Source: a virus. Taken from it: 47,065 bases of DNA. Positions within the stretch are counted from its first letter, which is position 1, and each line of letters begins with the position of its first letter. Below, one piece after another: positions 1 to 47,065 of this stretch. The DNA lies in the IMG/VR virus record IMGVR_UViG_3300008459_008730, positions 1 through 47,065 of that record. One strand, 5' to 3'. The position numbers and the translations under genes are program-made. The notes beneath the pieces are model-generated. The model did not search any database. It saw nothing but the letters and a program-made list of their open reading frames with translations, and was not told the origin of the DNA.

Positions 1-4
1 TTTG

Positions 5-75
5 TAGTCAGGGCAGGATTCGAACCTACAACGGAAACTATCGCAACCGCTTTTCCAAGTTTAAGCTACCTGACT
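5..75 (-). tRNA. tRNA-like element 1 (anticodon arm aberrant)
   Basis: The minus strand shows a 7-bp acceptor stem (AGTCAGG with CCTGACT), a T arm with TTCGAAT loop, discriminator A, and a D arm of GCTT/AAGC around a loop holding GG. Only about 19 nt lie between the D arm and the T stem, against roughly 22-23 in a normal class I tRNA. They do not form a 5-bp stem with a 7-nt loop, so no anticodon can be read. CCA is not encoded. The acceptor stem is shared with the elements at 517-672 and 6202-6295. It may be a degenerate tRNA or a tRNA-like processing signal. Confidence 0.5.
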
Positions 76-82
76 ATTTAGG

Positions 83-177
83 AAAGCAGAAGATGGGTGA
101 GTGGACATCTGCTTTTATGATTGGCGTTTCTAACCGAGTTTCCAATCAACCTTTTAGACTTCACTGTGTTCAGAAGT
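83..177 (-). other. Three consecutive RNA hairpins before tRNA-like element 1
   Basis: The non-coding stretch 76-202 holds three inverted repeats: AAAGCAGA/TCTGCTTT (83-90 with 108-115), GATTGG/CCAATC (119-124 with 142-147) and ACTTC/GAAGT (158-162 with 173-177). None is followed by a T-run on the minus strand, so they do not look like simple terminators. They may form a structured leader or a small stable RNA, like the stable RNAs beside the tRNAs in T4. That role is inference. Confidence 0.4.
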
Positions 178-202
178 TTAGTTACTGTTCTATGACTAGT
201 TT

Positions 203-478
203 TTATTTTTTATTAATTAACCTGTTTTCTAACTTGTCTAATCTAGAATCTAATTGACCGAATATTTCTTTTTCAAATAAATCTACCCTCCGGTGAATTT
301 GTGTATTCTCTTCGGCTATACTTTGATAAATTTGATTGATGGCTGTATTAAGGTATCTTTGAATTTCATCTAATTCATTTTTTACTTTGATTACCTTAAC
401 GAAAGCATAAGTTGCAACTACAGTTAAAGCTATAACCACAATAAATGCTATCCCTAAAATAAATGATAGTGTTTCCAT
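203..478 (-). CDS. Small membrane-anchored coiled-coil protein
   Basis: A 91-aa protein with one hydrophobic N-terminal segment (about residues 5-30) and a charged heptad-like C-terminal half (about 35-88), so probably a single-pass inner-membrane protein with a coiled coil. It has one of the few clear ribosome binding sites in the window (AGGAGA about 8 nt before the ATG), which fixes the start. It lies among tRNA-like elements. No family recognised. A role in lysis or membrane remodelling is possible, but nothing specific shows it. Confidence 0.75.
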   Translation of the reverse strand: METLSFILGIAFIVVIALTVVATYAFVKVIKVKNELDEIQRYLNTAINQIYQSIAEENTQIHRRVDLFEKEIFGQLDSRLDKLENRLINKK

Positions 479-516
479 AATTTATTTCTCCTTTATGTCA
501 AAGAACAGTAACTAGG

Positions 517-672
517 CTGTCAGGGAAGGATTCGAACCTCCATGCTGTGATTCGGTAGTAGACAAAATAGCCGGCTTTGTGGTCAACCCATATCCAGTTA
601 CCTATCTCAAATTCAGCGCCCACGAGACGAGTGGGTGTGTATGCCGTGGATATATCCTTTCACCACCTGACA
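517..672 (-). ncRNA. tRNA-like element 2 with about 80-nt insertion
   Basis: The ends are tRNA-like: acceptor TGTCAGG pairs with CCTGACA, there is a T arm with TTCGAAT loop, and a short D stem (GTG/CAC) with GG in its loop. At 156 nt it is far longer than a tRNA. The middle holds a hairpin CCCAC-TCGTCTC-GTGGG; its 7-nt loop lacks the usual T33. The remaining interior reads as an open frame with protein-like composition (see findings). An inserted sequence, a decayed tRNA or a new structured RNA are all possible. Confidence 0.45.
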
Positions 673-677
673 ATTAA

Positions 678-905
678 TTAAAATATGTCGTTATTCCTTC
701 TCTTAGCTTCTTCGGCTTCTTTGTAGATACGAATCCAAATAAGAGTAATGTCGACAATAGCGAGTACGGGTGCAAAGACTATAATAGCAAGAGTTTCTAA
801 TCCCGGTGTAGTACCAGTGACGCCGTCCATAGAAGTACGTTTATAACTCTTAAAGACTCTCCAAAGACAGTACGTAACACTTACAAGATAGATATAAAAA
901 AACAT
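678..905 (-). CDS. Small two-helix membrane protein
   Basis: A 75-aa protein with two hydrophobic stretches (about residues 1-18 and 38-60), a basic connecting loop (KSYKRTS) and a charged C-terminus (KEAEEAKRRNNDIF). It starts 14 nt after the 3' end of tRNA-Leu and has no visible ribosome binding site, so it is probably translated from a message trimmed by tRNA processing. No family recognised. A holin-like role is conceivable from size and topology only. Confidence 0.6.
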   Translation of the reverse strand: MFFYIYLVSVTYCLWRVFKSYKRTSMDGVTGTTPGLETLAIIVFAPVLAIVDITLIWIRIYKEAEEAKRRNNDIF

Positions 906-919
906 AATTTAAACTTTAG

Positions 920-1005
920 TACCGGGAGCGGGACTCGAACCCGCACGGGCTTTTTCTGCCCAAAGGATTTTAAGTCCTCCTCGGCTACCTTTACGACACC
1001 CCGGC
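920..1005 (-). tRNA. tRNA-Leu (UAA anticodon)
   Basis: A complete class II cloverleaf. The 7-bp acceptor GCCGGGG/TCCCGGT includes two G-U pairs, with discriminator A. The D arm is TCG/CGA. The anticodon stem GAGGA/TCCTT encloses loop CTTAAAA (anticodon TAA). The long variable arm is GGGC/GCCC, and the T arm GCGGG/CCCGC has loop TTCGAGT. CCA is not encoded. It reads TTA codons, common in this AT-rich genome, and lies 15 nt downstream of the tmRNA, probably in the same transcript. Confidence 0.95.
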
Positions 1006-1020
1006 ATTGATTATAAAATG

Positions 1021-1463
1021 TGGACCTAGCAGGACTCGAACCTGCGTCTCCGAAAGCGATAATAATACTAACGTCTCACATGCTTAGTACTGTATTTCTA
1101 CTGCACCGTAGGGCTGACCTTTATGGTCGTTTCCACCACCTAGTTTACCAACTAGGAAATTACCTATCTTTTTACGACTTTAGCTTCAGTCGGAGAGATG
1201 ATTCAAGATGTCTCGAAGTCTCCCATTCCACGGTCCTTATTTAGCGAGTCGATCGTGAACGCTCAGAGTAGTTCTGTTCCTAGGTTACTCACCCGAGGCT
1301 AATTAGGCTGCTAGAGCGTAATCAGCGCCTACGAAAGACATTACGTCATCGAAGGTCATTGTTGACATTTCGTCAGTTATTGTTTGCAGTTTTTTAAGGC
1401 GACTCTACCAAACGCCTGCATGTAGTATTACCTCAACATCCGGATCAATTCCAAGATAGGCCC
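1021..1463 (-). ncRNA. ssrA: Transfer-messenger RNA (tmRNA)
   Basis: tmRNA rescues stalled ribosomes and tags the unfinished protein for degradation. The 5' end GGGCCTA pairs with the 3' TAGGTCC (7 bp), followed by discriminator A and a TTCGAGT T arm. Upstream of the tag lies CTTAAAAAACTGCAAACAATAACT, matching in layout the conserved E. coli region before its resume codon. The reading frame ends TAC GCT CTA GCA GCC TAA, encoding YALAA. At 443 nt it is longer than typical tmRNAs (350-400 nt); the extra length is in the tag and the pseudoknot region. CCA is not encoded. No smpB gene is seen, so host SmpB would be needed. Confidence 0.93.
1303..1374 (-). other. tmRNA tag reading frame (23 codons)
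   Basis: Taking GAC as resume codon, directly after AATAACT (equivalent to AATAGTC before GCA in E. coli), the tag has 23 residues. It begins DEMSTMTF and ends GADYALAA before TAA. Common bacterial tags have about 8-20 residues. The C-terminal ALAA is the established signal for ClpXP/ClpAP-type proteolysis. The exact resume codon is inferred; the frame and stop are not in doubt. Confidence 0.85.
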
Positions 1464-1483
1464 ATATGTACAAAGAACTTATA

Positions 1484-1490
1484 ATAAATA
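1484..1490 (-). promoter_or_regulatory. TATTTAT motif upstream of tmRNA
   Basis: TATTTAT on the transcribed sense strand (context ACTATTTATTATAAG), 20 nt before the tmRNA 5' end. It is one of 13 copies found before late or accessory genes; proposed as a phage late-promoter element by recurrence only. Confidence 0.4.
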
Positions 1491-1547
1491 GTAAAAGGAG
1501 TTTCAACGGTATCCTTTCCGAGCGTTACCCTCGACATCTCGGGATTG

Positions 1548-1712
1548 TTATTTAGCTACTGCACTATCAGCAGCAATTTGAGCTACAGTCGAATCAACTG
1601 CACCAACAGCACTGTCAACTTGAACAGCAACTGAGTCGGTGGTTACTTCTGTAGAAGTACCTCCACAAGCAGCCAAAGCTACGATTGCGAAAATTGCGAT
1701 TACTTTTTTCAT
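1548..1712 (-). CDS. Small secreted lipoprotein
   Basis: A 54-aa protein with a type II signal peptide: MKK, a hydrophobic run to residue 14, and lipobox LAAC with Cys16. The mature part is rich in Asp, Ser, Val and Thr with repeated (V)DS units (VDSAV, VDSTV, ADSAV). Such small lipoproteins are frequent in Bacteroidetes. A phage copy could coat the host envelope, for example in superinfection exclusion, but no function is shown. A TATTTAT motif lies 17 nt before the start. A 5-bp hairpin (CCGAG/CTCGG at 1518-1542) follows the gene, without a T-run. Confidence 0.8.
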   Translation of the reverse strand: MKKVIAIFAIVALAACGGTSTEVTTDSVAVQVDSAVGAVDSTVAQIAADSAVAK

Positions 1713-1729
1713 TTTTCTTTTTTTAGTTA

Positions 1730-1736
1730 ATAAATA
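1730..1736 (-). promoter_or_regulatory. TATTTAT motif before lipoprotein gene
   Basis: Context TTTATTTATTAAC, 17 nt before the lipoprotein ATG and just past the thioredoxin stop codon. Confidence 0.35.
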
Positions 1737-1738
1737 AA

Positions 1739-1990
1739 TTATCTGAATTGTGATAATACTTGAGTCAGTTGCGGTTTAGACATTACACCGGAGTTTCTAT
1801 AAACTATACTACCGTTACTCTCTACTAGGATAGTAGGAACGCTAGTAATACCGTACTTTTGTGCGAGATCTTTTTGAGTATCTACATCGACAATATTTAC
1901 ATTAATTCCAAGCTCTGACTGAACCTGTTGTAAGGTAGGTCTAAACATTTTGCAAGGGGAGCACCGTGATGCTGTAAAATAAAATACCAT
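1739..1990 (-). CDS. Thioredoxin-like disulfide reductase
   Basis: An 83-aa thioredoxin-fold protein. The redox motif is C10-S-P-C13 just after the first strand, and the cis-proline loop is SVPT. It is shorter than classical thioredoxins (about 105 aa) because the N-terminal strand and helix are missing, as in glutaredoxin-like phage thioredoxins. The likely role is to re-reduce the class II ribonucleotide reductase encoded at 17831-19690, whose C-terminus has the usual cysteine pair. That pairing is inferred from family knowledge. Confidence 0.88.
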   Translation of the reverse strand: MVFYFTASRCSPCKMFRPTLQQVQSELGINVNIVDVDTQKDLAQKYGITSVPTILVESNGSIVYRNSGVMSKPQLTQVLSQFR

Positions 1991-2017
1991 TTATCTTCTT
2001 TTTATAAAAATATGAAC

Positions 2018-2359
2018 TTATTCTGGATCTTCCAACTTCAACGAATACTTTTCTTGAACTCCCGGTATGGCACTCATTGTAAATTCTACTCTGTAAGTTG
2101 AGTTTAGAGTTGTTACAAGATAATATCCTTGATGTTCTTCAATTTTCTTTACTTCGGAGGTATGAAAATATCTATCCGGACCATCTAAAATAAAGAAGCA
2201 TTGATACTTGTTAGACAACTCTAAATGTAAAATACCCTCTTTCACAGCTCCCTCGTAGATTTGATTTGGATGTTCTCCGAAAAACCTATTGTCTCTAAGT
2301 TTTGTGAGCTTTAGTGGAATTTTTGCGTACTTATCAAAGTCTATTAATTTCTTTTCCAT
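2018..2359 (-). CDS. Hypothetical protein, 113 aa
   Basis: No recognised family. A soluble, mixed-charge protein without signal peptide or membrane segment; its alternating pattern from residue 45 on suggests a beta-rich fold. It starts 1 nt after the metallophosphoesterase stop codon and ends 27 nt before the thioredoxin start, so it is very likely in one operon with both. Confidence 0.65.
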   Translation of the reverse strand: MEKKLIDFDKYAKIPLKLTKLRDNRFFGEHPNQIYEGAVKEGILHLELSNKYQCFFILDGPDRYFHTSEVKKIEEHQGYYLVTTLNSTYRVEFTMSAIPGVQEKYSLKLEDPE

Positions 2360-2360
2360 A

Positions 2361-3098
2361 TTATAAAATGTTTATTTCTCTATTACTCCAATCAGCTTCT
2401 ACTTCCCAGGGTTTATTAGACGGATAGTAAAACTCATCACAAGTACTAGCATTGAAGTAATGTGTATCCACATCATAGTCGTACCCGTAACTCTCATGTA
2501 TATGTCCACTTATGTGTATAAGAGGTTTTACCTTCTGTACAGCAGTCCGTAACTGATCACATCCCACATACTCTTGTGTCCCTGGAATATAATCTAACTT
2601 ATAAGAAACTGGTCCGTGTGTAACTACTACATCTGTTTCTTGCGGTATTTGATCCCACACTTCCCAAATCTCAGCTCCTCTATGCTTATTAAAAGCCCAC
2701 CTGTCTCCGTGAAACCAAGGAGTAATTGGAGACCCCCAGATATTAACTCCCCCTATGTTTACCGAACTATTTTCTAAGTAAGCTACGTTTGAAGGTAAGC
2801 CGAGCAACTCTTTTTGAAGCCAAACCGGCTTTACACCTTCCGTATCATCTTCGTAACGGTTAAACTTAGGATCAAAAGAACGGTCATGGTTTCCAGCTAC
2901 GAAGACAATACCGTAAGTATAGTTACTCGCAAACTTAGTACACCACTCCAAAAAGCTTTCTACTTCGTCTTTTCCTCCAACTCCGGAAAAATCTCCTGCA
3001 TGGATAAGCAAATCTCCAGGGGGAAGAAAATAGTTTGTTCCTTTAGAAGTTAAGTGTTTATGCCTGTTATGTGTATCACTAATTAAAACTAATTTCAT
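2361..3098 (-). CDS. Calcineurin-like metallophosphoesterase
   Basis: A 245-aa protein with all motifs of the two-metal phosphoesterase fold: D8-x-H10 (SDTH), GD (HAGDFSG, about residue 36), GNHD (about 69), H in VVTHGP (about 161) and GHIH (about 198). Relatives hydrolyse phosphomonoesters, phosphodiesters or cyclic nucleotides; the substrate cannot be told. An AGGAGA ribosome binding site lies just before the ATG, and a TATTTAT motif 37 nt further up suggests its own promoter. Confidence 0.9.
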   Translation of the reverse strand: MKLVLISDTHNRHKHLTSKGTNYFLPPGDLLIHAGDFSGVGGKDEVESFLEWCTKFASNYTYGIVFVAGNHDRSFDPKFNRYEDDTEGVKPVWLQKELLGLPSNVAYLENSSVNIGGVNIWGSPITPWFHGDRWAFNKHRGAEIWEVWDQIPQETDVVVTHGPVSYKLDYIPGTQEYVGCDQLRTAVQKVKPLIHISGHIHESYGYDYDVDTHYFNASTCDEFYYPSNKPWEVEADWSNREINIL

Positions 3099-3135
3099 CT
3101 CCTAAATATATGGATTCTTTACTGAAATGCCTAAT

Positions 3136-3142
3136 ATAAATA
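3136..3142 (-). promoter_or_regulatory. TATTTAT motif before metallophosphoesterase
   Basis: Context TTCTATTTATATTAGG in the 63-nt gap between GroEL and the metallophosphoesterase, 37 nt before the latter's start. Confidence 0.35.
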
Positions 3143-3161
3143 GAACTTTGAGAGAAACTAA

Positions 3162-4826
3162 TTAGAAATTACCCATATTCATCTCTTCTTCCTTCTTTTT
3201 ATCGTCTTTTTTCTCAAAAATAACTGATTCAGTAGTAAGAATTGTTCCGGCAACAGAAGCTGCATTTTCGATAGCAGTACGTGTTACTTTAGCTGGATCG
3301 AGAAGACCTGATTCTTGGGCTGTAACTACGTTTTGAGTCTTAGCATTATAGGTAAACAGCATATCTTCACCGCCATTACCTACTAAGTCCATCCTAGCAT
3401 CAGCAACTTCTCTGAGAATAGAGTAGTAATCTTCTATTCCGCAGTTACTGAGAATTGTTTTAAATGGCTGAAAGCATGCTTTACGTACTATATCAAAGCC
3501 AAGCATTTCATCTGCAGAGACTTCTTTTGGTTTAATTGAAAGACCGTTAAATGCTTCGATAAGAGCAATGCCTCCTCCGGGTACTACCCCTTCTACGAGT
3601 GCTGCTTTAGTAGCAAATAAAGCATCTTCTACTCTATCTCTTTTCTCTTTAATTTCGATATCAGAGTTACCGCCTACTGAAATAATAGCTACACCGCCTA
3701 CCAGTTTTCCAAGCCTTTCTTGAAGCTTTTCTTTTTCGTAGAAAGAAGTAGCTTTTTCAACCTGATCTTTAATCTCTTCTGCTCTTGCACCAATCGCTTC
3801 TACAGTTCCTTGTCCGTCTACTACTGTAGTGTTTTCTTTAGATACGTTAACTATCCTAGCTTTTCCAAACATTTCTACAAGCTGTATAGGAGTAAGTTTG
3901 TCGAGTTTATGTCCTTTGTTCTTAGAAATAACTTGGCCTCCTGTTAGGATAGCTAGATCTTCTAGAATCAATGTACGCCTTTCTCCAAAATCGGGAGCTT
4001 TTACTGCTACTACACTTACAACTCCTCTCATTTTATTTACGATCAAAGTAGCCAACGCCTCATCTTCAATATCTTCTGCTACAACAAGGATAGATTTACT
4101 ATCAGAATTAGCTTTACTCAAAGCATTGAGAAGTTCTGCAGCTTTTGTAATACGTCCGTCGTAGATCATAATATACGGCTCATTTAGTACAGCCTGCATA
4201 CTTGTATTATTCGTAACAAAGTACGGAGATTTATAACCTCTATCAAATTGCATACCTTCTACGATCTCAAGACTTGTCTCTCCTGTTTTAGATTCTTCGA
4301 TAGTAACAATACCTTCACGGCCTACTTTCTCAATCGCCGTAGAAATTAACTCACCTACCTCGGTGTCATTATTAGCTGAAATAGTAGCTACTTGCTTAAT
4401 TTGATCTTGAGAGGCAATATCCTTAGCAATCTCTTTAAGCCTGCTAACAACCTGTCCTACATACTTATCAATACCTTTTTTTACTTCTACGGGATTAGAA
4501 CCTTGGTTAATCAACTTCAGACCCTCTTCTACCATAGTAGTAGCAAGTAGAGTGGAAGTTGTAGTACCATCGCCTGCTTCGTTAGCAGACTTAATGGATA
4601 CCTGTTTTACAAGCTGTGCACCGAGATCTTCTACTTGATCTTCTAATTCATGAAAAGAACGAGCAACTGTAACACCATCCTTAGTTACTTTAACCTCTCC
4701 TGATTGTTCTTTAATTAAGACTGTTCTACCTCCAGGGCCTAGTGTGGAAGAAACTGATTGATTTAGTTTCTTAATACCTGCTAGTAGTTTGTTCTTTAAT
4801 TCTGTTCCGAAAACTGTTGTTGTCAT
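3162..4826 (-). CDS. groL: Chaperonin GroEL
   Basis: A 554-aa group I chaperonin subunit of normal length. Visible hallmarks are LGPGGRTV near residue 30, the ATP-site loop [11 protein letters not shown] near 87, and GGGIALIEA near 410. The C-terminal tail is acidic and lysine-rich, ending MNMGNF in place of the GGM repeats of many bacterial GroELs. It forms double rings with GroES, encoded 1 nt upstream. A phage copy probably folds abundant virion or replication proteins. The sequence looks Bacteroidetes-like by eye, but no alignment was done. Confidence 0.98.
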
Positions 4827-4827
4827 A

Positions 4828-5118
4828 TTAAGCTATTTTTGAGTAAATGTCTTGTTCTTTGCAAATAAAATATTCGTCACCTTCTACTGTAATTCTTACA
4901 GAACCTAACTTTGGAATAAGGACTTTATCTCCAACGGAGAGTTGAGAAGGTACAAACTTATCTGAGTTGTAGTTATAAGTTTCTGAAATAGAAACTACTT
5001 CTCCCATCTCTGGTCTTTCTTTTCCGAGATCTGGAATAACAATGTTACCGTACATCTGTTCTTCCTCTTCGATCGGTTTAATAACGATGTAACCGTTTAG
5101 TGGACTTAAATTACTCAT
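4828..5118 (-). CDS. groS: Co-chaperonin GroES
   Basis: A 96-aa GroES. It has the N-terminal strand LNGYIVIKPIE, the mobile-loop region after EEEQMYGNIVIPD, and the C-terminal pattern VGDKVLIPKLG...YFICKEQDI. The mobile loop reads MYGNIVIPDLG, with the hydrophobic triplet IVI that binds GroEL. It is placed immediately before groEL, the common bacterial order, and both are probably translated from one message. Confidence 0.96.
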   Translation of the reverse strand: MSNLSPLNGYIVIKPIEEEEQMYGNIVIPDLGKERPEMGEVVSISETYNYNSDKFVPSQLSVGDKVLIPKLGSVRITVEGDEYFICKEQDIYSKIA

Positions 5119-5123
5119 GTTTT

Positions 5124-5312
5124 TTATTTAAATTCTTCAATAATTTCTAAATCGGGGATAGTTTCAAGAAAGTATAGTACCCCGTCTTTCTTCAATACGG
5201 TATCGGCTCTAAGATATTCTTTCCAAGCATCTATGTTTGGATTCAAGTCTTCTCTTAGAAGTCTTTTAACTACAAAAATCTTATCTTGAAATTTAAGGAA
5301 TTCTGATTTCAT
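5124..5312 (-). CDS. Hypothetical protein, 62 aa
   Basis: A small soluble protein of unknown family, with motif-like segments IFVVKRLLRED and GVLYFLETIPDLEIIEEF. It lies between hsp20 and groES, 5 nt before the latter, and so belongs to the chaperone operon by position. One arm of the inverted repeat around hsp20 sits 7-22 nt upstream of its ATG. Confidence 0.6.
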   Translation of the reverse strand: MKSEFLKFQDKIFVVKRLLREDLNPNIDAWKEYLRADTVLKKDGVLYFLETIPDLEIIEEFK

Positions 5313-5318
5313 AACCTA

Positions 5319-5334
5319 GTACTTAGCAGGCCTT
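5319..5334. repeat. 16-bp inverted repeat, downstream arm
   Basis: GTACTTAGCAGGCCTT, the exact reverse complement of 5829-5844. The two arms bracket the hsp20 gene. Confidence 0.8.
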
Positions 5335-5337
5335 TTT

Positions 5338-5775
5338 TTATTTTTTCTGGGAAAGTGTTTTTAAAGGTTTAATTTCAACCTTACGTATAGCCTTTCCTTC
5401 AGCAACTGGAATGCCTAGTACAAGCAATCCTTTATCGAGAGAAGCTTCTAGTTTGGAGAGATCAAACTTAGAAGAAATCTTCCAGCTTAAATCAAATCCA
5501 GATCTTTTAATTCCTCTGTATATTATTGCTTCCTGGTCTATTGGTTTTGTTCTTTCGTATCTAATACGAAGCTGCTCTCCTTCAACGAGAATTTCAATAT
5601 CTTCTTCGTTAAGACCTACTGCAGCAATCTCAAAACGAATACCGTCTTGTGTTTCAAAGATGTCTACGGGGTGTGTAATTTTCTGTGTGATGTCGTAAAA
5701 TTGCGGAGAAGCATTGAATAAATCTTTCCACAAAAGATCAAATTGATCCAATTCGAATGGTCTAATGAACGTCAT
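5338..5775 (-). CDS. Small heat shock protein (Hsp20 family)
   Basis: A 145-aa alpha-crystallin-domain protein, the normal size for bacterial Hsp20. The core runs from about residue 38 (VDIFETQDGIRFEIAAVGL) to about 125, including the A-x-L-x-x-G-L-L-x-L-G-I-P signature (ASLDKGLLVLGIP). The C-terminal I-x-I-like anchor is VEIKPL. It acts as an ATP-independent holdase passing clients to GroEL. Upstream is a 110-nt leader with a TATTTAT motif, one inverted-repeat arm and a small GTTC/GAAC hairpin; a heat-responsive leader is possible but unsupported. Confidence 0.93.
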   Translation of the reverse strand: MTFIRPFELDQFDLLWKDLFNASPQFYDITQKITHPVDIFETQDGIRFEIAAVGLNEEDIEILVEGEQLRIRYERTKPIDQEAIIYRGIKRSGFDLSWKISSKFDLSKLEASLDKGLLVLGIPVAEGKAIRKVEIKPLKTLSQKK

Positions 5776-5828
5776 AGTTTCAAGTTTGTGTTCCCTTCCG
5801 GTGAACGGTTAATTAATGTTTATAACTG

Positions 5829-5844
5829 AAGGCCTGCTAAGTAC
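5829..5844. repeat. 16-bp inverted repeat, upstream arm
   Basis: AAGGCCTGCTAAGTAC, pairing perfectly with 5319-5334 across 494 nt. It lies in the hsp20 leader, 15 nt downstream of a TATTTAT motif. Confidence 0.8.
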
Positions 5845-5858
5845 CTTGTTTATTTTTG

Positions 5859-5865
5859 ATAAATA
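5859..5865 (-). promoter_or_regulatory. TATTTAT motif before hsp20
   Basis: Context TATATATTTATCAAAA, 83 nt before the hsp20 start. The leader between them would carry the inverted-repeat arm. Confidence 0.35.
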
Positions 5866-5885
5866 TATAGAACTCTGCAAAACAT

Positions 5886-6188
5886 TTATTTTTTCTCGGG
5901 TTTAATTTTTTCTAAGTATTCCCATAAAGACTCAAAACTCTGACAAATTAAGTTTTTATTTTCGTCCCAAGCTTCAAATCCTCTACTACCGTATTCATTT
6001 TCATAACAAAACCAACTCCACCAATCATATCCCTCCTCTCCATACACTTCTTTAATCAACTCGGTAATTACAGCGTTGTACGGATCTACAAAATCTATTA
6101 AATCAATTCGCTTTGTGTATAACTCACTTAACAATTCATCTTGCTGTTTAAGCTGCATTGTTATTTTTAAAAATCTTTCGTATGTCAT
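5886..6188 (-). CDS. Hypothetical phage protein, 100 aa
   Basis: No named family. An acidic protein with an N-terminal helical half and an aromatic-rich centre (GYDWWSWFCYENEYGSRG, about residues 58-75) followed by short predicted helices. The motif resembles other uncharacterised phage proteins I have seen, without known function. It starts 13 nt after the 3' end of tRNA-like element 3, so its message may be created by tRNA 3'-end cleavage. Confidence 0.65.
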   Translation of the reverse strand: MTYERFLKITMQLKQQDELLSELYTKRIDLIDFVDPYNAVITELIKEVYGEEGYDWWSWFCYENEYGSRGFEAWDENKNLICQSFESLWEYLEKIKPEKK

Positions 6189-6201
6189 AACTTAATTTTA
6201 G

Positions 6202-6295
6202 TAGTCAGGACAGGATTCGAACCTGTGTAAAGTTTACAAGCTTTAACTACCACATTCATTAGTGGTATGCGTTATACCTATTCCATCACCTGACT
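6202..6295 (-). tRNA. tRNA-like element 3 (class II shape, odd anticodon loop)
   Basis: 94 nt, with acceptor AGTCAGG/CCTGACT, discriminator A, a T arm ACAGG/CCTGT with TTCGAAT loop, and a long variable arm (TAAAG/CTTTA) typical of Leu/Ser/Tyr tRNAs. The D arm (ATG/CAT) has GG in its loop. The anticodon stem TACCAC/GTGGTA is strong but encloses 8 nt (TAATGAAT) with no T at the expected position 33, so I do not assign an anticodon. A good promoter lies 28 nt upstream, so it is probably transcribed. CCA is not encoded. Confidence 0.6.
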
Positions 6296-6322
6296 ATTTG
6301 CTCTCTATACTCTTTAACAACC

Positions 6323-6353
6323 TAAAGATAGAAGTTTTCTGTTAAAAAAACAA
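6323..6353 (-). promoter_or_regulatory. Bacteroidetes-type promoter before tRNA-like element 3
   Basis: On the minus strand, TTG (6353-6351), 20 nt, then TATCTTTA (6330-6323), followed by GG. This agrees with the Bacteroidetes sigma-A consensus TTG-N19-TAnnTTTG except for the last base. It sits right after the DNA polymerase stop codon and would drive the tRNA-like element and the 100-aa gene. Confidence 0.6.
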
Positions 6354-6354
6354 C

Positions 6355-8667
6355 CTAATGGCCATCTCTAAAATTTACCGAAACTTCTGGAATTGCAATC
6401 AACTCTACTCCGTCCAGTTTAGTTGTATTTTCCATACAGTCTTGAACTATCTCACAAGCCCTTGATACATCTTCTTCCCTAACTTGACAGATTAACTGGT
6501 CATGTATCTGACAAATAACCTGTCCTACAATATTCTCCCTTTGAAATCTCCTGTTTATTTGTAAAGCTGCACGGTTTACTATACTTGCAGAATAACTTTG
6601 AATTTGAAAGTTTAAACAGTTATTAAGTGCATTCTTATAGTCCCGGTATAGACTAGTAACATACTCAATTCCATAGTCTTTTTCGAGTTCTTTTCTAAAT
6701 CGCCAATCTTCAATAAGCTTATCTCCTAGTGCAGCATAAATCTCTTTAGCTTGCGGTAGGTGTCTCACACGTCCTACTTTATTTTTAATATAACCTTGCT
6801 CCTTTACAAACTTACGAGAATTCTCTCTCCACTCTCTCAGTTGAGGAAATCCGTCAAGGTAACCTTCTATAAGCCTTTCTCCTTCTTTTCTATCTACGCC
6901 CAGTGACATTGCTAGAGCATACCCGGACATACCGTACGGCACACCCAGAGAATAAGCTTTTGCTGTCTGTCTTTTAACCGGATCTACTTTTTTAAGGAAG
7001 TTAGGAGCTTTTGTGTGGGCACTAACTCCTTCTAATTTTTCAGTTTTTATAGCAATGTGAGAATAAAAGTCAAGATCGTTGTTAAAGATATCTTTTAATC
7101 CCTGATCACCTGCCACAGTAGCGAATACTCTAGGTTCTAGTGAAGCATAGTCAGTATCTAAAACCTTAGTACCTTCGTCTGCAATAAAGAACGCTCGAAC
7201 TAGGTTAGTATAGTTCATAATCATTTCTTCATCCTGTCCTGGTTCAAGAGGTTTAGGTAATTGCTGCATATCCGATCCATAACGTCCCGATACGGTGCCG
7301 TTTTGCTTAAAGTACGGGTAAAACTTACCATCTTCTGCTGAATCTAAAAATCGATCTACATACGCAGTTTTAATCTTAGTAAGCTTGTTGTATAAACGAA
7401 GGTGTTTTGCCCAAGTATATTTGTCTTTAATAGACTGAATCATATCTTCGTCGAACTGTGCTTTACCTTTAGTAGTTGACGAAATAGGTTTTTCGCCTAG
7501 AACATTAAAAGCTATTTTACCCATTTGATCCTTAGACTGAATATTAAAAAACTGCCCACTATTATCTTCTTTCCAAAGAGAGAGGCTAGTTCTTACTATT
7601 TGATCTTTAGTTAGGTAGGTTGTATCGCCAGTTATTAGAAAATCTTTAAGAGCTGAGTTAGGAAGTCCAGATACAGCTGCTTTGTTAATCGTAAACTTAC
7701 CTGTTTTTTCTGATTTAGGTAATTCTATGTTATTATGCTCAAGCAGTCTTTGTGCAAAAATACCTTTACTCTTAGGAGGGTAAGCTTCTACAGCCTGATC
7801 TATAATCCAACCCCTGACTTTAGGCTCTTTTAATAGTTCTTGAACTACCAAGACAGACTGCTCTTCTAAGTCCTTAGCTATTCTGTCTCTAGTTTCTTGA
7901 ATTAGAGGGATATCTAACCTTATACCGTGTTCTTCCATTGGTATAGTAACCTCTCTATAAACAGGCATAACTTCCTCTTCAAAGAAAAACTTATCTAGAC
8001 CTTCTTTGATTAACACTTCTAAGAAATGCTTATAGATACGTAGAGTCAAGTCAGTATCGGCTGCTGCATACTTAGATAAAATCTCTAGGTCTGCTTTGTA
8101 AATTTCGTAACTCTCCTTAGAAGTAGATCCGCCATTAGCTTTAATACTATCCTTCAATGCTACCTGCTCTTCATTAGCTTCCTTCTCAACATCCAATCCA
8201 ATTTCTTTCTGTACCATTATAGCAATCGGTTTCAAACCAAACGGACTACCGTATCCGAAAGCTCCTTCTTCTTTTACTGTATGTACTAGTAAAGAAGTAT
8301 CTGCATGAAGAGAAGGAAGCAAATTAATCCCATAAAAACACTTTACATACCGTAAGTCGAAAGAGGCGTTATGGCATATAAGTTTTTTATTTATGAGTTG
8401 ATTAATAACAAACTTAGTTAATTCATGCGCTCCTTTACCTTCTATCTGTACTTCCTCTAATCGGTCTACATTCCATATCATAGTAGGCATATAAAAACCT
8501 TTACCTACCTCTCCGGAGACAGAAAATCCTATAATACGCCCTTTACGCGGGTTCAGACTATCAGTCTCGGTATCGAAAGCTATGTACTCATTTTCCCTAA
8601 TGTGTTGAATTAGTTCTTTTAAAGTTTCTTTGCTGTTTACAGTTACATAACTTTTTTGTTGTACCAT
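6355..8667 (-). CDS. Family A DNA polymerase with 3'-5' exonuclease
   Basis: A 770-aa PolI-like replicative polymerase. The N-terminal DEDD exonuclease is visible: FDTETDS (about residue 35), CHNASFDLR (about 100), YAAADTDLTLRIY (about 200). Polymerase motifs: SGRYGSDMQQLPKP (about 465), motif A DTDYASLEPRVFA (about 505), motif B RQTAKAYSLGVPYG (about 570) and motif C QIHDQL (about 725). No 5'-3' exonuclease domain; that activity is a separate gene at 22247-23263. Catalytic residues look intact, so this is probably the main replicase. Confidence 0.97.
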   Translation of the reverse strand: MVQQKSYVTVNSKETLKELIQHIRENEYIAFDTETDSLNPRKGRIIGFSVSGEVGKGFYMPTMIWNVDRLEEVQIEGKGAHELTKFVINQLINKKLICHNASFDLRYVKCFYGINLLPSLHADTSLLVHTVKEEGAFGYGSPFGLKPIAIMVQKEIGLDVEKEANEEQVALKDSIKANGGSTSKESYEIYKADLEILSKYAAADTDLTLRIYKHFLEVLIKEGLDKFFFEEEVMPVYREVTIPMEEHGIRLDIPLIQETRDRIAKDLEEQSVLVVQELLKEPKVRGWIIDQAVEAYPPKSKGIFAQRLLEHNNIELPKSEKTGKFTINKAAVSGLPNSALKDFLITGDTTYLTKDQIVRTSLSLWKEDNSGQFFNIQSKDQMGKIAFNVLGEKPISSTTKGKAQFDEDMIQSIKDKYTWAKHLRLYNKLTKIKTAYVDRFLDSAEDGKFYPYFKQNGTVSGRYGSDMQQLPKPLEPGQDEEMIMNYTNLVRAFFIADEGTKVLDTDYASLEPRVFATVAGDQGLKDIFNNDLDFYSHIAIKTEKLEGVSAHTKAPNFLKKVDPVKRQTAKAYSLGVPYGMSGYALAMSLGVDRKEGERLIEGYLDGFPQLREWRENSRKFVKEQGYIKNKVGRVRHLPQAKEIYAALGDKLIEDWRFRKELEKDYGIEYVTSLYRDYKNALNNCLNFQIQSYSASIVNRAALQINRRFQRENIVGQVICQIHDQLICQVREEDVSRACEIVQDCMENTTKLDGVELIAIPEVSVNFRDGH

Positions 8668-8705
8668 ACTAATTCTTTAGCTTACTACACTTACCTACTA
8701 GCGTT

Positions 8706-8876
8706 TTAAAATTCTTCTACTATACCAAGTATCTCAGCTCCAATCAATAGCCCTCCGGCTGTATTGAAATACCACTGATCGGCGTACATTAAAGCGATAC
8801 CAGCGCATATTCGTACTCCTGATTTAATCAAGCTGATATTGAAGTGCCAAGTTGATTTACTTTCTTTCGGTTGCAT
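8706..8876 (-). CDS. Small protein, 56 aa, possibly membrane-associated
   Basis: An open frame from ATG at 8876 to TAA at 8706: MQPKESKSTWHF at the N-terminus, an alternating hydrophobic centre (ISLIKSGVRICAGIALMYADQWYF) and C-terminus GAEILGIVEEF. A moderately hydrophobic stretch of about 20 residues could sit in a membrane. It fills the gap between the dCTP deaminase-like gene (10 nt upstream) and the polymerase (38 nt downstream) and uses the same codon style. No family recognised. Confidence 0.65.
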   Translation of the reverse strand: MQPKESKSTWHFNISLIKSGVRICAGIALMYADQWYFNTAGGLLIGAEILGIVEEF

Positions 8877-8886
8877 AGTTTATGTT

Positions 8887-9429
8887 TTATAGACTTGAAC
8901 TTCTCTGCTTATCGTTTTGCCACTGCCCGTCATAGAGCTCTTCTACAGGACTGCATTCATGAAAATAAATCTGAGCTACTCTAGCATCCTCTTCAATAAA
9001 AATAGTTTCAGTAACAAGCATGATAGTACCCATATTCTCTGTTTCGAATCCTGGATCAAATACTGGAGAGTTAATCAATGTACCGTTACGCCACAGAGAT
9101 GAACGCTGCTTAATAAAAGCTGTTCTGTTTGCAGGAATTTTACATCCTTCCCAAAAGGTGATATCGTAAGTTCCTGGATATAGTAACCATCCTTCTACTC
9201 CGTCTACTTGTTTAGTATCGACAGCTGTATAGGTAGTTAATTCAGTTTTGTCTTTTAGTACTTTACCTATTTTATTATCAGAGTAAATACTATTAGCCAT
9301 ACCCTCAACACTAATACCTATTCGCTGTACTTCTTTAAGTGATAAATCATAACCTACTTGTGCAGGTTTGCCTTTAGAATCCTCTACCTTAAGTAAGTTT
9401 TCCTCTAAGATCTGTTTTGAATTTAGCAT
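8887..9429 (-). CDS. dCTP deaminase/dUTPase-family protein
   Basis: A 180-aa trimeric dUTPase-fold protein. KQRSSLWRNG (about residue 108) and FDPGFE (about 124) match the RSSL-x-R-x-G and DPG-[FW] motifs of dCTP deaminases, and YDGQWQNDKQRSSS at the C-terminus resembles their closing arm. Such enzymes turn dCTP to dUTP, or dUTP to dUMP, feeding thymidylate synthesis and keeping uracil out of phage DNA. I cannot separate deaminase from diphosphatase activity, as the metal and glutamate region is divergent. Confidence 0.78.
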   Translation of the reverse strand: MLNSKQILEENLLKVEDSKGKPAQVGYDLSLKEVQRIGISVEGMANSIYSDNKIGKVLKDKTELTTYTAVDTKQVDGVEGWLLYPGTYDITFWEGCKIPANRTAFIKQRSSLWRNGTLINSPVFDPGFETENMGTIMLVTETIFIEEDARVAQIYFHECSPVEELYDGQWQNDKQRSSSL

Positions 9430-9430
9430 A

Positions 9431-9619
9431 TTATTTCTTTTTAAATGGAAATTTTTTATTTAACGTACGTTTTCTCCTCTCACAACCGCAATCCTCTTTA
9501 CCGAAAAAACGTGCTACCTTCTCGGCTAACTTATCAATACCGAGAACATTAGTTATCTTAGCAATAACATCGCCAAGTCCTTCGGAAGGTTTCTTTGAAT
9601 TAAATTCCTCTGTTTTCAT
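9431..9619 (-). CDS. Conserved small CxC-containing phage protein
   Basis: A 62-aa basic protein: GLGDVIAKITNVLGIDKLAEKV, then EDCGCERRKRTLNKKFPFKKK. The pattern GLGD-x-I-x-K-IT, CGC-x-x-RK and LN-x-x-FP recurs in uncharacterised proteins of Bacteroidetes phages and prophages, as far as I recall. No function known; CGC plus a basic tail could bind metal or nucleic acid. It starts 13 nt after folE and ends 1 nt before the dCTP deaminase-like gene. Confidence 0.75.
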   Translation of the reverse strand: MKTEEFNSKKPSEGLGDVIAKITNVLGIDKLAEKVARFFGKEDCGCERRKRTLNKKFPFKKK

Positions 9620-9632
9620 ATAAATTTTTAAC

Positions 9633-10340
9633 TTACTTTACAGCTAAGTCAATATTCTTATAGAACTCCGCTCTTGCTGAATCTTCTTCTAAGAAACATC
9701 CTGATAGCTTTGTGGTTTGCATAGAAGCACCTTGGTGTTTAATTCCTCTACAACTAACACAGTTATGAGTAGCATTTACCATGACAGCTACACCTAGGTT
9801 CCCTTCGCAGATTTTATTTACAGCATTGTGTATAGCTACAGTCAACTGTTCTTGAATTGCTCCCCTTCTTCCAAAATGCTCTACAATACGGTTCAGCTTA
9901 CTCAACCCTACCACTCTTCCGTTCTCACTAGGGATATACGCAATCGATACAAGACCAGAAATCGTTTCATGATGGTGACTACAAACACTAGTAACAGGTA
10001 TATTACTTTCCTGCACTATTCCGGTATATCCATCACTAGGAAAACTTGTTATCTCCGCTAGAGGATTAAACCTGCCGGCGAATTTATCATTTACATAAGC
10101 TTTAGCTACTCTTCTCGGAGTATTAGAACTATTAGGATCATTCTCCCAATCCACACCCAATGCAGTTAAGAAGTTACCGTAATGCTTTGCTGCTTCTTCA
10201 ATAATATAGTACTTATCGCTATCAGTCAGGGAGTGCTCTCCTCTTAAAATAGCATCTCTTAGGTAAGTACTAATACCATTAGCATGACCTGCTTGCGCTA
10301 ATTCTAATTCTTCGATGTTTATGTGTTTGTCTCTATTCAT
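9633..10340 (-). CDS. folE: GTP cyclohydrolase I
   Basis: A 235-aa FolE converting GTP to dihydroneopterin triphosphate, first step of 7-deazaguanine (and folate) synthesis. Zinc ligands lie in SVCSHHHETISG (Cys and His) and in NCVSCRGI (second Cys). GRVVGLSKLNRIVEHFGRR and the QEQLT motif are also conserved. The N-terminal 50 residues form a helical extension. With QueD, QueE, QueC, QueF and DpdA nearby, its role here is most likely DNA base modification. Confidence 0.96.
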   Translation of the reverse strand: MNRDKHINIEELELAQAGHANGISTYLRDAILRGEHSLTDSDKYYIIEEAAKHYGNFLTALGVDWENDPNSSNTPRRVAKAYVNDKFAGRFNPLAEITSFPSDGYTGIVQESNIPVTSVCSHHHETISGLVSIAYIPSENGRVVGLSKLNRIVEHFGRRGAIQEQLTVAIHNAVNKICEGNLGVAVMVNATHNCVSCRGIKHQGASMQTTKLSGCFLEEDSARAEFYKNIDLAVK

Positions 10341-10347
10341 ACGTATT

Positions 10348-10866
10348 TTATAAGTAATTAGAAATTTGATTTAGACGCTGTTCTACCGTTCCTGTTAAAG
10401 TTACGATTTTTTCTGCAGGAATATGCTCCTTAATAAAATCTTGTATAACTCTATCAATCTTAACCTGTAATTCCTGCCAAACACCGCCTGGCCTTTCGTC
10501 GTCTATTACGTAGTCAAACTCAATAGGAATATAGAAAAAGTATTCCACTTGGTGCTTAGTTTGCTGAAATAGCTCTAACATTCCAGTAACATCCACGTCA
10601 GGAGCTACAATTTGAGAGTATATAATACAGTCTACAATACTTCGAGTACTTATTACATTCTTATGAGATAAGTAATTTTGATAAGCCCAAGCAGATAATT
10701 CGTTAATTACAAACTGCTTTTCGTTATTAGTAAACTCTAAGTATTTAGCAATCTTAGTAACAGGCCTTGAGAATCCGTCTGTAACGTAGTAATCAGGAAA
10801 CCGAGTAGGTACTTCCTTAAGTAAGGTAGTTTTACCGGTTCCATGCGAACCAATTAGTATTTTCAT
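10348..10866 (-). CDS. P-loop kinase/ATPase (NadR- or AAA_28-like)
   Basis: A 172-aa protein with Walker A GSHGTGKTTL (residues 7-16) at the very N-terminus, then VTDGFSRPV, STRSIVDCIIYSQI (possible Walker B, about residues 76-89) and an arginine-containing DDERPGG loop (lid, about 124). This layout fits small nucleoside, nucleotide or nicotinamide-riboside kinases. The substrate is unknown. It lies between folE and the formyltransferase inside the nucleotide-metabolism block. Confidence 0.75.
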   Translation of the reverse strand: MKILIGSHGTGKTTLLKEVPTRFPDYYVTDGFSRPVTKIAKYLEFTNNEKQFVINELSAWAYQNYLSHKNVISTRSIVDCIIYSQIVAPDVDVTGMLELFQQTKHQVEYFFYIPIEFDYVIDDERPGGVWQELQVKIDRVIQDFIKEHIPAEKIVTLTGTVEQRLNQISNYL

Positions 10867-10894
10867 GAGAATGTTTTAGTAAAAGTAAGTACCT

Positions 10895-11452
10895 TTATTC
10901 GAAGTTCCAATTATTTTTGAAAAATCTTATCCAGGAATCGAGGGAAGTTCCGCGAAGTAGGTTGTACATATCGTCTAAACTCTGTGCAGTATTTGAAATA
11001 GCAGCGAATCTCACTACCTCTCCTTCGTCAACTCCTTCTGTTACTTTGTGTACTACAGATCCGATAGTATCATACTTTCCTTCCCAAGCCCTGATTTGAG
11101 GATCTTTTCCTTTTAACTCTGGAAAATAAGTAATCAGTCCAGGATGTCCGTTGTAAATCTTGCCAGTTAAGTACTGAAATAACTCTGGAGGTAGTATTCT
11201 CAAAAAGCCATGCAACGTAATTAACTTCTTTTCTAGTAGTTCTGGAATAAGATAATCTTCTAGAGTAGGTCTAAACGGCATCTCTTTTACGGTCACCCCT
11301 AATTCTACAAGAGATTTTAAGGTCTCTAGGGGCATCTTACGTATGTTATTGGTAATAAGAAGACTGGGGAGAAACCCAGTCTCTTTACTTATAGCAATAA
11401 CTTCTGATCCGGTCTGCGAGATAAGTACTCCCCAGTCTTTACATACTTTCAT
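10895..11452 (-). CDS. Formyltransferase (PurN-like)
   Basis: A 185-aa protein of the formyltetrahydrofolate-dependent transferase fold. The catalytic Asn and His are in YNGHPGLITYFPEL (about residues 98-111; NIHPSLLP in PurN) and the catalytic Asp in EGVDEGEVV (about 139). GFLRILPPE precedes them as in PurN. Bacterial PurN (about 210 aa) formylates GAR in purine synthesis. Here it could boost purines, or formylate another amine; being between QueF and FolE leaves open a part in base modification. The start overlaps the queF stop by one base. Confidence 0.8.
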   Translation of the reverse strand: MKVCKDWGVLISQTGSEVIAISKETGFLPSLLITNNIRKMPLETLKSLVELGVTVKEMPFRPTLEDYLIPELLEKKLITLHGFLRILPPELFQYLTGKIYNGHPGLITYFPELKGKDPQIRAWEGKYDTIGSVVHKVTEGVDEGEVVRFAAISNTAQSLDDMYNLLRGTSLDSWIRFFKNNWNFE

Positions 11453-12372
11453 TACTGTCCCATTGCTTTTTTAGTGTAATAGTTTTTAGACCTTAAAGCT
11501 ACCGGAATAAGTGCTTCTTTACTTGCACGTACTGGACAGATATCTAGAGACCCTCTTCGTGCATAAAGTAGCATTACGCAGCAATCCTGTACTAGAGGGT
11601 TAGACATAATCTCAGTATAGAGCTTTTCTGCACAAAACTCATGAAACTCGTTTACTTCCCGTAGGGAGATAACTAACTTCAAAAGTTCTTTTTCTTTAAT
11701 TGATCCTTCTTTAGTTATAATCTGAAAATAAGCAGCTCCAGTATCTTTTTGCTTTGTATGCCTGCAGCGAGACCTAAGTATGTTAGTAAAGAAAGAGATA
11801 TCTTCACTTGCTTCACCGTCTTGTGCTACAATCTCATACTTCCCTGAAGCGTTGTAGTCGCTTATTTCCATAGAAGCTAATTCTTTATCCGAAATATAAC
11901 CGTATAGATCAATAAAACCTTCTGTTGGGTTACCTTCTAGCATTTCATCGTCTCCAGAACCGAAGAAAGCGACTTCTACGGGGGCTCCAATACAGGCGCT
12001 AATATCCTTCTTTACTTGGTTTTCATAATTAGCAACAGCTTCAGGAATAGTAGCTCCCATCTTACACATGTCAAACGTATTCAAGTAGAGCTTAAAGGAT
12101 TTAGACTCTACCATAAATTCAGAACTTGCAGGACATACTATTTTCAATGTACCTGCTAGAGGAAGACCATTGTTAAGCAGGAAAGTAGCTTCGTGGCAAT
12201 GCCATACATCATATCCTACAAATTCATCTCCTTTAATACCCCAATCTTGACGTGCAAGAATACGCGGCATAGGATTAAGTTGTGAAGCATCAAACTGGTC
12301 TGTATAGACAGCATACGAGTTGGCCGAGCCAAGAGATTTAGCGGCGGCATCTGACATGTTATTAATTGACAT
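11452..12372 (-). CDS. queF: NADPH-dependent preQ0 reductase QueF
   Basis: A 306-aa protein of the long two-module QueF type (E. coli 282 aa). The QueF signature VESKSFKLYLNTF is near residue 90. The catalytic Cys and Asp are in SRCRHTKQKDTG (about 206-217; SNCLxTxQPDWG in E. coli), followed by EFHEFCAEKLY and LDICPVR. It reduces the nitrile of preQ0 to the aminomethyl group of preQ1. That predicts a preQ1-type base in phage DNA; an amidinotransferase-like variant is less likely given intact reductase motifs. Confidence 0.94.
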   Translation of the reverse strand: MSINNMSDAAAKSLGSANSYAVYTDQFDASQLNPMPRILARQDWGIKGDEFVGYDVWHCHEATFLLNNGLPLAGTLKIVCPASSEFMVESKSFKLYLNTFDMCKMGATIPEAVANYENQVKKDISACIGAPVEVAFFGSGDDEMLEGNPTEGFIDLYGYISDKELASMEISDYNASGKYEIVAQDGEASEDISFFTNILRSRCRHTKQKDTGAAYFQIITKEGSIKEKELLKLVISLREVNEFHEFCAEKLYTEIMSNPLVQDCCVMLLYARRGSLDICPVRASKEALIPVALRSKNYYTKKAMGQ

Positions 12373-12392
12373 AAACTTTGTTTTTTATTAAA

Positions 12393-13055
12393 TTAAGGTA
12401 TTTTATTTAACTTTCCAACTTTTTTATAAGGACCTCTAGGCTTGCTAATCCGTTTTTTTCGAATTACTAACCTCATCTTTTCTTTTGTTTCTTCAGAATG
12501 GACGTATTTACCTACGTTACCTTTGTTATTGCTAGGCTTTCCTTTCTTGCTTTCAGACATCTTTTTTTTAGTTTCGTCCGAGCGTTTTTTATCCCTATTA
12601 CTCTGCTTTATTTTTTCAATCGTCTCTCTAGAATGAAATTTACCTAGCATACCTCTAGAAGGATTTTGCTTAGCTATTTCAGATCTTTTAAGCCTTGCTG
12701 CTTGAGATAGTGTTCTATCTGATTTAGAAAAAAGTTCTTTCGCTTCTTCGTATACCCTGTTACCAGCCTTACCTCTCTTCTGGTACTGGTTCCCGCTATT
12801 ACACATTTTGTAAAAAGTGTAGACTGCTTTCTTATTTGTAGGGTATATTCGTGCTAGTAGCCAATGACATAAAAAATGCTCTCGAGCAGTTAACAGTACA
12901 AGGTTAGGATGCCATTTCCATTGATGGGCTTTTCCTTCTCCGCCTAAAAACTTAGGACGTATATGGTGAGCTTCGTAGTAAGACCCGTTTCCCCTACTAC
13001 GGCACTCTTTCTTAGCTTTTTCAATAATCTGATCGTAAATTTTTTGATAGTCCAT
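12393..13055 (-). CDS. HNH homing endonuclease with NUMOD3-type repeats
   Basis: A 220-aa free-standing endonuclease. The N-terminal HNH nuclease has EAHHIRPKFLGG (about 28-39) and HPNLVLLTAREHFLCHWLL. A lysine-rich tail follows with repeated DNA-binding units S-x-ET-x-x-K-x-x-x-S (three or more copies, about 140-205). It lies between dpdA and queF, whose pathway continues on both sides, so it is a mobile insertion in an intergenic site. A TATTTAT motif and a pseudoknotted RNA precede it, and no ribosome binding site is visible. Confidence 0.92.
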   Translation of the reverse strand: MDYQKIYDQIIEKAKKECRSRGNGSYYEAHHIRPKFLGGEGKAHQWKWHPNLVLLTAREHFLCHWLLARIYPTNKKAVYTFYKMCNSGNQYQKRGKAGNRVYEEAKELFSKSDRTLSQAARLKRSEIAKQNPSRGMLGKFHSRETIEKIKQSNRDKKRSDETKKKMSESKKGKPSNNKGNVGKYVHSEETKEKMRLVIRKKRISKPRGPYKKVGKLNKIP

Positions 13056-13150
13056 ACAGTAAAAAATTGGCTCTTAGTCTAAGAGAGTACGGCAATACTC
13101 AATTAAACCTCGAGCCAAAAGTTTATAGCTGTTGCCGCAGCTTTTACTGT
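13056..13150 (-). ncRNA. Structured RNA with kissing loops, 5' leader of HNH gene
   Basis: An outer 9-bp stem, ACAGTAAAA/TTTTACTGT (13056-13064 with 13142-13150), encloses several helices. AGCTG-CGGCAA-CAGCT lies at 13142-13127. TTGGCTC/GAGCCAA pairs 13118-13112 with 13073-13067 and contains hairpin GAGTA-TTGCCG-TACTC (13100-13085). The loops CGGCAA and TTGCCG are perfectly complementary. A further hairpin, CTCTT/AAGAG (13071-13085), competes with the inner stem. The element ends one base before the HNH start codon, so it is probably a regulatory leader or a small ribozyme-like RNA. It matches no class I know; strand is assigned from context. Confidence 0.7.
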
Positions 13151-13151
13151 A

Positions 13152-13158
13152 ATAAATA
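13152..13158 (-). promoter_or_regulatory. TATTTAT motif before structured RNA
   Basis: Context AATATTTATTACAG. It ends 1 nt before the 5' base of the structured RNA, so if it is a -10-like element the transcript would start inside that RNA. Confidence 0.35.
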
Positions 13159-13166
13159 TTTAAAAG

Positions 13167-13943
13167 CTACAAATAATTTCTAAAAGTTTTTACGTTTTTA
13201 AAAATTAAATCTAACTGCTCTTCTTTTAACTCGATATCAAGATTATCAGCAAGCTTAGCTTTAGGTTTAGGAGTAGTTAACCCGTGAGGACCTAGTTCAC
13301 TACCTACCCACCCGTTTACGACAGGGGAACTTGTATCTAGGGAATATATGAGGTTAGTTATATGCCTCTGATTATACTTATAGAGTATAAATTCGACAGG
13401 GTTTTGACATCCTAGTAGGTGGAATTTAGGCATTTTACCTGAAAACTTAAACCTATTAGCATACCACCAGTTTAGAAACCTAAACCTAACTGTTACGTAA
13501 TCTGAATCAGGTACTAGATCAAAAGGTAATGCAATAATATCTACATTTTTTTGCATATACAAATCAATGCAATCAGCAATTTGATCAAAAGTCTCTCCTT
13601 GACATACGCCGATATAATTTAACTTATCAGACGCAAACTCATCGAGGTATTTTATAGCATTGCTTACGGTCTGATCATGATCGTTTACCTTATCCGGAAG
13701 TACGAGGTGAGTAGGCTTGTACGCCTCTCCTAACTCATATAACTCTTCCATTGGAATAGACTGCCCTAATTCAAAAGCAGAATTGTCTAGGATAGAATAA
13801 GGGGCTGTTTGTAACTTCTCTTTATAAAACTCTGCATACTCCTTATCTTGATTTAGCAAATGACCTAACACGTAAGGGTAATCGCTAATTAAATCGTGGT
13901 AAGGAAATAACTGCTTTGGAATTTCGTGACTAATCTGTATCAT
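13167..13943 (-). CDS. dpdA: DpdA-like 7-deazaguanine DNA transglycosylase
   Basis: A 258-aa TIM-barrel protein of the tRNA-guanine transglycosylase superfamily, phage DpdA type. Visible segments are SILDNSAFELG (about 50), HLVLPDKVNDHDQT (about 78), IGVCQGETFDQI (about 110), KFHLLGCQNPVEF (about 173) and SLDTSSPVVNGW (about 202). These correspond to the substrate Asp, G-x-x-QG and nucleophile regions. DpdA swaps guanine in DNA for preQ0 or a derivative, protecting against host restriction. It starts 3 nt after queC. Assignment rests on motif memory plus the complete pathway around it. Confidence 0.87.
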   Translation of the reverse strand: MIQISHEIPKQLFPYHDLISDYPYVLGHLLNQDKEYAEFYKEKLQTAPYSILDNSAFELGQSIPMEELYELGEAYKPTHLVLPDKVNDHDQTVSNAIKYLDEFASDKLNYIGVCQGETFDQIADCIDLYMQKNVDIIALPFDLVPDSDYVTVRFRFLNWWYANRFKFSGKMPKFHLLGCQNPVEFILYKYNQRHITNLIYSLDTSSPVVNGWVGSELGPHGLTTPKPKAKLADNLDIELKEEQLDLIFKNVKTFRNYL

Positions 13944-13946
13944 CTT

Positions 13947-14804
13947 TTATTTATTATGTTCTGCTAATACATTTTCAACGTGTGCTCTAGCTACTTCCCA
14001 GCTAACAGGACCTCTTTCATCAGCATAATCTACAGGATCAGGACGTCCTAGTTTAATAAATGCTTCAATACGCTCTACTGATGCTGCTGATTTATAGTCG
14101 CTAAACCAGTACCCTTCTTTCGATTCATACAGAACTATGTCTCCATCTAATGTCTGAGCTTTAGGAATCCAAATAGGTTTATAGCTTGTATTGGTTCTTT
14201 TGTATACTTCATCAAAGTTAATACCAAGCTTCTCACAACACTCGAGACCGTCTTTTAAAATATCGAACTTATTAACTTCCAAATAAGGCGTGTAATAAGA
14301 AACGCGATCAGCATGCCAGTTACCAACCCTAAAAGCGGTATCATCTGCATCACGGAATTCTTGACGGCAGTCCGGGTAGATAGCATGATCGCCTGCATGA
14401 ATACCCATAGCGATTTTAACTTCTGTTTCATTTTTAGTGGCAATTGATAAAGCTACCGCCTGAATAAGCGAGCTAAAAATTTTATTACGGTTAGGTACTA
14501 CAGTATCTTTCATATTATCCTGTTCGTAGTGTCCTTCGGGTATATCCCATCCGCCTTCTACAAGGGCTGAATTGAGTAGTTGAGTAATACCGTCAATCTT
14601 AATTACCTGGTGTCTCACATAAGGAGTAGTACAGTCTGAATTAAGATACTCGATCAGAGATTTAGCTCTTTCAAGCTCTACTCTATGTTTTTGTCCGTAG
14701 TCAAAGCTAAGAGCTGTTACTTCATAACCGTTTGCAAGAAGGTGAAGAAGGAGAGAACTTGAGTCCATTCCACCTGACAGTGATAATACTGCTTGTTTTT
14801 TCAT
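13947..14804 (-). CDS. queC: 7-cyano-7-deazaguanine synthase QueC (zinc-Cys-less)
   Basis: A 285-aa protein. The PP-loop is SGGMDSSS (10-17), then FDYGQKH (about 35), VPNRN (about 101) and YPDCR (about 133), all typical of QueC, which makes preQ0 from CDG with ATP and ammonia. It is longer than E. coli QueC (231 aa). The usual four-cysteine zinc site (TCY plus CGxCxxC) is absent: the aligned positions read S207, S235, S239 and S242. The enzyme may have lost zinc or use a different fold stabiliser. Confidence 0.93.
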   Translation of the reverse strand: MKKQAVLSLSGGMDSSSLLLHLLANGYEVTALSFDYGQKHRVELERAKSLIEYLNSDCTTPYVRHQVIKIDGITQLLNSALVEGGWDIPEGHYEQDNMKDTVVPNRNKIFSSLIQAVALSIATKNETEVKIAMGIHAGDHAIYPDCRQEFRDADDTAFRVGNWHADRVSYYTPYLEVNKFDILKDGLECCEKLGINFDEVYKRTNTSYKPIWIPKAQTLDGDIVLYESKEGYWFSDYKSAASVERIEAFIKLGRPDPVDYADERGPVSWEVARAHVENVLAEHNK

Positions 14805-14856
14805 TGTTAAAATAATTAAAATATAGAGCGTATTATTTTATGAATCGATTAGCTCT

Positions 14857-15069
14857 TTAACCGATTTTTTTATCTTCTTTCTTACTAATCTCCTGCTGCA
14901 TAGATATTATTTGTGCAGCTAGACTAGCAGCTAAAGTTCCGAGCTGGGTCCAGAGATGGTCGCATTCTTTTTGAAACTTAAAAATTACTCTCCACTGCCA
15001 AACTTGTATAGCCATTAGGATTAAAATAATAGCTACATAAACGTGTTCAGAACCTATTGTAAATGTCAT
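14857..15069 (-). CDS. Small single-pass membrane protein
   Basis: A 70-aa protein with one hydrophobic helix (about 10-26, VYVAIILILMAIQVWQW) and a C-terminal amphipathic, heptad-like part ending KKEDKKIG. Probably inner-membrane with a cytoplasmic coiled coil. No family or function recognised. It lies between queC (53 nt downstream) and an 84-aa hypothetical gene. Confidence 0.65.
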   Translation of the reverse strand: MTFTIGSEHVYVAIILILMAIQVWQWRVIFKFQKECDHLWTQLGTLAASLAAQIISMQQEISKKEDKKIG

Positions 15070-15081
15070 ACTATAAAGATA

Positions 15082-15336
15082 CTACTTCTCTTCTGAATTA
15101 GCAACTGTCTCTCTCATAAAGTTATAAGCTTCTGGAGTTCCTGGAAAAGCTATAAAATTAGGTTCATTCATAGCTCTTTGTAGAATCTTAATAGTCAAAT
15201 CTCTATTACGGGCATCTATCATAAGAGGTTCAAAAACAAATTCAGTATTAGAACCTTTCTTACGAACTAAGTAGTAGAGGCTTCCTGCGCCTACATGCTT
15301 AATTGCTTCGTAAAAACTTTCAGCTGTTGTTTGCAT
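15082..15336 (-). CDS. Hypothetical protein, 84 aa
   Basis: A soluble alpha/beta-looking protein with no recognised family: ESFYEAIKHVGAGSLYYLVRKKG, FEPLMIDARNRDLTIKILQRAM, FIAFPGTPEAYNFMRE. Its start lies 17 nt inside the end of the zinc-finger gene, suggesting coupled translation within the queD-queE-queC operon. Confidence 0.65.
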   Translation of the reverse strand: MQTTAESFYEAIKHVGAGSLYYLVRKKGSNTEFVFEPLMIDARNRDLTIKILQRAMNEPNFIAFPGTPEAYNFMRETVANSEEK

Positions 15337-15562
15337 AATATAGGTGTCTTACTTTTTTTCCTAGTTCTTGATCGTTAGGTGTATCGTGAATTATCTTCTT
15401 TGGAATGAAGAAATGTGTCTTTTCTTCTGGGTTATCGTAGCAAAGTCTGCAGAGTTGACCCATTCCTTTAATGTAGCCGTATCTAAAATCAATGTGAGTA
15501 TCGACAGTGTATGGAGTTTCACCTCCACATATTATACAATTTTCTGTTTGTGGCATATTCAT
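15320..15562 (-). CDS. Small zinc-ribbon protein
   Basis: An 80-aa protein with two CxxC knuckles, CIIC (9-12) and CRLC (38-41), 25 residues apart, fitting a treble-clef or zinc-ribbon site. The rest is charged (KTHFFIPKKIIHDTP). No family assigned. The ATG overlaps the stop of the 35-aa membrane gene (ATGA), so it is translationally coupled to queE through that gene. Confidence 0.7.
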   Translation of the reverse strand: MNMPQTENCIICGGETPYTVDTHIDFRYGYIKGMGQLCRLCYDNPEEKTHFFIPKKIIHDTPNDQELGKKVRHLYYANNS

Positions 15563-15666
15563 TGGTTTTTATCTTGTTTATCTGCATACCACATGGCTAA
15601 CTTCAACATACCTAGCGGTACTGCAAAGGTTACTACTACTCCTAATATTAGATAAGGAACATTCAC
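15559..15666 (-). CDS. Tiny membrane protein, 35 aa (GTG start)
   Basis: An open frame starting GTG at 15666, which shares its first base with the queE stop (TAGTG), and ending TGA inside the next gene's ATGA. The product MNVPYLILGVVVTFAVPLGM then LKLAMWYADKQDKNQ is one transmembrane helix with a charged tail. The exact end-to-end fit between neighbours supports a real coupled gene; no function known. Confidence 0.6.
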   Translation of the reverse strand: MNVPYLILGVVVTFAVPLGMLKLAMWYADKQDKNQ

Positions 15667-16502
15667 TATACATTCAATGTTTTATTCCAAGCAGCAATAT
15701 GTAATCTAGTCAATCCACGGAATTTATATTTCTTAGCCATTTCAAGAACGAACTGTGTACGCTCTTCAAAGTTAGCTACATCATCCAAACCAGGCATGCA
15801 AACTACATTTTTAAGAGGTATGCTAAATGGTACGACAAAGTCCCTAAAAAGTTCCAATACATCTTCTTCATTGCTGATTACGAATTTAAATTGATAATTT
15901 TTATGTTCCATTACTCGCCTAATAGCGGCTTCGTTGATACGTTGTTTAGCTTCTAGTCCTGAATTGGATAGCTTGGGTGAGCAGTTAATTTGATCAAGCA
16001 TAGTGAATAGCTTGTCTTCAATTTTAACTGTACCGTTTGTTTCAATTTCATAGAACGGACTAACAGTATTATCAAGATGTTTACCTAACCAGTAGTTAGT
16101 GAAGTTAACAATTGCTTGCTGATGACCTTTAATTGTTGGTTCTCCACCCGTCCAAATAATATGAATTACACCGTTTAGAATATCATCGTAAATACCTTCA
16201 TCTTTCCAGCGTTTAATTAGATAGTCAAATTCTTTATCTTCGCCTCTCCACAACCATTGGCTTGTAGAATCACAAGTCCAAGTTGCTTTACCTTCAGCCT
16301 GTAAATCACCGACGAATATTTCACCGTCTTCAAGCTTTTGTTCTTTAGCAAGTTGGTTAGCAAACTGACGAGACATTCCGCAAGTTAAGTTACAGATACC
16401 TAGACGAACAAAGTAAGAAGGTACTCCAGAGGAGATTCCCTCTCCTTGTACAGAATAAAAGTCTGAACTAATTAAAAGTTTACTTGAATCTATTTTACTC
16501 AT
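15666..16502 (-). CDS. queE: 7-carboxy-7-deazaguanine synthase QueE (radical SAM)
   Basis: A 278-aa protein. FYSVQGEG (15-22), the SAM-site WTGGEPT (about 117), EIETNGT (about 149) and NCSPKLSNSG (about 170) are QueE hallmarks; the enzyme converts CPH4 to CDG with a [4Fe-4S] cluster. The cluster cysteines are C37, C41 and C77 (TWTCDS), giving C-x3-C-x35-C where most radical SAM enzymes have C-x3-C-x2-C. The 33-residue insertion is hydrophilic. Some QueEs have a shorter insertion here. The start lies 1 nt after the neighbouring stop. Confidence 0.93.
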   Translation of the reverse strand: MSKIDSSKLLISSDFYSVQGEGISSGVPSYFVRLGICNLTCGMSRQFANQLAKEQKLEDGEIFVGDLQAEGKATWTCDSTSQWLWRGEDKEFDYLIKRWKDEGIYDDILNGVIHIIWTGGEPTIKGHQQAIVNFTNYWLGKHLDNTVSPFYEIETNGTVKIEDKLFTMLDQINCSPKLSNSGLEAKQRINEAAIRRVMEHKNYQFKFVISNEEDVLELFRDFVVPFSIPLKNVVCMPGLDDVANFEERTQFVLEMAKKYKFRGLTRLHIAAWNKTLNV

Positions 16503-16694
16503 TTATAAAAATTTTTCTTTTTTAAGTTTATTATAAGTTGCGTTAGCTATAGCCAAAGTCCATAACACAAAGCATAGCCTTCCAATCCATCCCCAACTAA
16601 CAATACTAGACTCCCATGTTATAAGAGCTATGCAAATATAAGGTACAACTATAGCACCAACGGCTATTAGACAATAGACTAAGAACTTTCTCAT
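16503..16694 (-). CDS. Small two-helix membrane protein
   Basis: A 63-aa protein with two hydrophobic segments (about 4-27 and 32-52) and a lysine-rich end (NKLKKEKFL). The start ATG overlaps the stop of the preceding 41-aa gene (ATGA) and it ends right at queE. Probably an inner-membrane protein. No family recognised. Confidence 0.65.
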   Translation of the reverse strand: MRKFLVYCLIAVGAIVVPYICIALITWESSIVSWGWIGRLCFVLWTLAIANATYNKLKKEKFL

Positions 16695-16816
16695 CTGAAT
16701 AATGTTTTTATATAGGTGAATATAGGATTTAATTGGGGTGTTTCCAACAAAAAAGCAGCAAGTGAGGGATGACTATCTCCACAAAAGCCTAGTGTGTGAC
16801 TAATTACTTCTACCAT
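16691..16816 (-). CDS. Small protein, 41 aa
   Basis: An open frame from ATG at 16816 to TGA at 16691: MVEVISHTLGFCGDSHPS, then LAAFLLETPQLNPIFTYIKTLFR. It fills the gap between neighbours, starting 3 nt after one stop codon and sharing ATGA with the next start. The motif LGFCGDSHPSL looks conserved in style, but I cannot name a family. Confidence 0.6.
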   Translation of the reverse strand: MVEVISHTLGFCGDSHPSLAAFLLETPQLNPIFTYIKTLFR

Positions 16817-16819
16817 AGT

Positions 16820-17098
16820 TTATTTATAATGTTGTAACTTAGCTCTATACTTATCAATCTGAATTTGACAATACCATTTACCTAACCAGCTACTAGCTTC
16901 AGCGTACTTTTTTTCCCACTTTTCTATATTCCTGAATACAGGTCTATTTGCTTTATTAATAATGTCTATATCGTAGTAGCTATCATTTTCTAACATACTC
17001 TCTTCCCAATGCCCTTCTGTATAGGGAGGAGGAGCTTGTTCAGCCTTTTCAATAAATTCTTTTTTCTTACTGTTCTTGGTAGATTTTTTATTCTGCAT
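16820..17098 (-). CDS. Hypothetical protein, 92 aa
   Basis: No recognised family. A Lys-rich N-terminus (MQNKKSTKNSKKKEF), then PPPYTEGHWEESML and a helical C-terminus rich in Trp and Tyr (WEKKYAEASSWLGKWYCQIQ). I chose ATG at 17098, overlapping the queD stop by 11 nt; an in-frame ATG at 17134 would add 12 residues but overlap queD by 47 nt. Confidence 0.6.
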   Translation of the reverse strand: MQNKKSTKNSKKKEFIEKAEQAPPPYTEGHWEESMLENDSYYDIDIINKANRPVFRNIEKWEKKYAEASSWLGKWYCQIQIDKYRAKLQHYK

Positions 17099-17552
17099 AT
17101 ATGGCGGTATTTTTACTGTGTTCCATAAATTCAACCTTTGCAGCCCGTACTCTACCCTCGGTCTCTACCTGTACAAAAGTATTAATTTTCTCAAAAATAA
17201 ATTTTGCAAATTGCTCCGCTCCGACGCCAGGAATAACTCTTAATTGAATAATACCTTGCTCATGCATTTTTTGAAATTCTGACAAGAAAGGATCGTCTTC
17301 GGCTACAAGGGTTGTATGGTCGAACATATAATCCATCCACGCTTTAGGATTCATTCCGTCGATAGTACCTTGAGCACGTTTCATACCTCCGAAATCCCAA
17401 ACCCAATTACGGTGATCTAAATCACCCTGAAACCATACTCTAAAGGATATTCCATATCCATGCATGAACCTGCAGTGGGTACCTGCTGCTTTCCATTGAC
17501 GGAATACACAACTATAACCGTCAAAAACTTTTGTTGATTGAAACTTAGGCAT
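17088..17552 (-). CDS. queD: 6-carboxytetrahydropterin synthase QueD (variant zinc site)
   Basis: A 154-aa member of the PTPS/QueD family that converts dihydroneopterin triphosphate to CPH4. Catalytic C27 is in HCRFMHGYG, followed by WVWDFGGMKR, FDHTTLV and the C-terminal EFMEHSKNTAIYAE. The E. coli zinc ligands are H16, H31 and H33; here H31 is kept but position 33 is Tyr and position 16 is Val. I recall this FRQW-x-A...HGY form from an uncharacterised QueD-like subgroup. Function is supported by the FolE/QueE/QueC neighbourhood. Confidence 0.88.
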   Translation of the reverse strand: MPKFQSTKVFDGYSCVFRQWKAAGTHCRFMHGYGISFRVWFQGDLDHRNWVWDFGGMKRAQGTIDGMNPKAWMDYMFDHTTLVAEDDPFLSEFQKMHEQGIIQLRVIPGVGAEQFAKFIFEKINTFVQVETEGRVRAAKVEFMEHSKNTAIYAE

Positions 17553-17595
17553 TTTAATAACTTTTTAATAAGATGGGATATACCTTTACTTAAAT

Positions 17596-17799
17596 TTACG
17601 GTTTTTCTTCTAAATAAGCAAATTTTTCTGCTACTTTATCGCTATTTCTTTTATGTCTTGGTTCAAAAGGACAGCTAGAGCATCCATTTCCACAGCACTT
17701 ACCTCTTTGAATGTGAAAAAGGGCAGTAAATATAATCTGCCCTCTCTCTTTGTGGTAGTGAATTTCTTCTATAAAACCGTCTCTATAATGTGGTTGCAT
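17596..17799 (-). CDS. Cysteine-rich DUF5522-like protein
   Basis: A 67-aa protein with the cluster RGKCCGNGCSSCPFEPRHKR (residues 33-52), four or five closely spaced cysteines, preceded by FTALFHIQ. This fits the DUF5522 pattern (FT-x-x-x-H-x-x-RG-x-CC-x-x-GC-x-x-CP), a probable metal-binding family of unknown role often seen in Bacteroidetes. It sits between nrdJ (31 nt upstream) and queD. Confidence 0.75.
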   Translation of the reverse strand: MQPHYRDGFIEEIHYHKERGQIIFTALFHIQRGKCCGNGCSSCPFEPRHKRNSDKVAEKFAYLEEKP

Positions 17800-17830
17800 A
17801 GTAGTTTGTACCTATTTTAATTTTTACTAG

Positions 17831-19690
17831 TTATACAACCTCACAAGCTCCTCCTGCACAAGCTGCTTCTCCGGCTAAGTTTGTATTGTCTACAAATTCT
17901 ATAACTTGGGAGAGATCTACCTTGTGCAGGCTTTTCATTTTTTCGTTATAAATCTCTTCTGTACAGTCTTCAAATGGAGCTTGAATATAGGTTCCGCCGT
18001 CGTAAGGTAGTACTGAAAGTCCGTTATAAAACTTTCTGTTCTCCCACATCCACTTACCTACCTCTTCCCATTCTTCTGCTTTTATAGAGACTGTAGCAGA
18101 AATATTGTGAGTATTACTTCCTGTTCTATGTCCAGGTTTAATCCAGTTTTGGTAAAAATGCTTAACCCTTTCTAAAAGATCCAAAGCAGATTCATGCCTC
18201 AGTATAGCACCTTCTGGTGCTTTTTGCGGTACTGAAATTACAGCAGTATCGTGTGGACGGAAGTACTCGTCTTCAATAAGTTCTGGATGATTTATCAACA
18301 GGTGAGTATAAATTGATTCGTTCTTACCGACTCTAATCCTACGAAGGTAGTAATCGTTATGCCAAGCATGAATACCGCTTGAAGTACCTAAAGTCAGAGA
18401 AGAAGTACCGGAAGGTTTAATAGTAGTACACCTTGCGGCAGAGTTAATACCGAGTAACTTAGCTACTCTGTCGTTTTCCTGCTTTACTATTTCAGCAGCT
18501 TCTTTTAAATTTAACTTCTGTGCAGCACCAGATCCAATTCCAGTCATACCTACACCAATCAAAGCATCTTTCTCGGTAGTACGTTGCCATACTGGTCTTA
18601 GGTAGTGAAAGTTAGTGTACGAGGCTTGTAAAGTTCCAATAAAAGTAGCAGCTTTTACTCTTGCATTCAAGTCTTCTTGATCTACTACATCAGAAACATT
18701 TACCTCACAGAGGTTACAAAACTGAAAAGGACGTAAAGCAATCTCACAGCACGGGTTAGTACCCCAATCCTTGTCGTTATTAAAATAAATCCCGGGTTCA
18801 CCAGCTCCACTAGCTTTAATTTTCTCCCATAAGTCAGAAAAGAACTCCTCTGTTACTTTGCTTCTGAGGAGAACTGCTGAATTATTGGCACGGCCTCGTT
18901 GAGGATGGAGCTCCCACCAAGCACCGGATTTAGCAGCAATCATATCTTCATCATCAGCACTAAATAGACTGATAAGAGCTGCTCTACGTATACCTCCTGC
19001 AAGTACTGCATCAGCAATGTGACATACCATGTCATGTACTTCGCTCGGAGTTAATTTATCGTTAGTTTCTTTACTATCTAGAATTCCTTGAACCTTAATC
19101 AAACACTCTTTAAGAGGTTGAGGACCAGGAGCTTTACCTCCTGAAGTTATTAACGCTGCTCCTTTTGGACGGATATCAGAAAAATCGAATATAGGAGTTG
19201 TCCCACCTTCGAAATACGATTTAACCAGTACTTTTACTGCATCGGCCCACCCTTCAATACTATCGCCAATCAAAAAACGTCTATGCTTCTTAGAATCTGG
19301 TTTTCTTATTTCCGGTAGCTGCTCTACATGGTGTTTTTGAACAGAGTATCCTACCCCTGTACCGCCTAGAAGCAAAAACATTACCTCTCCAAAAGCTCTC
19401 CAATCGTCAATCGGTAAATAAGCGCAATTATAAATACGGTTAGGACTGATCTCGACAGGTTTACCGGCGAATTGCATAGACCTCATAGAAGGAAGTGCTT
19501 TCTTTTCGTAGACAAATCTATAGTTTTCTTCAATCTCTTCAGCTAGCTGCGGAAATTTTTTTAAATGCATACCTTTATTCCTGTCGACTAACTCTTTCCA
19601 GCTTTCCCTTCTTTCTTTTTCGGGATTGAATTTTGCATATTTCATGTAGACTGTTAGATCCGACAAAATACTCTTACTTACTTCCATCAT
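17831..19690 (-). CDS. nrdJ: Adenosylcobalamin-dependent (class II) ribonucleotide reductase
   Basis: A 619-aa class II reductase. The first redox Cys is in YNCAYLPIDD (about 86), followed by GGTGVGYSV, RRAALISLF, and the radical site NPCCEIALRP (N-x-C-x-E, about 313), TTIKPSGTSSLTLG (about 430), and a C-terminal CAGGACEVV cysteine pair re-reduced by thioredoxin. It makes dNTPs or dNDPs without oxygen dependence but needs host B12. Length and layout are nearer the monomeric Lactobacillus type, though shorter. MM at the start leaves two ATGs; the first is taken. Confidence 0.95.
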   Translation of the reverse strand: MMEVSKSILSDLTVYMKYAKFNPEKERRESWKELVDRNKGMHLKKFPQLAEEIEENYRFVYEKKALPSMRSMQFAGKPVEISPNRIYNCAYLPIDDWRAFGEVMFLLLGGTGVGYSVQKHHVEQLPEIRKPDSKKHRRFLIGDSIEGWADAVKVLVKSYFEGGTTPIFDFSDIRPKGAALITSGGKAPGPQPLKECLIKVQGILDSKETNDKLTPSEVHDMVCHIADAVLAGGIRRAALISLFSADDEDMIAAKSGAWWELHPQRGRANNSAVLLRSKVTEEFFSDLWEKIKASGAGEPGIYFNNDKDWGTNPCCEIALRPFQFCNLCEVNVSDVVDQEDLNARVKAATFIGTLQASYTNFHYLRPVWQRTTEKDALIGVGMTGIGSGAAQKLNLKEAAEIVKQENDRVAKLLGINSAARCTTIKPSGTSSLTLGTSSGIHAWHNDYYLRRIRVGKNESIYTHLLINHPELIEDEYFRPHDTAVISVPQKAPEGAILRHESALDLLERVKHFYQNWIKPGHRTGSNTHNISATVSIKAEEWEEVGKWMWENRKFYNGLSVLPYDGGTYIQAPFEDCTEEIYNEKMKSLHKVDLSQVIEFVDNTNLAGEAACAGGACEVV

Positions 19691-19767
19691 TTAAATGTTT
19701 ATCTATATTTTTAAAATTTCAATACTACGTTCAAACTACCCTAACTGTTACAGACAGTACTATTAGC

Positions 19768-19796
19768 TAAAGATAGGTATTTCAGCTAAAAATCAA
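19768..19796 (-). promoter_or_regulatory. Bacteroidetes-type promoter before nrdJ
   Basis: TTG (19796-19794), 18 nt, TATCTTTA (19775-19768). It lies in a 144-nt non-coding gap between the 72-aa gene and nrdJ, 77 nt before the nrdJ start. The spacer is 2 nt shorter than in the other copies. It would drive the long nrdJ-que operon. Confidence 0.55.
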
Positions 19797-19834
19797 AAGA
19801 TTCTCAGAAAGATTCAAAACCTATTTACTAAAAA

Positions 19835-20053
19835 TTAAAGTAATCTGCTTGCTCCTGCATTCTGCTTGAATGTCTGAGCGATATACGAATCTTCAGGAAG
19901 AGGAGGTCTAAACGTAGGATCAACCTGATTTCTTTCGACAAGATCATTAGTTCCGTTCCTTTCCATATTGAAAACGAACTGCTCATAAGTATCCTGTACT
20001 GGAGGAGGCCCAAAGGCTGATTTTTTCTCGTCGTAAAGTGTAATAAGACTCAT
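19835..20053 (-). CDS. Hypothetical protein, 72 aa
   Basis: A soluble, proline-containing protein with no recognised family: MSLITLYDEKKSAFGPPPVQ, then TYEQFVFNMERNGTNDLVER and a C-terminus DSYIAQTFKQNAGASRLL. It looks largely disordered with a short helix, and lies 29 nt after the DnaB-like helicase. A helicase-associated role is possible by position only. Confidence 0.6.
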   Translation of the reverse strand: MSLITLYDEKKSAFGPPPVQDTYEQFVFNMERNGTNDLVERNQVDPTFRPPLPEDSYIAQTFKQNAGASRLL

Positions 20054-20082
20054 ATTAAGGCAGTTTTATAGTAATAAATAGA

Positions 20083-21456
20083 CTATTTCCCTAATTCAAA
20101 GAATTTTTGCTGTAAATAATTTCGTTCTTCTGTACTAAATCCAGTTACAGGAGTCTTTCCTGGAATCACTGATCCTTCCGGAGTTAATTCATCTTCTCCG
20201 ATTTCACGTGCTTCGATTTCAATATTACCATTCTCTGTGTTAATTTTCATAGGATAAGTCATTCCATCGGCACCATATCTATTTTTCATAATATGTCCTC
20301 TTCCTGTTCCGTTTACCTTGTCTAGCCTTTTTCTAGAAAGAGACATAGCAAAATCGGCGATCATAATCTTATTATATGAACCTGCTGCTTTATCTCCTTC
20401 AATAACATCGTCTTTTGCACCAGCCCTATTCACCTGAGATACTGTCCATACAGGTATTTTTAATTCCCGGGCTAGAGCTTTAGTAGATATATAGACATCG
20501 TCAATTTCATCTTTCCTGTCTATTGACTTTCTCTTAGACTTTAGCAAATCTACGTAGTCAATAATAATAAGATCAGGTTTATGACCGAGATCTGCAGTTT
20601 TCTGAATATGGCTTTCAATAGTAGATATAGACGCTTTACCCATTGGAAACTCCTTGATAATAAGCTTACCGGGTAGTTTATTAATAGCAGCATCTACCTC
20701 TGCTCTATGCAGGCCTAACTCTTGAATTCGAATCCCGGTAAATACTGCATCATATCTCTTACCTACGTAGGCTTCTGATAACTCTAAAGTGTAGTGACAT
20801 ACTGTACGTCCTGCAGAAACTGCCATAGCTCCCAAGGCTGTTAACATCCAGCTCTTACCTCCGCCTGGATTACCGAAGACAATACCGAGGTCTCCTGAAC
20901 CTAATCCTCCTTCAAGTAATACGTTAATATGTTCCCATGGTGTAGCAACAGGACTTCTTTCTTCTAGTCTATAACGAGTTTCAGTGTCCTTTTCGTACTC
21001 GTGTCCAATATTTTTATCAGACCCTGCTTTTAATGCAGTATCAATAAGGTATCTAATATCATCGTACTGCCCTTTTTCAAGAAGCTCCACCGAGGAGAGC
21101 AGGGCTTTTTTAAGTTGTTGGTTCTTACAGAAATTAGCAAATTCCTGTTCTACAAACTCTCTATCTTCGTTAGAGGCTTTATAAGCTTCTTTTAATTGCT
21201 CGATAACAGAAACCTTCAGTACTTCGTTATCAATTTTTTTAACCTCTACCTGCAGTACGTCAAGAGTCGGAGAGGTATTATACTTGTAGTAGTACTTAAG
21301 AATCTCTTCTACAATCCATTTGTGAGCGGGGTTATCAAAATAATCTTCCTCTAAGATATCGTAGATACCTTGTAAAAACTCTTTATGCTTTAGTAAGCTT
21401 GATAGTACCTTAATCTGAAAACTTACCCCGTATTGGTTCAGCTGATTCAAAACCAT
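20083..21456 (-). CDS. DnaB-like replicative helicase
   Basis: A 457-aa RecA-fold hexameric helicase. The N-terminal helical domain (about 1-140) is followed by Walker A GNPGGGKSW (about 195), TLELSEAYVGKRYDAVFTG, Walker B LIIIDYVDLLKSK (about 293), WTVSQVNRAG (about 335, the glutamine motif) and an arginine-finger-like KNRYGADG (about 403). It corresponds to T4 gp41 and unwinds duplex DNA ahead of the polymerase. No primase domain is fused and none is seen in the window. Confidence 0.93.
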   Translation of the reverse strand: MVLNQLNQYGVSFQIKVLSSLLKHKEFLQGIYDILEEDYFDNPAHKWIVEEILKYYYKYNTSPTLDVLQVEVKKIDNEVLKVSVIEQLKEAYKASNEDREFVEQEFANFCKNQQLKKALLSSVELLEKGQYDDIRYLIDTALKAGSDKNIGHEYEKDTETRYRLEERSPVATPWEHINVLLEGGLGSGDLGIVFGNPGGGKSWMLTALGAMAVSAGRTVCHYTLELSEAYVGKRYDAVFTGIRIQELGLHRAEVDAAINKLPGKLIIKEFPMGKASISTIESHIQKTADLGHKPDLIIIDYVDLLKSKRKSIDRKDEIDDVYISTKALARELKIPVWTVSQVNRAGAKDDVIEGDKAAGSYNKIMIADFAMSLSRKRLDKVNGTGRGHIMKNRYGADGMTYPMKINTENGNIEIEAREIGEDELTPEGSVIPGKTPVTGFSTEERNYLQQKFFELGK

Positions 21457-21486
21457 GTTTATGTTGTTTGTTTAAATATAAAACTT

Positions 21487-22182
21487 CTATATGTAACTAA
21501 AAACTTTTTTTCTTACGTAATAGCTCATATTACTCGGAGCTATGTTGAAAGTTTTTGCTGCTTCTGCTGCAGATTCATATACCTCTCCGGTAGCTACATG
21601 CTGTACTTTTTTTCTAAGAGTACTATACTTTTCTATACGTAATTGAATTTTAGTTTTACTTCTTTTTTCATATTCCTGTTTTGTAATAAAACTAAATTCT
21701 CCTTTTTTTAACCGGCCTGTAATAGTTCCCGGAGTTAATCCCAGTATTTTTGCAGCATGCTTTCCAGATTCAAAAACAGCCCCTGTTTCATTATGTATAA
21801 TTGCTGTTTTACGAGCTTCCCCTATTTTTGTCTTAGTTTCTTCGGAATGTTTCATACCGGTTCTAGTACTACTTATTCTTCTATTTCTTTCTAAAGAGTG
21901 TTTTACTCCTTTTCTGATTTTACTGAAATGTTCTTTCATTTCTTCTGTATGATGCCACCCTTTCAGAGTCTCTTTTTCCATTCGTAACCTTATGGCGTGA
22001 CATGCAATTTCATCTCCCTGCTCTAAATGTATTTTATAGTGATCCTCTATGGTAATACATTTTAAATTTTCTAAAGAGTTATTTTTTCTGTTTCCGTCAA
22101 CATGATGTATCTCGTAACTCCTACCTTGTTCGTCTACCGGGATAGGGCCGTAGTGTTTTTCCCAAAGTTTTCGATAGTTCAT
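21487..22182 (-). CDS. HNH homing endonuclease with NUMOD1/NUMOD3-type repeats
   Basis: A 231-aa endonuclease from the ATG at 22182 (MNYRKLWEKHYG). The HNH core is YEIHHVDGNRKNNSLENL with HYKIH (about 21-50). NUMOD3-like units follow (GWHHTEEMKEHFSK, GMKHSEETKTKIG), then two NUMOD1-like DNA-binding repeats (VFESGKHAAKILGLTPGTI; VYESAAEAAKTFNIAPSNM). An upstream ATG adding 8 residues lies inside the TATTTAT region and is unlikely. Located between exonuclease and helicase genes, it is a mobile intergenic insertion. Confidence 0.92.
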   Translation of the reverse strand: MNYRKLWEKHYGPIPVDEQGRSYEIHHVDGNRKNNSLENLKCITIEDHYKIHLEQGDEIACHAIRLRMEKETLKGWHHTEEMKEHFSKIRKGVKHSLERNRRISSTRTGMKHSEETKTKIGEARKTAIIHNETGAVFESGKHAAKILGLTPGTITGRLKKGEFSFITKQEYEKRSKTKIQLRIEKYSTLRKKVQHVATGEVYESAAEAAKTFNIAPSNMSYYVRKKVFSYI

Positions 22183-22195
22183 ATTTAAATTTATA

Positions 22196-22202
22196 ATAAA
22201 TA
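22196..22202 (-). promoter_or_regulatory. TATTTAT motif before second HNH gene
   Basis: Context GATATTTATTATAAA, 13 nt before the chosen HNH start. Both HNH genes in the window have this motif. Confidence 0.4.
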
Positions 22203-22246
22203 TCAACTAATTTAAAACACTCATAACTTAATTTAACTTATTTTTA

Positions 22247-23263
22247 TTAATCTTTCAACTTATACTGCAATAGTTTAGTAAAAGTTTCATTTAACCACAT
22301 CTGCGGATTGAGTAAAGTCTTTCCTAGCAAATCCTCTTTATACAAGTCTACAAACTTTTCAGGAGTATAGCTTATAGTCGGATTAGCAATAAGAAAATCT
22401 AATCTAGCTACATCTTCTTCCGGAATGTTAGGATTGTGTAAATCCATTAGTTGTTTATTAATCTGTAGCTGAGCTTTAAAGTTAATAATATCTACAAATT
22501 TTTTATCTTTTCCGTTACACTCCTGTAGTAGATCTTCTAGACTAACTTTCTTTTCGCTAGCTAGACTAGGAAACATTTTTAGCAGAGTCTTAATTTGAAT
22601 ACCTTTTACTCCAGGCACGTTATCCCCCTTATCCCCTACGATAACCTTATGGGTTAAAAAGTTATGTGGTGGTATACCATACTCCTTTAGAACCTGCTGA
22701 GGGCTATAGATAACCTTTTTAACAGGGGAATAAATACTGGTATTATTAGAAGTGAGTTGTAGATAGTCTTGATCGGTAGAAAGTATAACTACTTTTTCAG
22801 AAAATTTCTGTGCTAGGTAGCCAATAACATCGTCTGCTTCAATCTTATTAATAGCAATTAAGTCTACCGGTAAGCACTTAAGGTAGTCAATAAGTCGTAT
22901 GATTTGACTCGTTATTGACTCTGACTCTTCTTCTTGACTGTCGAATGCATCCCAGTTAGAGATTTTAGTAATATGGCGGTTAGCTTTGTAGTCAGGGTAC
23001 AGGTACCTTTTGTTGGTAGAACCTCCCTGTCCGTCAAAAACTAGTATTACTCTGGTGGGTTGAATCTGTCTAATTACAGCTCCTATAGATTTTAAAAATC
23101 CTCCTAATCCTCCAACATGATTGCCGACTGGATTAATATGATGAATAGCTACAAAGTTACGTAAGAAAGTATTAAGAGAATCTACAATTAAAACTTTACT
23201 ATTCCTGTGTAAATGTACTTCCGGCTCTTTCTCCATCTGCTCGAACATCTTTCTGTAGTCCAT
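22247..23263 (-). CDS. 5'-3' exonuclease / RNase H (FEN superfamily)
   Basis: A 338-aa flap-endonuclease-like protein, T4 RNase H type. Metal-binding acids are in VLIVDSLNTFLR (about 29), VILVFDGQGG (about 77), NKIEADDVIGYL (about 147) and STDQDYLQL (about 170); VIVGDKGDNVPGVKGI (about 215) is the helix-hairpin-helix. It removes RNA primers and flaps during lagging-strand synthesis. The first ATG lies 65 nt inside denV; the internal ATG at 23236 would shorten the overlap to 38 nt. Confidence 0.92.
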   Translation of the reverse strand: MDYRKMFEQMEKEPEVHLHRNSKVLIVDSLNTFLRNFVAIHHINPVGNHVGGLGGFLKSIGAVIRQIQPTRVILVFDGQGGSTNKRYLYPDYKANRHITKISNWDAFDSQEEESESITSQIIRLIDYLKCLPVDLIAINKIEADDVIGYLAQKFSEKVVILSTDQDYLQLTSNNTSIYSPVKKVIYSPQQVLKEYGIPPHNFLTHKVIVGDKGDNVPGVKGIQIKTLLKMFPSLASEKKVSLEDLLQECNGKDKKFVDIINFKAQLQINKQLMDLHNPNIPEEDVARLDFLIANPTISYTPEKFVDLYKEDLLGKTLLNPQMWLNETFTKLLQYKLKD

Positions 23264-23642
23264 TTTTCTTTTGTTTAGCGATAGGATTAGCCAACCTTTC
23301 AGCTATTCTTTCTCGAATTATTTCAATATCCTTGATAGTAGGAATGTATCCATTCATTAATTCCTGTGGAACTCCGTCCCAAGATACTAGATAGCTCTGC
23401 ACATTAAAGCCCCTGTTTAAACACTCGTTGTAAAGGCCAACGTACCTATCTCTTAAGTAGCCGAGCTTATCATAAAAGAAAGATACGTGACCTTTACCGA
23501 GAGTAAACTGTGTTGGTATGTTGTTAAGATTACACCTACCTTTTGCTACAACATTAGGAATACGTTTTAATTCCCTATGTTCAGCAATCAAATGCTTATT
23601 TGTTAATTCTATAGGAGGAATACCTACATTAATTCTTGTCAT
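23199..23642 (-). CDS. denV: Pyrimidine dimer DNA glycosylase (endonuclease V)
   Basis: A 147-aa protein matching T4 DenV over its length. It starts MTRIN with the catalytic Thr2 as N-terminal nucleophile after Met removal. HLIAEHREL contains the catalytic Glu (E24; E23 in T4). FTLGKGHVSFFYDKLGYLRDRY and NRGFNVQS follow as in T4. It incises DNA at UV-induced dimers, useful for a phage of sunlit habitats. A promoter overlaps its start region, and its 3' end overlaps the exonuclease gene. Confidence 0.93.
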   Translation of the reverse strand: MTRINVGIPPIELTNKHLIAEHRELKRIPNVVAKGRCNLNNIPTQFTLGKGHVSFFYDKLGYLRDRYVGLYNECLNRGFNVQSYLVSWDGVPQELMNGYIPTIKDIEIIRERIAERLANPIAKQKKNGLQKDVRADGERAGSTFTQE

Positions 23643-23655
23643 AACCTATTTTAGC

Positions 23656-23686
23656 TAAAGATAAGGTTATTCCTCTGATACGTCAA
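23656..23686 (-). promoter_or_regulatory. Bacteroidetes-type promoter before denV, within an inverted repeat
   Basis: TTG (23686-23684), 20 nt, TATCTTTA (23663-23656), 13 nt before the denV start. The -7 box lies inside the inverted repeat ATAACCT/AGGTTAT (23664-23670 with 23641-23647), a possible operator. The -33 box lies within the uvsX coding end. Confidence 0.55.
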
Positions 23687-24743
23687 AGATATCTTTATTA
23701 TCTTCGTCGGTTTCTATCACTACATCAAAATCTGTAGACCCTAAAGTCTTTAACCAGTCTTTTGAGTATTGCTTTTTGTAAGCATCAATAGCTTGTTTAG
23801 TATCATCGATAAAACCGTGAGCAGTCATAATGACCCTTCCGGTAGATGTTACATCATTAACGTGGTTTTTATCGCAACTAACCTTAGTTCGCTTTGCAAA
23901 CTCTACATCCTTACCGTTCTTAGTAGCTTTTATTTTATTAGTCCCGGAATTAGTTACATTACCGAACGTGATAATCAAAGAAGAATCAAAGTACATAGTG
24001 TCGCCGCCTTTATTTTTCATTTTAGGCTGCGCCATAATATTTTCTGCTTTAGCTACCCAGATTTTATTTACTGCAAGCATGGTATTAGTGTAGGGTTGAC
24101 TTTGCTTGCGGGATAGTACAATTTTCTGATTGATAAAGTTACCAAACTGCTGAGACATTGCACCTGCATTCCACTCGTTATTATTCTTATTAGACTCAAC
24201 AGATAACCTGCTAGGAATAGATCCTACAGAATCCCATAGAAGCAGTAGATCGTGTGGAAGCCTTCCGTTCTTTTGCTCATCAAGTAGATCAGCAATAAAA
24301 GCAGCAACGTCTTCAATGGTATTTAATCTCTCTCTATCAATGTATATAAAAAAACCTTTATAATCCGATACCACACCGTTACTGTCTGGTACGTCTTCAA
24401 ACTGTAGACCCATCTGCCGGGCATGTTCCCAGTTCCACTTCATCTCCGTAATAATAAAAACAGGTAAGATGCTCATTTTCTGGGCATTTACTGCTGCTTC
24501 TAGTAATGCGGTGGTTTTTCCTGTATCAGAATGACCTCTTAGTAAGGTAATATGTCCGATAGGAATACCTGGGATAGACAAGCAGTCTTGAAAAGCTTGT
24601 GATAAAGGAATCCACCTTTGTTCTTTCATTTTGATGGAAGTACTAGATAGATTTTTAGCTTGAATAAACTTCTCAAGGTCAAAAGAACCTTTCAAAGCAC
24701 CTGCAACACTTTCGTTAAGTGAAGCTTTATTTGCTTTCGACAT
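23667..24743 (-). CDS. uvsX: UvsX/RecA-like recombinase
   Basis: A 358-aa strand-exchange ATPase. Walker A is GHSDTGKTT (70-78), a variant of the RecA P-loop with Asp in place of Glu/Ser. VFIITEMKWNW (about 94) and LLLWDSVGSIP (about 166, Walker B) follow, with an acidic C-terminus (ETDEDNKDIFDVSEE). Size and layout match T4 UvsX (391 aa). It drives recombination-dependent replication and repair and is followed by denV and preceded by the gp32-like SSB gene, a T4-like functional group. Confidence 0.9.
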   Translation of the reverse strand: MSKANKASLNESVAGALKGSFDLEKFIQAKNLSSTSIKMKEQRWIPLSQAFQDCLSIPGIPIGHITLLRGHSDTGKTTALLEAAVNAQKMSILPVFIITEMKWNWEHARQMGLQFEDVPDSNGVVSDYKGFFIYIDRERLNTIEDVAAFIADLLDEQKNGRLPHDLLLLWDSVGSIPSRLSVESNKNNNEWNAGAMSQQFGNFINQKIVLSRKQSQPYTNTMLAVNKIWVAKAENIMAQPKMKNKGGDTMYFDSSLIITFGNVTNSGTNKIKATKNGKDVEFAKRTKVSCDKNHVNDVTSTGRVIMTAHGFIDDTKQAIDAYKKQYSKDWLKTLGSTDFDVVIETDEDNKDIFDVSEE

Positions 24744-24812
24744 ACTCTTATTTATTTTATTTGCAATTACCGATTATTTTTCTTAATTCACTGCTCTATA
24801 GGCAGTAAGCTA

Positions 24813-25613
24813 TTACTTGAAAAGCTCATCAAATTCGTCATCAATGCTTACTTTTGGTTTTGCATTGAGAGTAAAAGAAGCAGGCGGAACAGCGGGCTTA
24901 GGAGCTTCTGCCTCTGGTGCAGCTGCTTTCTCTGCAGTTTCTTCTGGATTTAACCAAGAGAACAATGATTCTTTCATTTCGTCGTAAGAGTACTTCTTAA
25001 AGATAGAAAATACTTCGGGTTGATTATTTAACCACTTTTCTACCTCTGCAGCATTGTCTGAAAGAGGAGTTGTTTTAGTACGTACGCGTACTTTGGACTG
25101 ATTAAAACTAGTTCCGTTACTTTCAGGACCTGTAGTTTCAATAGTAATATCACGACCCTGGATTACATCGGTATAATCACCAACATCTGGATCATCAGCA
25201 AGGCTGAGTAGTTCGGCATAAATTTGCTTACCGAATTCCCAGAGACGAACTCCTTTCTCTTCTTCCCCACGTACAATTACAGGAGCAAATACACGCATCT
25301 TTGGTTCAAGCTTACGTGACATCATCCAATTCTCCTTATCGCCCGTAGTAGCTAGTTGTTTAGCAAACTCTACAATAGGGTCTTTTTCGCCAAAATTTGC
25401 TAAAGAAATCATAGTACGGTTACCAATACCGTAGTGTACGAAAACTTCCTTAAAAGGATTTGACTTATCCCACATAGCAGGAACAATTCGTACAGAATGC
25501 TTTCCTACTGCTGGCTTCCAGAGAATAAGAGACATATCTCTTTTCTGTCCGCCCTGTTTTTGGTTTTGCAATGCGCTTAATTTAGACTTAATGGTGCTGA
25601 GATCCATTCCCAT
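24813..25613 (-). CDS. gp32-like single-stranded DNA-binding protein
   Basis: A 266-aa protein with T4 gp32-like organisation: a short basic N-terminal arm (STIKSKLSALQNQKQGGQKRD) for cooperativity, a central core with aromatic and basic residues (HSVRIVPAMWDKSNPFKEVFVHYGI, given here in part), and an Ala/Pro/Glu linker ending in the acidic tail DDEFDELF. The zinc-site cysteines of T4 gp32 are absent. It covers ssDNA at the fork and organises UvsX and polymerase through its tail. Confidence 0.85.
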   Translation of the reverse strand: MGMDLSTIKSKLSALQNQKQGGQKRDMSLILWKPAVGKHSVRIVPAMWDKSNPFKEVFVHYGIGNRTMISLANFGEKDPIVEFAKQLATTGDKENWMMSRKLEPKMRVFAPVIVRGEEEKGVRLWEFGKQIYAELLSLADDPDVGDYTDVIQGRDITIETTGPESNGTSFNQSKVRVRTKTTPLSDNAAEVEKWLNNQPEVFSIFKKYSYDEMKESLFSWLNPEETAEKAAAPEAEAPKPAVPPASFTLNAKPKVSIDDEFDELFK

Positions 25614-25678
25614 AACTTTTTTTTTAATTAAGAATTATTTGACTAAGGAAAAATAAAAAGAAATTTTCAATCTAGCAA

Positions 25679-26098
25679 CTAAATGTTGACTATTCTGTAA
25701 ATTTTTGTAGAAAGCTTCTTAAGCTCGTCTCCTTGTGATAGGAGTACAGTGTTTCTGTAGTTTTGCCATTCGACTTTAAACGTAGTATCGAGAATACCTT
25801 CGTTTAGAGATTTAATCAACAGATTAAGACTGTTAATTGTGTATAGAGTATTAGTCTCTTTCTTTCTATGCAAGAGTATCGTGTTAGGAAGCACTCTAGC
25901 ACTACTTCCTTGAAGCTCAATATTGTAAGTACATAAATATTCTTCAGAATCTTCCGATTCTAGTACAAAAATCTTACCGTACATGATAATGTACTCGGAT
26001 CTAATAGTAGTCAGGATATCTTCTAGCTTATCCTTAGTAGAAAAAGTACAAAATAACTTATTTTTCAACTGATCTTGTGTTAATTCAATATATTCCAT
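25679..26098 (-). CDS. Hypothetical protein, 139 aa
   Basis: No recognised family. An alpha/beta protein, slightly charged, starting MEYIELTQDQLKNKLFCTF and containing a repeated pattern of strand-forming stretches (YIIMYGKIFVLES, ARVLPNTILLHRK). It lies between the second polymerase-like gene (21 nt upstream) and the SSB gene, so a replication accessory role is plausible but unsupported. Confidence 0.6.
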   Translation of the reverse strand: MEYIELTQDQLKNKLFCTFSTKDKLEDILTTIRSEYIIMYGKIFVLESEDSEEYLCTYNIELQGSSARVLPNTILLHRKKETNTLYTINSLNLLIKSLNEGILDTTFKVEWQNYRNTVLLSQGDELKKLSTKIYRIVNI

Positions 26099-26119
26099 AA
26101 TAAATAGGATTAAACCCTT

Positions 26120-27415
26120 CTAAAAGTTGTAGTTATGACCTTTTTTTGCTTTTACTTTATAATTACCTATCTCAATGACGTTTTTAATTTCAGTTAGAAA
26201 CCCTTTTCCGTCCTCTGCTGAATAATCTATTAGAATAGAGTCGTAGACAACTAGTATTACTTTACTTTTCTTTCCTCTTAGTAATTCTTTTAGGTCTATC
26301 AGCTTTTTTACATTATTTACCGTCTCTAAACATTGAACATAGTAGTTAAAGAGTTTTTGAGGTGTGAAATCTCCTTTAAAAATCTTCCTACCGTTAGGTA
26401 AGGTTAACTTTCCTACACGTCTATACTCAACCCACATAGCCTCAACAAATTCAGCAATTTCTTTAAATAGTTCAATATGTTTATATTCCTCTTCTACTCC
26501 ATTATACAGTTGCCTAAAGGTAATTTTTTTAGACTCCTGGTATTCTTCCGGAGTTAATTCTTCTTTTTTAAAATACTCCTCACCTAAGAATACATGGATT
26601 GACTTATCTACAGGTATTTCTGTTCCTAACATGTTTGCAATTAACCTCAAATGATATCCATCGAAGTCAAATTCAACAAAAGCATCGTTTTCAGGAATAA
26701 AAGCTGTTCTGGAATTGTTATCTTTGTTAAAGGCTAGGAAGTTTATACCATTAAAAGCGTTAGTAGGCCTAGAAGTTATGTTATAAAGGTTATAGCTTGT
26801 GTATATCCTACTCTCTTTCATAGATCTACCCTTCCATACGGGTTCGAAGAACTTATCGAAAACCCGGGGATCTGTAAGCAGACCCTGTTCTTCTACCCAC
26901 CTATAGGCCTCTACATACTTTTCCTGCCATTCTACATTAGTTTCCTGTCCAATATAGGATTTTACTTTTTCAAACATACACTCACACCTCTCGTAATGTT
27001 TTGAAATAGGAATGAGAGTGTTAACCTCTACGTTATACTTAAACTTATTATAGAAATCAAAATGCAATGTAGTATAGCACTGTAAGTCCTTTAACTCGTT
27101 ATCATGATCAAGGATAGTAAAGTATACATCTACAGCTTGCGGCAGGTCGAGGTAATAGGAATGCCACTTCTTATCTAAGAGATAGACTTTTGGAATGTTT
27201 TGTAAAAAGGTTTGAATATCTTCTAACCTAAGAGAAAAGGCTTCTGAATGTTTAATTGGAAAAATATAGCCTTTCTGAAAATCGTTGTAATATAGTAGAC
27301 AAGGAGCAGTAAGCAGTGGATGAGATTCTTCAGATAGAGAAACAAGCTCAATGAAACACTTCTCCGGTTTCGGTAAACTCTCTAACTGCTCTTTTGTTTC
27401 TATCACGAAGTACAT
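26120..27415 (-). CDS. Divergent second family-A DNA polymerase-like protein
   Basis: A 431-aa protein. The N-terminal 130 residues suggest a decayed exonuclease-like domain. Then come degenerate but ordered PolI motifs: ITSRPTNAFNGINF (about 213, like TGRLSS..PNLQNIP), motif A FDFDGYHLRLIA (250-260), motif B SKKITFRQLYNG (295-306) and motif C VVYDSILID (389-397, where HDE becomes YDS). Both metal-binding Asp are kept. It could be a repair polymerase, a primase-like accessory, or inactive. It is separate from the 770-aa polymerase and has its own promoter. Confidence 0.75.
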   Translation of the reverse strand: MYFVIETKEQLESLPKPEKCFIELVSLSEESHPLLTAPCLLYYNDFQKGYIFPIKHSEAFSLRLEDIQTFLQNIPKVYLLDKKWHSYYLDLPQAVDVYFTILDHDNELKDLQCYTTLHFDFYNKFKYNVEVNTLIPISKHYERCECMFEKVKSYIGQETNVEWQEKYVEAYRWVEEQGLLTDPRVFDKFFEPVWKGRSMKESRIYTSYNLYNITSRPTNAFNGINFLAFNKDNNSRTAFIPENDAFVEFDFDGYHLRLIANMLGTEIPVDKSIHVFLGEEYFKKEELTPEEYQESKKITFRQLYNGVEEEYKHIELFKEIAEFVEAMWVEYRRVGKLTLPNGRKIFKGDFTPQKLFNYYVQCLETVNNVKKLIDLKELLRGKKSKVILVVYDSILIDYSAEDGKGFLTEIKNVIEIGNYKVKAKKGHNYNF

Positions 27416-27437
27416 AACTTTTATTTTTACCCTTACC

Positions 27438-27468
27438 TAAAGATAGATAGTCTACCTTTATATACCAA
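27438..27468 (-). promoter_or_regulatory. Bacteroidetes-type promoter before second polymerase-like gene
   Basis: TTG (27468-27466), 20 nt, TATCTTTA (27445-27438) followed by GG, 22 nt before the start. It marks the boundary between the tail genes upstream and the replication block downstream. Confidence 0.6.
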
Positions 27469-27470
27469 CT

Positions 27471-28097
27471 CTATGGTGTCACTCTAGCAAACTTAGTATA
27501 GTCTCCCCCTATGTAAGAAATAATTCCTTTAAAAGAAGCTTCCTTAGCTTCTGTAACTCTTTTATTAGTGTCTACAATACCTCCCTGTATCTGGTACTGA
27601 GATATTCTCTTATTGTTTAGAGGTCCGGTTAGTTGCCAAAACATACTAGTTACTTCATAAGCAAGAACAGTTTGTTCTGTAAGTCCGTTTTGTAAATTAG
27701 ACCAATCGTTTTCTGAAATTTCAAGTATGTAACCAGGGCCAGTTAATTGCTTGGCAAAATATCTAGTAAAATACCCTCTTGCATAATCTGATTCTAAAGG
27801 TATGGGATAGTACGGTACAAGTTGTCCGAGTTCGACACTAGTAGCTATTGTTGCTCCCTGTGTTGCAGATTGAATTGCTTCTGCACGTAGAGCAGGTCTA
27901 CGGGTAAGAACTTCTTCCTGTTCACTTTTAACGAGAAGTATATTGGTTCCTAGCAGAGGATTAACTCCTGTAAAAGCTTTTCCATCAAACGTCAAGTAAT
28001 ACCTTCCGCTATAAGGTTTTCCATCAGGCAGAAAAAAGTCTCCTCCTCGTGTGTAAAGGTTTGTTTTTATTCTAGTGGAAGGGTAATATTTAACCAT
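27471..28097 (-). CDS. Putative baseplate or tail structural protein, 208 aa
   Basis: The last gene of the tail block, 2 nt after the large hub-like gene. It opens with a compact aromatic segment (YTRGGDFFLPDGKPYSGRYYLTFDGKAFTG, residues about 15-44, quoted in pieces) like short beta-rich phage structural proteins, then a Thr/Gln-rich middle and C-terminal TKFARVTP. No enzyme motif. The structural role is inferred from position and composition. Confidence 0.65.
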   Translation of the reverse strand: MVKYYPSTRIKTNLYTRGGDFFLPDGKPYSGRYYLTFDGKAFTGVNPLLGTNILLVKSEQEEVLTRRPALRAEAIQSATQGATIATSVELGQLVPYYPIPLESDYARGYFTRYFAKQLTGPGYILEISENDWSNLQNGLTEQTVLAYEVTSMFWQLTGPLNNKRISQYQIQGGIVDTNKRVTEAKEASFKGIISYIGGDYTKFARVTP

Positions 28098-28099
28098 GA

Positions 28100-31000
28100 T
28101 TAAAACTGTAGATTATTAGATTCATAAATAGAAAAATGCATTGGATCTTTCGACTTAAACCAACTCACTCCGTACTTGTTTAAGATCAAGGCAACTCTTT
28201 CAAATCCTCTGTTAAAATCATTCTGAGGTAAGCTATTCCATGAAACGTCATACCCGTACACACTAGCATTAATGTCAATAGCAAAGCCCCAAGCATGAAA
28301 AGAGAGAGCTGTTCCGTTAGTTACGTTTCTAACAGCTAAACCTCCTGCTACGTCTACAATATACCTCTGAAGTCCTTGCTGACGCACTTCTGTAAAGGCA
28401 GGTACTAGTCTAGTAGCAAAGGCCGGACTTACCCTAACTGTAACGTCTCCTGTATTTGTTGGAATTGTTACATTTACTAACCTTGATAGATATGTTGGGT
28501 TTGGCTGTAACCAGTATCGGCTTCCTTCTATTCTAGCGATCTGGAAAGTACCGTCTGCTAACTGTACTGCAGGTAATACTCCACCTGTATATTGGTTAGC
28601 AAAAGCAATATCAGACTGCGATACAGGGTATCCATCCCCTATTACAAATCTTCCTTGATCTGTATCTAATTTTTTCTTTAATGCATTTTGTCTCTTGTTT
28701 ACTTCTGTAACAACTGATACGGTTGAGACATCTCTTAGCTTAATCATCTGACCTCTAATCTTAGTAAGCCATTGATTATTTACAATACTATGAGAGAGTC
28801 CTGCGACAATAAAGCCTACTTTCGGCCTACCCGGTTCTCCCCTTAACGAAAGAGGTAACCTATCTTCCGGAATCGTAAAAGCGTTTCCTATCAGTATACC
28901 TGCAATCCCGTCTATAGTGATTTCAAGATCAGCAGGAATAAACGGTGCAGCCGAAGTAACAGAGTCTTCTGATTTAGATTTAGAGATACATTCAATATAG
29001 TAATTCTTAGCTGCATCTACTTTATCGAAATCAAGATCAAAATTAGAATAAATACTCTCTACTAAAGCATTAAACTGTTCGGCTACTACCAAGTCGTTGT
29101 TCGTTTGGTCTGTAGATTTTTTCTCTACAGCCTTTGTAGCAGCATTACCGGAAACAGGATCTCCTGATCCTTCTGTGATATAGGGTTTAAACCTATCTTG
29201 ATAGGTAGCGTTTAAGTAGCTAAAGGAAGAGGGATCGGTAGCATTAATAGAACCTGTAGCTGCTTGTGCAGAGATAGCTACCATACTACCTAACTTAGTA
29301 GATACATTCGTTCTAAACTGAAAACTTCTAACTAAGCTCTGAAGACCGAAAACAGGTAATTCTCCTAGCCGTAGTTTACTTGTAGCGTTAACAGGAGTGT
29401 TTCTGTTTAGTATAGATACTTCACCAGCAGCACCCGGTACCCACTGATCGTCTTTTATCTGTACTGTATTCGAATCATCTCTATAGGCTACTCTAAATAA
29501 ATTTAAATTACCTAAACTCTTATTTACCTCTGTTAAAATAGCTTCAAGAAACGGCTGTAAGTTGACGGCATGGTCAGGACTTGAAGCAGTAAAACTATTT
29601 GCAACTTTCATTAAAAAGTCAACATTCAATAAGATGTTCATCGTTTTACCCTGGTATGGATTCCCTGCTAAGGTTTTAAACTCAGGTAATTGTCCGGATA
29701 ATTCATCTTCTTGCTTAGGTAAGAAAATTCCCTGTACAGCAGAAGAAACATTACTTGGAAAAATCTCTTTATAATCTTCGTTACTTCCTTGAAAAGGAAT
29801 TAAGCATATTCTGGGGTCTATAGATAAATGCTGCGGGGAGGTAAGACAAAAGTTTGTATCGGGATTAAAATCGATATAAACGTACGGAGTCTTATCTGAA
29901 CCTTGCGGTGAGTTGTTGGAACCTATCTTCTGTTTTGAATCGTAAATTAAACACATATTGTTTATAAACGCAAGAAGATACCCTAAACTAATGTATACCG
30001 GATACTCAATGTTCTCAGAAGTTTGATTACTTAGCTGATACTGTGTTAAGTATGCTCTACATAGCTTGTTAAAATCTACACTGCCTACTTGTCCAAATAG
30101 TTCCGGAGTACTTAAAGCATCGGCTAATAAATTACTATTAAATCCTTTTTGGGCATAAGAAGTTAGGTTGAAAGGAGTCGTTCTAAAAATTTCTACAGAC
30201 GGTACCGGATTAAATACATTTTTTAATACTCCATCTTGGTAGAAAGCTTTAGTAGCAGAGACTAGATCTACAACAATTGTCTTTTTTGTAGCATTTTCTG
30301 CTAAAGTTGCTTGATTTAGGGATAAAGTCTTGACATAAGCTAGCATAACATGAAGTGCTGACTCATATCCTGGTGCTGCATCTGTTTGAGTGGCAGTAGC
30401 AGTATTTTCAGCTGCAGAAGTATCTCCGAGATTAGGAGTTTGAGTAGCTCTTACAGCAGGTAAGCTCTTAGTAATAGGCGGAAGAACTTTTTCAATGAAA
30501 GCAGTATTATTAAAGGTAACGCTTATATTAGGAATAAAATCTCCTACCTTAATATCTAGCAAGTTACCCTGTACTACAATGTTAGATCTTTTATTCTTAA
30601 GATTAGGGTTAAGACCGTAATCTATTTTACCGAGAAGATCTTCATCTACGGTAGTATCAATCGTAGTAATACTTATTTTACGGCTACCTGAAAACCATTT
30701 CTGCAAAGCCTCTATTAGCTGTTGACGTGTAGGCCTGAATCCGGTAGACTCTGCTGAAGGAGGTTGGTAATTTAGTACGAGAAAAAAAGTTTTTAACTCT
30801 TCTACTCCTTGTGCATTTTTTACCCTAGTTACATACGATACTTTAAAAGCTATCCCAGAAGAAACAGGATCTACCAAGTTAATATTAGCTAAAACTCTAG
30901 TAAGTCCAGCTCCTAGTATGTTAGCTGCAGTAGAGAAAACAGGAAAAACCGGTTCATTCGGATCTACGTACAAATCACCAGACAGAAACCTATTTACGGT

Positions 31001-32422
31001 ACTTGCGATATTAGGAGTTGTACTAGTTCTGATAGTCTCATCATAGAGCTTAACAAAGTTATCCTCTCCTAAATTATTTTGCAGATTCACTCCTTCTGCT
31101 TCTATAAAAAACCGAGCTGCTTGATTTAACAGGGTAGCAGAAAGGGCTACGGGTGGTGAGTTTTCTGCAAAAACTACTTGCCAATCACTTCTAACACCCG
31201 GGACAGGGTTTAAAAATAGTCCGGTATACTTAGTATTAAGCTCTCTTACGTAAGGTACACTGTTACTGGTACCTCCTTTTTGTGCTCTATAAAAATAATC
31301 AAAAACGTTATTAGTAACGGTTAGACTAGGTTGATAAGAAACAGGGTAAGAAACTACTTCTAAGAAAGATTGCTCGTTCTGAGTAACGGCATTACCTCCT
31401 CTATCATTTTTAAAGATATACTGGTAGATTTGCGAAGGGTTACTCGGCACAGCAGGCGGGGAAGGAGGTAATCCCTGTCCTTGTCTCTCTCTAGCAAGCC
31501 TGTCTTCTTCGGCTGCAATAGCTTTTCTCTGTATTTCAGCTTCGATAGATTGAGTAGCTTTTTTAAACTCTTTAACTAACCCAGAGGGCATTTTATAGGA
31601 TTGATTAATTCTTACCGTATCGATAATAGAGCCAAGCCCTACAATCTTTACACTACAATCATATCCTCCTTCTTGATTAAAAGACCAAGTAAAGTTAGAA
31701 ACAATACCTAACATTCCGTCGTAGTTACCGCTCAACTCTTTTGACTTTTTAGTAATTTTTTGCTGAACAGTTGCCTTATCTGTACCTACTGCAAAAGGAT
31801 CGTCTAATCCAAAAGTATTAGTAGCTATTTCAAATTTTCCTCCCGGTGTATTGACAGTAGGGTTGTTAAAAAATTGAGTATGTCCCCATTCTAGTAACAT
31901 TGAATATCCTAGCCTAAAATATAAAGCTTCAACTATGTTAAGTTGATTCATATTCCAGACCTTAAAGTTGATCATAGCTTGTCTTAGAGATCCTAATCTT
32001 CCTGCTGTTTCAACTTCTACTGTGGTAAGTCCGGGCATTGGTCTATACCCGAGTTCTTCAATACCTCCTAATCCGTAAGCTCCTTCTGCCCCTATTCCCG
32101 ATCTTAAAGCTATACCTTGACCTGTTCCTATAGAAGTACCTCCTTGTAAGATCCAGTTCTTCGCTAAATCTTCAGGCTTTGTATAAGTAGAACCCAGACC
32201 CAAAGTCTTATAAAACTCAGTTAAAGGTTTTGTGTTGGCAGAATCGCCTACATTTATGTTAACAGAAGAAATGAGTCTAGCCCATCCTGTTTTATTCGCT
32301 AAAAACAAAACCTCTTCATTACTTCTCTGAGAAGTGCTGTTACGTGTAGCTCTTATGTAGAGTTGATCTAAAACATAATTACTAAATGGAGCTCCTATTA
32401 CATTAGATAACTTCTCAGCCAT
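28100..32422 (-). CDS. Baseplate hub-like protein with C-terminal M15 peptidase domain
   Basis: A very large 1440-aa tail protein. The N-terminal half is beta-rich and virion-like (segments such as MLLEWGHTQFF and YDGMLGIVSNFTWSF) and would form the hub or spike carrier. The C-terminal 165 residues form a D-Ala-D-Ala carboxypeptidase/endolysin-like M15 domain: SFHAWGFAIDIN gives ligands H1376 and D1383, and DPMHFSIY gives H1429. It would cut peptidoglycan peptides during entry, like the gp5 lysozyme of T4 but with peptidase chemistry. A Pro/Arg-rich linker sits near residue 320. Confidence 0.85.
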   Translation of the reverse strand: MAEKLSNVIGAPFSNYVLDQLYIRATRNSTSQRSNEEVLFLANKTGWARLISSVNINVGDSANTKPLTEFYKTLGLGSTYTKPEDLAKNWILQGGTSIGTGQGIALRSGIGAEGAYGLGGIEELGYRPMPGLTTVEVETAGRLGSLRQAMINFKVWNMNQLNIVEALYFRLGYSMLLEWGHTQFFNNPTVNTPGGKFEIATNTFGLDDPFAVGTDKATVQQKITKKSKELSGNYDGMLGIVSNFTWSFNQEGGYDCSVKIVGLGSIIDTVRINQSYKMPSGLVKEFKKATQSIEAEIQRKAIAAEEDRLARERQGQGLPPSPPAVPSNPSQIYQYIFKNDRGGNAVTQNEQSFLEVVSYPVSYQPSLTVTNNVFDYFYRAQKGGTSNSVPYVRELNTKYTGLFLNPVPGVRSDWQVVFAENSPPVALSATLLNQAARFFIEAEGVNLQNNLGEDNFVKLYDETIRTSTTPNIASTVNRFLSGDLYVDPNEPVFPVFSTAANILGAGLTRVLANINLVDPVSSGIAFKVSYVTRVKNAQGVEELKTFFLVLNYQPPSAESTGFRPTRQQLIEALQKWFSGSRKISITTIDTTVDEDLLGKIDYGLNPNLKNKRSNIVVQGNLLDIKVGDFIPNISVTFNNTAFIEKVLPPITKSLPAVRATQTPNLGDTSAAENTATATQTDAAPGYESALHVMLAYVKTLSLNQATLAENATKKTIVVDLVSATKAFYQDGVLKNVFNPVPSVEIFRTTPFNLTSYAQKGFNSNLLADALSTPELFGQVGSVDFNKLCRAYLTQYQLSNQTSENIEYPVYISLGYLLAFINNMCLIYDSKQKIGSNNSPQGSDKTPYVYIDFNPDTNFCLTSPQHLSIDPRICLIPFQGSNEDYKEIFPSNVSSAVQGIFLPKQEDELSGQLPEFKTLAGNPYQGKTMNILLNVDFLMKVANSFTASSPDHAVNLQPFLEAILTEVNKSLGNLNLFRVAYRDDSNTVQIKDDQWVPGAAGEVSILNRNTPVNATSKLRLGELPVFGLQSLVRSFQFRTNVSTKLGSMVAISAQAATGSINATDPSSFSYLNATYQDRFKPYITEGSGDPVSGNAATKAVEKKSTDQTNNDLVVAEQFNALVESIYSNFDLDFDKVDAAKNYYIECISKSKSEDSVTSAAPFIPADLEITIDGIAGILIGNAFTIPEDRLPLSLRGEPGRPKVGFIVAGLSHSIVNNQWLTKIRGQMIKLRDVSTVSVVTEVNKRQNALKKKLDTDQGRFVIGDGYPVSQSDIAFANQYTGGVLPAVQLADGTFQIARIEGSRYWLQPNPTYLSRLVNVTIPTNTGDVTVRVSPAFATRLVPAFTEVRQQGLQRYIVDVAGGLAVRNVTNGTALSFHAWGFAIDINASVYGYDVSWNSLPQNDFNRGFERVALILNKYGVSWFKSKDPMHFSIYESNNLQF

Positions 32423-32720
32423 TATTTTCTATATTATAAGAACTTAAAACTCTTTGAACGTCTGTTGGAATTCTTAACTGTATACCAATGGGCGGGTAGA
32501 TTGAATCCCCCGGAAGAGCATTAGCAGAAGCTATGATCCACCATAGACTTGAGTCTTGGTAAAAATCATATGCAAGTAAGTCAAGCCTGTCTTCTGCTGT
32601 TGTAATAACATAGTAATCGGTGTCGGTCGGTGTAATGGAAGGATAAATATTATTCCTATAATACAGACTTCCTGTTCCGTCTAATTTGACTATCGGTATG
32701 TTCTGATATCTTGATGCCAT
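32415..32720 (-). CDS. LysM-like baseplate protein (gp53/gpX type)
   Basis: A 101-aa protein whose centre, EDRLDLLAYDFYQDSSLWW followed by IIASANALPG and GIQLRIP, has the LysM-like pattern of phage baseplate wedge or tail X proteins: a short helix, W-W, a conserved A-N turn and a final L-R-I-P strand. Such proteins bind the hub or peptidoglycan at the tail tip. It overlaps the hub gene by 8 nt, so the two are translationally coupled. Confidence 0.8.
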   Translation of the reverse strand: MASRYQNIPIVKLDGTGSLYYRNNIYPSITPTDTDYYVITTAEDRLDLLAYDFYQDSSLWWIIASANALPGDSIYPPIGIQLRIPTDVQRVLSSYNIENNG

Positions 32721-32730
32721 AAGTTAAAAT

Positions 32731-34821
32731 TTAAAAACCACCTCCAAACTGTCCAGGAGCTCCCTCTGGTCTAAACCGGTTTACATTACTTCTAGTAGGA
32801 GTGGGTTGAGAGGGAGTTCTTCCTGGTTGATTTGTTAATCCAATACCATACGCAGGACCTTGTGGGATAAAACCTTGCTTAGCTTTTGCATTTGCTTTAG
32901 CTGCTGCTTGTTTATTTGCTTTATTGACTACTGCTTTTTTCTTTGTAGCAGTATCAGCAGAATTAGCCCCTACCTGTATGGCAGGAATTCTCACATCTTC
33001 GTCTACAATGACTATTTCATCCTCCTGTGGGATCGGAATTTGCGGTGTAGGAGTCTTGTCTACAATGTTACCCATAAAGATATCTTTCTCTACATTACCT
33101 ATTAAGGATACACGCGGGTTAGCCATTGTTACCCTGGATGGTAAAATGTCCATAATAGGTCTAAAAGAACAGTATACAGTAACCATGTGAGGTAGCTGTG
33201 CTACATCGGATTCAACTAGCGGACCGTATAACTGTATCTCCCACGGAGTATTACTGTTATCAATAGTAATAGAAATATTCTCTAAAAATCCTGGCATTCT
33301 ATAAATATAATCTCCAATCGTCAATCTAACAACAGATCCTCTCATTAACTTAGATTGTGGAGAGTAGTCTGGGTATAGCTGTGATAATAAAGTATTAAGC
33401 TTAGTATAGAGAGGTCTTACTTCTTCACGTGTTTGTGCAAAAACTTTAAAACTAAATCCAATAGTTCTATCAAAGCCTTGATATGTCCTAAAAGTTTCAC
33501 CCCTACCTAAATACTTAAAAGAGTCAAACTCCGCTGAATTACTATCTGAGATTTGTCCTTCAAGAAAAGCTCTAAAGATTAAAGCTACTGCGTAGTCTGG
33601 ATTGTCATTAGACATACACTCGAAAGCAAACTTTATAATATCTTTCGTATCATTACCTCCTGCTGTCCAAGGGGTTTCAGTGCTGGCATTATAGTAAAAA
33701 GGATTTACCTTATTTAATAAATCTACACCTCCAGGCTTGGCAAAAAGAGGGTTAGTTTCTCGTAGAGGTTCTCCTGGATTACCTATACCTAATCCTCCTG
33801 CAAGACCGTCGTATGGTTTTGCAATATTGTAAAGAGTATAATCAGTCCAAGGAATAACAGGACTACCGTTATTAGTTTGACTTCTAAAGTCCTGTATTGC
33901 AGCTTGAGTAGGAGATACAGGGTTAGTTGTACGAGTATCTTGATCAGCTAACTGCTGATAGGTTAATGCAATAGCAGAATATGGACGAGAAACTCCTACC
34001 GGGGTTGGATCTCCGCCAATAGTAAATCCTACTGTATTATTGTCTAAAAAATTGGTAGCTTCTGTATTAGAGTATCTAAAAATTCTAGTATTTCCAATAC
34101 CGTAGACAGATCCAGGACCTCCGGGGTAGTTAAATAGTTGATTACTTATAGGAGAAATACCTAGCTCTTCAATCTTATCTACAGCTACTCCAATATCAAT
34201 AATATCTCCCCTTGTAGGTGCAAAGCCGCTTAAGTTTCCTAGCTTTAAAGACTTTAAAATAAGTAACCTATTAGTAGAGGCAGTATTATTTTGCGGTGCT
34301 CCGGCAATATATTCGTAGGTTTGTTGTAAACTTTCTGTTATTGTTGGAACGACTCCTTGTCTATTAAAATGTGCTCCTGTTCCCTGTACTTGTACCTGGG
34401 CTAAAGTGTTTAAAGGGTTATAAGTCTGCGTAACAGGTAGTACAGCATTGCCTAGTACACTACCTGCAAATTGTATAGTGTTAGGTACTTGAGTTCTGGG
34501 ATTGGTTAACTGTAATCCTACCTGTTTTTGGATAAAAGCAGTACCGCGTGGAGCGTCTTTAAAAAATTTTTGAATCCTCTCTCTATCCACCGTTGCAGTA
34601 ACAGCAGAAAAAGCTCCATCCACTAGTGCTGATATTGCACCCCCTCTAATTGGAAAATCTAAACCAGTTCTATTAATCTCATAGTACCTTCTTGTAGCAG
34701 AAGGAGTGTTAGGACCTTCAATAGGGTTTTGAATATAGGGTTGCCCGCTATACCCTCCTCCTGGTTGATCAAGTCCGTACTTGAGGCTAGTTAAATTCGT
34801 TTTAAAGTCTATTAATGGCAT
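32731..34821 (-). CDS. Baseplate/tail structural protein, 696 aa
   Basis: A large Asn/Thr/Gly/Pro-rich protein without enzymatic motifs. The best-ordered part (about 420-560) includes FDRTIGFSFKVFAQTREEVR, LNTLLSQLYPDYSPQ and GDYIYRMPGFLENISITID, reminiscent of tube-fold or baseplate hub proteins. The C-terminus is low-complexity (Lys/Ala then Pro/Gly). Placed between the tape measure and the LysM-like wedge gene, it is probably a tail-tube initiator or hub component. I cannot assign a T4 counterpart. Confidence 0.7.
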   Translation of the reverse strand: MPLIDFKTNLTSLKYGLDQPGGGYSGQPYIQNPIEGPNTPSATRRYYEINRTGLDFPIRGGAISALVDGAFSAVTATVDRERIQKFFKDAPRGTAFIQKQVGLQLTNPRTQVPNTIQFAGSVLGNAVLPVTQTYNPLNTLAQVQVQGTGAHFNRQGVVPTITESLQQTYEYIAGAPQNNTASTNRLLILKSLKLGNLSGFAPTRGDIIDIGVAVDKIEELGISPISNQLFNYPGGPGSVYGIGNTRIFRYSNTEATNFLDNNTVGFTIGGDPTPVGVSRPYSAIALTYQQLADQDTRTTNPVSPTQAAIQDFRSQTNNGSPVIPWTDYTLYNIAKPYDGLAGGLGIGNPGEPLRETNPLFAKPGGVDLLNKVNPFYYNASTETPWTAGGNDTKDIIKFAFECMSNDNPDYAVALIFRAFLEGQISDSNSAEFDSFKYLGRGETFRTYQGFDRTIGFSFKVFAQTREEVRPLYTKLNTLLSQLYPDYSPQSKLMRGSVVRLTIGDYIYRMPGFLENISITIDNSNTPWEIQLYGPLVESDVAQLPHMVTVYCSFRPIMDILPSRVTMANPRVSLIGNVEKDIFMGNIVDKTPTPQIPIPQEDEIVIVDEDVRIPAIQVGANSADTATKKKAVVNKANKQAAAKANAKAKQGFIPQGPAYGIGLTNQPGRTPSQPTPTRSNVNRFRPEGAPGQFGGGF

Positions 34822-34822
34822 A

Positions 34823-35053
34823 TTACTTGGCTGGTGAAGATCTTAGAAAATCGAGGTAAGTAGGTTGCGCAACACTATTAGTACTAATGTCAATCGGACT
34901 CTGTATAGGAGGTATAGCACGAGATGTTATAGGGACTTGTACCCCTCTCTCTACTAAAGATACATTATCAGGAGTTCCTTCAAATACACCTGTAGGGTTG
35001 GTTAGCCCCTGTTTACTAAGTTTTGAAGTTTTTATTTGATCAAGGATAGCCAT
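34823..35053 (-). CDS. Hypothetical tail-region protein, 76 aa
   Basis: A short, low-complexity, polar protein (MAILDQIKTSKLSKQGLTNP, later VPITSRAIPPIQSPIDIST). No recognised family or membrane segment. It starts 2 nt after the tape measure gene and ends 1 nt before the 696-aa gene, so it is in the tail operon; perhaps a linker or assembly peptide. Confidence 0.65.
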   Translation of the reverse strand: MAILDQIKTSKLSKQGLTNPTGVFEGTPDNVSLVERGVQVPITSRAIPPIQSPIDISTNSVAQPTYLDFLRSSPAK

Positions 35054-35055
35054 AG

Positions 35056-37359
35056 TTATTTAAGATTAGTTTGAAACATACCTGGGACTCTATTAACAAC
35101 CTGTTTTGCAATTACTTCACCGTCTACTACCATGTATACAGTCGTGGTTTGGTTACCAGTAGTGGTCGGGATTGGTCCATAGGCTGCAGCAGGTGCAACC
35201 GTTTCTCCTCTAGCCCCTCTCTCTAATACCGATCCTACAGAAGGTGCAGCAGTTCCTTCTACAGCAGAAGTAGCAGCAGTAATACCGCTAGCAAAACCTG
35301 CCGCACCAGACCTTACCGAAGAAGCTAGACCTCTTAATTTTGTTGCTCTATCTTCACTAAAAAAGCCAGTAATGTCGGCCATTAGTTCTACAATTCCTGC
35401 TACAAGTTCACCTACCATGTTAACAGCACCTGCTAATCTATTCATAAGTCCTGTTATAAATCCTTGAATCTTATCTGGATTGGTAATAAAATCTAAAATA
35501 CCAGACTTTTCAACAAACTCAACAAAAGTTGTTTTGATTCTGTTCATCAACTCGGCAAGACGTTCAGCAGTAGAAGTTTGCGTAATGTAATTATAAGCGT
35601 CTTCTCCAATTCTCTTACTAATTTCTTCCTGCGTTAGTCCTTTTTCTTTTAGAGCTTTTAATTCTTTCTGTGCTTGATCTAAATTAGTAGCACCTAACTT
35701 TCTATAGTAGTCTTGTTGTTTTAGAACATCCGCTAAACCATCTCTAGTCATACCAACAGATTCTGCAATTGCTTCTTGCTGAATTCTATTCATTCTTAAG
35801 TACTCGTCTGTACTACCTATTTGGGATGTGATTTCTCTAGCTACAGTTACAAGATCGTTATTTAGGGCAGCTTCCCGGGCTTTTGTTAAATTTAATTCTT
35901 TTCCTGTTAAAATTTGAGCTTCTATTTCTTTAGAGATACTACTTTCAAAATCTAGAAAACTACTAGCTATACCGTCAAGCTGTTTAAGCTCAATACCCAT
36001 AGCTTTTGTAGTCATTAAGGCTTTTGTTAATTTTTCTGGATACTTTGTAAAAGTCAATCCCAATACTCCGGCCTGTTTTGAAGCCTCTCCCAGTATTTGC
36101 CTATATTCAAAAGCAACACCTGTTTGAAATTCAAAAGCTTTAGACTGTGCAAGAACATTCTTTGTTAACTGTGTAGCACTCCTGCCTTGAATTACGCTAG
36201 TTTGTGCAATAGCTTTTCTAGTCTCTAACTCAAGACCTGCTATCTCTTTTAACTTAATATTATTTTCAAGAATATCTCCTGAAAGTTGATTTCTAACACC
36301 AAGAGCTCTAGTTAATTCAACTTGAGACTCCATTAATCTAGTCTCGTTGACTACTATGTTATCACTAGCCTTAGCTATTGCTCTAAAGTCTTCTTTTACT
36401 GCTTTGGCTTGATCTTTTGAAATACCGAGGTTACGAGCAAAATTAGTTATACCCTGATCAAGGCCTAAAACAAGGTCAGCGATGCCTTTAAAGATTCCTA
36501 TCAAGCCTCCAAGCAATCCTCCTATGAAAGGTATTTTGCTAGCTATTTCTTGAAATCCTCCTAATATACTTGTTGCACCTGTACCTGATATTGCTCCTCC
36601 GCCTACGCCATAACCTCCCCCTATTCCTCCTGATACTAGCCCTGATACTTGTTGTAAGGGCCCTGCAAGAGAGGTAAGAATTAATTTACCGATTCCTAAA
36701 AGTGTATTTTTAATTCCCTGTACAACAGTTACTAACCCTGCCGCTAAAGCACCGTAAGGACCTCCTGCAGCAGCTCCTGCAGCAGCGGCACCAGTAACAC
36801 CGCCTCTTCCACCACCGCCGCCGGCATTGCCTCCGCCTCCTGCTCTTGCACGAGCTATGTCTATGTCTCTCTGCCTGGCTTCCTTACTTCTAAATAAATC
36901 AGCAATCCTACCGGTAATGGTCCGCTGTTTATTAATATCCTTAATTAAGTCCCTTTCAGCAGTTAAGGCTCTTCTAGTAGCATCGGCTTGAGTTTTCCGA
37001 GCAGCTAGCATACCTCCTTCTGTCTTAGCTAAATCTTTTAACTTGGCTTGTTGCTCATTAAGCATTCTCTTGGCTTGCCTAGCAACTTGATTATTTCCGT
37101 TTCTCTTAGCTTGAATTAAGCTTTCCTCTAAATTCTTTATGACATTTAACTTCCCTTGATATTGAACTGCATTCCGGGCCTGTTCTCCTTGGAGTTTGTT
37201 TATAGCTTTATCGAAAACTTCTTGCTCTTTAGCAGCATCTTTGATCTTTCCCCTTAACCTGAGTATATTAGTCCAGGCGAGTTGTTCACGTTCTAGTCTT
37301 TCGACCCGTGATCTCTGTTCTCTTTCTTCCGGAGTTAGTGGATTTTGTGATAATGACAT
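35056..37359 (-). CDS. Tail tape measure protein
   Basis: A 767-aa protein with the usual layout. A long N-terminal coiled-coil region (about 8-165) is rich in Lys, Glu, Gln and Arg. Gly/Ala-rich hydrophobic segments follow (about 175-300, including GPYGALAAGLVTVVQGI and FIGGLLGGLIGIFKGIADLV), then a helical region and a second hydrophobic stretch near 640-680. It sets tail length and may enter the membrane at DNA ejection. Its place right after the chaperone pair agrees with this. Confidence 0.85.
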   Translation of the reverse strand: MSLSQNPLTPEEREQRSRVERLEREQLAWTNILRLRGKIKDAAKEQEVFDKAINKLQGEQARNAVQYQGKLNVIKNLEESLIQAKRNGNNQVARQAKRMLNEQQAKLKDLAKTEGGMLAARKTQADATRRALTAERDLIKDINKQRTITGRIADLFRSKEARQRDIDIARARAGGGGNAGGGGGRGGVTGAAAAGAAAGGPYGALAAGLVTVVQGIKNTLLGIGKLILTSLAGPLQQVSGLVSGGIGGGYGVGGGAISGTGATSILGGFQEIASKIPFIGGLLGGLIGIFKGIADLVLGLDQGITNFARNLGISKDQAKAVKEDFRAIAKASDNIVVNETRLMESQVELTRALGVRNQLSGDILENNIKLKEIAGLELETRKAIAQTSVIQGRSATQLTKNVLAQSKAFEFQTGVAFEYRQILGEASKQAGVLGLTFTKYPEKLTKALMTTKAMGIELKQLDGIASSFLDFESSISKEIEAQILTGKELNLTKAREAALNNDLVTVAREITSQIGSTDEYLRMNRIQQEAIAESVGMTRDGLADVLKQQDYYRKLGATNLDQAQKELKALKEKGLTQEEISKRIGEDAYNYITQTSTAERLAELMNRIKTTFVEFVEKSGILDFITNPDKIQGFITGLMNRLAGAVNMVGELVAGIVELMADITGFFSEDRATKLRGLASSVRSGAAGFASGITAATSAVEGTAAPSVGSVLERGARGETVAPAAAYGPIPTTTGNQTTTVYMVVDGEVIAKQVVNRVPGMFQTNLK

Positions 37360-37382
37360 AAGACTACAACGTTACTGTACAA

Positions 37383-37389
37383 ATAAATA
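37383..37389 (-). promoter_or_regulatory. TATTTAT motif before tape measure gene
   Basis: Context GCTATTTATTTGTAC, 23 nt before the tape measure start and 5 nt past the stop of the chaperone's second frame. Confidence 0.4.
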
Positions 37390-37394
37390 GCTAC

Positions 37395-37628
37395 TTACTT
37401 CTTTTTTACCTTAGACGTATAGGTAGGTGTGACGTCTTGAGATTTGATCCCCGGTTTAGCAAGTAAGGGCTTATCTGCCGTAACTGTTTGTCTCTCATTA
37501 CGGATCTCTTGTAGCTTTTCTAGATGCTCGGTAATAAACTTGATGTTGAGTCGTCTTTCAGCCACAGGCATATCCATGACTTCAGACCATGAAAACCCGC
37601 CACCACCGTGGTAGGTAAGTTCAAACAC
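37395..37628 (-). CDS. Tail assembly chaperone, second frame (likely frameshift product)
   Basis: A 77-aa frame beginning at GTG 37628 (MFELTYHGGGGFSWSEVMDM). The same frame stays open upstream, reading PGVEYRQVFKREVFEL, back into the poly-T tract inside the preceding gene. This suggests it is normally made as a C-terminal extension of that protein rather than from GTG. The pattern L-x-YHG-GGF-x-x-x-EV-x-x-MPV is typical of short phage proteins just before tape measure genes. The fusion would be about 336 aa. Confidence 0.7.
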   Translation of the reverse strand: MFELTYHGGGGFSWSEVMDMPVAERRLNIKFITEHLEKLQEIRNERQTVTADKPLLAKPGIKSQDVTPTYTSKVKKK

Positions 37629-37653
37629 CTCTCTCTTAAATACCTGGCGGTAT

Positions 37654-38406
37654 TCAACTCCCGGGAAAAAAAAATTCCGCCGTAAGCGGGAGGCTCTCCT
37701 CTACCTCTTTACCGTTGGATAGGGTAAAGTTAACAGTTAAATCGATATCTGGAGTGAGATTTGTCATATAAGCTCTTAGTGGACTAGAATCCTTAGCTAT
37801 GAGGTAGTTGTCTACAAAATCTCGTACGTTCTTTGCTTCGTAATCACTGTTTACTGATAGAATCTGCTTTTTTAACCTGGTTGTAATTTCACCGGCAGTT
37901 AAATTAGCTTTTTTCAATCCTTTCAACTCAGCTTCAATAGCTTTTTCGTCTTCAATAGTAAGAAGCTTAAATGTAACTGTGTTTTTAGAATACGGTAACT
38001 CAAAAGCAAATTCATTCTTGGCGTTATATAACGAATAATCAACTTCTTTGTTCTTCAATGACTGCAAATCTACAGTAACTTTTTCTTTCCTATCGTCCTC
38101 TCCATCATAATACTCAAAACTGTAAGAAGAACCATAAGCTAAGATACGAGCTGCTACTAAGAGAGCATTCCTGTCTCCCAGTAATAGATCTTCATATTTA
38201 ATGGGGGATTTAATCAAAGACTGTAACATCTTTTCAATAGCGATCCCTTGTTTTAACAGGTTTACATTAGTGAGAATGTCTTCTTCTCGTGCTGTCATAT
38301 ACTTCATATCGACAGTACCGGAAGACAGGGGGTTTGTGAGGTCGTAAACTTTACCTTTAGAAGGCAATTCAATTACTTCGGTGGGAAGTGTAAACTTTTC
38401 AGCCAT
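37654..38406 (-). CDS. Tail assembly chaperone, first frame
   Basis: A 250-aa protein: MAEKFTLPTEVIELPSKGKV, KYMTAREEDILTNVNLLKQG, then a middle with SFEYYDGEDDRKEKV and a C-terminus VEESLPLTAEFFFPGS. TAREEDIL is common in tail or baseplate assembly proteins of contractile phages. It precedes the tape measure gene, as chaperone genes G/GT do in other phages. The stop lies 9 nt past a TTTTTTTTTCCC tract where ribosomes could move to the second frame. Confidence 0.8.
   Translation of the reverse strand: MAEKFTLPTEVIELPSKGKVYDLTNPLSSGTVDMKYMTAREEDILTNVNLLKQGIAIEKMLQSLIKSPIKYEDLLLGDRNALLVAARILAYGSSYSFEYYDGEDDRKEKVTVDLQSLKNKEVDYSLYNAKNEFAFELPYSKNTVTFKLLTIEDEKAIEAELKGLKKANLTAGEITTRLKKQILSVNSDYEAKNVRDFVDNYLIAKDSSPLRAYMTNLTPDIDLTVNFTLSNGKEVEESLPLTAEFFFPGS
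37663..37674 (-). other. Candidate frameshift or slippage site (T9-C3)
   Basis: The sense strand reads GAA TTT TTT TTT CCC GGG AGT TGA in the first frame. The second frame is reached by +1 (or -2) movement, giving CCG GGA GTT GAA. A run of nine T allows ribosomal slippage or RNA-polymerase slippage; a one-base homopolymer error in the assembly would look the same. Confidence 0.6.
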
Positions 38407-38428
38407 AATCTTAATTTATTATATATAC

Positions 38429-38435
38429 ATAAATA
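38429..38435 (-). promoter_or_regulatory. TATTTAT motif before chaperone gene
   Basis: Context TATATATTTATGTATA, 22 nt before the chaperone start, in the 39-nt gap after the membrane protein gene. Confidence 0.35.
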
Positions 38436-38445
38436 TATAGAGTCT

Positions 38446-38763
38446 CTACTTTCTAAGTAGATCGCGAATAAATCCTTTAAAATACCGGTAAGCATCAGTC
38501 AGGATCAAGTAACAGACTACACTTACAGTAATATAAGTAATAAAGAAGAACGTCCAAGTAAGCCAAAAGCCGTCTATAGGACCAGATTGATAATTTTCTA
38601 TAAAAACCATCCAAAATATAGCAGATATTGTAGCACCTACACTAATCCAGAATAATCCTTTAAGTAGAGTCCAGATAATAAACAACTCTAACCAGAAAAT
38701 TCTTATAAAAATAGCTAAAACACCGACGATTAGCAATCCGATAAAGAAGGTAGATATTGACAT
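38446..38763 (-). CDS. Three-helix membrane protein, 105 aa
   Basis: Three hydrophobic segments (about 4-36, 37-55 and 66-90), a short polar loop (IENYQSGPIDG) and a basic C-terminus (YRYFKGFIRDLLRK). Size and topology resemble class I holins, but the position between tail tube and chaperone genes and the lack of a partner endolysin make that uncertain. It follows a terminator and has its own vegetative-type promoter, so it is expressed separately from the tail genes around it. Confidence 0.65.
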   Translation of the reverse strand: MSISTFFIGLLIVGVLAIFIRIFWLELFIIWTLLKGLFWISVGATISAIFWMVFIENYQSGPIDGFWLTWTFFFITYITVSVVCYLILTDAYRYFKGFIRDLLRK

Positions 38764-38778
38764 AACTTTTATTTTACC

Positions 38779-38809
38779 TAAAAATATGTAATTTCCACAT
38801 AAATAACAA
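38779..38809 (-). promoter_or_regulatory. Bacteroidetes-type promoter before membrane protein gene
   Basis: TTG (38809-38807), 20 nt, TATTTTTA (38786-38779) followed by GG, 15 nt before the start. A TATTTAT motif (38799-38805) lies inside the spacer, so two promoter types may overlap here. Confidence 0.5.
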
Positions 38810-38820
38810 CTTTTAACATA

Positions 38821-38845
38821 AAAAAAGCCGCTTTTTAGGCGGCTT
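38821..38845 (-). terminator. Rho-independent terminator after tail tube gene
   Basis: On the minus strand, stem AAGCCGC/GCGGCTT with loop CTAAAAA, followed directly by a run of T. It ends the tail tube transcript 28 nt after the gene. Confidence 0.85.
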
Positions 38846-38872
38846 TCTTAACATATTGAGAATCAATGTACT

Positions 38873-39358
38873 CTAGAAGTTGAGGATACAATAATCCATT
38901 CCAATTCCAAGTTCGATTGTGATTGCATCTTGGTTAGACCAATCATAAGAACCGAAGTTTGCGGTCTTAACGAAAGCTCCTTTGATAATCCACTCACTCA
39001 CCACATCGCCTACTGGACCTAAAATAGAAAGGTTAAGGTCTTTCTTGTAGAAATCAGAATAACCATCACGGCCAGTTACAGATTCATGTGATAAACGAAT
39101 CCACTCCATACAGGCTTGTTGACCAGAAGGAGAAATTGGATTGTAGAGGTTAAGAGTCATATCTTGCCACTCAGCCTTACCTTTAATCTTACGGTACACG
39201 TTGATATGATCAAGCTTCACTTCGTTCAAATTAATGTTTGGTGCTGTAGCACTCTTAATCATGAAGGAAGGAATACCATCTACATACATGATAAAGCGAT
39301 TTTGAACTGTTGGTTCAAACGCTGTAAACATTATCTCATTAGGATCGAGCACCGGCAT
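38873..39358 (-). CDS. Tail tube protein (T4 gp19-like)
   Basis: A 161-aa protein, length and order as in T4 gp19 (163 aa). It contains QNRFIMYVDGIPSFMIKSA near the N-terminus, KLDHINVYRKIKGKAEWQDM in the middle, and a C-terminal tube-fold strand set (WIIKGAFVKTANFGSYDWS, then ITIELGIGMDYCIL). It polymerises into the inner tube through which DNA passes. It has its own terminator and a TATTTAT motif, fitting high-level expression. Confidence 0.92.
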   Translation of the reverse strand: MPVLDPNEIMFTAFEPTVQNRFIMYVDGIPSFMIKSATAPNINLNEVKLDHINVYRKIKGKAEWQDMTLNLYNPISPSGQQACMEWIRLSHESVTGRDGYSDFYKKDLNLSILGPVGDVVSEWIIKGAFVKTANFGSYDWSNQDAITIELGIGMDYCILNF

Positions 39359-39383
39359 AGTTATTCTAGTTTAATTCTTACTT

Positions 39384-39390
39384 ATAAATA
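39384..39390 (-). promoter_or_regulatory. TATTTAT motif before tail tube gene
   Basis: Context GGATATTTATAAGTA, 25 nt before the tail tube start. Confidence 0.4.
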
Positions 39391-39416
39391 TCCAATAACG
39401 AATTTATTCACTTATA

Positions 39417-39815
39417 CTAGGCAACTGGTTTGCTAGCAACGTTTGCTGCTTTTTTCCTAGCTTTATCTTTTAGTGCTGCAGATATTACTGATTCGCTTAC
39501 TTCGCCTTCGTCTACTTTATGCTTAGAAGACATTTCCATTTCTTGAATCTTTTTGTCGATTGCAGCTTTAGCAGCTTTCAATTCTTCTAAGCTCTTACCG
39601 TCTTTTTTCTCAGCTACCTTAGTCTCCATTTCTTTCATTGGCTTTTCTTCAGCTTTGTGCATTTTAGCAGCTTTGTCGTGCTTCATCTTAGGACCTTTTA
39701 CAGCTTCTGTATAAGCACCGCCAGACATATCTTTATTTTCAGCAACTATTTGCTTTGCGAGAGATTCAAACAATTGCTTGGAGAGATGCAATCTAATCTT
39801 AGTATTATTTTTCAT
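39417..39815 (-). CDS. Lysine-rich hypothetical protein, 132 aa
   Basis: The N-terminus (NTKIRLHLSKQLFESLAKQI) is a compact amphipathic segment. The rest is very rich in Lys, Glu, Met and Ala (about 45-132) and predicted helical or disordered, as in scaffold-like or DNA-binding accessory proteins. It lies between sheath and tube genes. No family recognised; the sheath-tube pair is not usually split, so it may be an assembly factor. Confidence 0.7.
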   Translation of the reverse strand: MKNNTKIRLHLSKQLFESLAKQIVAENKDMSGGAYTEAVKGPKMKHDKAAKMHKAEEKPMKEMETKVAEKKDGKSLEELKAAKAAIDKKIQEMEMSSKHKVDEGEVSESVISAALKDKARKKAANVASKPVA

Positions 39816-39833
39816 TTACGTGTTTGTTTTATA

Positions 39834-42023
39834 TTATTGTCCAAAAGTTACACCTGTCGGTAAGACGTTAAAGTCAAGTTGAATAAATTCAGCAGTCCTA
39901 GTCGGCTGTAAGTAAATAGCACCTACAAGTAAGTTTCTATCGATTACATCCGGTGTATTGTTGGTATCGTCCATTACTACACGGAAAGCATATAATCCTT
40001 GACGCTGTTGTACGTAATCTAAGTATGGATTAACTTGAGACAAGAATTTGTTTCTTGTTACAGCAGTATTTTGTTCGAATACCAAAGTCTGTGCAATTTG
40101 TCCGATATAAGATTTCAATGCAATCAACAAACGCCTTACGTTTACACGATCAAGAGCAGAAGCTTTAGACTGTAAAGTCTTTTGTCCGTAGATTACAGTG
40201 CCTTGTCCTGGGAAGATTGCAATTGGGTTGACTTTTGCAGTGTAAAGAGTGTTTCTTTGAGAAACAGTCAACCTTCTTTCTGGTTGAATTACAGTTGGAA
40301 GACCTCCTCTTGTAAGACCTGCAGGTGCAAACCATTCAGCAGCAACCTTATCGTTGTATTCATATACAGCTGGAACTATTAAAGAGGCAGGTACGAAATT
40401 TAAACGACCAGTCTCAGTAGATCTAATCTGTACCCATGGCCAATAAGTAGCACCGTAGGAATTGTCGTAAGATTGAGCAGCAATAGATACTGCTGTGATA
40501 GATTGATTATAGCTAACCATGTCTACTACTGCAATGGCATCACCACGATTCTGTGCTACTGAAAGCAGAGCACTTATTTGAGTGGCAGCATTTTGGTTTG
40601 TTAATCCTGGAGCATAAATTGCGTTATACACATATGCATCCTGGTTAGCAAGAAGGTTAATAGCTGTATCATAATCTCCTGCTCTTAAACCTTGGATGTT
40701 TTTAGCATCGGTATTGGCTATAGCAGCAGGGATTGCTTCGTACATGTTAAGTGGAGCTGTAGAAGCTTCGGTTGTTGGATTTAAACATCCATACAGAGGT
40801 CCAGCAGCACCGCCAAATGCACCATTATACGAACCAGATCCATTTACTGGAATAGAAGCTGTATACTGAGATTGTGCTTGGCCTGTTGGTCCAAGATAGT
40901 TTGGAGTTGGGTAGTTAACTTGCCTAACCCTAACATAATTAGAAGCGTTAGGATAGCTTCCAGTAATCTGAAGGTAGTCTTGACCAGCTTCGTCGGTAAG
41001 GACTTGCTGAGTTTGATTACCTATTACATACTCGATGTAGTTGTTTTGGTTAGGGTCGAGAGAAATATTTGACCAAGTCTCAAGTACTGTTTGGTTTGTG
41101 GTATAGTCATCACCTCTTCTAATGAGTAAAGTGAAGTAACCTGAAGCACTATCTGCTTGTGCAATTTGCCATCTGATATTATTAGCAGAACCAGAAGGAA
41201 GTACACCGTTAACTGCACCAGTAGCTCCTTGAATGTTATTCATTACAGTACCTACAGAAATGGTTTCGAGTTCGAAAGCACTTCCCGGTGTTGAAGCCGT
41301 ACCGCCACTTAAAGTAGCTTGTAAGGTACCAGAGCCAGAAGGAGATCCGACCGGCAAGTTTGAATATACCTTAGTTCCATTTCCGTTGACAGATCCGCTG
41401 ATAACAATATTAGATCCTACAGAAGATAGGGTTAAGCCTAATTCTGGAATGCTATTAGCAAAGGAAATTAAAGAAGCAGTCCATTGACCTATAGTATAAG
41501 AACTTCCTAAGTTCGGACTAAAGTACCCGTAGTCTAAAGTATCAGAGTAGGAGTTGTAATTGCTTCCGAAAGCAGCTCCTGCTAGATAAATGTAATTATT
41601 GTTTGAATCAACAAATGCAACAGCAATTCCTGATCCAGTCTGAGCTGATGTTAAACCAGATACACTAAAAGCAGCATTTGCTGAAGCGCCTGCTACTGAT
41701 GCAATACTGTTAGCAACAGATGCGGTAGCGGCAGTATAAGAACCGCTAGCTACCCTAGTTACTAATAGAGAAGTACCTCCTTGCTGAAAATAATTATAAG
41801 CAGCCTGAGAGGTCATGTACTCGTAAGTGTTACCACCAGATATAAAAGTAGTTCCGAACTTAGCTCTATACTGAGAATAAGACGTTACTAGTGTTGGAAT
41901 ATCTGCTCTACCTACTACCGTAGGTCCGATTAAAGCCGACCCTACTGTAATTGGTCCTGCTGTTATTTGGGAAAGGTCGTTTTCTCTCAAGAAAACACCG
42001 GGACTAATAAGCGCTTCTGCCAT
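39834..42023 (-). CDS. Tail sheath protein (T4 gp18-like)
   Basis: A 729-aa contractile sheath subunit. It begins AEALISPGVFLRENDLS, the N-terminal extension strand of sheath proteins, and ends in a core with FPGQGTVIYGQKTL, VNVRRLLIALKSYIGQIAQT (given in part) and FNVLPTGVTFGQ. The central Gly/Ser-rich region (about 100-400) holds protruding domains. Together with the gp19-like tube it proves a contractile (myovirus) tail. Confidence 0.95.
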   Translation of the reverse strand: MAEALISPGVFLRENDLSQITAGPITVGSALIGPTVVGRADIPTLVTSYSQYRAKFGTTFISGGNTYEYMTSQAAYNYFQQGGTSLLVTRVASGSYTAATASVANSIASVAGASANAAFSVSGLTSAQTGSGIAVAFVDSNNNYIYLAGAAFGSNYNSYSDTLDYGYFSPNLGSSYTIGQWTASLISFANSIPELGLTLSSVGSNIVISGSVNGNGTKVYSNLPVGSPSGSGTLQATLSGGTASTPGSAFELETISVGTVMNNIQGATGAVNGVLPSGSANNIRWQIAQADSASGYFTLLIRRGDDYTTNQTVLETWSNISLDPNQNNYIEYVIGNQTQQVLTDEAGQDYLQITGSYPNASNYVRVRQVNYPTPNYLGPTGQAQSQYTASIPVNGSGSYNGAFGGAAGPLYGCLNPTTEASTAPLNMYEAIPAAIANTDAKNIQGLRAGDYDTAINLLANQDAYVYNAIYAPGLTNQNAATQISALLSVAQNRGDAIAVVDMVSYNQSITAVSIAAQSYDNSYGATYWPWVQIRSTETGRLNFVPASLIVPAVYEYNDKVAAEWFAPAGLTRGGLPTVIQPERRLTVSQRNTLYTAKVNPIAIFPGQGTVIYGQKTLQSKASALDRVNVRRLLIALKSYIGQIAQTLVFEQNTAVTRNKFLSQVNPYLDYVQQRQGLYAFRVVMDDTNNTPDVIDRNLLVGAIYLQPTRTAEFIQLDFNVLPTGVTFGQ

Positions 42024-42044
42024 GTCAATAAATTATTTATACTA

Positions 42045-42051
42045 ATAAATA
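42045..42051 (-). promoter_or_regulatory. TATTTAT motif before tail sheath gene
   Basis: Context GCTATTTATTAGTATAAATA, 21 nt before the sheath start. A T4-late-like TATAAATA on the same strand follows at once. Confidence 0.45.
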
Positions 42052-42082
42052 GCTGTTATCGGTGGCAAAACCTAATTTATTC

Positions 42083-42349
42083 TCAAGCGGGCTGGTCTTG
42101 CTTTTCAATGGGGGTAATTTCACCTGATTGGAAATCAACAGTACTGTCTCCGTACTTCTCACCTAAAGCTTGCATGTGTTCTTGTTGCTTCTTAGCATTC
42201 TCTCTAATACTTACCTTAATAGCCTCTAATTCGAATTCAATAAGTGTTTTCTGATAAGCAAATTCACCGAGAACTGCTCCTAAACGATTGGCTTCATTAC
42301 GAATGGCCTGTAGATCTTGTAATTCTTCTGGAGTTAATTTTTGACTCAT
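42083..42349 (-). CDS. Small helical (coiled-coil) protein, 88 aa
   Basis: Almost entirely helical with heptad-like spacing (LTPEELQDLQAIRNEANRLG, then ELEAIKVSIRENAKKQQEHM), resembling short prefoldin-like phage proteins. The C-terminus is polar. It starts 2 nt after the preceding membrane-anchored gene and lies 59 nt before the sheath gene. No function known. Confidence 0.7.
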   Translation of the reverse strand: MSQKLTPEELQDLQAIRNEANRLGAVLGEFAYQKTLIEFELEAIKVSIRENAKKQQEHMQALGEKYGDSTVDFQSGEITPIEKQDQPA

Positions 42350-42351
42350 GT

Positions 42352-42615
42352 TTATTTAGATTTTTTTGGTTTTGTAACTGGTTTGGCTGCTTTTTTTACA
42401 GCTTCAATTGTTGGTTTCTCTTCAACCTTCTTTTCTTCGACCTTTTTTTCTTCAGGTTTTTCCTCTTCTACCTCTTTTTCTTCTACAGGAAGCTTCACTA
42501 CTCGAGCTTCTACAATATCCTCTGTAAGAGAATTATTTTTCCTCTGTTGGGATTTATAAACCAATACACTGATTCCGATTGCAAGCAGGATAACGAAAAA
42601 TAATGTGCCTATCAT
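42352..42615 (-). CDS. Membrane-anchored protein with Glu/Lys/Pro-rich tail
   Basis: An 87-aa protein with one N-terminal membrane helix (residues 2-20) and a long charged tail of repeated EEKKVEEKP-like units ending in a basic, Ala/Pro/Lys-rich stretch. It has TonB-like or spanin-like looks: anchored at the inner membrane with an extended, periplasm-spanning tail. That role is a guess; no lipobox partner is adjacent. Confidence 0.65.
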   Translation of the reverse strand: MIGTLFFVILLAIGISVLVYKSQQRKNNSLTEDIVEARVVKLPVEEKEVEEEKPEEKKVEEKKVEEKPTIEAVKKAAKPVTKPKKSK

Positions 42616-42635
42616 AATTAATGTTTTTACTATAT

Positions 42636-42642
42636 ATAAATA
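42636..42642 (-). promoter_or_regulatory. TATTTAT motif before membrane-anchored gene
   Basis: Context TTATATTTATATATAG, 20 nt before the start of the 87-aa gene. Confidence 0.35.
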
Positions 42643-42666
42643 TAAGGATTTCTGTAAGAACGTAGT

Positions 42667-42879
42667 TTAACTTTTTTTAAGTCCAAATTTTATCCACCTA
42701 TACCATACCCTCTCGTGAAGGTAATACTGAACAGGTTTGTATATTAATTCCGCTACTCCAAAAGCAGCTCCTATTTTAACACTTCCGCTTACACTCCACA
42801 TAATTAAAAAACCTATTAGAGTGCTTACAACCCGGTAGCTAATTGTTTTTGCTATATGCCTTTTTCTACTTACGTGCAT
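42667..42879 (-). CDS. DUF2061 membrane protein
   Basis: A 70-aa protein with two hydrophobic segments. The pattern KRHIAKTISYRVVSTLIGFL, GAAFGVAELIYKPVQYYLHER (given in part) and VWYRWIKFGL fits DUF2061, a small inner-membrane family of unknown role often next to sulfate-activation genes in bacteria. Here it overlaps the HAD gene by 10 nt and lies downstream of an APS-kinase-like gene, which agrees with that association. Confidence 0.85.
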   Translation of the reverse strand: MHVSRKRHIAKTISYRVVSTLIGFLIMWSVSGSVKIGAAFGVAELIYKPVQYYLHERVWYRWIKFGLKKS

Positions 42880-43217
42880 AGTCCTTCATTTCTATTTAAA
42901 TTGATACCGACTGCTCTATCGACTTCAGGTACTTCCGGGTCCTTATCATTGATAATATACCTCGTACCTCTACCAATTCCCATTACTAACTGATGGTACT
43001 TAACACCGATTTTTTCTAGTTCTTGTTTTGTAAACAACTCAAATTCTATAGGTCGAGCAGTTGTAATTACTACATGAGCACCATTATCATATTCGTTATT
43101 TACCTTATCAATAACGCTCTGTATAGGTGTAGGCGGTACTTCATTTATCTCAGTAAATTTTCTATACCTGATTAATGTACCGTCTATGTCTACAAAGTAG
43201 GTAGGATATTTTATCAT
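42870..43217 (-). CDS. HAD-superfamily phosphatase
   Basis: A 115-aa HAD-like hydrolase. Motif I is VDIDGTLI (9-16), motif II Thr in VITTARP (about 50-56), and the motif III/IV acids lie in INDKDPE. It is small and without a cap domain, like phage and capsule-associated HADs; the substrate is unknown. It overlaps the nucleotidyltransferase gene by 4 nt (ATGA). Confidence 0.82.
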   Translation of the reverse strand: MIKYPTYFVDIDGTLIRYRKFTEINEVPPTPIQSVIDKVNNEYDNGAHVVITTARPIEFELFTKQELEKIGVKYHQLVMGIGRGTRYIINDKDPEVPEVDRAVGINLNRNEGLCT

Positions 43218-43600
43218 AGCTTACCCTCCGCTTTCATCTGCTCACGAATCTTCGTAGCAGAAATATCGTGTATTTCCTGCGGCGGTACATGCTCTATAAT
43301 ATCATAGCCAACACCCCTACCAATATTGATAGATTCAATATCAGGTATAATAATAACTTTAAGCCTTCCTGCTTCGACCAAGTCTTCGAGTTCATTGAAT
43401 AAATTTAACATTATTTCCGGAGGACTCCAAGGATTTTTTTCATCCGGTTCTACATCTCTAATACATAGCATCACATCCTTTCCCTCATTAAGGGCTTGAT
43501 CAATTAACCACCGGTGCCCTGAATGCCAGGGTTGCCACCTTCCGATAAACATTGCATACCTTCCTGACTTACTTGCTGCTTTAACTAAGTGATTTTTCAT
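43214..43600 (-). CDS. HxGH-family nucleotidyltransferase
   Basis: A 128-aa cytidylyl/adenylyltransferase-like protein. GRWQPWHSGH (20-29) carries the HxGH motif and ISATKIREQ (about 113) the ISxTxxR motif, so it should transfer a nucleotide from NTP. Close in style to NMN adenylyltransferase-like phage proteins (QPxHxGH). In this operon, beside an APS-kinase-like gene, a role in activating sulfate or a phosphorylated sugar is possible. It overlaps the kinase gene by 20 nt. Confidence 0.82.
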   Translation of the reverse strand: MKNHLVKAASKSGRYAMFIGRWQPWHSGHRWLIDQALNEGKDVMLCIRDVEPDEKNPWSPPEIMLNLFNELEDLVEAGRLKVIIIPDIESINIGRGVGYDIIEHVPPQEIHDISATKIREQMKAEGKL

Positions 43601-44015
43601 CTTTGTACTTTTTAATCGATTTAATACACTCCTCTACGCTAGTCTTAGACGTATCTAATGATAATATACGTTCTTCTGTTGGAAGTTCAAAATCTTTTAC
43701 ATGAAAATTTTCTCTTCCTCTCTCTCCTTCGTAAGTCAAGTATACCCAAATCACTTCTTTGCAAAGATTATTAAGGTACTCCCTAGCTTCTTTGATTGGA
43801 TACACCAAAGACAAAACTACATCGTATCCCTTCTTATCTAGGTAAACAGCAATATCACTAGCCCGGTTAAGGTTCTTTATCCTACCCTCTCGACTATAAT
43901 CTGTGTTCACGAAAATACTTCTGAGATCATCTCCATCAATGTAATGATCGGCTGTAATCTTTTTTGCTAGAGTTGATTTACCGCTGTGTGGTTGTCCGAA
44001 TAAGACTAGAATCAT
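43581..44015 (-). CDS. Adenylylsulfate kinase-like protein
   Basis: A 144-aa P-loop kinase. Walker A GQPHSGKST (7-15), IDGDDLRSIF (about 26) and YSREGRIKNLNRASDIAVYL (about 40) correspond to the D-G-D-x-x-R and F-S-x-x-x-R-x-x-N-x-R motifs of APS kinase, and VVLSLVYPIKEAREYL to its phosphosulfate loop. It would turn APS into PAPS, the sulfate donor for the sulfotransferase two genes upstream. It is shorter than E. coli CysC (201 aa). It overlaps the GT9-like gene by ATGA. Confidence 0.8.
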   Translation of the reverse strand: MILVLFGQPHSGKSTLAKKITADHYIDGDDLRSIFVNTDYSREGRIKNLNRASDIAVYLDKKGYDVVLSLVYPIKEAREYLNNLCKEVIWVYLTYEGERGRENFHVKDFELPTEERILSLDTSKTSVEECIKSIKKYKDEKSLS

Positions 44016-44974
44016 TGTTTATCTATTGATTTAAAGATATTACTTATTTCAAACATCTCTGTCACATCCATATATGGACATTCGTGTATGTTTCCTTCAA
44101 AAGAATAATCGAAGAGATAAGAATCTATAAGCTTTACATTCCCTTTTGGCGGTTTTGCTGCAATGTTGGAGTGTATGTCATACCCGAAATTCTTGGGGGT
44201 AGTACCTATCCACAAAACCGTAGACTTTAACTGCATAGCAGCAGCAGCATGTTGTAGACAAGAATCAATTAGTACTCGCCTGTCCGATAAAACGAGCATA
44301 GCAAATAATTCGTGATTTGTCATAGGACGGTTGATAAACTCAACACCCGGTAGGGCGTGTCCTGGATCTCTACCTATCTGTATTATGTGGTACTTACTAG
44401 AATACTTCTCTACAATAGCTTGTCCAATACTATAAGGCATGTCTCTTGTCCAAGAATACAAAGTTTCTTGCTGTAAAGGTCCTCCGTTGGTATGTAATAT
44501 CATCGTAGGCCTATCTCTCTTCCAATTATACACAATCTCTTTTTGAATCATGTTTGGATAGAGAATAGGTTGCTGTTTCTCGTACTTAATGCTTAAAAGA
44601 TCACACCAATTATCAATCAAATGTTTCTTGTGTGTTATATGATCTGACTGGAAGTAAGGTTCGTGTCTATATACGATTGTATCTTTATCCTTGATGTAAT
44701 CATCGTAGAAGTAAGAAGTCATTCCTACCCTATACACCCTATGTATATCAGGGTGATTCAAAAATACTTCAGGATATGATACTACAAGTATTAACTTTCT
44801 ATCTTTATGCTTTTGCTTTACCGAAGAAATTAAAGCTGTTGCAGCTATATTCTTTCCTAATCCGCCCTCAATATGCCAAATGACATATTTAGTACTGTTG
44901 TTTGACTTATCTTCCAAAACTGCTAATTTTTCTTGTTTTTGTAAATCAGATTCTGTTCTATAACCTACATTCAT
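44012..44974 (-). CDS. GT9-like glycosyltransferase
   Basis: A 320-aa protein with heptosyltransferase-like (GT-B) layout: IWHIEGGLGKNIAATALISS near residue 35 (acceptor domain, G-x-G-D/K turn), HTNGGP near 165, IQIGRDPGHALPGV near 200 and the donor-site DSCLQHAAAAMQLKSTVLWIG near 245 (given in part). Such enzymes add sugars to lipopolysaccharide or virion glycans. It starts 3 nt after the sulfotransferase. Confidence 0.75.
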   Translation of the reverse strand: MNVGYRTESDLQKQEKLAVLEDKSNNSTKYVIWHIEGGLGKNIAATALISSVKQKHKDRKLILVVSYPEVFLNHPDIHRVYRVGMTSYFYDDYIKDKDTIVYRHEPYFQSDHITHKKHLIDNWCDLLSIKYEKQQPILYPNMIQKEIVYNWKRDRPTMILHTNGGPLQQETLYSWTRDMPYSIGQAIVEKYSSKYHIIQIGRDPGHALPGVEFINRPMTNHELFAMLVLSDRRVLIDSCLQHAAAAMQLKSTVLWIGTTPKNFGYDIHSNIAAKPPKGNVKLIDSYLFDYSFEGNIHECPYMDVTEMFEISNIFKSIDKQ

Positions 44975-44977
44975 TTT

Positions 44978-45799
44978 TTAAATTTGATATCCGAAATCGT
45001 TAAAAAACCACTTATAGCTGTCCTCTAGTATACGGCAAGCGTTTGGACCTAGCACCTCTAGAAAGTCGTTTTTAACAGGCTTTAGCTTACCTCTAATAAC
45101 GTGATCTCCAAAGATCCCGTACCATTTATCATCTTCTTTAGTGTACTGTGGGATATTGTTAAAATCATGTTTAAAATAGGGGAGCTCTAAGTATTCGTAT
45201 ACACGCTTCATCTGAGCATCTGGATCTAAACAAAGTTCTTCGAACTTAATGAATAGAACATGCTGATGAGTTCCTTGAACTAAAACTTGGTACAACCTAT
45301 CCATAGCAGGACCGATTGGAGGATTAGCAGACCAGACTTGCATTCTTTTATCTGTCGTAGTACCTGTTAAATTTCCCCAGTTTGCAATATGGTGGTCTGT
45401 GAGAGGGTTCTGCCTATACTTTTTTTCCAGAGAAGAGTAAATTGCCCTGACATCCCTGATCATGCAGATAATCTTAGGATTAGGGTCGAATGCATTAATA
45501 AACTCGTACTCAGAACTCCATCCCCTACACTTATCAACCACATAGGGCCTGTCGGTGAGAGGTTCATAGAATCCGTAAAGTGCAGATTTGAGTAGAGACT
45601 TAAATCCAGTCTCCATCTCCTTAGTATCTTGTGCCTTAAACTCTAATCCGTCTGTATAGATGGTACGACAAGCCGATAGCATCTCATACAGTCCCGAGGT
45701 GGGAGTTGTATGGATGCTAGGGTTTTGTCCTAAAATATTTTGTATTAAGGTAGAGCCAGCTCTAGGAAGAGAGCTATTGTAGAATATCCGTTGAATCAT
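44978..45799 (-). CDS. PAPS-dependent sulfotransferase
   Basis: A 273-aa protein. The 5'-phosphosulfate loop is SLPRAGSTLIQN (10-21) and the 3'-phosphate site IRDVRAIYSS (about 113-122); VVDKCRGWSSEYEF lies between. FIKFEELCLDP and the C-terminal lobe fit glycan sulfotransferases. It would move sulfate from PAPS to a sugar or other hydroxyl group. With the APS-kinase-like gene in the same operon, it suggests sulfation during infection; the acceptor is unknown. Confidence 0.87.
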   Translation of the reverse strand: MIQRIFYNSSLPRAGSTLIQNILGQNPSIHTTPTSGLYEMLSACRTIYTDGLEFKAQDTKEMETGFKSLLKSALYGFYEPLTDRPYVVDKCRGWSSEYEFINAFDPNPKIICMIRDVRAIYSSLEKKYRQNPLTDHHIANWGNLTGTTTDKRMQVWSANPPIGPAMDRLYQVLVQGTHQHVLFIKFEELCLDPDAQMKRVYEYLELPYFKHDFNNIPQYTKEDDKWYGIFGDHVIRGKLKPVKNDFLEVLGPNACRILEDSYKWFFNDFGYQI

Positions 45800-45841
45800 A
45801 ACAATAAATTACAGAACTTTAATTAAATTAGCAACTTTTTT

Positions 45842-46186
45842 TTAGAATCCCATTCCGTTAGCGCTTCCAGATACAATAGCAACAACAGTTGTTCCTTGTT
45901 CATCTGCAAGTGCATCTAAAATAACAGAATCATCTTCTCCCCAAGTAGTAATGGTGCTTCCGGAAAGTACTACGTTATCGGAATGAACAACGTTGAATTT
46001 CACTACACTCCCGCTCTCAAAAACGCAATTGCCGTAAGATACGCGGAAGTTTACTTGATTGGCACCGAGAGGATATTGGTTTGCTACAGCAGTCATATAA
46101 GAGCCAGTAATAAATTCTGGAGCTGGATTAAAGAGCGTGTCTTGAGTAGCAATACTAAGTACCGGGTTAATTTGACCGAAAATCAT
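45842..46186 (-). CDS. Small virion-like protein, 114 aa
   Basis: A beta-rich, Val/Ser/Asn/Thr-rich protein (QINPVLSIATQDTLFNPAPE, then GANQVNFRVSYGNCVFESGS and TVVAIVSGSANGMGF) with the look of a head-decoration, fibre or tail-tip protein. No signal peptide, no family recognised. It sits between the sulfotransferase and FkbM genes, so it could be the object decorated, as a speculation. A TATTTAT motif lies 33 nt upstream. Confidence 0.65.
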   Translation of the reverse strand: MIFGQINPVLSIATQDTLFNPAPEFITGSYMTAVANQYPLGANQVNFRVSYGNCVFESGSVVKFNVVHSDNVVLSGSTITTWGEDDSVILDALADEQGTTVVAIVSGSANGMGF

Positions 46187-46218
46187 GGCTTTATTTTTTT
46201 GTTTTAATTGTTACGATA

Positions 46219-46225
46219 ATAAATA
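46219..46225 (-). promoter_or_regulatory. TATTTAT motif before virion-like gene
   Basis: Context GATATTTATTATCG, 32 nt before the start of the 114-aa gene and directly after the FkbM stop codon. Confidence 0.4.
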
Positions 46226-46864
46226 TCAGCGTTTTTTGAAGAGAAGGTCTAATTGAAAAATAGCTCCGCCATAAAGTTGAGGAAAACTGTGATACTCGAC
46301 TATATCGATAATGCAAAAACCGTAATCTATCATCTTATCTACTACGTGTGCTACCAATGGAGCTTTTTCGTTGTATTCTACCAGAGATACTTCGCAGTTG
46401 ACGAACTCAGTTCTAGATAAAGTCTCAGTTCCTCCGTTTAAAATATCTAGCTCCGATCCCTGGACGTCTATTTTGATAAGATCGATGGGCTGATGTTGAA
46501 ATAGGTTTAGACTATCTAATGTCTTAGTCGGTACTCTAACTGTTTCGTACTTCCCTTCTCCGTACCAATCTGTATTTTCTTTATACAAGGAAGCACCTGT
46601 TGCTACTGGGTTTATTTTCTCAACATAAAGATCAGCATAGCCTTCTTTGTCAGATAGTGCTACAATACTGTACGGCTTTCCTAATAATCGTAAATAAGGC
46701 TCGCAATTAGGGTTAGCCTCAATCATTACAGACCTACATTCTGGATATCGGTAGCTGAGTTGTTTGGTAAAGTTTCCGATGTGGGCTCCGATGTCGATTG
46801 CTCTTGCTGGGTTAATGTGCTTAAAAAGTTTGTCCATTCGTCTATTCTTTGATCCCAACTCCAT
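46226..46864 (-). CDS. FkbM-family methyltransferase
   Basis: A 212-aa SAM-dependent methyltransferase. Motif I IDIGAHIGNFTKQL (about 20), VMIEANPNCEPYLRLL (about 45, the E of post-I), LIKIDVQGSELDILNGG (about 130, motif IV with the FkbM KIDVQG-x-E signature). It likely O-methylates a glycan. Possible starts are 46864 or the in-frame ATG 46837 (MDKLFKHINP). Either way the frame overlaps the end of the glycosyltransferase gene by more than 110 nt. Confidence 0.88.
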   Translation of the reverse strand: MELGSKNRRMDKLFKHINPARAIDIGAHIGNFTKQLSYRYPECRSVMIEANPNCEPYLRLLGKPYSIVALSDKEGYADLYVEKINPVATGASLYKENTDWYGEGKYETVRVPTKTLDSLNLFQHQPIDLIKIDVQGSELDILNGGTETLSRTEFVNCEVSLVEYNEKAPLVAHVVDKMIDYGFCIIDIVEYHSFPQLYGGAIFQLDLLFKKR

Positions 46865-47065
46865 CTTGGAGCGTATACTTGTTTTTGTAATTCTAAATGT
46901 GAATCTAATTCGCCATTCTTTATTTTACTAATTTCTTCATCCAATATATCAGCAAATCTTTTAGCGTGTAGTTCTTTACTTGCTAAATAAGGATACATAC
47001 GAGCCCACCCCTCTGTTGTTTCAGGTAGAGCACCTAAATTAGATGTTACTACTCTTAATCCTGCA
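46726..47065 (-). CDS. Glycosyltransferase (GT-B), C-terminal part only
   Basis: The 5' part lies outside the window; 113 codons to the stop are visible. AGLRVVTSNLGALPETTEGW is the donor-site loop of GT4-type enzymes (G-L-x-V-x-x-S-x-x-G-x-x-P-E) and SWDQRIDEWTNFLSTL their C-terminal helix. The last about 35 residues are Thr/Ser/Glu/Gln-rich and coincide with the FkbM coding start in another frame, so that tail is probably unconstrained. The enzyme probably builds a glycan for the surface cluster downstream. Confidence 0.8.
   Translation of the reverse strand, partial: AGLRVVTSNLGALPETTEGWARMYPYLASKELHAKRFADILDEEISKIKNGELDSHLELQKQVYAPRWSWDQRIDEWTNFLSTLTQQEQSTSEPTSETLPNNSATDIQNVGL

Follow-up and report, generated by a model that had tools for sequence, protein, structure and literature searches.

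tmRNA was found in 402 of 18,146 phage genomes in one survey (PMC9004378), and the mycobacteriophage Wildcat tmRNA is described as its most highly expressed lytic gene (PMC7474061). The tags that tmRNAs encode span 8-35 residues according to a review (PMC8012679). In E. coli, A86 sets the tag frame four bases downstream; the same study reports that the tag template tolerates change and that, in one assay, phage propagation did not depend critically on tag function (PMC2481249). Two phage tmRNAs may be compared with the one described here. Mycobacterium phage Nappy (NC_023725), a Bixzunavirus of the Bxz1 type, has a one-piece tmRNA (84 bits) with a long tag, and Cellulophaga phage Calle_1 (MT732432) has an annotated Bacteroidota-phage tmRNA (86.6 bits).

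Here we analyse a virus record of 47,065 bases from an uncultured phage, called the window throughout, meaning the whole stretch. Its minus strand at 1020-1463 almost certainly encodes a tmRNA with a long tag. Judged by its sequence, the RNA is probably a working phage tmRNA: its tRNA-like domain is complete and carries the alanine identity pair, and there are also a resume signal and a tag frame that evolves as a translated one.

The tmRNA gene and its surroundings

The preliminary description of this DNA had proposed a phage-encoded tmRNA at 1021-1463, strand unstated, to be checked by covariance model and ARAGORN. The Rfam model RF00023 matches 1018-1463 on the minus strand with 59.1 bits, against a cut-off of 47 (E 1e-20), and ARAGORN agrees, calling a one-piece tmRNA at 1020-1463 on the same strand. 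The score is low, and the region 3' of the tag fits RF00023 poorly. The permuted two-piece model RF04321 gave 20.1 bits, below its cut-off of 47; the Melnitz phage tmRNA is phage-encoded as here but is circularly permuted and in two pieces (PMC9004378). The features of the gene are as follows.

1020..1463, minus strand: one-piece tmRNA gene, body 1463-1021, discriminator A (A73) at 1021 (RF00023, ARAGORN, sequence)
1457..1463, minus strand: 5' strand of the acceptor stem, GGGCCUA, with G3 of G3-U70 at 1461 (sequence)
1022..1028, minus strand: 3' strand of the acceptor stem, UAGGUCC, with U70 at 1024 (sequence)
1029..1045, minus strand: T arm, GCAGG-UUCGAGU-CCUGC, intact (sequence, RF00023, alignment-derived structure)

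The ends proposed earlier are thus exact for the RNA body without CCA, 1463 being G1 and 1021 the discriminator A, and the paired acceptor ends, intact T arm and YALAA-stop tag frame that had been claimed are all present in the sequence. The acceptor has seven pairs, GGGCCUA (1463-1457) with UAGGUCC (1028-1022), G3-U70 included; CCA is absent from the DNA, which has ACAU in that place. G3-U70 is the mark recognised by alanyl-tRNA synthetase, and both it and A73 are present. A GGG start and a U in the U70 column occur in 20 of 20 aligned family members (MAFFT alignment, read by hand). Both ends could be located in 92 of 110 loci with tags of type I (below), by a script that favours GGG starts and with the other 18 dropped; G3-U70 and A73 are kept in 91 of these 92, the exception, L181, looking like a one-base misplacement by the script, and CCA is encoded in 22.

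Covariation among the 20 aligned members supports the structure, which RNAalifold derived from that same alignment. Standard pairs fill 95.9% of cells over 36 pairs, with double changes at 23 of them, although in nine of the 20 rows a leading gap led MAFFT to shift the first helix by one base, so that its per-pair counts are approximate. None of 500 shuffles reached any of five measures, and structures slid along the alignment paired in 41-52% of cells. The T arm and the long helix that connects the two domains are both present, the six helices being paired in 97.5-100% of cells, helix 5 excepted at 83.5%. The Rfam alignment of the window omits part of the region after the tag, and RNAalifold by design shows no pseudoknots (PK1-PK4).

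That the tmRNA is phage-encoded, as first claimed, is supported by its neighbours, which include GroEL, family-A DNA polymerase and tail-sheath genes, and by its presence in a longer contig of the same phage and in relatives. The window also encodes DnaB and ribonucleotide reductase; over the 5,500 bases compared, it matches part of the longer contig, G001 (73,670 bases), without a difference. The nearest isolate is Flavobacterium phage immuto, with 56.0% identity in DNA polymerase, 53.8% in GroEL and 52.2% in the sheath (over 80% of the query); the order DNA polymerase, GroES, GroEL is common to both. From this likeness a flavobacterial host is probable, though immuto itself yielded no tmRNA with RF00023 over the whole record, and ARAGORN, run on four pieces that left out 109,001-111,999, returned three tRNAs only. 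For the phage of the window, a Bacteroidetes host is plausible only. The nearest features are these, the counts of homologues referring to loci fetched by three patterns.

515-672, minus strand: structured tRNA-like RNA of about 157 nt, just downstream of the tmRNA (covariation on 38 copies)
678..905, minus strand: 75-residue open reading frame, homologue in 47 of 177 loci
919..1005, minus strand: tRNA-Leu(UAA), just downstream of the tmRNA (ARAGORN, Rfam)
1739..1990, minus strand: thioredoxin-like protein, upstream of the tmRNA, homologue in 30 of 177 loci
3162..4826, minus strand: phage GroEL, homologue in 18 of 177 loci
4828-5118: 96-residue open reading frame ahead of GroEL, at the position of GroES in immuto

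Two further minus-strand tRNA genes, at 5-75 and 6202-6295, were found by Rfam and not by ARAGORN; both begin AGUCAGG.

The RNA at 515-672 drew no ARAGORN call and matched no Rfam family at its cut-off. BLAST found copies at 64 loci, with up to 97% identity, and an anchor search gave 60 distinct copies in 89 loci, some from the same contigs (for example L336:6064-6222 and L365:2063-2222). The RNA combines an acceptor stem of 7 pairs, a D-arm-like part into which a hairpin is inserted, and an anticodon-like stem whose loop, UCGUCUC, is nearly fixed; a T arm is present, and some 77 bases replace the variable arm. In 38 of the 60 distinct copies, aligned and used both to derive the structure and to test it, pairing holds in 98.4% of cells, and double changes are seen at 28 of the 42 pairs; none of 500 shuffles reached four of five measures and two reached the fifth. 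The single sequence folds no better than its shuffles (z -0.03). Self-complementary loops occur in 18 of 18 distinct hairpins of the long insert, and in 14 of 23 of the D-insert as against 7.3% in D-insert shuffles; as speculation, such loops would suit two molecules pairing by their loops. The pattern of this RNA matched 58 virus stretches; among 31 of the underlying records, a tmRNA scoring above cut-off is present in 12. When as many as 3 mismatches were allowed, the pattern was found in 16 of 47 virus records, nearly all of them known to have a tmRNA; immuto gave no match, and the isolate collection had none at E 0.01. Among the open-licence literature matches listed, none was by its title plainly about such an RNA, which is undescribed as far as the literature and Rfam searches reach.

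Reading frame and length of the tag

Two tags can be read from the gene.

1303..1374, minus strand: tag reading frame DEMSTMTFDDVMSFVGADYALAA-stop, with resume codon GAC at 1374-1372 and UAA at 1305-1303, giving 23 encoded residues after the tmRNA-borne alanine
1303..1326, minus strand: shorter tag ADYALAA as called by ARAGORN, which we judge an under-call

A resume signal, U-A-A-C-U, lies at 1379-1375, directly before G1374. Of 121 distinct family records, 120 have the context [UC]AA[AC][UC]-G ahead of the long tag, and the single deviating context, AUAAUU-G, retains the A; as the search expression itself contains that A, the count demonstrates the existence of the context and not its invariance. 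If translation instead resumed at GCU (1326), the product would be ADYALAA and the upstream codons would be an RNA spacer. ARAGORN calls this tag, and the UAGGC before GCU resembles the UAGUC-GCA of E. coli (PMC2481249). At this site, however, the base four before the codon varies: among 93 distinct type I sequences it is A in 65, U in 26 and C in 2, so that 28 of the 93 lack the needed A. Change of A86 to C or U left no measurable activity in an E. coli KanR assay (PMC2481249).

The codons upstream of GCU are also under coding constraint. Across 45 distinct cores of 13 codons, the tag frame has a pN/pS of 0.262, as against 1.347 and 1.880 for the other two frames, and mean entropy at codon positions 1, 2 and 3 is 0.443, 0.215 and 0.935, the third being the most variable (permutation p 6.5e-4); the cores are stretches from a tag-independent scan, but their selection with a loose motif biases the set towards conservation. 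Constraint is weaker in the last seven tag codons (pN/pS 0.483). Moreover, ARAGORN itself prints the full-length tag in five of 14 listed family tmRNAs (L003, L012, L339, L342, L343). Because of the resume signal, the coding constraint and these full-length calls in relatives, we favour the 23-residue tag over ADYALAA, and consider resumption at GCU highly improbable.

In the other nine of the 14 listed tmRNAs, some of them from the same phage, ARAGORN gives only the last 7-8 tag residues. Annotations built on ARAGORN can consequently carry wrong tags, and for phages the tags that this standard finder prints may be incorrect.

The tag of the window has a net charge of -5, in keeping with the earlier account of it as 23 residues long, acidic and longer than usual; it is longer than the 9-residue GExNYALAA tags of 11 tmRNAs, a length that the search pattern itself fixes. 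Acidity is not general in the family, since a type II representative has a net charge of +1. An amphipathic helix was considered and rejected, the hydrophobic moment being above that of within-peptide shuffles in none of six tags, and the tag gave no match to solved proteins at E 10.

Tag classes, their spread and their exchange

The tags of the family fall into three classes without evident likeness to one another: type I (DEMSTMTFEDLMAFVGADYAVAA and kin), type II (DNKKSRQEIGASIINMAFANVAVAA and kin) and type III (ATRQERIAEGEAILASIFNEEFALAA and kin). The type I pattern searched for in DNA (S-T-M-T-[FY]-[DE]-D-x-[MV]) matched 110 virus stretches, all 110 of which read on as such tags; three run off their stretch (L169, L176, L186) and two have odd ends (L210, L221). 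The latter two are retained in the type I counts, as are the tags of a sub-group that ends in ADEATFA, without -AA (L104, L146, L171, L174 and L175, on four contigs, L104 and L175 sharing one). Of 25 stretches matched by the type II pattern, 24 read as type II tags. A pattern in the 3' domain, independent of the tag, matched 95 stretches, of which 87 were read (8 left out) and 81 gave tags, all of 23-27 residues, the other 6 yielding no tag by the rule. With all scans pooled, and one of 121 records dropped by the resume rule, the tag has 23-28 residues in 118 of 120 distinct records, and 29 and 32 in the remaining two, perhaps through a misplaced start. Within a class the tag sequence is kept; between classes the length is kept and, mostly, an A-x-A-A end, with -AA closing nearly every tag read.

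This last feature bears on the proposal that the RNA is a decoy that, without tagging, occupies the stalled ribosome or the SmpB of the host and so prevents the host's own trans-translation. Mycobacteriophage DS6A has little beyond a tRNA-like domain, and a similar molecule inhibits tmRNA (PMC4131195). A full tag frame that is kept by purifying selection and ends in -AA almost throughout the family would be superfluous in a decoy, and we regard it as very unlikely to be what the window encodes.

Among 50 records of relatives, all of them fragments and selected through their GroEL or DNA polymerase, 21 gave an RF00023 score above cut-off. The model misses some members, since the L174 and L146 tags sit in contigs of G019 and G020, where it gave nothing. 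Members of the family score 30-89 bits, against 130-169 for seven tmRNAs with bacterial-type tags, which suggests that the family tmRNAs have long diverged. In the genomes of 84,980 cellular species, scanned for the type I motif only, a single unrelated stretch was found, in an archaeal bin and without tag context. These results bear on a further possibility, that the gene is a decaying fragment of host ssrA left by imprecise excision, which is how prophage ssrA fragments are explained in PMC9004378. Broken tag frames or acceptor stems would then be expected in most relatives, and the opposite is seen, namely an intact structure with compensatory changes across the group. Together with the long divergence and the type I result in cells, this makes a decaying fragment barely conceivable.

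Among isolated phages, tblastn with one type I and one type II tag gave no match at E 10, short queries making this a weak test. DNA similarity to the tmRNA was found in 64 isolate records, none with 80% coverage, and the 20 rows listed cover 6-7%.

Comparison of hand-picked sequences indicates that tags have been exchanged between the backbones that carry them. In the part that precedes the tag, L110 (type III) and L113 (type I) agree at 92.4%, and in their final 80 bases at 93.8%; their tag peptides are unlike. Conversely, L100 and L096 share 93.3% of the tag and 93.6% of the middle, yet their ends are just 70-72% alike. Unlike tags on near-identical backbones, and shared tags between diverged ends, imply that the tag can move as a unit between backbones. 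By eye, near-identical blocks of several tens of bases also lie 3' of the tag in otherwise diverged tmRNAs (L096, L100 and L101; L098, L106 and L113). Such blocks, common to the regions after the tag, suggest mosaic exchange beyond the tag itself.

Recent exchange of this kind, as between L100 and L096, is also what would be expected if the tmRNA were functional and its extension had no function of its own, having arisen by drift or spread as a recombination cassette. The tolerance of the E. coli tag template to change points the same way (PMC2481249). Such an extension is harder to reconcile with a pN/pS of 0.262 over the 45 distinct cores, or with a length of 23-27 residues in 81 of 81 tags despite unlike classes, and we think it rather unlikely.

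A possible role for the long tag, and comparison with known tmRNAs

The preferred reading, that of a working phage tmRNA whose long tag includes a segment for delivery, may be set out as follows. Host alanyl-tRNA synthetase would charge the phage tmRNA, and host SmpB would bring it into stalled ribosomes; the ribosome would append alanine and DEMSTMTFDDVMSFVGADYALAA to the unfinished protein and then be freed. The YALAA end would pass that protein to a ClpXP-type protease, either that of the host or, in some relatives, perhaps one with phage ClpP. The extra 14-19 residues before YALAA would form a delivery segment specific to the phage, acting as a longer flexible leader or as an adaptor docking site, such that phage-tagged proteins would be degraded differently during infection. 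The preliminary description had likewise suggested that the tag could change which proteases act on tagged proteins, or that the RNA could free ribosomes stalled as host mRNA is broken down; both may hold. This explanation taken whole is, on the strength of sequence comparison, probably correct. The proposal that the extension in particular is a delivery segment that alters degradation is more tentative, though it is a real possibility. The main grounds for thinking that the extension matters are that tags exchange as units, that their sequence is kept within a class, and that their length and, mostly, their end are kept across classes; the E. coli findings on tag tolerance and phage propagation given above (PMC2481249) count against it.

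No SmpB gene was found in the two partial records of this phage. Among 44 records, all fragments, SmpB was found in one, G046 (2.3e-47). The same phage record (L237, L342) also has a type I-like tmRNA, tagged AKVELSTWTVEDALAFVDGEYAVAA.

ClpP was found in nine of 38 records, which were not assembled to compare phages that have a tmRNA with those that lack one; the two records of the window phage gave no match. In six of the nine (G057, G061, G052, G060 and G058, loci L335-L339, and G049, locus L340) the ClpP gene shares the strand of the tmRNA and is located 3.1-5.4 kb upstream of it, whereas it is far from the tmRNA in G043 and G046, and in G020 the tmRNA is unplaced. Five of the six linkages have one common gene order, so that there are perhaps two independent linkages of ClpP to tmRNA. 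The G057 ClpP has matches among solved ClpP chains (best 2.1e-15); the Ser and His align, and the position of the catalytic Asp is, by visual reading, Glu. The search placed one TAA within the ClpP match in G049 and in G020, yet G049 has an open frame of 184 residues.

A bolder proposal is that these phages have a tagging code of their own, in which the type I, II or III extension would be a second, phage-specific signal for a degradation machine that the phage supplies or modifies, for example the ClpP encoded near the tmRNA. We consider this unlikely. Were it true, phage-tagged proteins would be handled apart from host-tagged ones, and the swapping of tag cassettes would be a means of escape or of re-pairing with a matching reader. 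More generally, the tag may serve the phage itself, given long tags in many related phages and a searched class, type I, that was not found in cellular genomes. A large group of phages with their own long tags, in at least three interchangeable versions, the tested one of which is unseen in cells, offers a direct handle on why phages carry tmRNA.

With respect to known systems, the window tag lies inside the 8-35 residue range of the review (PMC8012679) and is shorter than that of Nappy, ATDTDATVTDAEIEAFFNEEAAALV, which has 25 residues by our own reading. The host of Nappy belongs to another phylum, and its tag differs from the window tag in sequence and in its ALV end; by inspection, neither the Bixzunavirus tag sequence nor its end is shared by the window tmRNA. 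The Nappy tag is, we presume, close to the published Bxz1 tag. The tmRNA of Calle_1 comes from a Bacteroidota phage, as that of the window plausibly does, but its tag, AQIEANMEAVNAILNLEVAVGV, has 22 residues by our own reading and ends in AVGV, and Calle_1 belongs to the Pervagoviridae, unlike the window phage.

The YALAA end has its nearest counterpart in the GExNYALAA tag, which we take to be the Bacteroidota type. A pattern for it matched 12 virus stretches, 11 of which are tmRNAs by ARAGORN, with 9-residue tags that start at nt 95-97; when eight loci were tested with RF00023, seven gave the 130-169 bits noted above and the eighth, L355, was not a tmRNA. In nine hand-picked members of our family the tag starts at nt 89-94. 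The family thus shares the place of tag start, and the window tag the YALAA end, with the GExNYALAA tmRNAs, but the phage tag is 14 or more residues longer.

Six bacterial tag strings were absent from the open-licence literature searched. Neither a phage tmRNA nor a tag of more than 20 residues is new; as far as our searches of the open-licence literature reach, what is new is the tmRNA family described here, the classes into which its tags fall, the exchange of these classes, and the finding that type I is absent from those cellular genomes that were searched.
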